DNA of 64,000 nt from Halomonas sp. GTDB taxonomy: Bacteria; Pseudomonadota; Gammaproteobacteria; Pseudomonadales; Halomonadaceae. Below the pieces are notes generated by a model. The model searched no databases. It worked only from the letters and a program-made list of their open reading frames with translations, and was not told the origin of the DNA. The position numbers and the translations under genes were made by a program. Shown here piece by piece: positions 1-64,000 of this stretch (position 1 is its first letter; each line of letters begins with the position of its first letter). The DNA is taken from contig NZ_JAJUFQ010000004.1 in assembly GCF_029263665.1 (NCBI RefSeq), positions 1 to 64,000 of the forward strand. The letters are read 5' to 3'.

Positions 1-165
1 GGCCACGCCTTTTTCCTTGAGGCGAACCGCTTCTTCCACGGCGATCTCACAGAAGGGGTTCATGGCCATCTTGACGTTGGTGAGATCGACGTCGGAATGA
101 TCCGGCTTGACCCGGATCTTGACGTTGTAATCGATGACGCGTTTGACCGCGACGAGTACTTTCAT
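1..165 (-). CDS. etfB: Electron transfer flavoprotein beta subunit (N-terminal part, truncated by window edge)
   Basis: Reverse-strand translation begins [53 protein letters not shown], typical EtfB N-terminus; divergent from ETF-QO. Confidence 0.93.
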
Positions 166-629
166 AGTGTCCTCGCTTGGTTCACCGGTGGAACCGGGGT
201 TCTTGTAACCGATGTGACTTACCGATATATAACTTTTTGTCATGCCACTAGACGCATTAAGTCAAGCGTTTGATAGGCATCGTAGAAGCACTTTCAATTT
301 GCCACAGCCTGGCCTCTGGCAACAATCCTTTCTGTCCATCATCAAGGCTGCCTTCAGCAGGCCGCCTTTCTCAAGACCTCTCATCAGCCCCCTTCCACCA
401 GGGCCGTGCTCAATGGGCCGCTGCTCGATGGATTCTGAACAAAACTCCTGATCATTACTTTCAGAGGCGCCTGGCATCAAACAGCCATCGAAAGGATGGC
501 TAGGCAACGGTATTATGCCTATCATGGGTCACATGTAGAAGCAAACGACCGTTTTAAATTACTCGACGTTGGTGGTAAGGACCGACCAATCAGCGTCCTG
601 ACTAGCCCCTGCGAGGAGGACAGCATTCA

Positions 630-2297
630 ATGACAGAACAAATAGAACGCGACACTATGGAATTCGATGTCGTTATCGTTGGAGCCGGCCCTTCCGGCCT
701 GGCGGCGGCTTGCCGATTGATGCAGCAAGCCAACGAAGCTGAGCAGGAACTGACCGTATGTGTCGTGGAAAAAGGCTCGGAGGTAGGCGCTCATATTCTG
801 TCAGGTGCCATCCTTGAGCCCCGCGCCTTGTTCGAGCTTTTCCCCGATTGGGAAGCGCGTGGCGCCCCCCTGACCACTCCAGCGGTTCGTGACGAACTCT
901 ATCTGCTCAAGGATGCCGAAAAGGCCCAGAAACTGCCCAATGCTCTGGTGCCCAAGAGCATGCACAACACAGGCGGCGATATCACCCGCTACGTGATCAG
1001 TGCTGGTAACTTGTGTCGCTGGCTGGCAGAACAGGCCGAAAGCCTGGGTGTCGAGGTCTTTCCCGGTTTCGCTGCCCAGGAAGTCATCATCGAGGATGAC
1101 GTGGTGCGCGGTATTCTGATTGGTGACATGGGCGTAGGCGCCGACGGCCAGCCCAAGGACAGCCATATGCCTGGCATGGAACTGCGAGCCAAGTACACGC
1201 TGTTCGCCGAGGGTGCTCGTGGCCATCTGGGCAAGCGTCTGATCAAGCACTACGGACTCGATGCCGGCAAGGACCCTCAGCACTATGGCATTGGCCTCAA
1301 GGAGCTATGGGATGTCCCTGCTGACAAGCATGAGCCCGGCCTGATCTTGCATGGCTCCGGCTGGCCGTTGGACAAGCATACGCATGGCGGCTGGTTCCTG
1401 TATCACGCGGAGAATCAACAGGTTGTCGTTGGCCTGATCATGGATCTGGCCTATCAGAACCCCTGGCTGTCGCCCTTCGATGAATTCCAGCGCATGAAGC
1501 ACCATCCTGTCCTCAAACAGCACCTGGAGGATGGTAAGCGTGTGGCCTATGGCGCACGCGCCGTAGTCAAGGGCGGCATCAATAGCCTACCGAAGATGAC
1601 TTTCCCCGGAGGTCTGCTGATCGGCTGTGATGCCGGCACCCTGAACTTCGCCAAGATCAAGGGCATCCATACTGCGATGAAGTCTGGCCTGGTCGCGGCA
1701 GAGAGCGTTTTCGAGGCCATCAAGGCTGGCGATGAAGGCGGCCAGGAACTGACCGACTTTACTACCCGGTGGGAAGCCAGCTGGGCCTGCAAGGAGCTTC
1801 AGGAAAGTGCCAGCTTTGGTCCGGCGATTCACAAGTATGGCACCGTCGGCGGTGGCGCATACAACTTCCTTGATCAATTGCTTGGCGGGAAACTGCCTAC
1901 CGTGCATGACACTCAGCCGGACTTCGCGACGCTCAAGCCGGCATCGGAGTGTGAGAAGATCGAGTATCCCAAGCCCGACGGCAAGATCTCCTTCGACAAG
2001 GCTTCTTCCGTGTTTCTGTCGAATACCAATCACGAAGAAGATCAGCCATGCCATCTGCGCCTGGCCAATGCCGAGATTCCGATCCGCGACAATCTACCCA
2101 AATACGCCGAGCCTGCCCAGCGATACTGCCCAGCGGGCGTCTACGAGGTGGTCGAGGATGATCAGGGACAACCCAAGTTCCAGATCAACTTCCAGAACTG
2201 TGTCCACTGCAAGACCTGCGACATCAAGGACCCGGCACAGAACATCACCTGGGTTGCCCCGGAAGGCGGAGGTGGCCCCAATTATCCCAATATGTAA
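630..2297 (+). CDS. Electron transfer flavoprotein-ubiquinone oxidoreductase
   Basis: 555 aa; GAGPSGLAAACRL FAD motif; C-terminal NCVHCKTCDIKDPAQNITWVAPEGGGGPNYPNM 4Fe-4S signature. Confidence 0.97.
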   Translation: MTEQIERDTMEFDVVIVGAGPSGLAAACRLMQQANEAEQELTVCVVEKGSEVGAHILSGAILEPRALFELFPDWEARGAPLTTPAVRDELYLLKDAEKAQKLPNALVPKSMHNTGGDITRYVISAGNLCRWLAEQAESLGVEVFPGFAAQEVIIEDDVVRGILIGDMGVGADGQPKDSHMPGMELRAKYTLFAEGARGHLGKRLIKHYGLDAGKDPQHYGIGLKELWDVPADKHEPGLILHGSGWPLDKHTHGGWFLYHAENQQVVVGLIMDLAYQNPWLSPFDEFQRMKHHPVLKQHLEDGKRVAYGARAVVKGGINSLPKMTFPGGLLIGCDAGTLNFAKIKGIHTAMKSGLVAAESVFEAIKAGDEGGQELTDFTTRWEASWACKELQESASFGPAIHKYGTVGGGAYNFLDQLLGGKLPTVHDTQPDFATLKPASECEKIEYPKPDGKISFDKASSVFLSNTNHEEDQPCHLRLANAEIPIRDNLPKYAEPAQRYCPAGVYEVVEDDQGQPKFQINFQNCVHCKTCDIKDPAQNITWVAPEGGGGPNYPNM

Positions 2298-2337
2298 GAG
2301 CTAGCCCAACATGTAGGCAATCCATGTGGCTATTGTG

Positions 2338-2362
2338 CGGGTCAGGCTTTCAGTCTGACCCG
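2338..2362 (+). terminator. Putative intrinsic terminator after ETF-QO
   Basis: cgggtcag...ctgacccg 8-bp stem followed by T-rich tattattt. Confidence 0.6.
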
Positions 2363-2608
2363 TATTATTTCGGCTCTACGTGCGATCTAGCAAAGCTTTC
2401 ATAACCATAAAGCATAAAATGACACTTGAGTTATTCCACTTCAACCCCGATAGTATGCCCGCGAACTACCCGCTACCCTGACACCGGTTTCTTCGCCACC
2501 TATTCCTGGATAGATACTACCTCAGGCCAGATACTGTTTTGCCCTGCATCATCGGAACTGCCCATGGTGAGTCAGGGCCGTTTCCTTTGCTCAGCTCTCG
2601 GAGGCTTC

Positions 2609-3835
2609 ATGACCCACACCCGCCAAATACTGCTGGCGTTGATACTGGGTGTCGCAGCTGGAGGCGCCATCAACCTGCTGGTGCCACAATGGGTGCCACT
2701 GGTCGATCACCATATCCTCGCCCCTGCCGGCCAAGTATTCCTGCGCCTGCTGCAATTCATTGTGGTGCCGATGGTGTTTTGTGCTCTGGTGCTGAGCTTC
2801 ACTCAGGTAGAGCGCGATGAACATGTGACGCACTATGCCGGCAAGCTGCTGGTGCTGTATATCATCACCAGTGCGGTGGCACTCGCCATCGGCATGGCTG
2901 TGGCAGCGTGGCTGACACCTGGCCTGGGTCTCGGCGATGTGGGCCAAGTCAGTATCGAGGCCAAGGAGCCAGTACCGCTGAGCCAATGGCTGGTCGGGCT
3001 GGTTCCCAGAAACCCTTTTGAGGCCCTGGCGGACGCCAACTTGCTGCAGATCATTATCGCGGCGGCTCTTGTGGGGATCGCTGCACGCCAGCTCCCCGAG
3101 CAGAGTCAGGCCTTCATCAAGACGCTGGAGAGTGGTTACCACATCACGCTCAAGATATTGTCGATGGTGCTGAAGCTAGCGCCGATCGGTGTCTTTGCCT
3201 TGATTGCATCAGTGGTTGCCAGCCAAGGACTGGAGCTATTGATCAAGCTCGGTCTCTATGTCTTCGGCCTGCTGCTGGCACTTGGCGGCATGGCACTATT
3301 CTACCTGGCCGTACTGGCCCTGGCAGGCGCTCGCCCCGGTGCTTATCTGAGACACTTCAGCGAATCACTCAGCTTTGCGCTAGGCACGGCAAGCTCCAAT
3401 GCGGCCCTGCCCATCGCGCTGAAAAATGCTGCAGCTTATGGTGCGCCTCATCAGCTGAGCGCCTTCGCCCTGCCGTTCGGTACCGCATTGAAGCGCGACG
3501 GGGCTGCCGTGTTGCAGGGGTTCAATGCCCTGTTTGTCGCTCAACTGTTCGGCGTTGATGTCACGCTCCCGCTGGTGATCACCATCTTCGCCACAGGACT
3601 CCTGGTATCATTCTCGACCGCGGGTGTTCCCGGTGCGGGCCTGGTGGCAATGAGCACGGTACTTTCTGCGGCAGGACTGCCATTGGAAGGTGTCGCCGTC
3701 GTGGCAGGCGTTGACCGTTTCACGGATGGTTTTCGTACTGCACTAAACGTGATGGGCAATACGGCCAATGCTATGTTATTGGCCCGCGTCCAGCATGAGC
3801 CCGAGCGACAAGCCGCAAAACCGGAACATTCATGA
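2609..3835 (+). CDS. Dicarboxylate/amino acid:cation (Na+/H+) symporter, DAACS family
   Basis: Start reassigned to MTHTRQILLALILGVAAGG with upstream ggagg; GTASSNAALPIAL and FSTAGVPGAG motifs. Confidence 0.9.
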   Translation: MTHTRQILLALILGVAAGGAINLLVPQWVPLVDHHILAPAGQVFLRLLQFIVVPMVFCALVLSFTQVERDEHVTHYAGKLLVLYIITSAVALAIGMAVAAWLTPGLGLGDVGQVSIEAKEPVPLSQWLVGLVPRNPFEALADANLLQIIIAAALVGIAARQLPEQSQAFIKTLESGYHITLKILSMVLKLAPIGVFALIASVVASQGLELLIKLGLYVFGLLLALGGMALFYLAVLALAGARPGAYLRHFSESLSFALGTASSNAALPIALKNAAAYGAPHQLSAFALPFGTALKRDGAAVLQGFNALFVAQLFGVDVTLPLVITIFATGLLVSFSTAGVPGAGLVAMSTVLSAAGLPLEGVAVVAGVDRFTDGFRTALNVMGNTANAMLLARVQHEPERQAAKPEHS

Positions 3836-3903
3836 CCAGCAGTGACAGCGCCTGCATGACATGGCGGCCAGGGATCAGTTTCTCCGGCCGCCAACCGCAT
3901 CAA

Positions 3904-3954
3904 GCAACTCTAGAACTGAAGCAACTCTGGAACTGAAGTATCTCTAGAGTTGAA
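3904..3954. repeat. 17-bp x 3 degenerate tandem repeat
   Basis: GCAACTCTAGAACTGAA / GCAACTCTGGAACTGAA / GTATCTCTAGAGTTGAA, head-to-tail. Confidence 0.85.
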
Positions 3955-3974
3955 AGCGCTCAGGAGCGGCCTGG

Positions 3975-4790
3975 CTAACCCAACTCAGCAGGCCTTGCAG
4001 GATCACTGCACCACTCGCTCCATGAGCCGACATACAAGCGCGGAAGTGGACGCCCCGCCACCTCATAAGCGAGCAGGTTATGGCAGGCTGTGACGCCTGA
4101 GCCGCAGTAGGCGATCACTTCATCGGCAACAGGCAACTCCCGGTCCAGCTGAGCCGGTTCCTTGAAGCAACCATCCACAAGGTTCTCCGAGCAAGGGCGA
4201 TTAACAGCACCGGGAATGTGGCCCGGGCGGGGGTCCAGAGGCTCCACCTCGCCACGGAAACGCTCACCGGCACGCGCATCCACCTTGAGCGCGGTACTTT
4301 GTGCTACATCACCCAAGGCAATCAGACCCGCATCATTGAACCGTGGTTGCCAAGCAGATGGTTCTGGTTGGGGGGCATCCCCGCTTTGCAGCTCTCCTCC
4401 ACTGGCCGTCCATGCTGCCAGGCCGCCATCGAGAAGGCGTACCGCCGGATGCCCGGCCCAATGTGCCAGCATCCACCATGCCCGGGCAGCAGCCAGCTGC
4501 CCCCCCATGTCGTCAAGCACCACGACAGGACGCTCCGGGCTCAGCCCCAGGCGACGCAACGTGGCAGAAAAGGCCATCTTGCTCGGCAAGGGATGGCGAC
4601 CACCTCCTTCCTTTGCGGAAAGATCCTCATCCAGGCTCAGGTAATGACTGCCAGGAATATGACCTTGACGCCATAGCGCGTGCCCTTCGCCAGGGTCCGT
4701 CAAGCGGAAACGACAATCCAGCACCAGAGGAGGATGAGCACTGGCCAAGGCATCACGCAGCTCGGCAGCTTGAATCAGCGGGAATGACAT
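3975..4790 (-). CDS. sseA: Sulfurtransferase (3-mercaptopyruvate sulfurtransferase/rhodanese tandem-domain type)
   Basis: Two rhodanese domains; active-site loop YCGSGVTACHNLLA. Confidence 0.9.
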   Translation of the reverse strand: MSFPLIQAAELRDALASAHPPLVLDCRFRLTDPGEGHALWRQGHIPGSHYLSLDEDLSAKEGGGRHPLPSKMAFSATLRRLGLSPERPVVVLDDMGGQLAAARAWWMLAHWAGHPAVRLLDGGLAAWTASGGELQSGDAPQPEPSAWQPRFNDAGLIALGDVAQSTALKVDARAGERFRGEVEPLDPRPGHIPGAVNRPCSENLVDGCFKEPAQLDRELPVADEVIAYCGSGVTACHNLLAYEVAGRPLPRLYVGSWSEWCSDPARPAELG

Positions 4791-4943
4791 GGAAACTCCT
4801 GATTATCACGAGACGCAATTTCGAGCGCTGCCTCAGAGTATGCACTAACTCAGCATATGACTAGCCAGAACAAGGGCCAAGCCCAAAGCGGAAACAGGCC
4901 AGGCCAGGACATGAACCAGGCCTGGATGAAAGCCAAAAACAAA

Positions 4944-7145
4944 CTACAGCGCCAGGCGTTCGATCGGCGCACGTCGGGCAATAAGGCGCCGCTTGCCAGC
5001 ATGGTCGAACAGCACTTCGATCACTGGATTGGCGGGATCCCCTTCAACAACGCTGACTTCCCCCTCCCCGAATACGCCATGACGTACCCGTTCGCCAACA
5101 CTGAAATCCACCTCGGGAGGCTGCATGCCATTCGAGTGTTGTCCAGGTAAAGCCTCGACGGCCAGCTCACGACCAATGGCAGCCAGATAGCGTTCCACCA
5201 ATTGGGGGCGAGTGACTTTCAATGCCTCGCAGGAGGAAGCAGACGGCGCCAGGGCCCTGGCCACATTCATCGCATCGGTGACCGCGGTTTCCGCCAGGAA
5301 ACGACTGGGGCGGTGTTCGCCAAGGTCATGCATGACGACCAGCCGCTCTATGGCTCGAGTGATGGCGACATAGTAAAGGCGCCGCTCCTGCTCCAGGCGT
5401 TCTGCATCCAGAGGGTTGTCACGACTGTAATGCGGAAAGTCCTCTTCATTCACGGCCCCGACCACCACAAGCGGCCACTCCAGGCCCTTGGCACCGTGCA
5501 CGGTGCTGATCAACACACCATCATCACTGCTTTCCACCGGACGCCGAAGCTGTTCGATGAACGCCGCCAGGTCCCCCACTTCCCTCGCCTGCTCGATCAG
5601 CACATCAAGCAGGCGAATATCCTCTTCCCCCTTGTCCCGTCGCACAGCCGCACGCTTGAGCACCTTTTCAGCCTCGACTTCATTCACCACGTGCTGGAGC
5701 AAGGCGTCCGGGCGCAAACGAGCCAACTTGGGCAGCTCGCAAAGCAGTGCCCAACGCTTCTTCAGCGTGCGTTTCTGATGGGGCTTGAGGCGATTCAGCA
5801 GTGGGTCATTGGATGCCGGCCAGCGCTGCACTTCCGCCAGGTGCAGTGTCAATGCCGCCAGGATCTCGCGCGGCACGAAGCAGGTCGGTTGGGAAAACAC
5901 CAGCAACAAATGGGCGGGATCACGCAATCCTGCTGGCTCCAATGCCAATGACAGATATCCCGCCAACGCTTCGACAAGAGGAAGGCGGAACACGAAACGA
6001 TCCTCCCTGGCCATGCGGAAAGGTATGCCCTCCCGCAGCAGTGCCAATTGCATGGGCACCGACAGCGTCCAACTGCGCACCAGCAAACAGACCTCATCCA
6101 GCCTTCGCCCTTCCTGCTGCCAGTCGGCCAAGGTTTCGAGAAGAGCACTATTGCCGCGCTTGAGCATTACCTGAGTATCGGGATTGCTTTCGGCTGCCAC
6201 GCATAACTGACTCGCCCGGCGTCGGTTGGCCGAAATGGCATGGTTGGAGGCCAGGGCCAATGCGTGCCCATAGCGGAAAGTCGTGGACAGTGGGTAGTCA
6301 CGTCCCTTCCCGAAAATCCGGGTGAAGGTATCGAGCATGGCATCAGGGTGAGCACCCCGCCATTCATAGATGCACTGATTGGCATCGCCAACTGCCATTA
6401 CTGACGCGGTACAACCGGTTTCGGAGCCCGTCAGCACCGCAAGCAAGCGTTGCTGGACAGCGTTGATATCCTGGTATTCGTCGATAATGACGTGGTCAAG
6501 AAACCCCTGGACCCGGCGACACAATCCACTATCAGACTCCAGGGCTTTGAGTGGCCGATAAAGCAGATCGGAATAGGTCATCACCCGATGGTCGGCCATC
6601 AGCGCTTCAACCCGGTGGTAGGCCTCGACGAAATGGTCGGTTCCCTCCCCCAGCGCCAGGCGCTCGTAGAGCAACGCGGGGTCTTCCACTTCCGCTTTGA
6701 CCAGGCTACAGAAATGGGCCAGTTCTTCCAGACGATCGCTCTCCAGGGCGCTATCCCGATCATCCTCCTGCCCAGTCAGGGTTTCGATGGTTGCCTGGCG
6801 CAATAGACGCTCCAGTTGCCAGTCAGCTGTCAGCAACTGACGCGCTTCCAGTGCGCCCCAACGGGTCAGGCTTTGGCTCAGTCGATGACCTAAAGAGTGG
6901 AAGGTGCGTACATCGGGAAGCTCGGCGCCAGCAGGAGCCATAAGGGAAAGTCGCCGCTGAAAATCCTCGCGGGCACTGCGATTGAACATCAACACCATGA
7001 TGCGGCGGGAAGAGACTCCCTGCTCCAGCAGTTGCAGCACACGGGCCACCAGTGTCGTGGTTTTGCCGGCTCCGGCTACTGCAGCAACTCGGGCATGACC
7101 GCTCCCGTGCATGACAACGGCATGCTGCTCAGCGGTCAACTTCAT
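4944..7145 (-). CDS. UvrD/Rep family ATP-dependent DNA helicase
   Basis: VAAVAGAGKTTTLVARV Walker A, VIIDEYQDINAVQ, STVHGAKGLEWPLVVV, RRLYYVAITRA motifs. Confidence 0.92.
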   Translation of the reverse strand: MKLTAEQHAVVMHGSGHARVAAVAGAGKTTTLVARVLQLLEQGVSSRRIMVLMFNRSAREDFQRRLSLMAPAGAELPDVRTFHSLGHRLSQSLTRWGALEARQLLTADWQLERLLRQATIETLTGQEDDRDSALESDRLEELAHFCSLVKAEVEDPALLYERLALGEGTDHFVEAYHRVEALMADHRVMTYSDLLYRPLKALESDSGLCRRVQGFLDHVIIDEYQDINAVQQRLLAVLTGSETGCTASVMAVGDANQCIYEWRGAHPDAMLDTFTRIFGKGRDYPLSTTFRYGHALALASNHAISANRRRASQLCVAAESNPDTQVMLKRGNSALLETLADWQQEGRRLDEVCLLVRSWTLSVPMQLALLREGIPFRMAREDRFVFRLPLVEALAGYLSLALEPAGLRDPAHLLLVFSQPTCFVPREILAALTLHLAEVQRWPASNDPLLNRLKPHQKRTLKKRWALLCELPKLARLRPDALLQHVVNEVEAEKVLKRAAVRRDKGEEDIRLLDVLIEQAREVGDLAAFIEQLRRPVESSDDGVLISTVHGAKGLEWPLVVVGAVNEEDFPHYSRDNPLDAERLEQERRLYYVAITRAIERLVVMHDLGEHRPSRFLAETAVTDAMNVARALAPSASSCEALKVTRPQLVERYLAAIGRELAVEALPGQHSNGMQPPEVDFSVGERVRHGVFGEGEVSVVEGDPANPVIEVLFDHAGKRRLIARRAPIERLAL

Positions 7146-7780
7146 GCATTACCCTCACTGCCGTCCTCTTCACCGGGGGCAATGTCGTCCAGGTATCCCA
7201 GTGGCTGCCAGATGCCCGCACTATGTATCCCGAAACTATCACCTTGCTGCTGACCCTGTTCTACCAGTTGGTAGAACACATTACGCCCCAGTCGAGCTGC
7301 CAAGCCCAGACGCAGATTGACCTCGGGCACACTGTCACCAGATGGTGTCCGGGACAGGATCAGGTGATGCTCGCGACCAAGCGCGATGCGCTCGCCGACA
7401 TTGGTGGTCAACCACCAGGTGCCAACTGGCCTTTGCTGTCCTGCGCTGCTTTTCTCATCAAGGTCAGGCTCATCAAGATCAGGCTCACCTGCATCTCCCT
7501 TGAACTCGGCAGACACGACAATGAAGGCGCAATCCTCGACCTGGATGCGCCACTTCTCCACCGGCGTCACCAGGTAATAGTCGCCATCGTCTTCACGTCG
7601 CAGGATACGGGCAAACAATTGCACCAGTTCATGGCGGACCATGGGCGTACCTTCATGAACCCAGCACCCATCATGCTGGATGACCAGATCCATGTCCCCT
7701 GAAAACCGAGGGTTCCAGTGTTCCACTGGAGGTCGATCGGCCAGAGGCGATACACCAGAAAGAATTCTATCAAGATGCAT
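7142..7780 (-). CDS. DUF1285 family protein
   Basis: MHLDRILSG...PPVEHWNPRFSGDMDLVIQHDGCWVHEGTPMVRHELVQLFARILRREDDGDYYLVTPVEKWRI pattern; start chosen inside the longer ORF. Confidence 0.75.
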   Translation of the reverse strand: MHLDRILSGVSPLADRPPVEHWNPRFSGDMDLVIQHDGCWVHEGTPMVRHELVQLFARILRREDDGDYYLVTPVEKWRIQVEDCAFIVVSAEFKGDAGEPDLDEPDLDEKSSAGQQRPVGTWWLTTNVGERIALGREHHLILSRTPSGDSVPEVNLRLGLAARLGRNVFYQLVEQGQQQGDSFGIHSAGIWQPLGYLDDIAPGEEDGSEGNA

Positions 7781-7861
7781 GCTTGCTGCTCCTGAGAATG
7801 GCCGCTCCAGGGCATGTGTTCTTGCAGGTACCTGGCACACCACGGGCATCAGCCCTGGCAA

Positions 7862-8722
7862 CTAGTTGACAAACCCTGCATCCATCAGCGCCTGACGCAC
7901 TTCGTCATCAACTTGAGGGGCCGCAGCACGGAACAACCGGTGGAAGTTGGCCGTCGTCTGCAGCGCCACCTCTTCCACACTGATGTTGCGCTCCCTGGCG
8001 ATGCACTCGGCCACCTCGACCACCCATGCCGGCTCATTCGGCTTGCCACGGTATGGTACAGGGGCCAGGTAGGGGCTGTCGGTCTCGATCAGCATGCGAT
8101 CCAAGGGAACCCGACGAGCCACTTCCCTCAGTGATTCTGCATTGCGGAATGTGACGATACCCGCCAAGGAGATGTAGAAGCCCAGACGCACGGCCTCCCG
8201 TGCCATGTCGAGATCTTCAGTGAAGCAGTGCAATACTCCACCTACCGCGGGATCGCCATGCTCACGAATCAGCGCCAGGGTTTCTTCCTTGGCCGCCCGA
8301 GTATGCACAATAACGGGCAAACCTAGCTCAGTTGAAGCCTTGAGATGGCAAATGAAGCGCTCACGCTGAACATCACGAGGCACACTGTCGTAATGGTAAT
8401 CGAGACCACATTCACCAATGGCCACGGCCTCATGCTCCTTGGCACACATCACGATGTCCTCGACAGAGGGCTCATCCTCGAGCTCCTGCAGAGGGTGCAC
8501 GCCTGCAGAGATCACGACATCAGCATGCTGGTCACGAATGCGGGCCAGGCCCGGAACACCATCCAGGCTCACACTGACAGCAAGAAATTGCCTGACCCCA
8601 CGGGCACGCGCCACATCCAGAGCGACAGACAGGTCGCCACCATGAGTGTCGGCCGACAGCCGATCCAGATGGCAGTGGGAATCGACGAATGGGATTTCAA
8701 CACTCGGATTCTCGATATTCAT
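7862..8722 (-). CDS. tatD: TatD family hydrolase
   Basis: FVDSHCHLDRL, GVHP, GECGLDYHY, HTRAA, ETDSPYLAPVPYRGKPNEP motifs. Confidence 0.95.
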   Translation of the reverse strand: MNIENPSVEIPFVDSHCHLDRLSADTHGGDLSVALDVARARGVRQFLAVSVSLDGVPGLARIRDQHADVVISAGVHPLQELEDEPSVEDIVMCAKEHEAVAIGECGLDYHYDSVPRDVQRERFICHLKASTELGLPVIVHTRAAKEETLALIREHGDPAVGGVLHCFTEDLDMAREAVRLGFYISLAGIVTFRNAESLREVARRVPLDRMLIETDSPYLAPVPYRGKPNEPAWVVEVAECIARERNISVEEVALQTTANFHRLFRAAAPQVDDEVRQALMDAGFVN

Positions 8723-8760
8723 TGAAACTCTCTTTCGAAGCTCTCTCTCGAAACACGCTT
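8722..8760. repeat. 13-bp x 3 degenerate tandem repeat at the tatD start
   Basis: TTGAAACTCTCTT / TCGAAGCTCTCTC / TCGAAACACGCTT, contiguous. Confidence 0.75.
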
Positions 8761-8864
8761 TCACGCTCTACATTCGCAGTCTGTGCTGGTTTGGCTTTAG
8801 GCTGTGCTGCTTCTCAAGCACCGGCACCAGAAGCTGGCTCAATCAATCATCCTGCAGCAGCTTG

Positions 8865-10603
<1,739 letters not shown>

Positions 10604-10617
10604 TCAGGATAACTGCT

Positions 10618-11628
10618 CTAGCGCTTGAGAATATAGCGTCGCACAGCCTCATTATGCTCGCGCAATGTGCGAGAAAAATGGTGCGTTCCAGTCCCGTCAC
10701 CTTTGGCAACAAAATACAGTGTCTCTCCCTCGGCAGGATGCATCGCCGCTTCCAGCGAAGCCTTTCCAGGCAGAGCGATGGGAGTCGGAGGTAACCCCTC
10801 GATGACATAGGTGTTATAGGGTGTTTTCTTGCGCAGATCGGCACGCGTGATATTGCCGTCATAACGGTCGCCCATGCCATAGATCACCGTAGGATCCGTC
10901 TGCAGACGCATGCCACGTTCAAGACGACGTACGAACACACCCGCAATTTCGCGACGCTCCTGGGGGGCACCGGTCTCCTTCTCGATCAGCGAGGCCATGA
11001 TCAGGGCCTCGTAGGGCGTCTCGTAGGGAAGCCCCTCGTCACGCTTCGCCCACGCATCGTCAAGCAGCCTGTCCATGCGGCGCAAGGACTGACTCAGAAT
11101 CTGCTCGTCGCTGACACCCTTGTGGTAGGTATATGTATCGGGGAAAAAGCGGCCTTCTGGATGCTCATCTTCATACCCCAGCTCTGCCATCAAGTCTTCA
11201 TCAGACATGTCGGCTGTATCGTGGGAAAGTTTTTCCGCATCATCCAGCACAGCGCGCATCTGCTTGAAGCTCCAGCCCTCGGGAATGGTCACTTTGTAGG
11301 TGACGACATCACCGCTGTTGAGCTTATCCAACACATCCAGCCCACTCATTTCTGGCTGCAGCATGTACTCTCCCGGCTTCAGGGAGTGGACTCGTTGGGG
11401 CTCAATGCGGGCCAGCAGCTTGAATGCCCAGCTATCGGAAAGAATTCCACGGGACTCGAGTTCTGCTATCACCCGGTTGAAGCCAGCCCCCTGAGGGACT
11501 TCATAAATGATCTGCTCATCAACGGCGATAGGGGCTTCGAGCTTGACCTGCCAAAAACGATATCCCGTATAAGCGGCGAATAACGCTAGAACGACCAACA
11601 CCACCAGAGCCTTGAGCACTGTGCGCAT
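10618..11628 (-). CDS. mltG: Endolytic transglycosylase MltG (YceG-like)
   Basis: N-terminal TM segment; MASLIEKETGAPQERREIAGVFVRRLERGMRLQTDPTVIYG; PTPIALPGKASLEAAMHP. Confidence 0.95.
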   Translation of the reverse strand: MRTVLKALVVLVVLALFAAYTGYRFWQVKLEAPIAVDEQIIYEVPQGAGFNRVIAELESRGILSDSWAFKLLARIEPQRVHSLKPGEYMLQPEMSGLDVLDKLNSGDVVTYKVTIPEGWSFKQMRAVLDDAEKLSHDTADMSDEDLMAELGYEDEHPEGRFFPDTYTYHKGVSDEQILSQSLRRMDRLLDDAWAKRDEGLPYETPYEALIMASLIEKETGAPQERREIAGVFVRRLERGMRLQTDPTVIYGMGDRYDGNITRADLRKKTPYNTYVIEGLPPTPIALPGKASLEAAMHPAEGETLYFVAKGDGTGTHHFSRTLREHNEAVRRYILKR

Positions 11629-11639
11629 GATATTTCCTC

Positions 11640-11669
11640 AGGTCCTTCGTTCAGAGGTCCTTTGCAAGG
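11640..11669. repeat. 15-bp x 2 tandem repeat upstream of mltG
   Basis: AGGTCCTTCGTTCAG / AGGTCCTTTGCAAGG. Confidence 0.5.
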
Positions 11670-11702
11670 AACCGCTGCAAGACGGCCTCATACAAGCCAG
11701 GA

Positions 11703-11742
11703 CTTTTACAGATCAACAAGATCTTTTACCGATCAAATAGCT
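11703..11742. repeat. 20-bp x 2 tandem repeat overlapping the pabC stop
   Basis: CTTTTACAGATCAACAAGAT / CTTTTACCGATCAAATAGCT. Confidence 0.6.
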
Positions 11743-12548
11743 GGATAGCCAAGGTGGTCATGAGCCAGTCTCTGCAGATGCCGGTGAGTCGCCGTGATTG
11801 GCCATTCACTCAATATCCGACCCTCAGCGTCATCCAGTCGTGCCACCGGCCATAGACCTTGGACGCTATTACCCACCCAAAGTGCCTCACAACCTGACAG
11901 CTCTTCCACGTCAAGTTCGTCAATCATTAGCTCACCCGCATCCAGCATGACCTGGCGCAAGGTACCAAGGACACCGCAGTGTTCCAGCGACGGCGTACAA
12001 GGCATGGACTGCGATGACGACGACCAGAACAGGTTCATCGCCGTGGCCTCCACCACCCGTGCATGACCATCAGTAACCAGACCCTCGGCAATATCAGGAT
12101 CACGCCACTCATTGCGGGCCAGCACGTTTTCAAGGCGGGCCATATGCTTGATGCCAGCCAGCCTCGGCTGACGCGCCAGGTTCATGTGACACAACCTGAT
12201 CCGCACGCCTTGTTTCCAGCGCGCCTGTTGGGGGGAGAATGGTGTCGCCTGCCAGTACAGGCGAGGGGCCGCTTCCGCGGGCGGCGCGTAACCTCTACCG
12301 CCACTGCCCCGGGTATAGATCAGCTTGAGTACCTGCAACCCATCGCCAAGCCGAGACAGGATGGCATCAAGCTGATCACGGGAAGGCGCAGGGATATCGA
12401 GCACTTTACAGCCATGCATCAAGCGATTCAGATGCTGTTCCCATAACACTGCATTGCCATCACGCACCAGCACCGTCTCGAACAGACCATCGCCATACGC
12501 CAGGCCTCGGTCATCAAAAGGCAGAGACGGCACTGATGCCACAACCAT
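11733..12548 (-). CDS. pabC: Aminodeoxychorismate lyase
   Basis: PFDDRGLAYGDGLFETVLV; GIKHMARLENVLARNEW; position between fabF and mltG; start overlaps the fabF stop. Confidence 0.93.
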   Translation of the reverse strand: MVVASVPSLPFDDRGLAYGDGLFETVLVRDGNAVLWEQHLNRLMHGCKVLDIPAPSRDQLDAILSRLGDGLQVLKLIYTRGSGGRGYAPPAEAAPRLYWQATPFSPQQARWKQGVRIRLCHMNLARQPRLAGIKHMARLENVLARNEWRDPDIAEGLVTDGHARVVEATAMNLFWSSSSQSMPCTPSLEHCGVLGTLRQVMLDAGELMIDELDVEELSGCEALWVGNSVQGLWPVARLDDAEGRILSEWPITATHRHLQRLAHDHLGYPAI

Positions 12549-13786
12549 CAGACACGCTTGAATATCAGGGTGCCATTGGTACCACCAAAGCCGAACGAAT
12601 TCGACAGGGTAATGTCGACCTTGGCTTCGCGCGCGGTATTCGGCACATAATCCAGCACACACCCTTCCTGGGGATTATCCAGGTTGATGGTCGGCGGCAA
12701 CACTTGGTCACGAATGGCCAGGATGCTGAATACGGCTTCGACAGCGCCAGCCGCGCCCAGCAGATGGCCGATCATGGACTTGGTCGAGCTGACCGCGACC
12801 TTGGATGCTGCGGCCCCCATGACCTTCTCGACTGCACGGCTCTCGGCCAGGTCGCCAGCCTGCGTAGAAGTACCATGGGCATTGATATAATCGATCTCGG
12901 ATGGATCAAGCTTGGCATCCTTGATGGCATTGGCCATGGAGGCAGCAGCACCACGACCATCTTCGGGCGGAGATGTCATGTGATAGGCATCATCACTCAT
13001 GCCAAAGCCAACCACTTCGGCATAGATGTTGGCACCACGCGCCTTGGCATGCTCGTAATCTTCCAGGACCAGAACTCCCGCACCATCGGACAGCACGAAA
13101 CCATCGCGGTCACGATCCCACGGGCGGCTAGCAGCAGCCGGATCATCGTTACGCGTGGACAGTGCCCGTGCCGCAGAGAAACCTCCCAGGCCCAATGGCG
13201 TAGTGGCCATTTCTGCACCACCACAGACCATCACATCGGCATCGCCGTAGGCAATGGTACGGGCACTGTAGCCAATGTTATGAGTACCAGTGGTACACGC
13301 GGTGGTGATGGCAATGTTGGGGCCACGGAAACCATGCTGGATCGCCAGGTTCCCCGAGATCATGTTGATGATGGAGCCTGGCACGAAGAATGGCGAGATA
13401 CGACGAGCTCCGCTCTTGAGCAGCGCATTGTGGTTTTGCTCAATCATCGGTAACCCACCGATACCGGAGCCGATGGCAACACCAATTCGGTCGGCATTCT
13501 CATCGCTGCATTCAATACCGGCATCGGCAATCGCCTGCGCGCCAGCGGCCACACCGTATTGAATGAACAGATCCATCTTGCGCGCATCCTTGGGATTCAG
13601 ATACGGGCTGATATCGAAATTCTTGACCGAGCCGCCGAAGCGCGTATTGAAGCCGCTGACATCGAAGTGCTCGATAGGCGCTACACCGCTCTTGCCAGCC
13701 AGGATGCTTTCCCAGCTTTCCTTGACGGTGTTACCCACCGGCGTGACCAAACCAACTCCGGTCACCACTACCCTTCTGCGAGACAT
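12548..13786 (-). CDS. fabF: 3-oxoacyl-[ACP] synthase II
   Basis: [17 protein letters not shown]; active site [37 protein letters not shown]. Confidence 0.97.
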
Positions 13787-13943
13787 CAGCATTCCTCCAG
13801 ACAACCAATATATTCACGGCGCGCTTCCAGGCAACCACCGCTTTGCGCGCATTATACCGAGACTGACGCCACAGCGCTCCCCCTCTGGACACCATCTATC
13901 GCCACCATCAGGAGATACTTCCACCAAGCGCACCTGATATGCA

Positions 13944-13969
13944 AAAGCCGCCCCTCTGGGGCGGCTTTC
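13944..13969 (-). terminator. Putative terminator/attenuator between acpP and fabF
   Basis: aaagccgcccc-tct-ggggcggcttt perfect stem, T-rich on the minus strand. Confidence 0.8.
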
Positions 13970-14103
13970 CGGGAGGCAGGCTCCCGCAACTGTCTCGACC
14001 GTCTTGGCTGCCTCAGCAATAGCGACAGCAAGCAGTTTCGATCGCGACCAACAGACTTACAAGCATGTTCCGCGCCATCGCATCAGAACAATGCTGTACA
14101 GTC

Positions 14104-14337
14104 TTACTGGTTGGCGTTGACGTAGTCGATAGCTTCCTGAACGGTGGTGATCTTCTCGGCTTCTTCGTCAGGAATCTCAGTATCGAATTCCTCTTCCAGC
14201 GCCATCACCAGCTCGACGGTATCCAGGGAATCAGCGCCCAGGTCCTCGGTGAAGGAAGATGTGTTCTGAATATCTTCTTCCTTGACGTTCAGGCGCTCAG
14301 CCACAACTTTCTTCACGCGCTCTTCGATGGTGCTCAT
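14104..14337 (-). CDS. acpP: Acyl carrier protein
   Basis: 77 aa with [33 protein letters not shown] phosphopantetheine site. Confidence 0.98.
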
Positions 14338-14458
14338 TTAGACATACTCCAGTCGTTCACGTTAGCCGTTCTGATGATCAGCCGATTAAATCCGCAAATA
14401 AACTGCGGGGTAGTTTATAGCCCCCTCGGGGTCGACGCAACACACGCAATGCGTGCGA

Positions 14459-15208
14459 TCAGCGCATATTCATGCCGCCATTGACATGCAGAGTTTCTCC
14501 GGTGATATAACCGGCCGACTCCGATGTCAGGAAGCCCACCGCTGCTGCGATTTCTTCGGGCTGTCCCAAACGAGCCAGAGGCACCTGCCCCTTGAGCATC
14601 GCTTGCTGTTCTTCGGACAATGCTTCTGTCATATCCGTAGCGATGAAACCTGGAGCTACTGAATTGACAGTGATTGCCCGGGAAGCCACTTCACGAGCCA
14701 GAGCTCGGGAAAAACCTTCCATGCCCGCTTTCGCCGCAGCATAGTTGGTCTGGCCAAGATTGCCCATGGTTGCCACCACAGAACTGATGGAAACGATACG
14801 CCCCCAACGAGCCTTGGTCATGCCACGCAGGCATGCCTTGCTGACTCGATAGACAGACTTGAGATTGGTATCCATCACACCATCCCATTCATCTTCTTTC
14901 ATGCGCATCAAGAGGTTGTCGCGAGTGATGCCAGCATTATTGACGAGAATGGTCGGTGCGCCAAACTCATCGCTGATGGCCTTGATCAAGGCATCAACGC
15001 CAGCCTGATCGGTCACGTTCAGGCAGCGACCGGCACCTTCGATGCCATTCGCCTTGAGGTCGGCATCAATGCGTTCGGCACCAGCCTCGGAGGTAGCAGT
15101 ACCGATCACGATACGGCCCTGACGGCCCAGCTCATGTGCGATGGCGCGGCCAATGCCACGACTGGCCCCTGTTACAAGGGCGACTCTACGCTCGGTTGTC
15201 ATGATCAC
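14459..15208 (-). CDS. fabG: 3-oxoacyl-[ACP] reductase
   Basis: VTGASRGIGRAIA; NNAGITRDNLLMRM; YAAAKAGMEGF; VAPGFIATDMT. Confidence 0.96.
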   Translation of the reverse strand: MIMTTERRVALVTGASRGIGRAIAHELGRQGRIVIGTATSEAGAERIDADLKANGIEGAGRCLNVTDQAGVDALIKAISDEFGAPTILVNNAGITRDNLLMRMKEDEWDGVMDTNLKSVYRVSKACLRGMTKARWGRIVSISSVVATMGNLGQTNYAAAKAGMEGFSRALAREVASRAITVNSVAPGFIATDMTEALSEEQQAMLKGQVPLARLGQPEEIAAAVGFLTSESAGYITGETLHVNGGMNMR

Positions 15209-15267
15209 TTCCGTTGATTCGTCATATACGACCCGATCACCCTTGGCACCAGTGACCGGGCATCAGA

Positions 15268-16224
15268 TCACAGGGTCTCGCGAGCCAGTTCCAGCGCAGC
15301 GATCAAGCTGTCCGGATCATTGACCGCCAGCCCACGACTACCCTTGGCAATGCGCTTGTTGAGGCCGGTCAGGACCTTGCCAGGACCGCACTCGATGAAT
15401 ACCTCAGCACCACTATTCACCATGGCCTCTACACAAGAGACCCAGCGAACCGGCTGATACAGTTGCTCCACCAAGCGCGTCCGCAAAGTACCGATATCAG
15501 CATGCGCTTGCGCATCAACATTCTGCACCACGCTATAACGTGGGGCACGCAGTTCAATGGCGTCAAGGGCCTCTGATAAACGCTCCGCCGCTGGACGCAT
15601 GAGAGCGCAGTGAGATGGCACAGAGACCGGCAATGGCATGGCACGCTTGGCACCTGCTTCCTGGCAGGCAGCAATCGCGCGCTCTACCGCCGCCTTGGCA
15701 CCAGCAATAACCACCTGCCCCGGAGCATTGTAGTTGACTGCAGCAACCACGTCGCCGTTGGCAGCCTTGGCACAGGCCTCTTCCACCGCGGCATCCTCAA
15801 GACCAAGAATGGCTGCCATGGCACCCTCACCCTCCGGCACGGCTTCCTGCATGGCTTCGCCACGCAAGCGCACCAGGCGCACACCATCAGCGAAGGACAG
15901 TACGCCGGCACACACCATGGCGCTGTATTCCCCCAGACTGTGACCGGCCATGGCGCCAGGACGCGGGCCTTCCATTTCTTGCCAGACCCGCGCAATGGCA
16001 ACACTGGAAGCCAACAGGGCCGGCTGCGTGCAGGCAGTTGCATTGAGCTGCTCCACGGGGCCTTCCTGAACCACTTTCCATAGATCGTAGCCAAGGGCGT
16101 CTGCCGCTTCCTCGAAAGTGGTTCTCACCACGCTGTAGCGCTCAGCCAGCTCGCGCAACATGCCGATCTGCTGAGAGCCCTGTCCAGGAAAGATGAGGGC
16201 AAGCGGTTGTGTCATGTCGATCAC
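15268..16224 (-). CDS. fabD: Malonyl CoA-ACP transacylase
   Basis: ALIFPGQGSQQIGM; GHSLGEYSA active site; ECGPGKVLTGL. Confidence 0.97.
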   Translation of the reverse strand: MIDMTQPLALIFPGQGSQQIGMLRELAERYSVVRTTFEEAADALGYDLWKVVQEGPVEQLNATACTQPALLASSVAIARVWQEMEGPRPGAMAGHSLGEYSAMVCAGVLSFADGVRLVRLRGEAMQEAVPEGEGAMAAILGLEDAAVEEACAKAANGDVVAAVNYNAPGQVVIAGAKAAVERAIAACQEAGAKRAMPLPVSVPSHCALMRPAAERLSEALDAIELRAPRYSVVQNVDAQAHADIGTLRTRLVEQLYQPVRWVSCVEAMVNSGAEVFIECGPGKVLTGLNKRIAKGSRGLAVNDPDSLIAALELARETL

Positions 16225-16239
16225 CTATGCTCTTGTTGG

Positions 16240-17310
16240 TCACCGTGCCACTGCCCGACCATGGGACGAGCCACCTTCCTCTGAGGAGGGCGGCAGCGGA
16301 CGGCGATTGACGAGCTCAGCTTCCAGCCGGCTCGGCAAATCACGGCGAACTTCCTGTACTGCCCGCTTGAGGGCATAGTGGAAGCCAGCGGCATCACAGC
16401 TGCCGTGACTTTTGATAACGATACCCGCCAGCCCAAGCAGGCTGGCGCCATTGTAGCGAACTGGATCCAGCTCGCTCTTCAAACGCTTCAGCGCAGGGCG
16501 AGCAAGCACACCTACCAGGCGGCTGCCCCAATGCGCTTCAAAGGTGGCCTGGACACGCCGCACCAGCATCCTCGCCAACCCTTCGCTGGCCTTGAGCACG
16601 GCATTACCGACAAAGCCATCGCAGACCACCACATCGACCTCACCGGCGAAAATCCCATCGCCTTCAATGAAGCCTTGATAATTGAGGCCGGAAATCCGCC
16701 GAAGTTCGGCATCGGCTTTAAGTACGCTGGCCGCCCCTTTGGTCGACTCCACTCCCACATTGAGCAACGCAATGCGCGGCGCAGTGATGCCATCTACATG
16801 GCGCGCCATGATGTCGCCCATCAGGGCAAAATCAACGAGACGGTCACCACTGACATCGACATTGGCACCCAGATCAAGCAGGTAGCAACGCCCCTCATTA
16901 CGGGTGGGAATAGCCGTACTGATGGCAGGACGAGGCACACCAGCCACCATCCCCAGAGCCCGTCGGGACAGCGCCATCAAGGCTCCAGTATTTCCCGAAC
17001 TGACGCCGACCTGCGCACCACGAGAAGCCACGCATTCCAGCATTCTTGCCATACTGGATGCCTGCCCATGACGCAACGCCTGAGACGCACGCATGTCCTG
17101 AGAGATCACTTGCGGCGCATCTCTCAGGTCCAGACGCGACGCCGCCGCAGCCAGGGGCCGCGGCAGGCGTGAAATCTCGTCTTCCAGAGCACGAACAGGG
17201 CCGAACAACTGAATCTCGAGACTGGGGTCTTCTATCATCGCGCTGGCCGCGCCTGCCACAGCACTATGGGGACCTTTGTCCCCGCCCATGGCATCAACGG
17301 CAATCCGCAT
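16240..17310 (-). CDS. plsX: Phosphate acyltransferase
   Basis: MRIAVDAMGGDKGP; GNTGALM; DLGANVD; GDGIFAGEVDVVVCDGFVGN. Confidence 0.96.
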   Translation of the reverse strand: MRIAVDAMGGDKGPHSAVAGAASAMIEDPSLEIQLFGPVRALEDEISRLPRPLAAAASRLDLRDAPQVISQDMRASQALRHGQASSMARMLECVASRGAQVGVSSGNTGALMALSRRALGMVAGVPRPAISTAIPTRNEGRCYLLDLGANVDVSGDRLVDFALMGDIMARHVDGITAPRIALLNVGVESTKGAASVLKADAELRRISGLNYQGFIEGDGIFAGEVDVVVCDGFVGNAVLKASEGLARMLVRRVQATFEAHWGSRLVGVLARPALKRLKSELDPVRYNGASLLGLAGIVIKSHGSCDAAGFHYALKRAVQEVRRDLPSRLEAELVNRRPLPPSSEEGGSSHGRAVAR

Positions 17311-17345
17311 CTCAGCGGCCAGGCGATATCAGGTACGTCGTCGCC

Positions 17346-17516
17346 TTAGGCGTCGACGACCTTACGACCGCGATAGAAGCCATCCGGAGAAACGTGGTGA
17401 CGCAGATGAGTCGTACCGGTTTCCTTGTCCTGGGACAAAGTCGGTGCGCTCAGCGCATCGTGACTGCGACGCATACCACGCTTGGAACGGGTTTTACGAT
17501 TCTGTTGAACTGCCAT
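17346..17516 (-). CDS. rpmF: 50S ribosomal protein L32 (56 aa, absent from the ORF track)
   Basis: Manual translation [56 protein letters not shown]. Confidence 0.97.
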
Positions 17517-17542
17517 GAGGAATCACTCCACAAAAAAATCGA

Positions 17543-18076
17543 TCAGGTATCGGTGTTGCCCTTGAGGTGCTTGAGCACTTCGAAGGGATTGCCAGAGGGC
17601 GCTTCCGAGACTTCGGTTTCCACCCCGCTGCTCAGCTGTTCTCGCGAGACAGGGCACTCTGACTCGTCGTGGTAAACCACCTGGGGCAAGCAAAGAATCA
17701 ATTCATCTTCGATCACGCCCAGCAGGTTCAGCTGTTCGTTCTCCACCAGTACCGGTTCATAGGTAGCTGGTAGATTGGCGGCCATGTCATCACTGGAAAC
17801 GAGCCCGAGCTGGAAGTCGCTCGCAACATGTTGGGCCATAGGCTCGAGACAGCGACGACAAGGCAGCTGCAATTCGGCCTCCAGGCGCCCCCGGATCACC
17901 CGACGCCCCTGAGCGTCGATGGCGAACTCCAGCCAAACGCTGGCGTCGCCCTGTTGAGTCCCTGCCTCTTCGGTCAGACGACTCATATCGGCCAATGCCA
18001 CTAGGCCATCAAGGTGTTCGGCATGGGCGGCGAGCTTGTATGGCTCGACCCGGCCGGGCAATCGTGAGGTCAACAT
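17543..18076 (-). CDS. yceD: DUF177/YceD family protein (23S rRNA accumulation protein)
   Basis: LQLPCRRCLEPM and DDELILCLPQVVYHD-type motifs; adjacent to rpmF. Confidence 0.9.
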   Translation of the reverse strand: MLTSRLPGRVEPYKLAAHAEHLDGLVALADMSRLTEEAGTQQGDASVWLEFAIDAQGRRVIRGRLEAELQLPCRRCLEPMAQHVASDFQLGLVSSDDMAANLPATYEPVLVENEQLNLLGVIEDELILCLPQVVYHDESECPVSREQLSSGVETEVSEAPSGNPFEVLKHLKGNTDT

Positions 18077-18190
18077 AGGCGCGCAATGATAGGCACTCGG
18101 TAAGTCTCTGTCAAAGCCATATAACCAACAGGTTAGAATTCATTGGTATCTTGAAAGTTCTATACCCCCCATTTGCATCAGGAGATATGC

Positions 18191-18787
18191 ATGCCCGCTC
18201 TGGTTCTGGCCTCCAGCTCCCCTTGGCGTCGAGACCTGCTGTCGCGCCTTGGCCTGCCCTTCACCTGGGATAGCCCTGACATCGACGAAACACCTCTACA
18301 AGGAGAGTCTCCCGCCGCATTGGTGCATCGTCTGGCACTTGCCAAGGCGGAACGACTGACTGATCGCTACCCCGACCATCTGATCATCGGCTCGGACCAG
18401 GTAGCGGTATTCGATGACCAGATTCTCGGCAAACCTCACACCGAAGAGCGCGCCCGCGCCAACCTGAGCGCCTTTTCAGGACATCGCGTCAGCTTCCTGA
18501 CGGGGCTGGCCCTGATCGACACCACTCGCTCAAGCCACCGTGTCAGCCATGAACGCTACGATGTCGTGTTTCGCATGCTCAGCGAGGCCGAAATCGCCAC
18601 TTACGTAGCTCGGGAAAAGCCTCTGGACAGCGCAGGCAGCTTCCGCCTGGAAGGCCTGGGCATCACGCTGTTTGAACGCCTGGAAGGAGATGACCCAAAC
18701 ACCCTTATCGGCTTGCCCCTGATACGCCTGTGTCAATGGCTGAGAGAAGCCGGTCTCGACCCACTTCTCTCAGCTCATTCAAGTTGA
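18191..18787 (+). CDS. Maf-like nucleotide pyrophosphatase
   Basis: LVLASSSPWRRDLLSRLGLPF; GSDQVAVFD; DSAGSFRLEGLG. Confidence 0.94.
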   Translation: MPALVLASSSPWRRDLLSRLGLPFTWDSPDIDETPLQGESPAALVHRLALAKAERLTDRYPDHLIIGSDQVAVFDDQILGKPHTEERARANLSAFSGHRVSFLTGLALIDTTRSSHRVSHERYDVVFRMLSEAEIATYVAREKPLDSAGSFRLEGLGITLFERLEGDDPNTLIGLPLIRLCQWLREAGLDPLLSAHSS

Positions 18788-18809
18788 CAGGGGATTGGCC
18801 GACCAGGAC

Positions 18810-19871
18810 TCAAGGCAACTGATAGCGTAGCGGTGAACTTGCCTGCGGCACACCCAGCCATTCGGCAGCCACATCGCTGAAGCGACGACTCAGGCGCTCA
18901 AAAGGATCCTGCGCCGGAGTGTAGTCCTTGAGCTGGGGATCATCATCACCCAACCGCTCGCGCAGCACACCTTCAATTGTCCCCAGGCGATCGACCAACC
19001 CTTCATCGATGGCCTGCTCACCTGTCCACACCAACCCGCTGAACAAGCGCGGATCATCGCCCAGGCGGTCTCCGCGCCCTGCCTTGACATCATTGATGAA
19101 CTGGCGATGGGTGGTTTCCAGCACACTCTGCCAGAACTCCCGCTGCTCAGGCTTGATCGTGGTGAACGGATCGAGAAAAGCCTTGTTCTCGCCGGCAGTA
19201 AACACTCGCCGCTCGACCCCAAGGCGCTCGATGGCACCTTCCAGTCCAAAGCCTGAATAGATGACGCCAATCGACCCCACCAGGCTGGCGGGTGCAGCCA
19301 CGATCTCATCAGCGGCGGACGCAATATAATAAGCACCACTGGCACCGATATCCTCAATCACGGCGATGATCGGCTTGTCCCCGGAGTCACGCAGGCGCAT
19401 AAGCTCATCGTAGATACGCTGGGACTGGACCGGACTGCCACCGGGACTATCGATATCCACGACCAGGGCCACGCTGTTCTCGGCATCCCACGCAGCCCGG
19501 ATACCTTCGATGATCCGATCAGCATTGGCTGGAGACTCCTGTGAGATGACCCCATCGACCCGGACCACCCCCAGGTGTTCCTCTTTTGCAGGAGTTTCCA
19601 TTGGCACCCTCAGCACAGCCCAGGCCACCAATGCCACCAGAGTCAAGAAGAGCAATAGAAAGGAGAAGCGAAAAAACAGCTTCCAACGCCGCGTACGGCG
19701 CTGCTCAGCGAGAACACCACCAATCCAGCGATCCATCATCTCCACCTGAGCCAAGCGCTGTCGCTCGCGCAGCGCCGCAGCATCGTCGCCAGCAGGCACT
19801 TGAGAGGAGTCACCGCTAGCCGCAACGCCCTCACCTTCTGTCCAGGGATCACGATCCTTCTTGTCGCTCAT
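18810..19871 (-). CDS. sppA: S49 family signal peptide peptidase
   Basis: N-terminal TM segment; DIDSPGGSPVQSQRIYDEL; IGASGAYYIASAADEIVA. Confidence 0.93.
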   Translation of the reverse strand: MSDKKDRDPWTEGEGVAASGDSSQVPAGDDAAALRERQRLAQVEMMDRWIGGVLAEQRRTRRWKLFFRFSFLLLFLTLVALVAWAVLRVPMETPAKEEHLGVVRVDGVISQESPANADRIIEGIRAAWDAENSVALVVDIDSPGGSPVQSQRIYDELMRLRDSGDKPIIAVIEDIGASGAYYIASAADEIVAAPASLVGSIGVIYSGFGLEGAIERLGVERRVFTAGENKAFLDPFTTIKPEQREFWQSVLETTHRQFINDVKAGRGDRLGDDPRLFSGLVWTGEQAIDEGLVDRLGTIEGVLRERLGDDDPQLKDYTPAQDPFERLSRRFSDVAAEWLGVPQASSPLRYQLP

Positions 19872-19895
19872 ATCACCCTCTCATCCTTTGCACCT

Positions 19896-20549
19896 TCAAT
19901 TTCCCAGCAAATAGTCGATCAGCTCGGGAAAGCCATCGACGACTTGCCGGGGATGACTGGCTTCAAGCCGATCACGAGCATGCACTCCGTAGGTGACAGC
20001 AATGCGATCCATGTTCAAGGCCCGAGCCATTTCCATGTCATATTCGGTATCACCGATCATCACAGCACGCTCAACGCCGACACCAAGTTCTGCCAACAAC
20101 TCCTGCAGCATTTGAGGATGAGGTTTGGAGCGCGTTTCATCGGCCGTACGGCTGGCTGCAAAGATATGGCCAGTACCGGTTTCACGGAACGCCCGATCAA
20201 GCCCTCTCCGGCTCTTGCCCGTAGCTACGGCCAAACGCGTGCCCGGCCTTGCAGCTAGGCGGTCAATTCCGGCCATGACGCCGGGATAAAAGGTCATGGG
20301 CGTGGTATCGCCCTGAACGAAATGATAGGCATAACGGGTCTTGAGGTGATCAGCCTGCTCGGCTCCAATCCCGGGACACAGAGTCTCGATTGCTTCGGGC
20401 AACCCCAAACCGATGATATTGCGTATCGCCTCCACCTCAAGCTCTCCCCATTCCGCTTCGCGGGCTGCTACCTGCATGCTGCCCACAATACGGCCGATGG
20501 AGTCCATCAGGGTTCCGTCCCAGTCGAAGATGATCAGATCATATGGCAA
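19896..20549 (-). CDS. HAD-IA family hydrolase (phosphoglycolate phosphatase-like)
   Basis: LIIFDWDGTLMDS; GDTEYDMEMARA. Confidence 0.9.
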   Translation of the reverse strand: MPYDLIIFDWDGTLMDSIGRIVGSMQVAAREAEWGELEVEAIRNIIGLGLPEAIETLCPGIGAEQADHLKTRYAYHFVQGDTTPMTFYPGVMAGIDRLAARPGTRLAVATGKSRRGLDRAFRETGTGHIFAASRTADETRSKPHPQMLQELLAELGVGVERAVMIGDTEYDMEMARALNMDRIAVTYGVHARDRLEASHPRQVVDGFPELIDYLLGN

Positions 20550-20615
20550 TACACAGTCCCCCTGACACCATGGATGGATGGGAAGCCGCTCATTCTGCCA
20601 CTGCAGGCCTCAGCC

Positions 20616-20697
20616 ATGCCACCACAACTGCGCCACTAGAAACTGCGTCACTACAGCTGTAGCACTAGCTGTAGCACTGCATTGTGCATTACCAATT
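20616..20697. repeat. 12-15 bp (mode 14) degenerate tandem repeat, ~6 units
   Basis: ATGCCACCACAACT/GCGCCACTAGAAACT/GCGTCACTACAGCT/GTAGCACTAGCT/GTAGCACTGCATT/GTGCATTACCAATT. Confidence 0.75.
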
Positions 20698-20729
20698 ATG
20701 CGGCACAGCCCATAAGGGCAGGACGAGCG

Positions 20730-21989
20730 CTAGTCACCAAGTCGAGTCACTACCTGGGCGTTTGCCTCCAGCGTCCGATGAACCGGGCAGCGATCGGCAA
20801 TGGACAGAAGTGCATCACGCTGCTCAGCGCTGAGATCTCCTGTCAGGTACAGGACACGCTCGAAGCGATCGATCTGCTTGGCATCATGATTGGAGCAATC
20901 CTGGCAATCCTCGGCATGCACTCGTCCATGGGAGACATCGACAGCCACATCGACAAGCGGGAATTTCTTGCGCCGAGCATAGCTACGCACCGTCATCGAC
21001 GTGCAGGCCCCAAGGGCAGCGGCCAATAGCTGGTAGGGGGTAAGTCCAAGGTTCGTACCACCGAACGACTCGGGTTCGTCGGCTCGCAAATAGTGAACAC
21101 CTGAAACAATGTCCTGGAGAAAGCCGTCAGGGTCCGCCTCATGGATGCGAGTGATCCCTTCCGGAGCTTCAGGTGGAGGTGTCGGAGCCACAAGCCCCAG
21201 ATAGCGCGATGACCAACTGGCAATCACCTTTGCGGCGTACTCGGCATCTTCAGCCCGAGTCAATAAATGATCGGCATCATCCAGCGAGACAAAACTGCGC
21301 GGATGGCGAGCAGCCGTAAATATGTCAGTCGCATTATCGATACCTACCACCTCATCTCGGGGGGCATGCAGAATCAGGAGCGCTCGTCCCAAGGTTGCAA
21401 TGCGCTGACGTTGCTGCTGCCCTCTTACATCCTCAAGAAAGCTGCGACGGATGGTGAACGGCCGCCCGGCCAAGGTGAGCTGGGCCTCTCCCTGATGCTC
21501 AATGGCATCAATGCTCGAATCAAAGTTATGCAGTACATGTGCTGGATCGTATGGCGCCCCAATGGTCGCCACCGCCTTGACAGAGGGAAGACGAGTGGCT
21601 GCTGCAATCACCGCTGCACCACCGAGCGAGTGTCCAATCAACAATGCAGGAGCCTGACCACGCTGCTCAAGAAAAGCAGCGGCAGCCGTCAGGTCATCGA
21701 CATTGGAAGTGAAATCCGTGTTGGCAAACTCACCCTGCGAGTGTCCCAGGCCGGTAAAGTCGAAGCGCAGCACTGCCACGCCCCGTTCCACCAGGCGCTC
21801 GGATATGCGTCGAGCTGCCAGAATATCCTTGCTGCAGGTAAAGCAGTGGGCAAAAACTGCGACTGCCTGCGGCTTGCCCGCAGCAGGACGGTCAAAACGC
21901 GCCGCCAGCATATTGCCACTGTGCCCGGGGAACTGCTCCTTCTCACTGATCATACGCACGATAGGACGCCTCTTCTCTGTCATTGCCAT
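20730..21989 (-). CDS. Bifunctional alpha/beta hydrolase-OsmC family protein
   Basis: N-terminal half has GHSLGGAAVIAA nucleophile elbow; C-terminal half has GLTPYQLLAAALGACTSMTVRSYARRKKFPL and CPVHRTLE OsmC motifs. Confidence 0.92.
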   Translation of the reverse strand: MAMTEKRRPIVRMISEKEQFPGHSGNMLAARFDRPAAGKPQAVAVFAHCFTCSKDILAARRISERLVERGVAVLRFDFTGLGHSQGEFANTDFTSNVDDLTAAAAFLEQRGQAPALLIGHSLGGAAVIAAATRLPSVKAVATIGAPYDPAHVLHNFDSSIDAIEHQGEAQLTLAGRPFTIRRSFLEDVRGQQQRQRIATLGRALLILHAPRDEVVGIDNATDIFTAARHPRSFVSLDDADHLLTRAEDAEYAAKVIASWSSRYLGLVAPTPPPEAPEGITRIHEADPDGFLQDIVSGVHYLRADEPESFGGTNLGLTPYQLLAAALGACTSMTVRSYARRKKFPLVDVAVDVSHGRVHAEDCQDCSNHDAKQIDRFERVLYLTGDLSAEQRDALLSIADRCPVHRTLEANAQVVTRLGD

Positions 21990-22043
21990 GTCGTCATTGC
22001 TAGGTCGTCATTACTGCGCCACCATTACAGCAGCGTCATTACC
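21974..22043. repeat. 14-bp x 5 degenerate tandem repeat spanning the start codon of the hydrolase-OsmC gene
   Basis: TCTCTGTCATTGCC/ATGTCGTCATTGCT/AGGTCGTCATTACT/GCGCCACCATTACA/GCAGCGTCATTACC. Confidence 0.85.
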
Positions 22044-22152
22044 GCACCTGCTGCATGCGCAAACCTGGCAGAGTAGAGTTACCTATCAGCCCTTCTGCCA
22101 CAAGTCAGAAAGGACCATACTAGTGACCAGAACCCTCTGAATATAATGAGGC

Positions 22153-22689
22153 TTACCACCAGTGCATCGGATAACGACGATGACGAGCCAGATTATTGAC
22201 CAGCACAGCGACAAGCAGCAGTAATGCACAACCAACACCTACCGGCATCAATGCATATGTCCACCCCAGATCATGCACTTCACTGGCACCTATCACCGCA
22301 ATCAATGCCGTCGCACCTCCCGGCGGATGCAAGGTATGCGTCAACTGCATGACCAGAATGGATGTCGATACCGCCATCGCCGCAGCCAACCAGGTATCCC
22401 CTAGCCACTGCCAACTAAGCACCCCTACCAGCGCCGAAAGCATATTCCCACCGAGCACATTGCGCGGCTGGGCCAGAGGGCTTTCCGGTGCAGCATAGAG
22501 CAGGACGGAAGTCGCCCCGAATGAGCCAATCATCAGCAATGTATGGGTAATCAGCCACTCGTCAATCAACCAGCCGACTCCGGCCATACCCGCAAAAGCA
22601 CCAAACCACGACCACAACATATCGCGCCAGCATCGGCGCCGATGCGCGGCTTCGTTGCCACGCATTTTCCAGAGATAAGCCTTTACCAT
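22153..22689 (-). CDS. HPP family membrane protein
   Basis: Multiple TM segments with FGATSVLLYAAPESPLAQPRNVLGGN and HTLHPPGGATALIAVIG motifs. Confidence 0.93.
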   Translation of the reverse strand: MVKAYLWKMRGNEAAHRRRCWRDMLWSWFGAFAGMAGVGWLIDEWLITHTLLMIGSFGATSVLLYAAPESPLAQPRNVLGGNMLSALVGVLSWQWLGDTWLAAAMAVSTSILVMQLTHTLHPPGGATALIAVIGASEVHDLGWTYALMPVGVGCALLLLVAVLVNNLARHRRYPMHWW

Positions 22690-22826
22690 GACCTACTGAG
22701 TCTCCACCATTGAAGGCGGCATACTGTCTCAAAGCCCATAAGCATGAGAGAAATGATCTTTTTTTATGGACTTATATCCTACGACCGACCAGCCCCCCTC
22801 GCCCAGCCGGGCCAATGACACCGGAG

Positions 22827-23771
22827 TCAGCGGCTCCGAGCCTTTTCAAGCACTGCTTCCATGGCAGGTTCCAGGGGGGCACGAATCCTGACCGGCTTTC
22901 CGCTGGAAGGCTCAGGAAACGTCAAGGCCGCTGCGTGCAGGAACAAGCGATCCAGCCCTAGCTCACGCGCCAGTTTTTCGCCTTCTCTGGTGCCGTACTT
23001 GTCATCTCCCAATAGCGCATGCCCCGCATGGGCAGCATGGACACGTATCTGATGGGTTCGTCCAGTAATGGGCTCAGCCTCGACCAACGTGGCTCCAGCA
23101 AAAGCTTCGCGCACGGCAAAGCGAGTACGCGCCACCTTGCCGGCAGCATCGACCCGCACCCGGCGCTCTCCATTCCCTGCGTCATAGCGATCCAAGCGAG
23201 CACTGACAAAGTCCCGTCGTGCTGGCCACCTGCCAGTTACCAAAGCAAGGTATTGCTTAGTCATCTCATGGCGCTTGAGAGCCGTATTAAGTGTCAGCAG
23301 CGCAGGACGGGACTTGGCCAACAGCAAGCAACCGGAGGTATCCCGATCGAGACGGTGTACCAATTCAAGGAAGTCGAGATCTTCCCGCACCTGCCGCAAT
23401 GCCTCGATCAGGCCGATCTTGACTCCACTGCCGCCGTGTACGGCAAGACCTGAAGGCTTGTTCATCACCAGCCAGTCGGGACCTTCGAGCAATACGCTGC
23501 CAGCCAGCAGATTACGCAGGTTGTCACTGACTTCACGCACGGCTTCCCGAGGTGCAAGCCTGAGAGGAGGAACACGCACCACATCACCTAGCTGCAAGCG
23601 GTACTCGGCCTTGACCCGTTTCTTGTTGACCCGCACCTCACCTTTACGCACGATGCGATACACCAATGAACGCGGCACACCTTTCAATCGGGCCATCAGG
23701 AAATTATCGACACGCTGGCCAACCTGCCCTTCAGTGACTTCCACCCACTGTACTTCTCTGCCTTCGGCCAC
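22827..23771 (-). CDS. rluC: 23S rRNA pseudouridine synthase, RluC type
   Basis: S4 domain followed by ELVHRLDRDTSGCLLLAK catalytic motif; GTG start inferred before VAEGREVQWVEV. Confidence 0.92.
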   Translation of the reverse strand: MAEGREVQWVEVTEGQVGQRVDNFLMARLKGVPRSLVYRIVRKGEVRVNKKRVKAEYRLQLGDVVRVPPLRLAPREAVREVSDNLRNLLAGSVLLEGPDWLVMNKPSGLAVHGGSGVKIGLIEALRQVREDLDFLELVHRLDRDTSGCLLLAKSRPALLTLNTALKRHEMTKQYLALVTGRWPARRDFVSARLDRYDAGNGERRVRVDAAGKVARTRFAVREAFAGATLVEAEPITGRTHQIRVHAAHAGHALLGDDKYGTREGEKLARELGLDRLFLHAAALTFPEPSSGKPVRIRAPLEPAMEAVLEKARSR

Positions 23772-24124
23772 GATAAATACTCCACGTTCTATTAAACCAC
23801 CTCGCCAAATGCATATAGCAGACTGCGTTCCCGTCGTGTCACTTGCTGGAATCTGTGAACACGTTGCCGAATTAAGCAGGCTACCAACACGCGCAACGCC
23901 GTGATGGGTACGTGCCGACAGTTGATCACAACTTCCTTTGCAACCCGGACATGAAACAACAGCCAAGCAGGGATTGCCCTGCCGACGGCGGAAGGCGGCA
24001 TTCTAGCTCAGTGTGCCGCTAATTGCTGGCCTTTGGCATTGCTGTTATATTGCTTTTTCGCTCCTCAGATTCAATCTGGTCAATAGAAGCGCCTGCCCGA
24101 CAGACATGCAGGCCTGAGCGAACG

Positions 24125-24257
24125 CCTAGTGACGAAGCACTTAGAGAAAGCAATGGCACTTAGAGAAAATTGTGCTGAGAAACAATACCTAGACGAAATG
24201 GTTTCTAGATAAGTCCGTGCTTAGATGAAACAGTACTAGCAAGCTTCTCTAGAGAAA
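24125..24257 (+). repeat. Degenerate CTTAGAGAAA-like repeat array upstream of rne
   Basis: cctagtgacgaa, cttagagaaa (x2), ctgagaaa, cctagacgaaa, tctagataa, cttagatgaaa, ctctagagaaa spaced ~15-19 nt. Confidence 0.6.
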
Positions 24258-24261
24258 TATG

Positions 24262-24423
24262 GGCAGTGAGCCCCGGGTTCGGATTCTCACTGCCATGAAG
24301 AATTAAAACGTAACAACACATGCTCGACGTCAGCCGCCATCCCAACAGAAGCGCCCGACGTCGAGAGACGTATAACACCGTGCCGGAGAACCGGCGTCGG
24401 TGAATCGATGAATGCCAGGTGTT
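24262..24423 (+). promoter_or_regulatory. Structured rne 5' leader (multiple hairpins)
   Basis: GGCAGTGAG/CTCACTGCC (24262-24270 with 24286-24294); CTCGACGTC/GACGTCGAG (24323-24331 with 24357-24365); GCCGG-AGAA-CCGGC (24382-24395); AACACC/GGTGTT (24374-24379 with 24418-24423). Confidence 0.6.
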
Positions 24424-24654
24424 GGCGGTGATGGCAGGACCGGATGGGCAGAAGATCCCACCGAGACACGTCCTCCCTCCGCCCCGTACTCAACATGATC
24501 ATGCCGCGCCATGCCCCGCATCACTGCTGGCATGTAACGGCCGGGCGCAGTCCTCGCATCCGCGACATGCGCTGAGCACAAGCACGCAGCACCCAGCGGT
24601 TCGCCAACGCCTCGTCCATGGGCGCTCTCCGGCGCGTCCATATTGCGAGACAAC

Positions 24655-27600
24655 ATGAAACGGATGCTCATCAACGCGACTCAGCCCGAAGAGCTGCGCG
24701 TCGCACTGGTCGATGGACAACGCCTCTACGATCTGGACATCGAATCCGGTGCCCGAGAACAGAAAAAAGCCAATATTTACCGCGGAAAGATCACTCGCGT
24801 AGAACCCTCCCTCGAAGCCGCCTTCGTCGACTTTGGTGCTGAACGCCACGGCTTCCTGCCCCTCAAGGAAGTGGCGCGCGAATACTTCCTCAAGGACCCG
24901 TCTGGCCGCCCCAGCATCAAAGAAGTCCTCAAGGAAGGCCAGGAAGTCATCGTTCAGGTTGATAAGGAAGAGCGAGGCAACAAGGGGGCCGCGCTGACGA
25001 CCTTCATCAGCCTTGCAGGTCGCTTCCTTGTTCTGATGCCTAACAACCCTCGCGCGGGAGGAATTTCACGTCGCATCGAGGGCGAAGAGCGCAGCCAGCT
25101 CAAGGAAGCCATGGGTCAGCTGACGGTCCCTGACAAGATGGGACTGATCGTGCGTACTGCTGGCATCGGGCGCTCGCCGGAAGAATTGCAGTGGGATCTG
25201 GATTATCTGGTGCAGGTATGGGAGTCGATCACCGAAGAAGCCGGCAAGCGCTCTGCCCCCTTCCTCATCTACCGTGAATCCAATGTCATCATCCGCGCCA
25301 TGCGCGACTATCTGCGCCAGGACATTGGCGAGGTGCTGATCGACAGCCCTGAGGTACATCAGGAGGCCTTGGGCTTCATCCGCCAGGTCATGCCGTCCTA
25401 TCAGCAAAAGATCAAGCTCTACGCTGATGAAGTCCCGCTTTTCTCACGCTTCCAGATCGAGTCACAAATCGAGACGGCTTACGAGCGTGAAGTGAAGCTA
25501 CCGTCTGGTGGCTCCATTGTCATCGACCACACTGAAGCCCTGGTTTCCATCGACATCAACTCTGCACGAGCGACTCGTGGCAGCGATATCGAGGAGACCG
25601 CCCTGCAGACCAACCTGGAAGCGGCGGACGAAATTGCTCGCCAATTGCGTCTGCGTGACATCGGTGGCCTGGTAGTCATCGACTTCATCGACATGGGGCC
25701 ATCACGCAATCAGCGCGAAGTGGAAAACCGAGCGCGTGATGCTCTCAAGCTTGACCGTGCCCGGGTACAGATCGGTCGCATTTCCCGCTTCGGCCTGATG
25801 GAAATGTCACGCCAGCGACTGCGCCCGTCCCTTGGTGAGACCAGTGGCGTCGTCTGCCCCCGCTGCGATGGCCAGGGTACTATCCGAGACGTGCGTTCCC
25901 TGTCACTGTCGATCATGCGACTGATCGAAGAAGAAGCGATGAAAGAGCGTAGTGCTCAGATTCGTGCCATCTTGCCGGTCCCCGTGGCCACCTACCTGCT
26001 CAATGAGAAACGTGCAGTATTGGCAGACATCGAACGCCGTCAAGGTGTGCGCTTGGTAGTGCTGCCCAACCCCGAAATGGATACGCCTCACTACGATGTT
26101 CAGCGTCTGCGTGACGATCATGTGGATGAGGAAGGTACTGCTCAGGCATCAAGCTTCGAGCTATCAATGGAGACCGAAGTCGGCAAGGAGCCGGAAGCTA
26201 CCTTCGGGAAACCCATACAGCGCACCGAAGCGGCAGTGAAGACCGTGGTCCATCACGAGCCCGCACCGGCTTCCCTGCAGCACCAGGAGTCTGTCGAACG
26301 TCGCGCGACAGCAGCACCTACACCACAGGCCACTGCTGGTGTTCAGAATGCAGGCCTGTTCGGTCGACTAGTGCGTGGCTTCGCCCGATTCCTGGGCAAT
26401 GAAGAACAGCAACAGGCTGTTGGTGATCAGGGACAGCAGTCTCAGGGCCAGGAGACTCAGACACCTGCAAGCCGGGACAACGAAAGCCGGCAGGATAATC
26501 GCCAGCGCAACCGCCGCAGCAGCCAGCAGCGCCAAAGTCGCTCATCATCACGCCAAGACAACCGCAGCGAGAGCCGGCAAAGCCAGGAAAATTCATCCTC
26601 GCAGGATAGTCGTCGCCAGCAGGAGCGTCGTGATAGCGATCGCCGGCAGCAGGACCGTCGACAGGACAGCCGTCGTGATAGCCGCAGCGAAAAGACCGAA
26701 AAGCCTGATGGACGCAGCAGCCGTTCACGTCGCAACCAGGATGACACCCGGACCAGCCAGTCCAGGACGACAGAGAGCCAGGATCGCGAGAGCGTACAGA
26801 AAAGCGAGACGGTAGTGGCGGAGACTTCCAAAGAGTCCAAGCCCAAGCGCACTCGCAACAATCCGCGCAGTCGCACACGCAGCCATGCGATCAACCCAGA
26901 ATCGCTTGCTGAGCAGCAACGCCTGGCTGCCTTGGTTGCAGAAACGCCCGCTGTTGCGGACGAGAGCCAAACCAAAGCACCGGCAGCAGAACCCAAACCG
27001 GCGGAATACAAGAGCGACACCACGGCGAAGGACAGGACCAAGGCTGATACTCAGACCGACAAGGCCAAGGTAGAGGAAAAGGTCGAAGAAAAGATCGAGG
27101 CCACGACCGACATCCGGGCTGACAAGCCCAAGATCGAGGAAAAGGTCGAAGAAAAGGTCGAGGCCACTACCGACGTCCAGGCTGACAAGCCCAAGCTCGA
27201 GAAAAAGGTCGAAGAAAAGGTCGAGGCCACTACCAACACTCAGGCTGACAAGCCCAAGATCGAGGAAAGGGCCCAAGCCACGACCGACGTCCGGGCTGAC
27301 AAGTCCAAGATCGAGGAAAAGGCCCAAGCCACGACCGACATCCGGGCTGACAAGTCCAAGCTCGAGGAAAAGGTCGAAGAAAAGATCGAGGCCACTACCA
27401 ACACCCAAGCTGACAAGCCCAAGGCCGAGGAAAAGGTCGAAGCGACTACTGACGCCCAGGCTGACAAGCCTAAGGTTGAGGAAAAGGTCGAAGCGACTAC
27501 TGACGTCCAGGCCGACAAGCCCAAGACCGAGGTAAAGAGCGAAGCCACTACTGACGCCCAGGCTGACAAGCCCAAGGTTGAGGAAAAGGTCGAAGTGACT

Positions 27601-27894
27601 ACTGGCGCCCAGGCTGACAAGCCCAAGGTTGAGGAAAAGGTCGAAGTGACTACTGGCGCCCAGACTGACAAGCCCAAGGTTGAGGAAAAGGTCGAAGCGA
27701 CTACTGGCGCCCAGACTGACAAGCCCAAGGTTGATCCACAACCCGACGCGCCAGTGACAGAGGCATCTTCTTCCCTGGAAACGGCAGAAACCACGACACA
27801 ATCACGTCGTCGCCGCCGTCGCGCTCATAACGACCCTCGTGAACAACGCCGTCGCGAGCAACAGGTCCAGGCGGGAGATAGCCAGCAGAATTGA
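24655..27894 (+). CDS. rne: Ribonuclease E with long repetitive C-terminal scaffold
   Basis: Start [32 protein letters not shown]1 domain; catalytic core; [13 protein letters not shown] Zn-link; Arg-rich and Lys/Glu-rich tail. Confidence 0.98.
27058..27717 (+). repeat. 12-unit in-frame 51/63-bp tandem repeat in rne
   Basis: Units [17 protein letters not shown] (17 aa) or with EEKV/EEKI duplication (21 aa); unit lengths 21,21,21,17,17,21,17,17,17,17,17,17. Confidence 0.95.
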
Positions 27895-27910
27895 CGGCTA
27901 CCCTGCTGAA

Positions 27911-27949
27911 ATGCAAAAACCCGCGGTCATTGACCGCGGGTTTTTGCAT
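27911..27949. terminator. Bidirectional terminator between convergent rne and murB
   Basis: atgcaaaaacccgcggtca/tgaccgcgggtttttgcat. Confidence 0.92.
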
Positions 27950-27988
27950 TGCGTGACGGCTTTCCTCTTATTGTCTGGAGCATGTATT

Positions 27989-28996
27989 TCAGGCCAGCCT
28001 CGGCTCTCTTTCTAGAGCGATGCCAAAGCGTTGCTCAACCTGCGCAGCCACTTCAGCGGCAACTGTCAGTAATTCTCCAGCGTTACCGCCACCATGATGA
28101 ACCAGGACAAGGGCCTGGCGCTCATGCACCCCGAAATTGCCATGGCGCCAGCCCTTCAGGCCACATTGGTCTATCAGCCAGCCTGCTGCCAGTTTGGTCC
28201 GACCGTTATCCTGGGGGAAATGTGGCATCCCGGGATATTCATCAAGGAGTTGCTCAGCAACATCTGCTGCCACAACAGGATTCTTGAAAAAGCTGCCAGC
28301 ATTACCCAATACTTCGGGATCGGGCAGTTTCTCGCGGCGAACAGCACACACCGCCTCGGCCACTTCCAATGGAGTAGGCTCTGCCGAGACTCTCTGGACC
28401 AGATCACCGTAATCTAGACGCGCCCTGCTCTTTCGGCTGACACGCAGTACCAGGTCAGTGATGATCACGCGACCATCAAGCTCACCCTTGAAGATGCTCT
28501 CGCGATAGCCAAAGCCACAATCAGCAGCCGTCAGCGTCTGCGTCGTGCCATCCTCGACATGCACCAACGTCACAGACTCGAGCAACTCAGCCAGTTCCAC
28601 ACCATAAGCGCCGATGTTCTGTACTGGAGCCGCACCACTGTGGCCCGGGATCAGTGCCAGGTTCTCGGCGCCCCACCAGCCGGCCTGGGCCAGGGACATG
28701 ACCAGGTGGTGCCAGACCACCCCCGCACCGACATGTACCAAGGCATCTTCACCACAGAGCTCCAGCCACCAGTAATTCAACCGCGGGCACATGGTCAGCC
28801 CCGGCAGATATTCAGGTAGAATCAAGTTGCTACCGCCGGACAGAATGGTCAGCTTGTCCTGATGCCCTGCTCCTTGCTGCATCAGTGCAACTATCTGCTC
28901 TCGCTGGGAAACGGTCACGACTCGTTCGGCGCGACAAGGCAAGCCCAAGGTGTTGGCTGACGTCAGGTCGACATCATGCCGTTCAATCGATCTCAC
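27989..28996 (-). CDS. murB: UDP-N-acetylmuramate dehydrogenase
   Basis: LSGGSNLILPEYLPGLTM; IGAYGVELAEL; GNAGSFFKNP; GLKGWRHG. Confidence 0.95.
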   Translation of the reverse strand: MRSIERHDVDLTSANTLGLPCRAERVVTVSQREQIVALMQQGAGHQDKLTILSGGSNLILPEYLPGLTMCPRLNYWWLELCGEDALVHVGAGVVWHHLVMSLAQAGWWGAENLALIPGHSGAAPVQNIGAYGVELAELLESVTLVHVEDGTTQTLTAADCGFGYRESIFKGELDGRVIITDLVLRVSRKSRARLDYGDLVQRVSAEPTPLEVAEAVCAVRREKLPDPEVLGNAGSFFKNPVVAADVAEQLLDEYPGMPHFPQDNGRTKLAAGWLIDQCGLKGWRHGNFGVHERQALVLVHHGGGNAGELLTVAAEVAAQVEQRFGIALEREPRLA

Positions 28997-29481
28997 CGTG
29001 ATGGCCCCCTTGTGGTTGGCTCCACCAGACGCTGGCGAAGCTCCGCCACAAGACCATCAGCAGCGCTCTCGATCATGGCATAGACACGACCGAACCCTCC
29101 GTCATAGTAGGGATCCGGCACTTCGCCATTAGGCTCTCCTGCAAACGCCATCAATAACGCCACATGAGCCTTGCAGCCTGGCGGTCTGAGGCGCTCGATA
29201 CCCGCCAGGTTGTCATCATCCATCGCCAGCATGTAGTCGAAGCGCTCAAAATCGCTGTCTGCCAGTTGGCGTCCACGCAAGCGTGATATATCAATACCCC
29301 GCACGCGGGCCTCCTTCTGTGCCCGAAGATCAGGTGCAGAACCTACATGCCAGGCACCTGTGCCACAGGAGTCCACTTCAACCTGATCCGCCAGGCCCGC
29401 AACCTCGAGCTTGTGACGCAGCACTCCTTCAGCCGTAGGTGAGCGGCAGATATTGCCTAAGCAAACGAATAGTACGCGCAT
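28993..29481 (-). CDS. Low molecular weight protein-tyrosine-phosphatase
   Basis: VLFVCLGNICRSPTAEGVLR; EVPDPYYDGGFGRVYAMIE. Confidence 0.95.
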   Translation of the reverse strand: MRVLFVCLGNICRSPTAEGVLRHKLEVAGLADQVEVDSCGTGAWHVGSAPDLRAQKEARVRGIDISRLRGRQLADSDFERFDYMLAMDDDNLAGIERLRPPGCKAHVALLMAFAGEPNGEVPDPYYDGGFGRVYAMIESAADGLVAELRQRLVEPTTRGPSR

Positions 29482-29634
29482 CCCATACCTCTATCCTGAC
29501 GCGATGTCTCTGGTGACGATACTTTCAAAAGGCATGCTTGAAGGACGCGCTTGCGCTGGGCCCACTATTGAAGCACCGCATTTTTGAAGAGTGTGCACCC
29601 CCTCCTTATACGGCGCACCCACAGACTGCATGCC

Positions 29635-29695
29635 CTCATACTGCAAAATCCTATTCTGCAAAAATCATGCTGCAGATGAGTTCTGCGCAAAATGG
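29635..29695. repeat. ~15-bp x 4 degenerate tandem repeat at the kdsB 3' end
   Basis: CTCATACTGCAAAAT/CCTATTCTGCAAAAAT/CATGCTGCAGATGAG/TTCTGCGCAAAATGG. Confidence 0.55.
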
Positions 29696-30441
29696 CGTCG
29701 CACGCGCTCCAGGTCTTCCATGGTATCCACCCCAGCCGGAGGCGCTGTCTCCGCCAGCGCCACCTGAATCTCGTGCCCATAGTACAGAGCACGTAGCTGC
29801 TCGAGTTGCTCGAGTTGCTCGAGCGCCGCCGGGGCCCACTCGCTGAATGCACGCAGGAAGCTGGCACGATAGGCGTAGAGCCCGATATGGCGCAACCAGG
29901 CATCGGTTTCCAGCAACGCTGGCTTTTCACGAAAGCCTTCCCTGTCCCAGGGCATCGGTGCGCGAGAAAAGGTCAGAGCGCGGCCGGATGCCGCCCGCAC
30001 CACCTTGACCACATTAGGATTGAACAGCGTGTCTACATCTGTGATGGGCTCGGCCAGTGTTGCCACCGATGCGCCTTCATCCTGCATCAGACGCTCAGCC
30101 ACCTGATTGATCAGCACTGGCGGCAACAGTGGTTCGTCGCCCTGAACATTCACCAGCACAGCGTCATCAGCCAACTCCAGGCGAGCGGCCACTTCGGCCA
30201 GACGATCAGTCCCCGTGGGATGATCCGGACTGGTCAGAAGCACCTCTGCTCCCAGCTCGGCTACCGCATCACGAATGCGCTCGTCATCGGTGGCCACCAC
30301 GACTCGACTGGCGGCAGACTGACATGCCTGATCCCACACGCGAGCTACCATGGGACGCCCGGCAATGTCCGCCAACGGCTTGGCCGGCAGGCGGCTGGAT
30401 CCATAACGCGCGGGAATGACAGCAATGAATTCCTGCATCAC
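29665..30441 (-). CDS. kdsB: 3-deoxy-manno-octulosonate cytidylyltransferase
   Basis: [39 protein letters not shown]. Confidence 0.97.
29797..29823. repeat. In-frame 9-bp x 3 repeat in kdsB
   Basis: gctcgagttgctcgagttgctcgag encodes LEQ LEQ LEQ. Confidence 0.9.
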
Positions 30442-30674
30442 AGCGCCCCTGTTCCATCCTCACCGGTCTCACCAGCACGACCTGGAGAGCGCTTGAGAGT
30501 TTCATCGACATTCATATGCCGCGCCTCTTCGATGAGCATGACCGGAATGCCATCACGAATCGGATAAGCCAAACCATCGAACTGGCAGCACAACTCTTCT
30601 GCTTCCCGGTCGTAGCGCAGCTTGCCCTGACACTGCGGGCAAACCAGCATTGCCAGCAATTGCTTGTCCATCAT
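30438..30674 (-). CDS. Trm112 family protein (YcaR-like)
   Basis: [47 protein letters not shown]; operon with kdsB/lpxK. Confidence 0.93.
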
Positions 30675-31786
30675 CTTGTCTCCTCGGTACATGAAACACG
30701 ACGGCCCAGCCAGGGTGCCGTGTGTTTGTCCAACCAGTCGACGAAAGAGGCCGAAGGTACGGCTTCCACGTCCAACGCCCAACTGTCTGAGGGGGCAATA
30801 TCACGACACTTGACCGCATCCTTGGCAGTCATGATCAATGCTTGGCCGGGCTTCGTCACCAGGTCATCGGCCCGAAAACGGTGGTGATCGCTGAAGGGAG
30901 ACGGGTCATGGGCAACGCCCAGAGTCTCCAGGGTTCTGAAAAAGCGCTCGGGATTGCCGATTCCTGCCACCGCCTTGACAGGTGTGGAAAAGGGGAAAGG
31001 CGTCAAGCTGGCCGTTTCCACGGCACTTGCTGCATCGCGCCTCACCTTCCTCCAACGTGCAGGCTCAAGGCGCATGGCATAGGCCCCTTCTGGAAAAGCG
31101 TGGTGTGCTTCACCATTGATCACTAGTGCATCGATACTATCAAGACGCTCCAGAGGTTCACGCAACGGACCAGCCGGCAGGCAGCGACCATTGCCAAATC
31201 CACGACGCCCATCTACCACCACGATCTCGAGGTCGCGGTCCAGCGGGAGATGCTGCAGACCATCATCCGTAATGATCAGGTCACACCCCCCCTCCATCAG
31301 GCGCCGAGCACCACGCGGCCGGTCGGGATCCACCACTACGGGCAATCCTGTCTGGTCATGCAGCATGCGCGGCTCATCACCACATTCCTCGACAGGCGTA
31401 TCCTGTTCCAGCCATAGTGGATAAGCTCCTCCACCGCTCTGACCTTGACCATTTTGATCTTTACCACCCTGGCCTTTACCGCCCCGCCCTTTACCACCTA
31501 GACCTTTACCACCATAGCCCCGAGACAGAATTCCCGGATGAAAGCCCTGGGTCGCCAGGTGCTGTCCCATCCACGCTACCAAAGGGGATTTACCGGTTCC
31601 CCCAAGCGTCAGATTGCCCACCACAATGACCGGCACAGGCGCCCGCCAACGCGAGCGCCTGCCTTCGCGATACGCTCTGGCACGACGAAGCACTTCACGG
31701 CGATACAGGACTTCCAGTGGGCGCAACAGGCCAAGCCAGGGCGCTCCCTGGTAGGCCGCATTCAACCAGCGCTCTGCGAGCCCCAT
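30671..31786 (-). CDS. lpxK: Tetraacyldisaccharide 4'-kinase with Gly/Lys-repeat insertion
   Basis: VIVVGNLTLGGTGKSPLVAWM Walker A; ILSRGYGGKG; SDHHRFRADDL. Confidence 0.95.
   Translation of the reverse strand: MGLAERWLNAAYQGAPWLGLLRPLEVLYRREVLRRARAYREGRRSRWRAPVPVIVVGNLTLGGTGKSPLVAWMGQHLATQGFHPGILSRGYGGKGLGGKGRGGKGQGGKDQNGQGQSGGGAYPLWLEQDTPVEECGDEPRMLHDQTGLPVVVDPDRPRGARRLMEGGCDLIITDDGLQHLPLDRDLEIVVVDGRRGFGNGRCLPAGPLREPLERLDSIDALVINGEAHHAFPEGAYAMRLEPARWRKVRRDAASAVETASLTPFPFSTPVKAVAGIGNPERFFRTLETLGVAHDPSPFSDHHRFRADDLVTKPGQALIMTAKDAVKCRDIAPSDSWALDVEAVPSASFVDWLDKHTAPWLGRRVSCTEETR
31430..31516 (-). repeat. 15-bp-period in-frame repeat in lpxK (GGKGx)n
   Basis: Encodes GGKGL GGKGR GGKGQ GGKDQ NGQGQ SGGGA. 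Confidence 0.9.
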
Positions 31787-33522
31787 CAGGCCTCCTGAAA
31801 CTGCAACTGATACAAGGCAGCATAGGCTCCCCCACGCTCCAGCAACTCATGGTGAGTCCCCTGCTCGATGACCTCGCCCTGCTCCATCACCAGAATACGG
31901 TCTGCGCGTTCGATGGTAGATAGACGGTGAGCAATTACCAGGGTGGTACGGCCCTTGCAAACCTCTTCCAGAGCAGCCTGGATGTAGCGTTCCGATTCAG
32001 TGTCCAAGGCAGAGGTGGCCTCATCCAGGATCAAGATCGGAGAATCCTTGAAGATCGCCCGGGCAATCGCCATTCGCTGACGCTGTCCCCCAGACAACAT
32101 GACACCATTATCCCCCACCAATGCGTCGTAACCTTCCGACATGCGTTCAATGAATTCATGGGCATAGGCTGCACGAGCAGCGGCTTCGACAGCGGTGCGA
32201 TCAGGGTTCGATACACCATAGGCAATGTTGTCGGCAATGGTGGCATTGAATAACGTGACCTGCTGCGACACCAGTGCGATCTGTTGCCGCAAAGGGGCCA
32301 ACTCATAGTCATTCAAAGGCACCCCATCAATCAGAATGCGCCCTGCCGTGGGATAGTAGAAACGTGGGAGCAGGCCGACCAGCGTCGACTTGCCGCCCCC
32401 CGAGCGCCCGACAATGGCGACCATTTCCCCTTGTCGGATATCCAGATCAATCCCCTTCAGCACTTCAGGCTTGTCTTCACCATAGGCGAAATGCACGTTT
32501 TCAAAGCGCACTCGACCCTCAAGCCGGCCCGGCACCACAGTACCTTCATCCGGCTCCAGGGGTTCATCGAGCAGGCCGAAGAGTTCACCAGAAGCGGCAA
32601 GTCCTTTCTGGATCGTGTTATTGATTTCACTGAGAGAGCGTACAGGCTTGGCCATCAAGGATGCCGCAGTAATGAAACCCACGAACTCGCCTGGCGTCAT
32701 ATTGTCCATCAATGCCGGAGACATCGCGAACCACACCAGAATGGCAAGCGAAATCGCCACCAGAATCTGAATGACAGGAGTACTGGTGGCCTTGGTAGCA
32801 GCCTCTTTCAAGCTCTGGCGACGATTGGCCTCACTGGCAGCACGAAAACGCTCTTGCTCATACGTTTCAGCACCGTGGGTGCGCACCACGCGATACCCCG
32901 TCAACGCTTCGGAAGCAACGTGAGTGACATCTCCCATGGAACGCTGGAGGCGGCGTGAAATACGTCGAAAACGCTTGCTGGTATAGCTGACCACCCCGCC
33001 AATCAGCGGCGTCACTGCCAGGAACAGCAAGGTCAGCATCCAGTTGGTCCAGAACAAATAGCACAGCAGGCCAATGACAAACAGTCCTTCCTGAAGCAGG
33101 ACAGTAATGGCCTTGGTTCCTGCACCTGTCACCTGTTCCACATGGTAAGTCACTCGGGAAACCAGGTGCCCCGATGAGTGGTTGTCGAAATAGCTCCCCG
33201 GAAGGCGCAGCATATGGTTGAACACATCGCAACGCAGCATATGCACCATGTTACGCGCCACATTGCTCATGAAATAGGTACCCAGGAAGGTCCCCACGCC
33301 ACGGGTTGCAAACATGACCACCACGAACAACGGCAAGAACAGCCGGAATGATGCATCCGGGTTCTGGATACCGTCGATCAGGCGCTTCATCATCTCCGCC
33401 AAGGCCGTGCTGGAGGCGGCGTAGATACCATAGCCGATCACAGCAACGAGGAAGGATTTCCAGAAAGGTTTTACATAGCCAAGAAGACGCTTGTATAGCG
33501 TCCAACCGGAATATTCGCTCAC
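31786..33522 (-). CDS. msbA: Lipid A export ABC transporter permease/ATP-binding protein
   Basis: VAIVGRSGGGKSTLVGLLPRFY; LSGGQRQRMAIARAIFKDSPILILDEATSALD; located next to lpxK. Confidence 0.96.
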   Translation of the reverse strand: MSEYSGWTLYKRLLGYVKPFWKSFLVAVIGYGIYAASSTALAEMMKRLIDGIQNPDASFRLFLPLFVVVMFATRGVGTFLGTYFMSNVARNMVHMLRCDVFNHMLRLPGSYFDNHSSGHLVSRVTYHVEQVTGAGTKAITVLLQEGLFVIGLLCYLFWTNWMLTLLFLAVTPLIGGVVSYTSKRFRRISRRLQRSMGDVTHVASEALTGYRVVRTHGAETYEQERFRAASEANRRQSLKEAATKATSTPVIQILVAISLAILVWFAMSPALMDNMTPGEFVGFITAASLMAKPVRSLSEINNTIQKGLAASGELFGLLDEPLEPDEGTVVPGRLEGRVRFENVHFAYGEDKPEVLKGIDLDIRQGEMVAIVGRSGGGKSTLVGLLPRFYYPTAGRILIDGVPLNDYELAPLRQQIALVSQQVTLFNATIADNIAYGVSNPDRTAVEAAARAAYAHEFIERMSEGYDALVGDNGVMLSGGQRQRMAIARAIFKDSPILILDEATSALDTESERYIQAALEEVCKGRTTLVIAHRLSTIERADRILVMEQGEVIEQGTHHELLERGGAYAALYQLQFQEA

Positions 33523-33601
33523 ATTGGCTCCATTTCAAAGGGAGTCAGTTGACTGATCATCAAATACCAGTCCTGGCGCAAGGCGGCACCATAAGCCGAC
33601 A

Positions 33602-36001
33602 TCAAAGGCCCGATTCTACCCCATGGCATCGTCCACCGACACCGCTCCCTCGTCGATGAGATCCGACACGTATCGGTCGCCCCAGGCGCAGCATGAAATG
33701 TAGCTGACCATCCAGCGCCGTGCTGAAGAAACAACTCCCTGCGTGACGCAAGCGCCGGACGACTTCTGCTGAGGGATGCCCCAAGGTATTGAAGCGCCCT
33801 GCGGAAACGACACTGAAAGCAGGCTGCAAGGCCTCGACCAGCGCAACGCCCGTACTGGTACGACTGCCATGATGCCCCAGCACCAGCACATCCAGACGTG
33901 CACTGTCATCGGTATCCATGGTATCTCGCATCCAGTAACGCTCCGTGCGCTTGCCAGCATCCCCTGGAATGATGATACGCCGTCCATTGGCCGTCACTTC
34001 CAGGACACAGGAACGATCATTGGACGACAGCGTCTGCTGGACGTCTCCTGAAGGAGGCCATAGAAAGCGAAACTCGACATCGTCCCAATGCCAGGCCTTG
34101 CCCCTCTCGCATGTAGTAGTAGAAGAACTTCTTGGCATTCTTTCAGGCCATTCAGACTGAGGATGGAACCATTGCGACACATGATATTCAGCAGCAATCC
34201 AATCAACGCCACCGCTATGGTCCAGGTCGGCATGACTGACCACGACAGCATCAAAACGCCCTCCTGGAGGCAATATCCCGGTTGCAGGCACAAATCCTGA
34301 ATAGGAGCGGGGCCCTGTATCAAACAGTAGCCGATGGCGTGCCGTCCGCACTTCAGCCATCAACCCTTGCCCGACATCCCAGATCACCAGATCGAACTCT
34401 CCACGTCGCGGCCCCACACTGCCATGGAATAGCCCACTCGCTATTATCAGAATCACCATCCCCCAGCGTAGGCGTGGAGCCATGCCCGGAATCCCCATGA
34501 TCAGTGCCATAGCACACAGAGACATTCCCAACGACTCACGCCATGACAGATCCGGGTACAACTCTGTTTCCCAGGTCGATAACCATGCCAGCCCAGCAAC
34601 GACAACATCGATGACAACACCATCAAGCTGCCAGATCAGCAACCCAATAGGAGGCCATAGCATGGAGAGACTCCAGCCAAGCATTCCCAAAGGAACAAGC
34701 AGCATGCTGACCACAGGGACCGCAAACAGATTGGCGACCGGAGCCACCCACGCCAACCGCCCAAAGCTGATCAGCACCAGGCCTGACACCAAGGGAGACA
34801 ACAGCAGTTGGGTACGCAACAGAACCTTCACCGGCCCCATCCTGCCAGCAGGTGGACGCCGCCCCTGCCAAATCAGCACCAACAGAAAGACCGCCGAGAA
34901 TGACAGCCACAATCCTGGCCGCCAGAGTGACAATGGATTGATCAGCACAACCAGCCCCAGGGCCAGAGCCAATGCCTGCCAGGGAGAAGGATGGTGACGA
35001 CCTCCTGCGACCCACATTGCCACCAGTGTCATCACTAGCGCGCGCATGGCAGGGGGAGCACCGCCCACCATCCAGACAAACCCCGCAACTGCAACACCGG
35101 CCACCCACCAAGGCCACATCTGCATACGCCAGTTACCCGGGCTCAGCAGTCGCGCCATTCCCTTGGCCAGCCACAGCACCAAAACAGCAACCAGTCCGAC
35201 ATGCAGGCCGGATACCACGACAAGATGCGTTGTTCCCGTCGCATTAAGCAGATCCCAGTCATCATCGCTAAGCGCATCGCCATCGCCCAAGGTCAGTGCT
35301 GCCAGCCATCGCCTCGCCTGATCATCCAGGGGCTGACGATAGAGATAATTCCGAGCAGACTGCCTCAGGCTGAATCCAGCAGGTGCGAGACGCGATCCAA
35401 CAGGTGTGCCCACCACTTTTCCCGTTGCCTGAATGCCTTCTCGCCATAGCCAGCCTTGGTAATCGAAAGTACCGGGATTCGACATGCCCCACGGAGGCCA
35501 TAGTTTTACCTCAAGGCGCCAGCGCTCACCGACTCGGGGCTGCTCCGGGGCATCTGCAGGCACCTGGTCACGATCGGAATAACGGTTGTCGGGATAGTGA
35601 CTGACGCGAACGCGCTGCAATGATGCACAAGAGGGCAAAGAAGGCTCTAGCGGTTGACAGTTATCGACCTGCAAGACGAGACGCTGAGTACCACTGCCAT
35701 CCAAATCACTGGACAGTACACGAGCGTCGATAATCAATACCCGCCCTGTCAGCCCATCGGCAAGCTCTCGTCCTTTTTCGACCAGTAGTGATGTCATCAC
35801 CCAAAGCGCTGCCAGACACACCACGATCATTGGCCAGCAACGTCCAGCCAGACCTGACAGCAACAAGACCGCCAGCAATGGAACGACCGCTTCCCAGACA
35901 TTTCCTCCCATATGGAAAGCCAGCCCGCCAAACATGCAGCCTAGTGCCAAGGGAAACGCGAGCCCGTACCTCAAGCTATCCGACCTATTCATGCAAAACA
36001 T
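33602..36001 (-). CDS. comEC: DNA internalization-related competence protein ComEC/Rec2
   Basis: TGTTHLVVVSGLHVGLVA; competence domain; metallo-beta-lactamase-like C-terminus (SHADLDHSGG, LGHHGSRTSTG). Confidence 0.93.
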   Translation of the reverse strand: MFCMNRSDSLRYGLAFPLALGCMFGGLAFHMGGNVWEAVVPLLAVLLLSGLAGRCWPMIVVCLAALWVMTSLLVEKGRELADGLTGRVLIIDARVLSSDLDGSGTQRLVLQVDNCQPLEPSLPSCASLQRVRVSHYPDNRYSDRDQVPADAPEQPRVGERWRLEVKLWPPWGMSNPGTFDYQGWLWREGIQATGKVVGTPVGSRLAPAGFSLRQSARNYLYRQPLDDQARRWLAALTLGDGDALSDDDWDLLNATGTTHLVVVSGLHVGLVAVLVLWLAKGMARLLSPGNWRMQMWPWWVAGVAVAGFVWMVGGAPPAMRALVMTLVAMWVAGGRHHPSPWQALALALGLVVLINPLSLWRPGLWLSFSAVFLLVLIWQGRRPPAGRMGPVKVLLRTQLLLSPLVSGLVLISFGRLAWVAPVANLFAVPVVSMLLVPLGMLGWSLSMLWPPIGLLIWQLDGVVIDVVVAGLAWLSTWETELYPDLSWRESLGMSLCAMALIMGIPGMAPRLRWGMVILIIASGLFHGSVGPRRGEFDLVIWDVGQGLMAEVRTARHRLLFDTGPRSYSGFVPATGILPPGGRFDAVVVSHADLDHSGGVDWIAAEYHVSQWFHPQSEWPERMPRSSSTTTCERGKAWHWDDVEFRFLWPPSGDVQQTLSSNDRSCVLEVTANGRRIIIPGDAGKRTERYWMRDTMDTDDSARLDVLVLGHHGSRTSTGVALVEALQPAFSVVSAGRFNTLGHPSAEVVRRLRHAGSCFFSTALDGQLHFMLRLGRPIRVGSHRRGSGVGGRCHGVESGL

Positions 36002-36107
36002 CCATGCCTACCATCCATAACGCCTCCTTGCGTTGGCCGATGTCATGGCAACGCCATCGGCTAGTATGGATAATAGCCTCGCACCCTAAGCTGCGAACTG
36101 GGCCACC

Positions 36108-36641
36108 ATGCCGCGTCGACTATTGCAACGTTACTTGCCCGATCCCGACTCTCTGAGGCGGCAGCGAACCTTGCGTTGCATGGCACACCTGATTGGTGAC
36201 CCTGCCCTGTGGATGCTGTCACGCAGAAGCGTGGCCAACGCCTTTTCCATTGGGCTGTTCAGTGCTTTGCTGCCGATTCCCATGCAGATGGTAGTGGCCG
36301 CCTTCGGTGCCCGCTTGGCGCGTTGCAATCTGCCCCTTTCCGTGGCCCTGGTATGGATCACCAATCCGTTGACCATGCCGCTGATCTATTATGCCAACTA
36401 CACGCTGGGCGCCTGGCTGCTGCAGACCCCCGCCCTGCAGGCACCAGAGCAACTGACGACCCATTGGCTGAAAATGCAGTTGATGGAGATTCTGCCTTCA
36501 CTGGTCGTTGGCTCGCTGGTCGCTGCTGTCGTCACCGGTCTTGTGGCCAACCTGGTCATCCGCCTGATCTGGCGCTGGCATGTATTGCGTAGCTGGAAAG
36601 CCAGGACCCACCGCCGCAGGCAAGCCCGGCGAAATGGTTAA
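36108..36641 (+). CDS. DUF2062 domain-containing protein
   Basis: LWMLSRRSVANAFSIGLFSALLPIPMQMVVAAFGARLARCNLPLSVALVWITNPLTMPLIYYANYTLG. Confidence 0.92.
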   Translation: MPRRLLQRYLPDPDSLRRQRTLRCMAHLIGDPALWMLSRRSVANAFSIGLFSALLPIPMQMVVAAFGARLARCNLPLSVALVWITNPLTMPLIYYANYTLGAWLLQTPALQAPEQLTTHWLKMQLMEILPSLVVGSLVAAVVTGLVANLVIRLIWRWHVLRSWKARTHRRRQARRNG

Positions 36642-36671
36642 CTGCACATAAGCCTTGCCAGATCCCAACAG

Positions 36672-36703
36672 AAAAAAGACCGCCTGAAGGCGGCCTTTTT
36701 ATT
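36672..36703 (+). terminator. Terminator after the DUF2062 gene
   Basis: aaaaaagaccgcc-tgaa-ggcggcctttttatt. Confidence 0.85.
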
Positions 36704-36766
36704 CCCAGAAGTTTATTGCCACACACCAGCCGCAATGATTCACCCCGTTACCATGCAGCACACCTA

Positions 36767-36979
36767 AGGAACCTCTGATTCACTGCCTGCGTGGGCCAAT
36801 CACTGCGTTACGCGGTGCTGGTACGCCAGCCCGGCGGATGGCCGCCCCGACGAAATCCTCACATAGCCTACTATGCTCCGGTTGACCATCCTCTGGATGT
36901 TCTCTCCGCTGCGCTTCGGGTCTGCGCTCCGGGCGCCTTGTGCTTGACCCGCTCGCCGACTTATTCAGAGGCTCCCTAA
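36767..36979. mobile_element. MITE-like/interspersed element candidate with imperfect terminal inverted repeats
   Basis: Left end AGGAACCTCTGATTCA; right end reverse complement TTAGGGAGCCTCTGAATAAGTC; no transposase inside. Confidence 0.5.
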
Positions 36980-37416
36980 CGCTGATATTTGATAAACGGT
37001 GTCAGCTTCGCGACTCGGTCATAGAGTTGGCGAGCAGGTTCATTGAAATCCTGAGTCAGCCAATAAACCGACGGCGTGCCGTTGGCATCGGCAGCCTCAT
37101 ATACTGCCTCGATCAGTGCGCGCCCCACCCCACTGCCACGGAGAGTCGGGTCAACGTAAAGGTCTTGCAGATAACAAACATCTTCCACACGCCAATTGTG
37201 TGCGTGATAGATGAAGTGTACGAGCCCAATGAGGCGACCATTCTGTTCCGCGACCAGAGCATTTCTATTGGCCTCATTGGGATCAAGGATCCTGCTGAAC
37301 GTCGCTTCGTAGACCTGTTCTGAAACGCTACTTTCATAGAATTCCAAGTAAGCGGTCCATAGGCGCCGCCACTCGGGCTGGTCGTCTTCTGTCAAATGAC
37401 GGATATGAAGAGTCAT
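36976..37416 (-). CDS. GNAT family N-acetyltransferase
   Basis: CYLQDLYVDPTLRGSGVGRALIEAVYEAADANGTPSVYWLTQDFNEPARQLYDRVA. Confidence 0.93.
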   Translation of the reverse strand: MTLHIRHLTEDDQPEWRRLWTAYLEFYESSVSEQVYEATFSRILDPNEANRNALVAEQNGRLIGLVHFIYHAHNWRVEDVCYLQDLYVDPTLRGSGVGRALIEAVYEAADANGTPSVYWLTQDFNEPARQLYDRVAKLTPFIKYQR

Positions 37417-37738
37417 GAAGCTTGTTCTCTCGACAGGTGTCTTAAAAAGAATGTGATTACCCAGCAGTTTCTACACAGGTCAGATCGCTAAATTCATAGC
37501 CACTGGAATAAGCTTCTGCGAGTGTTTCATACTAGGTACCTAATGAGGGTATCGGTGGTTATAAAACTGAATCTAGCCGCCGATGGCTTGAATTGCATGC
37601 TGCCAGCCTCGAAACGGGGGTAAAAGCATGCTGGCCTTTCGATGCCCAGATCAGACGCTCTTCCTGCCGTTTTGCATTAGCTACCTGTAACGTTTCATAT
37701 TTCCCCACTTTCATGCCTTTCCCCTCTACAAACATCAC

Positions 37739-37768
37739 AAAAAAGGCCACCCGAAGGTGGCCTTTTTA
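37739..37768 (-). terminator. Terminator downstream of lolD
   Basis: aaaaaaggccacc-cgaa-ggtggcctttttatt; near-identical flanking layout to 36672-36719. Confidence 0.85.
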
Positions 37769-37792
37769 TTCACAGAAGCTTATTTCAGCACA

Positions 37793-38503
37793 TCATTCCT
37801 GGTGCAGGCGTCCTTCATCCAGGCGTAGCACTCTATCCTGGTGTGCAGCGAGCCCTTGATCGTGAGTGACGATGACGAAAGCACAGCGAGCCGTGGATGC
37901 CAGTTCATCGATCAGAGAAAGGATGCTGGCGGCGGTGTGCTGATCCAGGTTGCCGGTCGGCTCATCCATCAGCATCAGACTGGGATCCGTCACCAGAGCA
38001 CGGGCAATCGCTACGCGCTGGCGTTCACCACCGGATAGCTCACCTGGTTTATGGTCGGCTCGCGCTTCCATCCCCACGCGAGACAACAGTCTCATGGCAT
38101 GTTCCTCGGCAGCCTTCTTGCGCTGACCACGAATGATCAGCGGCAATGCCACATTCTCCACGGCCGAGAACTCCGCCAGCAGGTGGTGGAACTGGTAGAC
38201 GAAGCCGATGTGCTGATTACGGAACAGGCCAATCTCGGCTTCGCTCAGCTCATGCAGCACGGTCCCTCCCACGTTCACCTCACCGGCACTGGGCAGGTCA
38301 AGACCACCCAGCAGGTTGAGCAGTGTGGTCTTGCCGGAGCCGGAACTGCCGACCACCGCCACACGCTCTCCCGCCCGCACCTGCAACGACAGGTCGTCGA
38401 GCACAACCAGATCATGGGGCCCTTCACTATAGACGCGTGACAGCCCTTGGCATTCCAGCATGATCTCGCGCGGCGTTGTCTGTTGGATCGCTGCATCACT
38501 CAT
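37793..38503 (-). CDS. lolD: Lipoprotein-releasing ABC transporter ATP-binding protein
   Basis: [54 protein letters not shown]. Confidence 0.96.
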
Positions 38504-39737
38504 AACGCAACACCTCCGCTGGCTGGACCCGTGCGGCTCGCCAGGCCGGGTACAGGGTGGAAAGGAAGGTCAGCACGAACGCCGCCGTCACGATCTGGCC
38601 TACATCGCTCCATATCAGCTGGGATGGCAGCTCACTGACAAAATAGACACCCGCGTCAAGGAAGTGGATGCCAAAGGTGTTTTCGACAAAGGCGATGATG
38701 TCAGACACGGTCAAGGCCAGGATGATGCCGAGAATCACCCCGATCACAATGCCGATGATGCCGATGGCCAGGCCTTGAACGATGAAGATACCCATGATCG
38801 AACGTGGCGTGGCACCGATGGTGCGCAGAATGGCGATATCCGCATGCTTGTCGGTGACAACCATGACCAGAGTGGAAACGATATTGAAAGCGGCTACCGC
38901 GACGATCACCGTCAACAGCAAGCCGATCATGCGCTTCTCCATCTGGATCGCCTGGAACAGGTTGCCCCGGGTATAAGTCCAGTCGAAACCGCGATATCCC
39001 TGGCCAAGCTGGTTGACGATATCCTGCGTCACGCCTCCCGACAGGAATAGGTCATCGAGCTCAAGCCGCAGGCCACCCACGGAATCGCCCATCCGTGCCA
39101 GAGTCTGCATGTCCTTGATATTGGCATAGGCCAGCGCAGAATCGAGGTCAGCCCCCACGCTGAAGATGCCACTGACCGTGAACCGCTTGAGGCGAGGGAA
39201 GACACCTCCGGGAGTAATCGAGGCCTCAGGCACCATCAGGGTAACGCTATCCCCTACGCCAACGCCCAGGTTGCGCGCCAGGATCGAACCCAGCACGACA
39301 TTCCAGGAACCTGGCTTGAGGTCATCGAGACTGCCACGCTGCATATGTTCATCAACGATGGACACACGGCTTTCCCAGTCGGGCATGATGCCATTGACCA
39401 TACCCCCCTGGTTATGACCATTCACCGAGAACATGCCCTGCTGTTCGATATAAGGCGCCGCCCCGATGACATGCTCATGCTGCATAAGGCGCTCGGCCAG
39501 AGGCTCCCAGTCGGTCATGCCTCCGGCCTCTTCGATCTGCACGTGGGGCACCATGCCCAGTATTCGTTCGCGTAGTTCCCGGTCAAAGCCATTCATGACT
39601 GACAGCACCAGGATCAACACGGCAACCCCGAGGGTCAGACCGAGCATGGAGGTCAACGAAATGAAGGAGATGAAGTGGTTACGTCGCTTGGCTCGCACAT
39701 AGCGTAGCCCGATCAGAAACGGTAGTCGGTCAAGCAT
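38496..39737 (-). CDS. lolC: Lipoprotein-releasing ABC transporter permease (LolC/E)
   Basis: FLIGLRYVRAKRRNHFISFISLTSMLGLTLGVAVLILVLSVMNGFDRELRERILGM. Confidence 0.92.
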   Translation of the reverse strand: MLDRLPFLIGLRYVRAKRRNHFISFISLTSMLGLTLGVAVLILVLSVMNGFDRELRERILGMVPHVQIEEAGGMTDWEPLAERLMQHEHVIGAAPYIEQQGMFSVNGHNQGGMVNGIMPDWESRVSIVDEHMQRGSLDDLKPGSWNVVLGSILARNLGVGVGDSVTLMVPEASITPGGVFPRLKRFTVSGIFSVGADLDSALAYANIKDMQTLARMGDSVGGLRLELDDLFLSGGVTQDIVNQLGQGYRGFDWTYTRGNLFQAIQMEKRMIGLLLTVIVAVAAFNIVSTLVMVVTDKHADIAILRTIGATPRSIMGIFIVQGLAIGIIGIVIGVILGIILALTVSDIIAFVENTFGIHFLDAGVYFVSELPSQLIWSDVGQIVTAAFVLTFLSTLYPAWRAARVQPAEVLRYE

Positions 39738-39883
39738 GGACTCTTTCCTTGTCGGCAGGCCGACATGGTACGGTTTTTTAGCGTCCGCTGCATCGCTCTA
39801 GGGTGTGATTTGCGAGATCCTTGCATCTTCGTGCACTCAAGCCTACATTTCGGCCTCTCCCCATTCCTGCTTCGAGGCCATCC

Positions 39884-40951
39884 ATGCAGCGTCTCCTTCC
39901 CGAATGGCATCCCCAGGATGCTGTCCAGTTGACCTGGCCACGCCATGACGGCGATTGGGCTCCAATGCTTGCCTCCATCGAGCACATGCTCGAGCAGATT
40001 GCCCTGATCGTCAGTCGCTATCAGAGCGTGGTCATTGGCGTTCCCAGTGACACGATTCGCACAGAACTGACCAAGCGCCTGCGACAACGTGGCGCTGACC
40101 CGCAGAATCTGATTGTGACCGTCGTCGACAGCGACGACACCTGGGCCCGGGATCATGGCCCACTCGCGACAGCGAACGAGAGCGGCAACTTGTGTCTGCA
40201 TGACTTTGTCTTCACCGGCTGGGGCGGCAAGTTTCCCGCTTCACGCGACAATTGCATCAGCCAACAGCTGGCCGATGCTGGACTCATGGCCTGCGAGCTG
40301 ATTCGCCATGACCTGGTTCTGGAAGGCGGTGCTCTGGAAACTGATGGACAGGGAACGCTGCTGACCACCGAGGCTTGCCTGCTCAACCCGAATCGCAACC
40401 CTGAGCTCGACCGCAATGCCATGGAAACCCAGCTCAAGGATGCCCTGGGCATCGAACGGGTATTGTGGCTGCGCCATGGCCACCTGGAAGGTGATGACAC
40501 TGACAGCCATATCGACACTCTGGCACGCTTCTGTGACCCCAGCACGATTGCCTACGTACGCTGTGACGACCCGGATGACCCTCATTTTGCGGCGTTCGAT
40601 GCCATGGAGCAGGAACTCCAGGCCTTGCGCCAGGCGGATGGGGCCCCCTATCGCCTGATTCCCCTGCCCTGGCCTCAAGCCTGTTACGATGCAGATGATG
40701 GTCACCGTCTACCTGCGACCTATGCCAATTTTTTGATCATCAATGGCGCAGTGCTGGTCCCGGTGTATGGAGACAGTCATGACCGCGAGGCCTTGAATGC
40801 CCTGGCCATGGCGTTTCCGGGGCGCGACATCCTGGCCGTGGATGCCAGTACCGCCATCCGACAGCATGGCAGCCTGCACTGCCTGACCATGCAATGGCCT
40901 CGTGGGGCTCTCGCCACCTCCCAGATCCATCGCCAAGGAGACACACCATGA
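39884..40951 (+). CDS. aguA: Agmatine deiminase
   Basis: MQRLLPEWHPQDAVQLTWPRH; TWARDHGPLA; LEGGALETDGQGTLLTTEACLLNPNRNP; WLRHGHLEGDDTDSHID. Confidence 0.95.
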   Translation: MQRLLPEWHPQDAVQLTWPRHDGDWAPMLASIEHMLEQIALIVSRYQSVVIGVPSDTIRTELTKRLRQRGADPQNLIVTVVDSDDTWARDHGPLATANESGNLCLHDFVFTGWGGKFPASRDNCISQQLADAGLMACELIRHDLVLEGGALETDGQGTLLTTEACLLNPNRNPELDRNAMETQLKDALGIERVLWLRHGHLEGDDTDSHIDTLARFCDPSTIAYVRCDDPDDPHFAAFDAMEQELQALRQADGAPYRLIPLPWPQACYDADDGHRLPATYANFLIINGAVLVPVYGDSHDREALNALAMAFPGRDILAVDASTAIRQHGSLHCLTMQWPRGALATSQIHRQGDTP

Positions 40952-41850
40952 CACGCCAACTCACTGTCGGCCTGGTTCAGCAGGCCGCCTGGCCGGACAA
41001 GGCCAAGAGTCTCGCCGAAAGCGAGGCTGGTATTCGTGAACTCGCCGCCAAGGGCGCCAAGCTGGTGATGCTGCAGGAACTGCATGCCACCCATTACTTC
41101 TGCCAGCATGAAGATACCGAGCTATTTGACCTGGCCGAACCCCTGGACGGCCCCACCGGGGCCCGTCTGGCACAACTGGCAGCAGAACTCGACATCGTCC
41201 TGATGGGCTCATTGTTCGAACGCCGGGCCCCCGGTGTCTACCACAACACGGCGGTGGTCTACGATGGAAAGCGGGGTGCGGTCGGCCAGTATCGCAAGAT
41301 GCATATTCCGGATGACCCGGGATTCTACGAGAAGTTTTACTTCACTCCTGGTGATCATGACGCTGCACGTAACGAAGGTTTTACCCCCATCGACACTTCT
41401 GTAGGTCGTTTGGGTGTGCTGGTCTGCTGGGATCAGTGGTACCCCGAGGCAGCCCGCCTGATGGCCCTGGCAGGGGCAGAGCTGCTCCTTTATCCCACCG
41501 CCATCGGCTGGAACCCTCAGGACGATGAGGCCGAGAAAACACGCCAGAAAGATGCCTGGACCATCATCCAGCGCAGCCACGGCGTGGCCAACGGCATTCC
41601 AGTACTGGTCGCCAACCGTGTCGGCCATGAGCCAGACTTGTCCGGCGTCGGCGCCGGTATCGATTTCTGGGGGGGAAGCTTCGTCTGCGGCCCCCAGGGA
41701 GAACTTCTGGCACATGCGGGCACCGAGTCCGAACGCATGCTGGTGACTCTCGACCTGGATCATGGCGAGAACGTCCGTCGCTGGTGGCCCTATCTACGTG
41801 ATCGCCGGGTGGATGCGTACGGGGATCTGACCCGCCGCCTGCGCGATTAG
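40948..41850 (+). CDS. aguB: N-carbamoylputrescine amidase
   Basis: Nitrilase family: QELHATHYFCQHED; YRKMHIPDDPGFYEKFYFTPGD; LVCWDQWYPEAARLMALAGAE. Confidence 0.96.
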   Translation: MTRQLTVGLVQQAAWPDKAKSLAESEAGIRELAAKGAKLVMLQELHATHYFCQHEDTELFDLAEPLDGPTGARLAQLAAELDIVLMGSLFERRAPGVYHNTAVVYDGKRGAVGQYRKMHIPDDPGFYEKFYFTPGDHDAARNEGFTPIDTSVGRLGVLVCWDQWYPEAARLMALAGAELLLYPTAIGWNPQDDEAEKTRQKDAWTIIQRSHGVANGIPVLVANRVGHEPDLSGVGAGIDFWGGSFVCGPQGELLAHAGTESERMLVTLDLDHGENVRRWWPYLRDRRVDAYGDLTRRLRD

Positions 41851-41916
41851 GCGCTGTCTGCAAAGTACCTGCGCTTGCTCAAGCGGTGTTATCAGCTGTC
41901 GGGACTCTCTCTGAAA

Positions 41917-41950
41917 GCAGAAAGCCCGGGAAATTTCCCGGGCTTTCTGC
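41917..41950. terminator. Bidirectional terminator between aguB and the Nudix-ThiE gene
   Basis: Perfect 34-nt palindrome gcagaaagcccgggaaatttcccgggctttctgc. Confidence 0.92.
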
Positions 41951-41983
41951 TTCATGGCCATGCCTGCATCCATCAGCAGTCCA

Positions 41984-42940
41984 TCAACTCCAGAAATCGC
42001 GGATGGAGGCAATACCCTGGGCGCCTACGGCTCGAGCATGGTTGGCATCGTGTCGGGTCATGCCGCCGAGAGCAAAGACCGGCATGCCCGCACGTTCCAC
42101 CAGTTCCTGAAAGTCATGCCAGCCAATCGGCGGCACTTCCGGGTGAGAAGGCGTCGTGCGCAATGGCGACAGCGTGACAAAATCACAACCGATGCGTGCA
42201 GCCTGATCGAGCTGCGCCTTGTCGTGGGTAGATGCCGACAACCACTTGCTGTCGATGATCGGACGACGTTCCAGACTCATCAGACGCTGACTGGTCAAGT
42301 GAATACCATCTGCATCTACACGCTTCAATAGCTCCGGTTCTGCGTTGAGCACCAGGCGGGCATCATACTGGCGGCACAGTTCCAAGGCACGTTCTGCTCG
42401 AGCAACATAGGCATCTTCATCCAGATCCTTGGCCCGCAGTTGCACCAGTCGAACACCATCTTCCCGGAGCGCTCTCTCCAGCTTGGCGTCGAATGCCGCA
42501 TCGTCGCCTTCCTCTCCAGTGATGAGGAATTCGCATGGCAGCATGACAGCCCGAAGAATCGGCAGGTTGGCAGCTGGGAACGGGTAGCTGTGCAGCTCTT
42601 CCATCGGCACCCAGCGAACAGCTTGACCTTCACGACCGAAGGGTTCGCCAGCGAAGTCCCGGACCTGCCATACATCCAGCAGGATGTGCTTGTCAGGATA
42701 TTCGTGATGAATGCGAATCAACGGTTGAGCACGGAGAATCTCGATACCGAGTTCCTCGTGCAGTTCACGCTTGAGTGCTTCCAGGCCTGTCTCATAAGGC
42801 GCCAGCTTGCCACCCGGAAACTCCCACAGGCCACCCTGATCGACGTTGGAGGGGCGACGTGCCAACAGCACCTCTTTACCGTCGCTACTGACGATGGCTG
42901 CCGCCGCTACGTGCACCCTTCTCTTTACAATTGTGTCCAT
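41984..42940 (-). CDS. Nudix (MutT-type) hydrolase fused to thiamine phosphate synthase-like domain
   Basis: N-terminal GGLWEFPGGKLAPYETGLEALKRELHEELGIE Nudix box; C-terminal VRLVQLRAKDLDEDAYV...LNAEPELLKRVDADGIHLTS ThiE-like. Confidence 0.94.
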   Translation of the reverse strand: MDTIVKRRVHVAAAAIVSSDGKEVLLARRPSNVDQGGLWEFPGGKLAPYETGLEALKRELHEELGIEILRAQPLIRIHHEYPDKHILLDVWQVRDFAGEPFGREGQAVRWVPMEELHSYPFPAANLPILRAVMLPCEFLITGEEGDDAAFDAKLERALREDGVRLVQLRAKDLDEDAYVARAERALELCRQYDARLVLNAEPELLKRVDADGIHLTSQRLMSLERRPIIDSKWLSASTHDKAQLDQAARIGCDFVTLSPLRTTPSHPEVPPIGWHDFQELVERAGMPVFALGGMTRHDANHARAVGAQGIASIRDFWS

Positions 42941-43052
42941 TCAACCCTACCAGCTTAGCTGCGAGCCCATGCCCGCCAGATGTTTTCCCCGGTGTTCCTG
43001 CATGCCTCTCACCGAAAGCATTGATGCTTGACTGCGGCTCTTGATGATCGAC

Positions 43053-44282
43053 TTAACTGCGATAGTCTGCGTTGATCGATACGTAGTCATGCGACAGATC
43101 CGATGTCCAGACCGTGGCGGCAGCATCACCACGCCCGAGATCAATACGAATCTCGATCTCTTCACGTGCCATGACCGCACTACCGGCGTCCTCGGTATAA
43201 CTTGCTGCACGTCCACCATTCTGTACCAGACGGACTCCGCCGAGATCGATGACCACCTTGTCGACATCGAAGTCCTCCACCGAGGCCCGCCCCACTGCAG
43301 CAAGGATGCGCCCCCAGTTGGCATCACTGGCATAAAGCGCCGTCTTGACCAGCGGCGAATGCGCTACGGTGAAGGCCACTTCACGGGCTTCGTCCTCGTT
43401 CATGGCACCATCGACCTGCAGGGTCACGAACTTGGTAGCACCTTCACCATCACGAATGATGGCTTGAGCCAGCTCGATCAACACTTCATCCAGTGCTGAC
43501 CGGAACCTTTTCAGGTCTTCCTCGCTATCCACACGAGTCGCCTTGCCGGTAGCAATCAACATGCAGGCGTCATTGGTGGAAGTGTCGCTGTCCACGGTGA
43601 TGCTGTTGAAGGAGCGCTTTACCCCAGCACGCAACAACTCTTCCAGCGCGGCCTGTTCGATACCAGCATCCGTGGCGACAAATCCCAGCATGGTGGCCAT
43701 GTCAGGGCGAATCATCCCGGAGCCCTTGGCAATGCCATTCAGAGTAACGACTCCACCACTCAGCTCGATGCGGCGACTGGCGCCTTTGACTCGAGTGTCA
43801 GTCGTCAGAATGCCTTCAGCAGCCAGCTTCCAGGCATCGCCATCATCGGCCAAGGCTTCCAGGGCAGCAGGCAGACCCGCCAGCAATCGGTCCATCGGTA
43901 GAGGTTCACCGATCACTCCGGTAGAAAACGGCAGTACAGAGCAGTCGGCGACCCCACCGAGACGCGCCAGTGCCGAGCAGGTCTCTCGCGCATCTCGCAT
44001 ACCAATGTCCCCGGTTCCAGCATTGGCATTGCCCGTGTTGATGATCAGATAACGCACCCCATGGGACGCAGCCACGGCCTCTGCCAGGTGAGCCTTGGCA
44101 ACATGCACCGGGGCGGCGCAGAAGGCGTTGCGGGTGAATGTGCCCGCTACCGAGGCTCCTTCAGCGATCTCTATCAGCGTCAGATCGCGGCGGCCAGGCT
44201 TCTTGATCCCTGCCATTGAGGTACCCAGACGCACACCTTCTATGCGCGACATGTCAGGGAAGCGGTTGTCACCCACTGCCAT
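43053..44282 (-). CDS. argJ: Bifunctional glutamate N-acetyltransferase/amino-acid acetyltransferase
   Basis: INTGNANAGTG; KGSGMIRPDMATMLGFVATDA self-cleavage site; DSDTSTNDAC. Confidence 0.96.
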   Translation of the reverse strand: MAVGDNRFPDMSRIEGVRLGTSMAGIKKPGRRDLTLIEIAEGASVAGTFTRNAFCAAPVHVAKAHLAEAVAASHGVRYLIINTGNANAGTGDIGMRDARETCSALARLGGVADCSVLPFSTGVIGEPLPMDRLLAGLPAALEALADDGDAWKLAAEGILTTDTRVKGASRRIELSGGVVTLNGIAKGSGMIRPDMATMLGFVATDAGIEQAALEELLRAGVKRSFNSITVDSDTSTNDACMLIATGKATRVDSEEDLKRFRSALDEVLIELAQAIIRDGEGATKFVTLQVDGAMNEDEAREVAFTVAHSPLVKTALYASDANWGRILAAVGRASVEDFDVDKVVIDLGGVRLVQNGGRAASYTEDAGSAVMAREEIEIRIDLGRGDAAATVWTSDLSHDYVSINADYRS

Positions 44283-44416
44283 TGATTTATCTCCTTACAT
44301 TGGCCGCCCCAACACCGGGGCTAACCTCAAATCGCATCTAGAGCCACATGGAAACGTTGTGCAGGATAAAGCGAATCTGCATGACTCTCCTACACAAACG
44401 TTTCAGGCAGGCGTCC

Positions 44417-47152
44417 TCAGTTCAGCTTGCCGCAGCACTGCTTGTACTTCTTGCCAGAACCGCAGGGACAAGGATCATTACGCCCGACCTTAGGCGCTTC
44501 TCGACGCACCGGGCGCGCTTCGTCTTCGCCCTCGAAGCCCTCTTCTTCCGCTCCCTCGGCCACTGTGGCAAGGGCTGCTTCAGGATGACGGTTGTCAGCC
44601 TTGGCTGATTCCCGTGCCAGTGCCTCACGACGTTGTTGTTCCAGGGCATCGACCTCTTCCGGAGCACGCACCTGCACATGACTGAGGATGCGCGTCACGT
44701 CGGCCTTGATATTCACCAGCAGATTCTGGAACAGCTCAAAGGACTCGCGCTTGTATTCCTGCTTGGGGTTCTTCTGCGCATAGCCACGCAAGTGAATGCC
44801 ACGGCGCAGCAGATCCATGGACTGCAGGTGTTCTTTCCAGCGAGTATCCAGCACCTGCAACATGACTTGCTTCTCAAAGCGACGCATCAGCTCTCCGCCA
44901 GCCGTCGCCACCTTGTTCTCATAGGCTTCGCGGTGCAGCTTCTGAAGACGTTCGCGCAGCTCTTCCTCATGGAATCGCTCGTCGCTTTCAGCCCACTCCA
45001 CCACGGGTACCTCAAGGTTGAATTCGCTCTTGAGATGAGCTTCCAATCCAGGTAAATCCCATTGCTCAGGCAAGCTCTGTGGCGGCACAAAGGCACTGAC
45101 AGCCTCATCCAGCACTTCAGCACGAATACCGGTCACATTCTCGGATACATCCTCGGCTGCGAGAATCTCGTTACGTTGCTCGTAGATCACATGACGCTGG
45201 TCGTTGGCCACATCGTCATATTCCAGCAACTGCTTACGGATATCGAAGTTGCGACCTTCGACTTTCTTCTGTGCCCGCTCCACGGCATTGGATACCATCT
45301 TATGCTCGATGGCCTCGCCGCGCTCCAGCCCCAACGCCTGCATCAAGCGCTGTACCCGCTCGGAGCCGAACAAGCGCATCAGATTGTCTTCCAGGGACAG
45401 GAAGAAACGCGTGGAGCCCGGGTCACCCTGACGGCCAGAACGTCCCCGCAGCTGGTTGTCGATACGACGGGATTCGTGGCGCTCGGAGCCAATCACATGC
45501 AAGCCACCGGCATCCAGCACTGCCTGGTGACGCTCGGCCCAGGCACTCTTGAGGTCTTCGATCTGTTCATCGGAAGGCGACTCAAGCTTGGCGGCCTCTG
45601 CCTCCCAGTTCCCCCCCAGCATGATGTCCGTACCACGCCCGGCCATGTTGGTCGCAATGGTGACCGCTCCAGGACGACCGGCCTGAGCGATGATTTCGGC
45701 TTCTCGCTGGTGCTGCTTGGCATTCAGCACGTTGAAGTTGATGCCTGCCTTGCGCATCATCTCGGCCAGGTACTCGGAGGTCTCGATGGATGCAGTACCG
45801 ACCAGTACCGGGCGCCCGGCCTCGACCTGTACCTTGACGTCCTCGATGATGGCCTCGAACTTCTCCTCGGTGCTGAGGTAGACGAGGTCGTTCATATCCT
45901 TACGCGCGATCGGTCTGTTGGTCGGAATGACCACCACGTCCAGGCCATAGATCTGGCGGAATTCGAAGGCCTCGGTATCCGCGGTACCTGTCATGCCCGA
46001 GAGCTTGTCATAAAGACGGAAATAGTTCTGGAAGGTTGTCGAAGCCAGGGTCTGGCTCTCGCGCTGGACAGTGACCCCCTCCTTCGCTTCGATAGCCTGA
46101 TGCAACCCCTCAGACCAACGGCGGCCCGGCATGGTACGACCAGTATGCTCGTCAACGATGACAACCTGGCCGTTGCTGACAATGTAATCCACATCTTTGT
46201 GGTACAAGTGGCGTGCACGCAGAGCCGAGTTCATATGCTGCAACAGGTTAAGGTTCTGGGCGGCATACAGGGAGTCGTTTTCTGTCAGCAAGCCCTGCGC
46301 CTGCAGCATCTCTTCGACCCGATGATGGCCTATCTCCGTCAGTTCCACCTGCTTCTGTTTCTCGTCGAGGATGAAGTCGCCCGTCTCCGGGTCCTCTTCA
46401 TCCGCACAACGTGTCAGTTGAATGGCCAGGCGATCCACGACCTTGTACAGCTCAGTGTTCTCATCCACCGCTCCGGAAATGATCAGCGGAGTGCGGGCTT
46501 CATCGATGAGAATGGAATCCACTTCGTCAACAATGGCAAAATTCAGGCCGCGCTGCACCTTATCGTCCAGCGAGAACGCCATGTTGTCGCGCAGGTAGTC
46601 GAAGCCGAATTCGTTGTTGGTTCCATAGGTAATGTCGCAGCCATAGGCCTGGCGTTTCTCTTCCGACGTCTGGCCGGCAAAGATGACACCCACGCTGAGC
46701 CCGAGGAATTCATACAAGGGCTTCATCCAGCCAGCATCACGGCGGGCCAGATAATCGTTCACAGTGACGACATGCACCCCATTGCCAGGCAAGGCGTTCA
46801 GATACACCGCCAAGGTTGCCACCAGGGTCTTGCCCTCACCGGTCTTCATCTCGGCGATGCGACCGCGGTTGAGTGTCATGCCGCCGATCATCTGGACATC
46901 GAAGTGGCGCATGCCCATGATGCGCTTGCTTGCTTCACGCACCGTAGCGAAGGCCTCGGGCAGCAGTGACTCCAGGCTCTCACCATCCGCCAGACGCTGA
47001 CGGAATTCATCGGTACGAGCTTGCAGTGCTGCATCGTCCAGGGCCTCCAGGCTGGGCTCCAGACTATTGATCGCACGCACCTGGCGGGTCATGCGTTTCA
47101 CTTCACGGTCATTCTTGGAACCGACGACTTTACGTAGCAACGAGTTGATCAT
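44417..47152 (-). CDS. secA: Preprotein translocase subunit SecA
   Basis: [42 protein letters not shown]-terminal zinc motif [21 protein letters not shown]. Confidence 0.99.
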
Positions 47153-47244
47153 AAAAGGTCCATAAACGAGTCCTGCGTCAGTGGCAGAGACCCTATAGTG
47201 CGTAGGAAATAGTGGCGATACAGTTCATTGATGACGCATACAGA

Positions 47245-47592
47245 TCAGGCCAGCAAAGGCGGGCCTCGCCGGGAAACGACATCAAGCGCAGCCACAAGGC
47301 GCACCCATGGTTCGGATCTTGGAGAACTGACGATCTCTCGATCATGAAGTCTTCGTGTCCAGAGTGGAGACGAGAAGAAACGGCGACGAGCATTAAGTAC
47401 ACTGCGCGCACGAATCATGGCGGGAGCCATGATGCAGATCTGGACCAGCCGATCGCTGAATGGAGTCCCCTGAGACTGGGCCAACCCCGCCGGCAGCAGA
47501 CAGCCGACCAGCAGCCCAGCCAGCCACAAGCGTGTCATGGCACGCCGGGTACTGGTATCAGCACTGCTGGAAGGTGGGGCAACAACGGCCAT
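47245..47592 (-). CDS. Hypothetical 115-aa secretory-type small protein upstream of secA; candidate SecM-like arrest peptide
   Basis: ATG preceded by AAGGAG (12-nt spacing); hydrophobic segment LWLAGLLVGCLLPAGLA; C-terminus ...FFSSPLWTRRLHDREIVSSPRSEPWVRLVAALDVVSRRGPPLLA*; same strand as secA, 92 nt upstream. Confidence 0.55.
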   Translation of the reverse strand: MAVVAPPSSSADTSTRRAMTRLWLAGLLVGCLLPAGLAQSQGTPFSDRLVQICIMAPAMIRARSVLNARRRFFSSPLWTRRLHDREIVSSPRSEPWVRLVAALDVVSRRGPPLLA

Positions 47593-47696
47593 ACGGTCAA
47601 GCAACTCCTTGGCATGCTAGACTCAGGCAACAAGCCAGAGTACAGGCAGCAACGACTGGTATAAATCCCGGGTCTTTCACCCCGAGAAAGAGGCAT

Positions 47697-48152
47697 ATGA
47701 GTATAAAGGTTAAGCGGTTCCGCGCCCAGCCCATGTCCCGCCTCCTGAACAGAGGCGAATTAGGTAGTCTGATGCATATGGCACGCCTGCTGGAAAAGGC
47801 GCAGAACCACCTACGTCAGCACCTTACCCATGATCTGGCCGAGCACCTGTTCGTTGGTGGCTACCGCAATGGCCGTTTGACCCTGATAACCGATGGTGCC
47901 GCCTGGCTGACACGATTACGCTACGAGCAACCGCGCCTGCTGTCACTCCTCCATCAACTGCCTGAGTTTGCCGCCGTCACCGGCTTCCAGCTCAAGGTGA
48001 GACCTGTCAGGCCTGCCAAGGCACCTCTCCGCCAGACCCGCCGCCTTCCTGCCCAGGCCGGCAAGGAAATTGCCACCTGCGCCGAAGACACTGACGATCC
48101 CAAGCTGAAGCAAGCACTGCAACGCCTGGCCTCCCATGCCGAGCACGAGTAG
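47697..48152 (+). CDS. dciA: DciA/DUF721 family protein
   Basis: MSIKVKRFRAQPMSRLLNRGELGSLMHMARLLEKAQNHLRQHLTHDLAEHLFVGGYRNGRLTLITDGAAWLTRLRYEQPRLL. Confidence 0.85.
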   Translation: MSIKVKRFRAQPMSRLLNRGELGSLMHMARLLEKAQNHLRQHLTHDLAEHLFVGGYRNGRLTLITDGAAWLTRLRYEQPRLLSLLHQLPEFAAVTGFQLKVRPVRPAKAPLRQTRRLPAQAGKEIATCAEDTDDPKLKQALQRLASHAEHE

Positions 48153-48451
48153 CCAGCCAGAGACACATCGATGACAAAACCTTCCTGAAATGCCAACAAG
48201 CCAACTTAGCCCACCACAACGCGACATCACCTCACAGACCGGTAATTCCGGCATTCTGCACTTGGCCCCGGTCATAGTCCTGCACGCCCGGACACCCCAC
48301 GAGATAAGCTTTGCGGACAGGTTCTTTCTTCAGATCAGCCAGATGTTTCAGATACGCCTCCACGCACTTTAATCACCCTGCCTTCCAACTCTTTCTCCTC
48401 TTTTCACCTCTTTCGCCTACCAAGCCCTCTTTTTCTACCTCACACCCACCA

Positions 48452-48490
48452 AACACATTGCGGCCGCCCATTGGGCGGCCGCAATGTGTT
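48452..48490 (-). terminator. Long GC-rich hairpin downstream of lpxC
   Basis: 19-nt inverted repeat aacacattgcggccgccca/tgggcggccgcaatgtgtt with a 1-nt centre. Confidence 0.8.
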
Positions 48491-48520
48491 CAACGACTGA
48501 TGGCTGATGAGGGCGAGGCA

Positions 48521-49432
48521 TCAGGCCATGGCAGGAGCCGCATAGGAGATCGGCGCCGGCTGGGACTCATCTTCGAAGGTGACAATTTCCCAAGCCTCAG
48601 GTTGTTCCAGCAGAGCACGGCACAGCATGTTGTTTAATGCATGGCCAGACTTCACACCACGGAATTCGCCAATAAGGCTATATCCCAACTGATAGAGGTC
48701 ACCAATAGCATCCAGCACCTTGTGCTTGACGAACTCGTCGTCATAACGCAGACCACCTTCGTTCACGATACGGTAGTCATCGACCACGATGGCATTGTCG
48801 AGACTGCCGCCCAGCGCCAGATTGTTGGAGCGCAGGTACTCCAGGTCGCGCATGAAACCAAAGGTGCGAGCCCGAGACACTTCCTTGACGAAGGAAGTAG
48901 TGGAAAAGTCGACCACTGCAGTCTGCTTCTGATCCTCGAATACCGGATGATCGAAGTCGATGGCAAAAGAGACCTTGAAGCCCTGATGGGGCAAGAACAG
49001 AGCTTCCTTGTCATCTTCACGCACCACAATCTCACGCTTGATGCGGATGAACTTCTTCGGGGCATTCTGCTCGGCAATACCGGCAGACTGGATAAGGAAC
49101 ACGAAGGGGCCAGCGCTGCCATCCATGATCGGCACTTCGGGAGCACTGAGATCGACATAACAGTTGTCGATACCAAGGCCAGCAAACGCTGACATCAGGT
49201 GTTCCACAGTAGCTACCTTCTCACCGTCCTTCGACAACGCTGTACACAGCGTCGTATCGGTGACATTGGTTGCCTGGGCCGGAATGTGGACTTCCGGATC
49301 CAGGTCAGTGCGTACGAACACGATACCAGTATCGGCCGGCGCCGGGCGCAAGGTGAGATACACCTTCTTTCCGGAGTGCAGGCCCACGCCAGTAGCGCGA
49401 ATGACATTCTTTAGAGTGCGTTGTCTGATCAT
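48521..49432 (-). CDS. lpxC: UDP-3-O-acyl-N-acetylglucosamine deacetylase
   Basis: [80 protein letters not shown]. Confidence 0.98.
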
Positions 49433-49573
49433 GTGCAGTCGCCAGGCAGTCGTTTAGTTATCAAACACCGTTCACTATAACACCAAACAAGCGTTTCAAC
49501 AAAAAAACCTCAACTGCCCTGAATGGCGCACCTCTGCGACAGTTTTCTTTAGCCCTATGGCCCAAGCCCTTCC

Positions 49574-50758
49574 TCAGTCCGCCTGACGACGCAAGAAAGC
49601 AGGAATATCGAGATAATCATCGAGATCCTGGGATTTGCGCGATTCCGGCTGTGGGCGCGAAGGCGCTTCCTGAGCTTCCGGCTTGCTTGCCACCGCGCCT
49701 GACTGGCCGCGATGCATGACCGAATGCTGAGGACGCTGGCGCGTCACTTCCTGCTGGCGACGTGCAGCCGGCTGGCTGGCCGGCTTGTGCTGGGTGACCG
49801 GACGATCCAGGCCTGCAGCCACCACGGTGACGCGCAGCTCATCGGTCATGTCCATATCGATGGAGGTACCGACTACGATCGTTGCATCCTGGGAAGCAAA
49901 CTCCTGGACGGTTGCCCCTACATCATTGAACTCACCAATGGACAGGTCCGGACCAGCAGTGATGTTGACAAGAATGCCACGAGCACCATGCAGATCGATG
50001 TCTTCCAGCAGCGGACTGCGGATCGCTTTCTCGGCAGCCTCGCGGGCACGGTTTTCTCCGATGGCGCCGCCAGTTCCCATCATGGCCATACCCATCTCGG
50101 ACATGACAGTACGCACGTCAGCAAAGTCGACGTTGATGATACCGGGGCTGGTAATCAGCTCGGCGATTCCCTGGACAGCTCCCAGCAGGACATCGTTGGC
50201 AGCACTGAAAGCCGTCAACAACGTCGCGCTCTTGCCGAGCACTGACAACAGCTTCTCATTGGGAATAGTGATCAGAGAGTCCACATGCTCTGAAAGCTCT
50301 TTCATCCCTTCTTCAGCAGAGCGCATGCGCTTCGGGCCTTCGAAAGGGAACGGACGGGTTACCACCGCAACGGTGAGAATACCCAGTTCCTTGGCCACCT
50401 GGGCCACCACTGGAGCACCACCTGTTCCAGTACCACCACCCATGCCAGCGGTGATGAATACCATATCGGCACCATCCAGCAACTCGGCGATACGCTCGCG
50501 GTCTTCCAGAGCTGCCTGACGCCCCACTTCAGGATTGGCGCCAGCGCCCAGTCCCTTGGTGATCTCAGTACCCAGCTGCAGCACAGTCTTTGCTGAACAG
50601 CGCTTCAGCGCCTGGGCATCAGTATTGGCGCAGATGAACTCCACACCTTCTATGTTGCTTTCCACCATGTGGTTGACAGCATTACCGCCGCCACCGCCCA
50701 CACCGATGACCTTGATGACCGCACTGCTTGAGGGTGCACTATCTACGAGTTCGAACAT
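49574..50758 (-). CDS. ftsZ: Cell division protein FtsZ
   Basis: Start [48 protein letters not shown]-terminal [14 protein letters not shown]. Confidence 0.99.
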
Positions 50759-50792
50759 TTGCCCCGTCTCCTGAGCCGCGATAGCGGCCCGT

Positions 50793-52082
50793 TTAAAAAT
50801 TTCCTTTGAACCAGCCCTTAATCTTTTCCAGCGCCGAAGGTCCTTCCTCTGGTCCACGCCGGGAGACGTCCTCGCGTCTCGGTTGCTCCGAGATTATGCC
50901 ACCCTGCCCTTGGCGGCCATGACCCTGATGAGCCTGATGTAAAGCGTAATGTAACAAACCGACGCCCGTCGAATAAATTGGATTACGCACAACGTCGGCC
51001 AAACCGCGAACATTCTGCGGACAGGCAATCCGAACCGGCATATGGAAGATTTCTTCCGCCAGTTCAACCACCCCTTCCATACGTGCAGTACCGCCCGTCA
51101 ATACGACGCCGGCAGCAACGAGATCTTCATATCCGCTGCGCCGCAGCTCATCCCGGACCAGGGTGAAAAGCTCCTCATAGCGCGGCTCAACGACTTCGGC
51201 CAGAGACTGTCGCGACAAATCCCGCGCAGGCCGGTCACCAACGCTAGGAACCTTGACCATCTCATCAGCCGAGGCCAGTTGAGTCAGAGCACAAGCGTAC
51301 TTGACCTTGATTTCCTCGGCATACTGCGTCGGTGTACGCAGTGCCATGGCGATATCATTGGTCACCTGGTCACCAGCGATCGGAATCACTGCAGTATGGC
51401 GAATAGCACCTTCGGTAAACACCGCAATATCCGTAGTTCCGCCACCGATATCGACCATGCACACTCCGAGCTCACGCTCATCTTCTGTAAGCACTGCATG
51501 GCTAGAGGCCAGCTGCTCCAGGATGATGGCATCAACCTCAAGGCCACAACGACGGACACATTTCTCGATGTTCTGAACTGCATTGAGCGCAGCGGTGACC
51601 AGGTGGACGCGTGCTTCCAGGCGCACCCCCGACATACCAAGAGGTTCGCGAATGCCACCTTGTGTGTCGATGGCGAACTCCTGAGGCAGAACGTGCAATA
51701 CACGTTGCCCTTCAGAAATAGCTCGGGCCCGCGCAGAATCGATCACTCTGTCGATATCGGAAGGAGCGACTTCACGCTCCTTTATTGCCACGACCCCATC
51801 GGAGTTCATGGAGCTGATATGGCTACCAGCGATACCGACATAGACAGAATGGATATCGCAGCCAGCCATCAGCTCTGCTTCCTCTACCGCACGCTGGATC
51901 GACTGCACGGTAGATTCGATATTGATCACGACTCCCTTTTTCATTCCTCGGGAGGGGTGAGAGCCGATACCGGCGATTTCGATACCACCATCGTCAGTGG
52001 GCTGCCCCACGATCGCGACGACCTTGGATGTTCCGATATCCAGCCCGACTACCATATTGGACACGTTGGATGGACCTGCCAT
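50793..52082 (-). CDS. ftsA: Cell division protein FtsA
   Basis: [53 protein letters not shown]-terminal [13 protein letters not shown]. Confidence 0.98.
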
Positions 52083-52153
52083 GAGTCGGGAATTCTCCTC
52101 GAATCGATCCCACTAAAATAGGGAACTTGTCACTAATAAAAAAACCTAGAACG

Positions 52154-52177
52154 ATTATAGAAACAAGAGCACTTGTT
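52154..52177 (-). promoter_or_regulatory. Putative ftsA(Z) promoter -10 with abutting dyad
   Basis: Minus strand reads AACAAGTGCTCTTGTTTCTATAAT: perfect TATAAT (52154-52159) preceded by AACAAG-N4-CTTGTT (52162-52177); 71 nt upstream of the ftsA ATG. Confidence 0.5.
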
Positions 52178-52281
52178 CTACCACCCCAGATGTACTGTTA
52201 TTTCAACATTAAGGGTACACCCTTTAAAAGGAAATACCCTAAATTTAGAGACAGCCATTCAACAGCACCGGCGTTTATTGA

Positions 52282-53007
52282 TCACCCTTGCTTGCCATCA
52301 GTTCCATTCACGGGCTCCGTCTCACCATGCCAGGCGACAGCGACACCATTCGGATAGCGCAGATCAATGTATCTAATATGCGACGCAACTCCACCAAGCT
52401 CTCTGTTCCAGGCAGCATCAAGGCGCGCTAAACGCCCATCAAGATCACTGCGCCCGAGCATTATCCATACACCATCTTCGAACTGAAAGCGCCAGGCACC
52501 CCTGGCTTCCAGACTCAACTGCTTGAGCTTCAGGTCCATTTTATCGAAGCGCTTAGATAGCTCACCATAATAGGCCAGGACTTCCTGACTCGACCCCTTG
52601 GGACCGGATAAATCCGGCATGTCGTCTGGTGGAGACACTGGTGCAAAGTCGAAGGGCTCACCTTGTGCATTGAGCAACTGATCATCGTTCCAATGCGCCA
52701 CCGGAATTTGCTCGGTCAACTCGAAAGTCAAGGCATTGGGCCACTCTCGACGTAGACGAACTTCCTTGAGCCAGCCAATTTTCAGTGCTTCTTCACGCAA
52801 CGCGCCAAGGTCAACAGACAACCAGGTCTGCCCCTGCACAAGAGGGGCTAGTTTAGCCTTGAGGTAATCGGCACCAGCGTAGTGCAGTTCTCCTCCTATC
52901 GATACTCGCTCGATAGGCCGATCCAACCACACCCACAGCGCGCGGCCTCCCGCTCCCAACAACAGGACCAGCAACAGGATGCCGAGAAAAGTGCCGCGCC
53001 TAGTCAT
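52282..53007 (-). CDS. ftsQ: Cell division protein FtsQ
   Basis: N-terminal TM segment; POTRA-like VSIGGELHYAGADYLKAKLAPLVQGQTWLSVDLGALREEALKIGWLKEVRLRREWPNALTFELTEQIPVAHWN. Confidence 0.96.
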   Translation of the reverse strand: MTRRGTFLGILLLVLLLGAGGRALWVWLDRPIERVSIGGELHYAGADYLKAKLAPLVQGQTWLSVDLGALREEALKIGWLKEVRLRREWPNALTFELTEQIPVAHWNDDQLLNAQGEPFDFAPVSPPDDMPDLSGPKGSSQEVLAYYGELSKRFDKMDLKLKQLSLEARGAWRFQFEDGVWIMLGRSDLDGRLARLDAAWNRELGGVASHIRYIDLRYPNGVAVAWHGETEPVNGTDGKQG

Positions 53008-53009
53008 GA

Positions 53010-53936
53010 TCAGCCACGCTCCTGAGCGGTTGCAAGAATGCGCAACACCAGCTCATCGAAGTCAATGCCTGCATGTGCGGCTGACTGCGGAACAAGGCTA
53101 TGATCCGTCATCCCAGGCACAGTGTTGACCTCTAGCAGCCAGAAGCGCTTGTCGGCATCACGCATGACATCGACACGCCCCCAACCTTCGCAGCCCACGG
53201 CCTCAAAAGCCCGGAGGCACAAGCCGGCCAATGCTTCTTCGTCTTCCCGAGAAAGGCCACAGGGCAAGTGGTAGAGCGTGTCATTCGACAGGTACTTGGC
53301 CTCATAATCGTAGAAGCCGTTTGGTACTTCGACGCGAATCGCCGGCAATGCCTTGTCGCCAAGCACGGACACGGTAAATTCGTCTCCCACCACGAACCGC
53401 TCGGCCATGACACGGGTATCAAAGCCTGCCGCATCCCGGTAGGCCTTTTCCAGCTCACCATGATCACGCACGATGGTGATACCGATAGTAGACCCCTCAT
53501 GCACCGGCTTGACCACCAGAGGCAATCCCAGGCGCTCAACGACAGCATCCCAGTCCATGTCAGCACTCAGGGAAATGCTCTCGGGAGTCGGCAGCCCCAT
53601 GGACTGCCACACTGCCTTGGTACGTAGCTTGTCCATCCCCAGGGCAGAGGCCAGCACACCACTGCCGGTATAAGGAAGTCCGGCCAGCTCCAGGGCACCC
53701 TGCAGGCAACCATCCTCCCCTCCTCTGCCATGCAGAGCGATGAACACGATATCAGGAGACAGCGCCTCAAGACCGGTCAGACCACCTTCTGCCAAGTCAT
53801 AGCCGACGGCGTCGACGCCTCCACGCTGGAGAGCAGCAAGGATTGCGCTGCCACTCTTCAATGACACCTCTCGCTCGGCACTGTGGCCACCATAGACCAC
53901 GACGACATGTCCGAAATCTTTATCCTGTGTCATCAC
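53010..53936 (-). CDS. ddl: D-alanine--D-alanine ligase
   Basis: [55 protein letters not shown]. Confidence 0.98.
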
Positions 53937-55420
53937 AGAGCCACCTCATCCAGCTTCAAACAAGCGGTAGCAAGATGCTGGGAAATGCCTCCCACATCAC
54001 CTGCTCCCTGGGTAATCAAAATATCACCAGGCAACAGCACCTTGGCCAGCAGCCCAGGTAGTTCTGTCTTGTCCTGAACAAAAATAGGATCCAAATCACC
54101 ACGCTGACGAATGGAGCCAGCCAGGCTGCGGCTGTCAGCGCCAGATACTGGCGCCTCTCCAGCACTGTACACATCGAGCAGCAGTAGCGTATCGACCCCA
54201 GCAAGCACTCGCACGAAATCTTCATACAGATCTCGAGTGCGGGAATAACGGTGCGGCTGATAGACCATGACCAGACGACGTTCAGGCCAGCCATCACGGA
54301 CAGCCTTGATCACCATCTCCACTTCACGAGGGTGATGGCCATAATCATCGACCAGCATCACCTCACCATCGCCTTGTGGCGCAGGAAAATCTCCCTGAAT
54401 CTGGAAACGCCGGCCCACACCCGCGAAACCTGCCAGACCTCGGCAGATAGCGTCATCGTCCACTCCTGCGTCAGTGGCCACGGCAATGGCAGCCAGAGCG
54501 TTGAGGGCATTGTGGCGACCAGGCATGGCCAATTGCACCGCCAGAGGGGCATGGCCTTCCGGTCTCACGGCAGTAAAGCGAATTTCGCCGGCGCTCTGGG
54601 AGAAGTTCTCGATGCGATAATCAGCATCCCCGGAAAAACCGTAAGTGACAAACTGGCGATTGATGGATTCAAGCAGACCACGCACGTTGTCGTCATCAAG
54701 GCACAAAACGGCCAGGCCATAGAATGGCAGATTGTGCAGAAATTCAATGAACGTCGACTTGAGACGCTCGAAGTCACCACCATAGGTGCTCATATGATCG
54801 GCATCGATATTGGTAACGATACTGACCATAGGCTGCAGGTGCAGGAATGAAGCGTCTGACTCGTCCGCCTCGGCGACCAGGTATTCCCCCTTGCCCAATT
54901 GGGCATTGGTCCCTGCGCTGGTCAACTTGCCGCCGATGACAAAGGTCGGATCGAGACCGCCCTCCCCCAGCAGCGTCGCGGTAAGACTGGTCGTGGTGGT
55001 CTTGCCATGTGTACCCGCCACAGCGATACCATGTCGAAAGCGCATCAGTTCCGCCAGCATTTCCGCCCTACGCACGACCGGCACACGATTCTCATGGGCC
55101 CATAGCAGTTCGGGATTTTCCAGGCTCACAGCGGTGGATACCACCACCACATCGGCCTGTTCTGCATTTTCAGCACGATGACCGATGAACACTTTCACAC
55201 CACAGTTCTTCAGCCGCTCAACCACGGCAGAGTGCCTCAGGTCACTGCCACTGACGCTATACCCCTGGTTGGCAAGAACTTCGGCAATACCACACATCCC
55301 GGCACCACCTATGCCGACGAAATGGATGTTACGAATCCGGCGCATACCGAGGCCACGACCTCTGGAAATCTGGCCAGGCACCGGCCCATTGTCTTCTAGC
55401 ATGCTATTTTCAGTGCTCAA
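53933..55420 (-). CDS. murC: UDP-N-acetylmuramate--L-alanine ligase
   Basis: [47 protein letters not shown]. Confidence 0.98.
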
Positions 55421-56546
55421 AAGCTGTCTCCATGCAACCCGCTACCAGTCGATCCACCGCATCCAGGTGGGCCTGGGCCCGAGCTTTCTGCGCCATTTCG
55501 GCAAGAGTGGCGGGATTGAGCAGCGTCGTCAGGCACTCGGCCAGCGTTGCCGCTGTCATATCTCGTTGCTGCAGCAATGCTGCAGCGCCTGTCTCGACCA
55601 ATGCCTGAGCATTGGCCGTCTGATGATCATCTACCGCATGCGGAAAGGGAACGAATAACGCAGGTTTGGCTGCCGCCGCCAGTTCAGCCACCGTCAACGC
55701 TCCCGAGCGACACACCACCAGATCCGCCCAGTCATAGGCAGAAGCCATGTCACTGATGAAGTCAGTCACTTCCGCCTCGATACCCTGGCTGGCGTAATTC
55801 TGCCTAGTATCCGCATCCTTGTCCCGCCCAGCCTGATGACGGATCTCAGGACGTTGTGCTTCGGGCAATTGCGCGAGAGCCTCAGGGACTCCTTGATTCA
55901 ATGCCAAGGCACCCAAGGACCCCCCAACCACCAGCATTCTCAGGCGACGCCCACTCATCTGTTCCCTTTGCCGCGGCAACTCTCCGAGAACGGCAATTTC
56001 GTGGCGGACAGGGTTACCGACCACCACCCCTCGTGAACCAAATGCCTGGGGGAAAGCGGCATAGACGCGATTGGCCAAACGGGCCAGGGCCTTGTTGGTC
56101 ATACCTGCTACGGCATTTTGCTCGTGAATCACCAAGGAACGACGACTCAACCAGGCAGCCAGGCCACCGGGGCCACTGGCAAAGCCTCCCATGCCCACGA
56201 CCAGTTGAGGATCGAAGCGGCGAATCACAGCTCGGGCCTGGAAGACCGCACGCGTCAGGCGCAGCGGTGCCAGAACCCAGCCACCCAGCCCACGGCCACG
56301 CAGGCCGCTGATGGCAATCCTGTTAAGAGGTATTCCGGCTTCGGGTACCAGGCGATTCTCAATCCCCCTTGGACTTCCCAACCACTCGACTTCGACACCC
56401 TGCTCGGCCAGGCCCTTAGCCAAGGACAAAGCAGGAATCACATGACCGCCAGTGCCGCCAGCCATGATCAATGCGCGCTTTCCCTGAGAAGCACCGATCA
56501 CTTGAGCATCCTGTCTATCCAAGGAACCTCTTTCACTTCCATTCAT
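55410..56546 (-). CDS. murG: MurG N-acetylglucosaminyltransferase
   Basis: [76 protein letters not shown]. Confidence 0.98.
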
Positions 56547-56552
56547 AGGTCT

Positions 56553-56648
56553 TTTCCAACTCCACTCAGGGCAGCTTTCCTCGCCACGCTGAGGATGTTC
56601 TTTCCAGCCTCACCCAGAGTGCCTTTTCCAACCACGCTCAAGACTTCA
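56553..56648. repeat. 24-bp x 4 degenerate tandem repeat between murG and ftsW
   Basis: TTTCCAACTCCACTCAGGGCAGCT/TTCCTCGCCACGCTGAGGATGTTC/TTTCCAGCCTCACCCAGAGTGCCT/TTTCCAACCACGCTCAAGACTTCA, exactly in phase. Confidence 0.8.
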
Positions 56649-57873
56649 CTCCTTGAGCATCGGTACGCTGACGGGTCCCGATACGCTGAGCAGTGGGAGC
56701 AGACTGACGTTTACGTTCGCGGGTCTCGATATCCACCCGCAGCAGCAGGGCCACCATGACACAACTGACAATCAAGCTTGAACCACCATAGGACAGCAGC
56801 GGCAGCGTCAGTCCCTTGGTGGGCAGCATGCCGCTGGCCACGGCGATATTGATAAAGGCCTGAGCACCGATCACCAGGGCAATGCCATAGCTGAGATAGG
56901 CCGCAAAGGGCAACTGGGCCAGTTCAGCACGCCGCCCCACCGCCATGGCGCGCCACACGAGCAGAGCGAACAACCCGATAACGGCAATGGCACCGACCAG
57001 GCCAAGCTCCTCGGCCAGCACGGCGAAAACAAAGTCGGTATGAGCCTCCGGCAGATAGAACAGCTTCTGTACGCTGTTGCCCAGCCCCATGCCGAATACC
57101 TGACCTCGACCAAAGGCAATGAGTGCCTGCGTCAACTGATAACCACTGGCAAACTGATCCGCCCATGGGTCAGTGAAGCTGGTCAGGCGCGCCATACGAT
57201 AGGGCTCTGCCACAGCAAGCAGTGCCCCCAGCAGCCCAACCCCGATGAATAGCAGGATAAAGCGCCCCCAGGGAGCGCCTGCCATCAGCAACATCCCCAT
57301 GACACACCCTGTCATCACTACCACAGCACCATAATCAGGCTCGAAGATGAGCAGGAATGCATATACCCCGACCACCGCCAGAGGGCGCAGGAAAGCCCCC
57401 CACTGGGTACGCACCTGAGGCAGAAAGCGCTCCAGGTAACCGGACATGTAGACAATCAGACACAGCTTGGCGATCTCAGAAGCCTGTAGATTGATCGGTA
57501 CGCCAGGTACTGATAACCAACGCTTACTACCATTGACCTCGCGCCCAACCAGCAGCACCAGAATCAGAAATCCCACGCCTACCAGCAACAACAACGGCCC
57601 ATTGGCTTTCCACCAGGCCAACGGCACTCTCAATGCCAACGTTCCAACGGTAACGCCAGCCAACACAAAAATGCCGTGGCGAATACTGAAGTACCATGCA
57701 TTACCTGTCAGACCAGAGGCCACTTCAGTGGAAGCCGAAGTCACCATTACCCAGCCAATCAACAGCAGCGAAAAGGTCGCTACCAGCAGCCAGCCATCAA
57801 AGGCATGATCACGCGTGGAAAGGCGCTCGCTGATATCTCCCAGGCGACGCCGGATCTTGCCCAATCGGCTCAT
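56638..57873 (-). CDS. ftsW: Peptidoglycan polymerase/cell division protein FtsW
   Basis: SEDS family: QPSEI-like NLQASEIAKLCLIVYMSGYL; FVFAVLAEELGLVGA; LPLLSYGGSSLIVSC. Confidence 0.97.
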   Translation of the reverse strand: MSRLGKIRRRLGDISERLSTRDHAFDGWLLVATFSLLLIGWVMVTSASTEVASGLTGNAWYFSIRHGIFVLAGVTVGTLALRVPLAWWKANGPLLLLVGVGFLILVLLVGREVNGSKRWLSVPGVPINLQASEIAKLCLIVYMSGYLERFLPQVRTQWGAFLRPLAVVGVYAFLLIFEPDYGAVVVMTGCVMGMLLMAGAPWGRFILLFIGVGLLGALLAVAEPYRMARLTSFTDPWADQFASGYQLTQALIAFGRGQVFGMGLGNSVQKLFYLPEAHTDFVFAVLAEELGLVGAIAVIGLFALLVWRAMAVGRRAELAQLPFAAYLSYGIALVIGAQAFINIAVASGMLPTKGLTLPLLSYGGSSLIVSCVMVALLLRVDIETRERKRQSAPTAQRIGTRQRTDAQGVKS

Positions 57874-59288
57874 GCATCCCCCTCAGTGAACCGCTTGACC
57901 CAGTGACGAAAGGCATCGCCCCGAGCCAGATAGTTGGCGAATTGATCAAGGCTGGCACAGGCCGGTGAAAGCAATACCGCATCGCCTGGTTCAGCAATCT
58001 CTCTTGCATGTTCCATGGCAGCATCAAGGGTATCCACCCTCGTCAGTGCAACATGCCCTTCCAGGGCCGAGCATAGCCGTTCGGCATCCTGGCCAAAGAC
58101 CACCGCCTCCCGTGCATATTGAGACAAAGGCTCGGCCAGAGGTCGGAAATCCGCCCCTTTGCCCACACCCCCAGCCAGCAGAATCAGGCGCCCATCAAGA
58201 GTCGGACCCAGACCAGCGATAGCCGCCAGGGTTGCCCCGACATTAGTCCCCTTGGAGTCATTGATCCAGGCAACACCATCGATGTCGGCAATCCATTCAC
58301 TGCGATGCGGAAGCCCGGCAAAGTGTTTCAAGACCTCCACCATGGTTTCAACAGGCAAACCCAGACGATGCCCCATCGCCATGGCTGCCAGAGCGTTGGC
58401 CTGGTGATGACGCCCCTTGAGTTTCATGCTGGAAACCGGCATCAAGCGTTCATTGCCATGGGCAAACCATAGCTGGCCATCGTGCCCGGCAATCCCCCAA
58501 TCATCGTCATTGGCAGGAGGCGACAGGGTAAAGCGCGATTGCGCCGGGAGCGGAGCCTTCGGCCATGTCATGTCGTCATCTGCATTGATCACGCCATGAG
58601 CCGCCCCTTTGAAAATTCTCAGTTTTGCATGGCGATAGCCCGCCATGTCGCCATGGCGATCCAGGTGGTCCTCACTGAGATTGAGAAATGCTGCCGTATC
58701 AGCAGCAAGACATGGTGTTGTCTCAAGCTGAAAGCTGGACAACTCGAGCACAAACAGCTCTGCCTCGGTATCTTCCAGCAGATCCAGCGCCGCCACCCCC
58801 AGATTACCGCCTACAGCCACCCGGCAACCGGCCTGTCTAGCCATTTCACCGACCAGAGTCGTCACTGTGGACTTGGCATTCGCTCCCGTAATGGCTGCAA
58901 TACGCCCTTGGCAAGCACGCCGGAACAAAGCGATCTCTCCGACCAGACGAGGTTCTCCTGTCTGCGGATTGATCTGGGCAAGCAAAGGTGCCAACACAGG
59001 ATGGTGGGGGTCGACGCCCGGACTTTGCACCACTTCAAAGGCATCATCCAGACTCAGCCCATCCAACGAGCCAAGACGCAGCGCAACATCTGGAAAATTG
59101 CGCAGAAAGTCATCAAGCCCAGGAGGTACATCCCGGGTATCGACGACCATGAAACGTCGTCCAATACGTTTGAGATGGCGACAAATGGCCATCCCGGAAA
59201 TACCAAGCCCCACGACGACCGTAGTGCCTGGCGGGACCCGGTAATCCTGGGGCAGGAAGGTATTAGGCAGGTCGCATTCGGCGGCCAT
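57870..59288 (-). CDS. murD: UDP-N-acetylmuramoylalanine--D-glutamate ligase
   Basis: TVVVGLGISGMAICRHL; ITGANAKSTVTTLVGEM; NDSKGTNVGATLAAI; LSPACASLDQFANYLARGDAFRHWV. Confidence 0.97.
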   Translation of the reverse strand: MAAECDLPNTFLPQDYRVPPGTTVVVGLGISGMAICRHLKRIGRRFMVVDTRDVPPGLDDFLRNFPDVALRLGSLDGLSLDDAFEVVQSPGVDPHHPVLAPLLAQINPQTGEPRLVGEIALFRRACQGRIAAITGANAKSTVTTLVGEMARQAGCRVAVGGNLGVAALDLLEDTEAELFVLELSSFQLETTPCLAADTAAFLNLSEDHLDRHGDMAGYRHAKLRIFKGAAHGVINADDDMTWPKAPLPAQSRFTLSPPANDDDWGIAGHDGQLWFAHGNERLMPVSSMKLKGRHHQANALAAMAMGHRLGLPVETMVEVLKHFAGLPHRSEWIADIDGVAWINDSKGTNVGATLAAIAGLGPTLDGRLILLAGGVGKGADFRPLAEPLSQYAREAVVFGQDAERLCSALEGHVALTRVDTLDAAMEHAREIAEPGDAVLLSPACASLDQFANYLARGDAFRHWVKRFTEGDA

Positions 59289-59295
59289 GACTACC

Positions 59296-60378
59296 TCAAC
59301 GGATCTTCAGTGTGGCCAATCCCATCAGGACCAATATCACAGTAATGATCCAGAAGCGTACAATGACCCGCGGCTCGGGCCAGCCTTTCAGCTCGAAATG
59401 ATGATGCAATGGGGCCATACGAAAAATGCGGCGCCCTGTCAGCTTGTAGGAACCCACCTGCAGGATGACCGAGATGGTTTCCATGACAAACACACCGCCC
59501 ATGATGAACAACACCACCTCCTGGCGGACAATCACCGCCACGACTCCCAAGGCTGCGCCTAACGCCAAGGCGCCGACATCTCCCATGAATACCTGAGCCG
59601 GATAGGTGTTGAACCACAGAAAACCAAGCCCTGCACCAGCAATGGCGGAACAGAACACCGCCAGTTCGCCGGAGCCGGGAATCAAAGGCATCTGTAGGTA
59701 TTCGGCAAATACCGAGTTGCCACTGGCATAAGCAAACACCGCCAGGCCCATGGCCACCATGACCGTCGGCATGATGGCAAGGCCATCAAGGCCATCAGTG
59801 AGATTGACCGCATTCGAGCTACCTACGATGACCAGATAGCTGAGAACGACGTAAAAAGCTCCCAGAGGCAGGACAAAATCCTTGAGAAGCGGCAGCGTCA
59901 AGCTGGTTTCCACCTCGGAAGCTGCTGTGGCATACAACACGACGGAAGCACTGAGACCAATCACCGACTGCCAGAAATACTTCCAGCGTGCCGGCAGACC
60001 TCGAGGATTCTTTTCCACCACCTTGCGGTAATCATCCACCCAGCCAATCGCGCCAAAGCCCAGGGTCACGATCAGTACGATCCAGACATAGTGATTACTC
60101 AGATCCCCCCACAGCAAGGTGCTCACTGCCATGGCCATCAGGATCATGGCGCCGCCCATGGTAGGCGTACCGGCCTTGGACAAGTGGGATTGCGGGCCAT
60201 CGTCACGCACCGCCTGACCTATCTGGCGCTCGACCAGACGACGAATCATCAACGGACCCAGCCAGAGGCACAGTACCAGTGCCGTGATTGTGGCCAGGAT
60301 CATCCGTAACGTAAGATAACCAAAGACGTTGAAGGCGCTCTGGTGCTGCGCCAGGAGTTCAGCCAGAAAAAGCAACAT
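59296..60378 (-). CDS. mraY: Phospho-N-acetylmuramoyl-pentapeptide transferase
   Basis: [67 protein letters not shown]. Confidence 0.98.
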
Positions 60379-60387
60379 GTATCAGTT

Positions 60388-61764
60388 TCACCTTGAAACA
60401 TCCGGCCGTAAGGCCGCCACGACGTGTTCCATTCCCGTGGCCCGTGAGCCTTTTACCAGCACGCTGGCATCCTTGGGAAGCTGGCTCAGCACATGACGGA
60501 TCATCGCCGCTTGATCAGAAAAATGGACTCCGCCTTCACCGAAGGCATGGCTCGCGATCTGCGCCGCGTCACCCAGAGTACCGAGAAATTCCACCCCTTG
60601 TTCCCGCGCATAGTGCCCGATTTCGGCATGCAGCCGGTCCGATTCGGCACCCAATTCGCCCATAGCGCCAAGCAGGCACCAATGAGGCCCTGGCAAGCTC
60701 ATCAGCGTATCGATGGCCGCCTTCATCGCTCCCGGGTTGGCATTATAGGTATCGTCAAGCACCCGAGCGCCATTCATGCCGTCGACGACTGTCAGCCGCC
60801 CTTTCATTGGAGCGACTTCACACAACCCGGCAACAATATGACTTTCGCTCACGCCCATGGCCAGTGCCGCTGATGCCGCCGCCAACGCATTCGCTACATT
60901 ATGGCGTCCCATCAACGGCAGTTGAACCCGTCCCAGAGAGCGATCATCAAAAGTCAGCGTGAAAGCATAGCGTCCGAAATCATCACAAGCCAGAGAGGAT
61001 GCCATGACACGGGCCTGTCTGGACAAGGAAAAATCCATCACCTCTCGAGGTGCCGCCAGACTCGACCATAGCGGGAAGAAGGCATCGTCTCGATTGAGCA
61101 CAGCGATACCGTTCTCCGACAGCCCGGCGAGGATTTCTGCCTTGGCCTGAGCGATACGCCCAAGACCACCGAATTCTCCCACATGGGCTCCGGTAACATT
61201 GGTGATTACCGCAACCTGTGGCTCAGCCAACTCCGTGGTCCAGGCAATCTCCCCGAGATGATTCGCGCCAAGTTCCACGACGGCCCGGCCGTGCTCTGGC
61301 TGCAGAGCCAGCAACGTCAAAGGGGCGCCGATGTCATTATTGAGATTCCCCTGGGTTGCTAGAATATCTCCTTCACGTGACAACAGCGTAGCAAGCATCT
61401 GCTTGACAGTTGTCTTGCCACTGTTGCCTGTCACTGCCACCAGAGGACCTCCCCAGGCACGACGACAAGCACGCCCCAGCAACCCCAGGGCCATGCGAGT
61501 ATCACCCACGACGAATTGAGGAAGAGGATCGTCTACTGGCCGCTCCACTACTGCAGCCACGGCCCCCGCCTCTCTTGCCTGGGCAAGAAAGTCATGAGCA
61601 TCAAAGTGCTCACCACGTAGCGCCACAAAAAGCGCACCTGTGGATAGCCGCCGCGTATCGGTGAGCACGGCACTTACCGGGGTTTGTGCATCAGCACCTT
61701 CGGGCAAGGCAAGCCCGAGAGCAGTAGCTATATCACTCAGGTTTTGCAGGCCAAGGATATTCAT
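60388..61764 (-). CDS. murF: UDP-N-acetylmuramoyl-tripeptide--D-alanyl-D-alanine ligase
   Basis: VAVTGNSGKTTVKQMLATLL; VLDDTYNANPGAMKAAI; VLVKGSRATGMEHVV. Confidence 0.97.
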   Translation of the reverse strand: MNILGLQNLSDIATALGLALPEGADAQTPVSAVLTDTRRLSTGALFVALRGEHFDAHDFLAQAREAGAVAAVVERPVDDPLPQFVVGDTRMALGLLGRACRRAWGGPLVAVTGNSGKTTVKQMLATLLSREGDILATQGNLNNDIGAPLTLLALQPEHGRAVVELGANHLGEIAWTTELAEPQVAVITNVTGAHVGEFGGLGRIAQAKAEILAGLSENGIAVLNRDDAFFPLWSSLAAPREVMDFSLSRQARVMASSLACDDFGRYAFTLTFDDRSLGRVQLPLMGRHNVANALAAASAALAMGVSESHIVAGLCEVAPMKGRLTVVDGMNGARVLDDTYNANPGAMKAAIDTLMSLPGPHWCLLGAMGELGAESDRLHAEIGHYAREQGVEFLGTLGDAAQIASHAFGEGGVHFSDQAAMIRHVLSQLPKDASVLVKGSRATGMEHVVAALRPDVSR

Positions 61765-63281
61765 CAGCTATCACCTTCCCCACCCCTGCTGAGGGCTCTC
61801 TGCGCTTCGACCAAGTCCGAGAAGTCATGGCGCACCCCATGAATCTCCTGGTAGGTTTCATGGCCCTTGCCTGCGATCAGCACCACATCATCGCTTCCAG
61901 CTTCACGGATGGTGCGTTCGATCGCGACAGCACGTTCAGCAATATTCCAAGTACGCTCAAGGTCTCCCGCCGAAAGCCCGTCAAGCATGGCGGCCCGGAT
62001 GGTTTCAGGGTCTTCGCTACGCGGATTATCATCAGTAATCACTACTCTATCGGCATGCTTGGCTGCGACCTGCGCCATCAGTGGACGTTTGCCAGTATCG
62101 CGATCACCGCCACAACCGACCAGACACCACAACTTTCCCTTGCCCGGCAGATGCGCCTTCAGCCCCTGCAGGGCATTCTCCAAGGCATCCGGGGTGTGGG
62201 CGTAGTCAATCACGACCGTAGGAGCGGCCCCCGTTTCCTGCGTGACAGGCTGCATCCGGCCGGGGACCGGCGTCAGGGTCTCGGCAGCCGCGAACAAGGC
62301 ATCGAGCCGTGCCCCAAGGCCATAGAGAGCCGCCATGGCCAACAGGACATTATCCAGGTTGAATCGCCCCATCAGCGGCAGTACCAGAACTTTTTCACCT
62401 TCCGGGGTGGCAATCAGGGCGCGCTGGCCATCAAGATGAGGATTCCAGTCAAGCACCCGCAGGGATACGGATTCGCCTTCTCCAGTGGCCAATACACGCA
62501 CGTCCTTGGCCACCCCCGCCAACATCAGGCGCGCCAGGCTGTCGTCACCATTCACCACGGCCAGTTTCAGACCAGCCTGCTGAAACAGCTTTGCTTTGGC
62601 AGCGGCATAAGCTGCCATGCTGCCGTGATAGTCCAGATGATCTCGCGTCAGGTTGGTAAAGACTGCAGCGTCAAAGCGACAACCGGCAATACGCTCTTGA
62701 TCCAGTGCATGGGATGACACTTCCATGGCAACCCGGCAGATGCCTGCTTGCGCAAGCTCTCCAAGTTGACGCTGTAGTGCAAGGGCCTCTGGCGTTGTCA
62801 GCATGCCCTGCTGCAACCCACCGGGGCGACCATGTCCAAGGGTGCCAATGATTCCCGCATCGACACCCAAGGCAAGAGATAATTCGGCAATATAGTGAGT
62901 TACCGAACTTTTGCCATTGGTGCCAGTGACACCGATCAGCTCCATATTGTCGGGGACCTGATAGAGTTCACGAGCAAACTCGCCAAGCCTTTCACGCAAG
63001 CCGTCGAGCCATATCACTCGATCATCGCTGATGGATGGGTTCGCTCCTTCGGCTTCGGCCAGCACCATCACGACACCAGCGCTCAGGGTCTGGTGGATAT
63101 AGTCACGTCCATCGGCAGCCACCCCAGGAATGGCAATGAACACGCCGCCAGCATCCAGTTCACGGCTATCGGTAGTCAAAGTGGTGCTAGTCTGAACATC
63201 AAGCCTTTCAGGCAGCCGGCACTCAGGCCAGTACCGGGTCATCACGCTTACCAGATGTGCGACAGCTAGGGTCATGGTCAT
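61764..63281 (-). CDS. murE: UDP-N-acetylmuramoyl-tripeptide synthetase (mDAP-adding type)
   Basis: IGVTGTNGKSSVTHYIAEL; VVIDYAHTPDALENAL; TDDNPRSEDPETIRAAML; IAGKGHETYQEI. Confidence 0.97.
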   Translation of the reverse strand: MTMTLAVAHLVSVMTRYWPECRLPERLDVQTSTTLTTDSRELDAGGVFIAIPGVAADGRDYIHQTLSAGVVMVLAEAEGANPSISDDRVIWLDGLRERLGEFARELYQVPDNMELIGVTGTNGKSSVTHYIAELSLALGVDAGIIGTLGHGRPGGLQQGMLTTPEALALQRQLGELAQAGICRVAMEVSSHALDQERIAGCRFDAAVFTNLTRDHLDYHGSMAAYAAAKAKLFQQAGLKLAVVNGDDSLARLMLAGVAKDVRVLATGEGESVSLRVLDWNPHLDGQRALIATPEGEKVLVLPLMGRFNLDNVLLAMAALYGLGARLDALFAAAETLTPVPGRMQPVTQETGAAPTVVIDYAHTPDALENALQGLKAHLPGKGKLWCLVGCGGDRDTGKRPLMAQVAAKHADRVVITDDNPRSEDPETIRAAMLDGLSAGDLERTWNIAERAVAIERTIREAGSDDVVLIAGKGHETYQEIHGVRHDFSDLVEAQRALSRGGEGDS

Positions 63282-63289
63282 CAGCTTCC

Positions 63290-64000
63290 TTATTTCTTGC
63301 TGTCCTGCTCGGCCATCTCATCCAGACGGTCCGGCGGCACATCGAGAATACGCAGGGCATTACCGGCAATCCGAGCAAACACCGGAGCGGCAATGGCGCC
63401 TCCGTAATAGGCACCAGCCTTGGGGTTATCGATCATCACAACGGTGATGATACGCGGATCAGAGACTGGCGTAATGCCGACAAACAAGGAACGGTAAGAG
63501 CTCTTCTGATAACCGCCTGCCCCTGTCTTGCGTGCTGTACCACTCTTGCCTGCCACGCTATAACCCGGCACTACGGCGCGACGAATACCCTGCGGAGAAA
63601 CAACTTCATCCATCATGTGCAGCATGTCATCAGCCACGTCGCTGCGAATCACCTGCTCACCTTCTGATGGCGAATTCAGGCGCAGCAGCGAAGGTGGTAG
63701 CCTCTTGCCATGATTGGCAATGGCAGTATAAGCACTGGCCAATTGCAACGGAGAAACCGACAGGCCATAGCCATAGGACAGAGCGGCCCATTGGCTGCTC
63801 GACCACACTCTGGGTGACGGAACATTCCCCGTGGCTTCACCAGGAAAACCAGTGCCTGGCGCCTGACCAAAGCCCAGTGAACGATACTTGTCGGGAACCA
63901 CGGGCTCATCAAGCTGCAAGGTCAGCTTGGACATGCCGATATTGGAGGATTTGCGCAGAATACCGGCAAGGGTCAACTTGCCATTGTTGGACACATCACG
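63290..64000 (-). CDS. ftsI: Peptidoglycan D,D-transpeptidase FtsI/PBP3 (C-terminal part; continues past window end)
   Basis: SSNIGMSKLTL; YGYGLSVSPLQLASAYTAIANHGKRLPPSLLRL; VAGKSGTARKTGAGGY (KSGT motif). Confidence 0.97.
   Translation of the reverse strand, partial: RDVSNNGKLTLAGILRKSSNIGMSKLTLQLDEPVVPDKYRSLGFGQAPGTGFPGEATGNVPSPRVWSSSQWAALSYGYGLSVSPLQLASAYTAIANHGKRLPPSLLRLNSPSEGEQVIRSDVADDMLHMMDEVVSPQGIRRAVVPGYSVAGKSGTARKTGAGGYQKSSYRSLFVGITPVSDPRIITVVMIDNPKAGAYYGGAIAAPVFARIAGNALRILDVPPDRLDEMAEQDSKK

Follow-up and report, generated by a model that had tools for sequence, protein, structure and literature searches.

What is encoded in the short interval directly in front of secA in Halomonas, and does it act on secA itself? 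In the window analysed here, a 64,000-nucleotide stretch of a Halomonas sp. contig (NZ_JAJUFQ010000004.1, positions 1 to 64,000), secA (44417..47152, minus strand; Pfam SecA domains, best E 8.5e-132) is preceded by a small ORF on the same strand (uORF, 47245..47592), for which the initial annotation had suggested the role of a SecA-linked arrest peptide. Translation of 47245-47592 gives 115 residues and a stop, identical to the protein quoted there; the AAGGAG ribosome-binding site (47605..47610, minus strand), 12 nt 5′ of the ATG, and the gap of 92 nt between the uORF stop and the secA start were likewise reproduced from the sequence. In relatives this gap ranges from 25 to 146 nt, and GGAG or GGGAG occupies the equivalent place before the conserved uORF ATG in most of them. 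The intergenic leader of the window (47153..47244, minus strand), delineated from sequence and folding predictions, carries a Shine-Dalgarno-like GGA for secA (47161-47159). No Rfam leader RNA was found, and its one weak terminator-like site (47188-47172) occurs at chance rate; nor did a consensus search reveal a sigma-70 promoter in the dciA-uORF gap. The uORF is unique among the 277 ORFs of 60-250 aa in the window: no other has both a strongly hydrophobic segment at its N-terminus and R[AG]PP close to its C-terminus. A 102-aa ORF at 29538-29846 (plus strand), devoid of a hydrophobic N-terminus, is probably a chance ORF.

We consider it very probable that the uORF encodes a self-arresting leader peptide that monitors Sec export and controls secA; the stalling is ascribed to it by analogy with published peptides, and we infer export-dependent release and secA induction in this organism. 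A point of comparison for such a gene is E. coli SecM, likewise a short protein with an export signal, encoded just upstream of secA and bearing an arrest motif near its C-terminus. Even the spacing between the end of the signal (about residue 38) and the arrest site (Pro111), about 73 aa, is close to the median of 71 in the short SecM class. The gene order, lpxC (48521-49432, minus strand; Pfam), dciA (plus), uORF (minus) and secA (minus), also resembles lpxC-secM-secA, except for the inverted dciA insert. The claim that this is the same locus is thus correct as regards the position of the uORF directly before secA, but not as regards lpxC, which is separated from the uORF by the divergent dciA (DUF721; 47697..48152, plus strand; PF05258, E 3.5e-10), a neighbour outside the system. 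At the level of sequence the two proteins part ways. Neither the uORF protein nor, at E≤1, the rest of the genome matched the SecM profile PF06558, which did recover the E. coli control, and SecM homology was rejected. The arrest motif FxxxxWIxxxxGIRAGP is absent from the uORF protein, which has DV[LV][ST]RRGPP instead, that is, RGPP in place of RAGP, and the FSSPLW stretch initially read as a SecM-like element is not conserved in relatives. What has held up is the broader proposal of an arrest peptide linked to SecA but without sequence homology to SecM, supported by a signal core and an RGPP/RAPP motif kept throughout the family, purifying selection, adjacency to secA and the in vitro stalling published for an R109GPP uORF that precedes secA in a member of the same order.

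Judging by hydropathy and the predicted helix, the protein appears to possess an N-terminal signal or transmembrane segment. The putative export signal spans residues 12-38 (47479..47559, minus strand), forms a helix over the same residues in the AlphaFold2 model and reaches a Kyte-Doolittle peak of 2.14 at residues 24-38. Its core, WWLAGLLV[GS]CLLPxGL, is near-invariant in 98 homologues, and Cys31 (47500-47502) in the middle of the core (LVGCLLP) is conserved in essentially all copies. A second conserved block, R..Q.CI.AP..IRA, falls within a predicted helix at residues 45-74 (47371..47460, minus strand), with the conservation noted near residues 48-61. These two features, the lipobox-like LVGC or LVSC in 95 of the 98 copies (LVTC and LFGC also occur) and the conserved, presumably helical block, are what might be expected of a small secreted protein, or a lipoprotein, that has a job of its own in the periplasm and, once mature, would use RGPP for binding and not for arrest. 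We regard this as unlikely. A lipobox, [LVI][ASTVI][GAS]C, would be expected where the hydrophobic core ends, but here hydrophobic residues continue past the cysteine (LLPxGL), and residues 75-100, between the second block and the arrest block, vary in both sequence and length. Apart from the signal helix and the helix at 45-74, AlphaFold2 predicts no compact fold (pTM 0.36), and no convincing family match was found for the protein in Pfam, NCBIfam or PHROG. Moreover, in the loci read from relatives, the gene sits directly before secA. For a Sec-monitoring leader peptide the second block can be given another role: placed some 50-60 residues N-terminal to the stall, it would lie outside the exit tunnel when the chain is arrested, and it is perhaps needed for engagement of the translocon or SecA.

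The putative arrest block near the C-terminus is D104-V-V-S-R-R-G-P-P112 (47257..47283, minus strand), which contains the R109GPP codons (47268-47257). The motif is RGPP at 91 and RAPP at one of 92 nonredundant loci; with extra genera included, the 98 nonredundant copies comprise 96 with RGPP and two with RAPP, both sets having been limited to ORFs near secA that end in R[AG]PP, so that copies lacking the motif would escape. Nevertheless, of the 147 loci retrieved purely by similarity, 146 satisfied this filter before redundancy was removed. Within the motif, the arginine and both prolines are found at all 92 loci and the glycine at 91. It is preceded by an almost invariant D-V-L-[ST]-R, represented in the window by D-V-V-S-R, with Asp at position -5 relative to the motif (92/92), Val at -4 (90/92) and Arg at -1 (87/92). 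In several lineages (L068, L155, L171) PRAPP replaces RRGPP, and in two of them (L155 and L171) the DVL block is lost, the sequences suggesting that RAPP and RGPP cores interchange. Conservation ends with the motif: the tail that follows is variable and 2-16 aa long, which refutes the idea that RGPP lies at a constant distance from the stop. At one locus (L202, genome G258) a premature TAG one residue past RGPP shortens the tail and leaves the motif intact. Since the uORF of this genome terminates there, nothing 3′ of the motif seems to be needed.

In every RQH peptide mapped by toeprinting, the stalled ribosome holds the third residue of the motif in its P site (PMC10987492), and by analogy Pro111 (47262-47260) would be the P-site codon here. 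Could such a stall report on something other than export, such as proline or EF-P status, and use that signal to set secA translation? Pro-Pro is indeed a general pausing sequence, yet RAPP and RGPP arrests are reported to be refractory to EF-P (PMC12992588), and a conserved export signal some 70 residues before the stall is what an export sensor would require. We therefore judge a non-Sec signal to be quite improbable.

All this presupposes that the uORF is translated as a gene, and its distribution and substitution pattern leave little room for another view. A six-frame search recovered a homologue in all 36 other genomes of the same genus and in none of the 21 other families of the order. 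A profile of the uORF family matched 235 of 250 Halomonadaceae genomes and nominally 21 of 24 genera. One genus (g26) counts through a single marginal match (E 0.006), in a genome whose secA is preceded by an M23 gene, so a more cautious tally is 234 genomes and 20 genera. A search of 295 genomes spread over the order, which we take to be Pseudomonadales in the GTDB sense, gave clear matches in Halomonadaceae alone, three others lying near E 1e-3. The relatives possessing the uORF include Halomonas, Billgrantia, Chromohalobacter and Modicisalibacter, among others, the closest being Halomonas cupida. Elsewhere in the order, an M23 peptidase gene precedes secA in many families (e.g., at L167, L174 and L184 among the outgroup loci), and the same was seen in the loci read from g26 and from g24, genera with a marginal match or no uORF. 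The arrest-peptide gene and the M23 gene, found at the same place before secA, thus represent an apparent gene replacement. Pairwise substitutions between close copies gave a pooled pN/pS of 0.29 in frame as opposed to 1.28 and 1.81 when the frame is shifted. The uORF is a real gene under purifying selection. The prediction of conservation and low dN/dS among relatives was thereby borne out, signal core and RGPP/RAPP included. High-GC DNA does yield many long spurious ORFs, but the notion of a chance ORF or transcribed spacer, conserved for the sake of a promoter or RNA structure, has a negligible chance of being right, being refuted by the substitution pattern and by the listed homologues, which have no in-frame stop before the motif and a single TAG just after RGPP.

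How does this family relate to arrest peptides already described? Fujiwara et al. (2024) searched 30,175 genomes for proteins built in this way and described, under the name RQH, a family with RAPP-like motifs (PMC10987492). One of its members, uA_RQH_Pseudomonadales, located upstream of secA and tested as R109GPP, arrests the ribosomes of both E. coli and B. subtilis, the arrest fraction exceeding 0.9 (PMC10987492). The similarity to the window protein is extensive: both are small, are encoded before secA in some of the Pseudomonadales, and have an N-terminal signal and a C-terminal RGPP, with the motif arginine at residue 109. The latter is found in eight of 98 family members, the window protein and seven others. 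The features by which RQH peptides are recognized in sequence are present as well: a small uORF of a sec gene without annotated function, a conserved RAPP-like C-terminus and a spacing of over 30 aa from the signal to the arrest site (about 73 aa). Since the 295 genomes of that order gave clear uORF matches in no other family, uA_RQH_Pseudomonadales probably corresponds to the Halomonadaceae family; in other words, our family is probably already inside the published group. Other relatives by motif are more distant. Alteromonas uDF_RQH_Enterobacterales (R125GPP) shares the RGPP core but regulates secDF2 rather than secA. In the published Alteromonas case, stalling at RGPP unmasks the Shine-Dalgarno sequence of secDF2, and expression rises 5.6-fold. 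ApdA of Actinobacteriota and ApdP of Alphaproteobacteria, whose structures explain the chemistry of the RAPP-type stall (PMC10951233), have in common with the uORF the RAPP-type core and, as expected from it, the stall chemistry; they differ in target gene, lineage and N-terminal sequence.

According to folding predictions, the mean unpaired probability of the secA Shine-Dalgarno sequence is 0.34 in native sequences versus 0.43 in synonymous recodings, a small effect that depends on energy models. The difference persists with the sequences grouped into 28 clusters at 70% identity as units (P 5e-4) and when the motif codons alone are recoded (P 7e-5, 28 clusters). These calculations suggest that the secA Shine-Dalgarno sequence is likely masked by mRNA pairing, although the window taken alone gives no clear picture. 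Where the masking strand resides is a separate matter. In most relatives, GTC-CTG, which encodes V-L within the arrest block, shows complementarity to the secA Shine-Dalgarno sequence (CAGGAC or TGGAC), as does CAT-GA of the H-D codons to the secA start region TCATG. This raises the possibility of dual coding: D-V-L-T-R-RGPP would stall the ribosome, GTC-CTG and CAT-GA would serve as an anti-Shine-Dalgarno and anti-start sequence hiding secA, and the stalled ribosome would sit on the masking strand. We offer this scheme tentatively and consider it rather doubtful as a whole. The preference for GTC at the valine codon (71% versus 29% raw) fades upon thinning (P 0.02 with 42 clusters and 0.21 with 33), and the proposed helix displays almost no compensatory changes or covariation, as both of its sides are nearly invariant. 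For the window, the partner of the Shine-Dalgarno sequence is predicted to lie further upstream and not in the D-V-V codons. For these reasons we regard it as a hypothesis that the anti-Shine-Dalgarno sequence lies specifically within the arrest codons. The predicted gain in accessibility of the secA Shine-Dalgarno sequence in the stalled state is in part trivial, because a shorter RNA has fewer partners. Two other features of these leaders were observed in many species, among them relatives such as L004, L009 and L020: a further ATG (ATGCCACACGCA...) that lies upstream and shares the reading frame of secA, and a GC-rich hairpin directly past the uORF stop.

The way a Sec-monitoring leader peptide of this kind might operate can be outlined as follows. 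The ribosome would translate the export signal, then about 70 residues, and then R109-G-P-P, whereupon peptide bond formation would stall, Pro111 occupying the P site and Pro112-tRNA the A site. When Sec export is working, SecA and SecYEG would engage the signal and pull the nascent chain, releasing the stall. When export is weak, the stall would last, and the parked ribosome would disturb the pairing around the secA ribosome-binding site, leading to more SecA.

The switch type itself is already known; what our analysis adds is the detail of its conservation and, on weaker grounds, the dual-code hypothesis. About 100 aligned natural variants show which residues are held fixed around the RGPP core. 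The family is also in keeping with the idea of repeated origins of RAPP-like arrest peptides in front of sec genes. For Halomonadaceae, which include Halomonas and relatives used in biotechnology, the uORF would provide, by analogy with the published peptides, a defined candidate for a SecA feedback switch.
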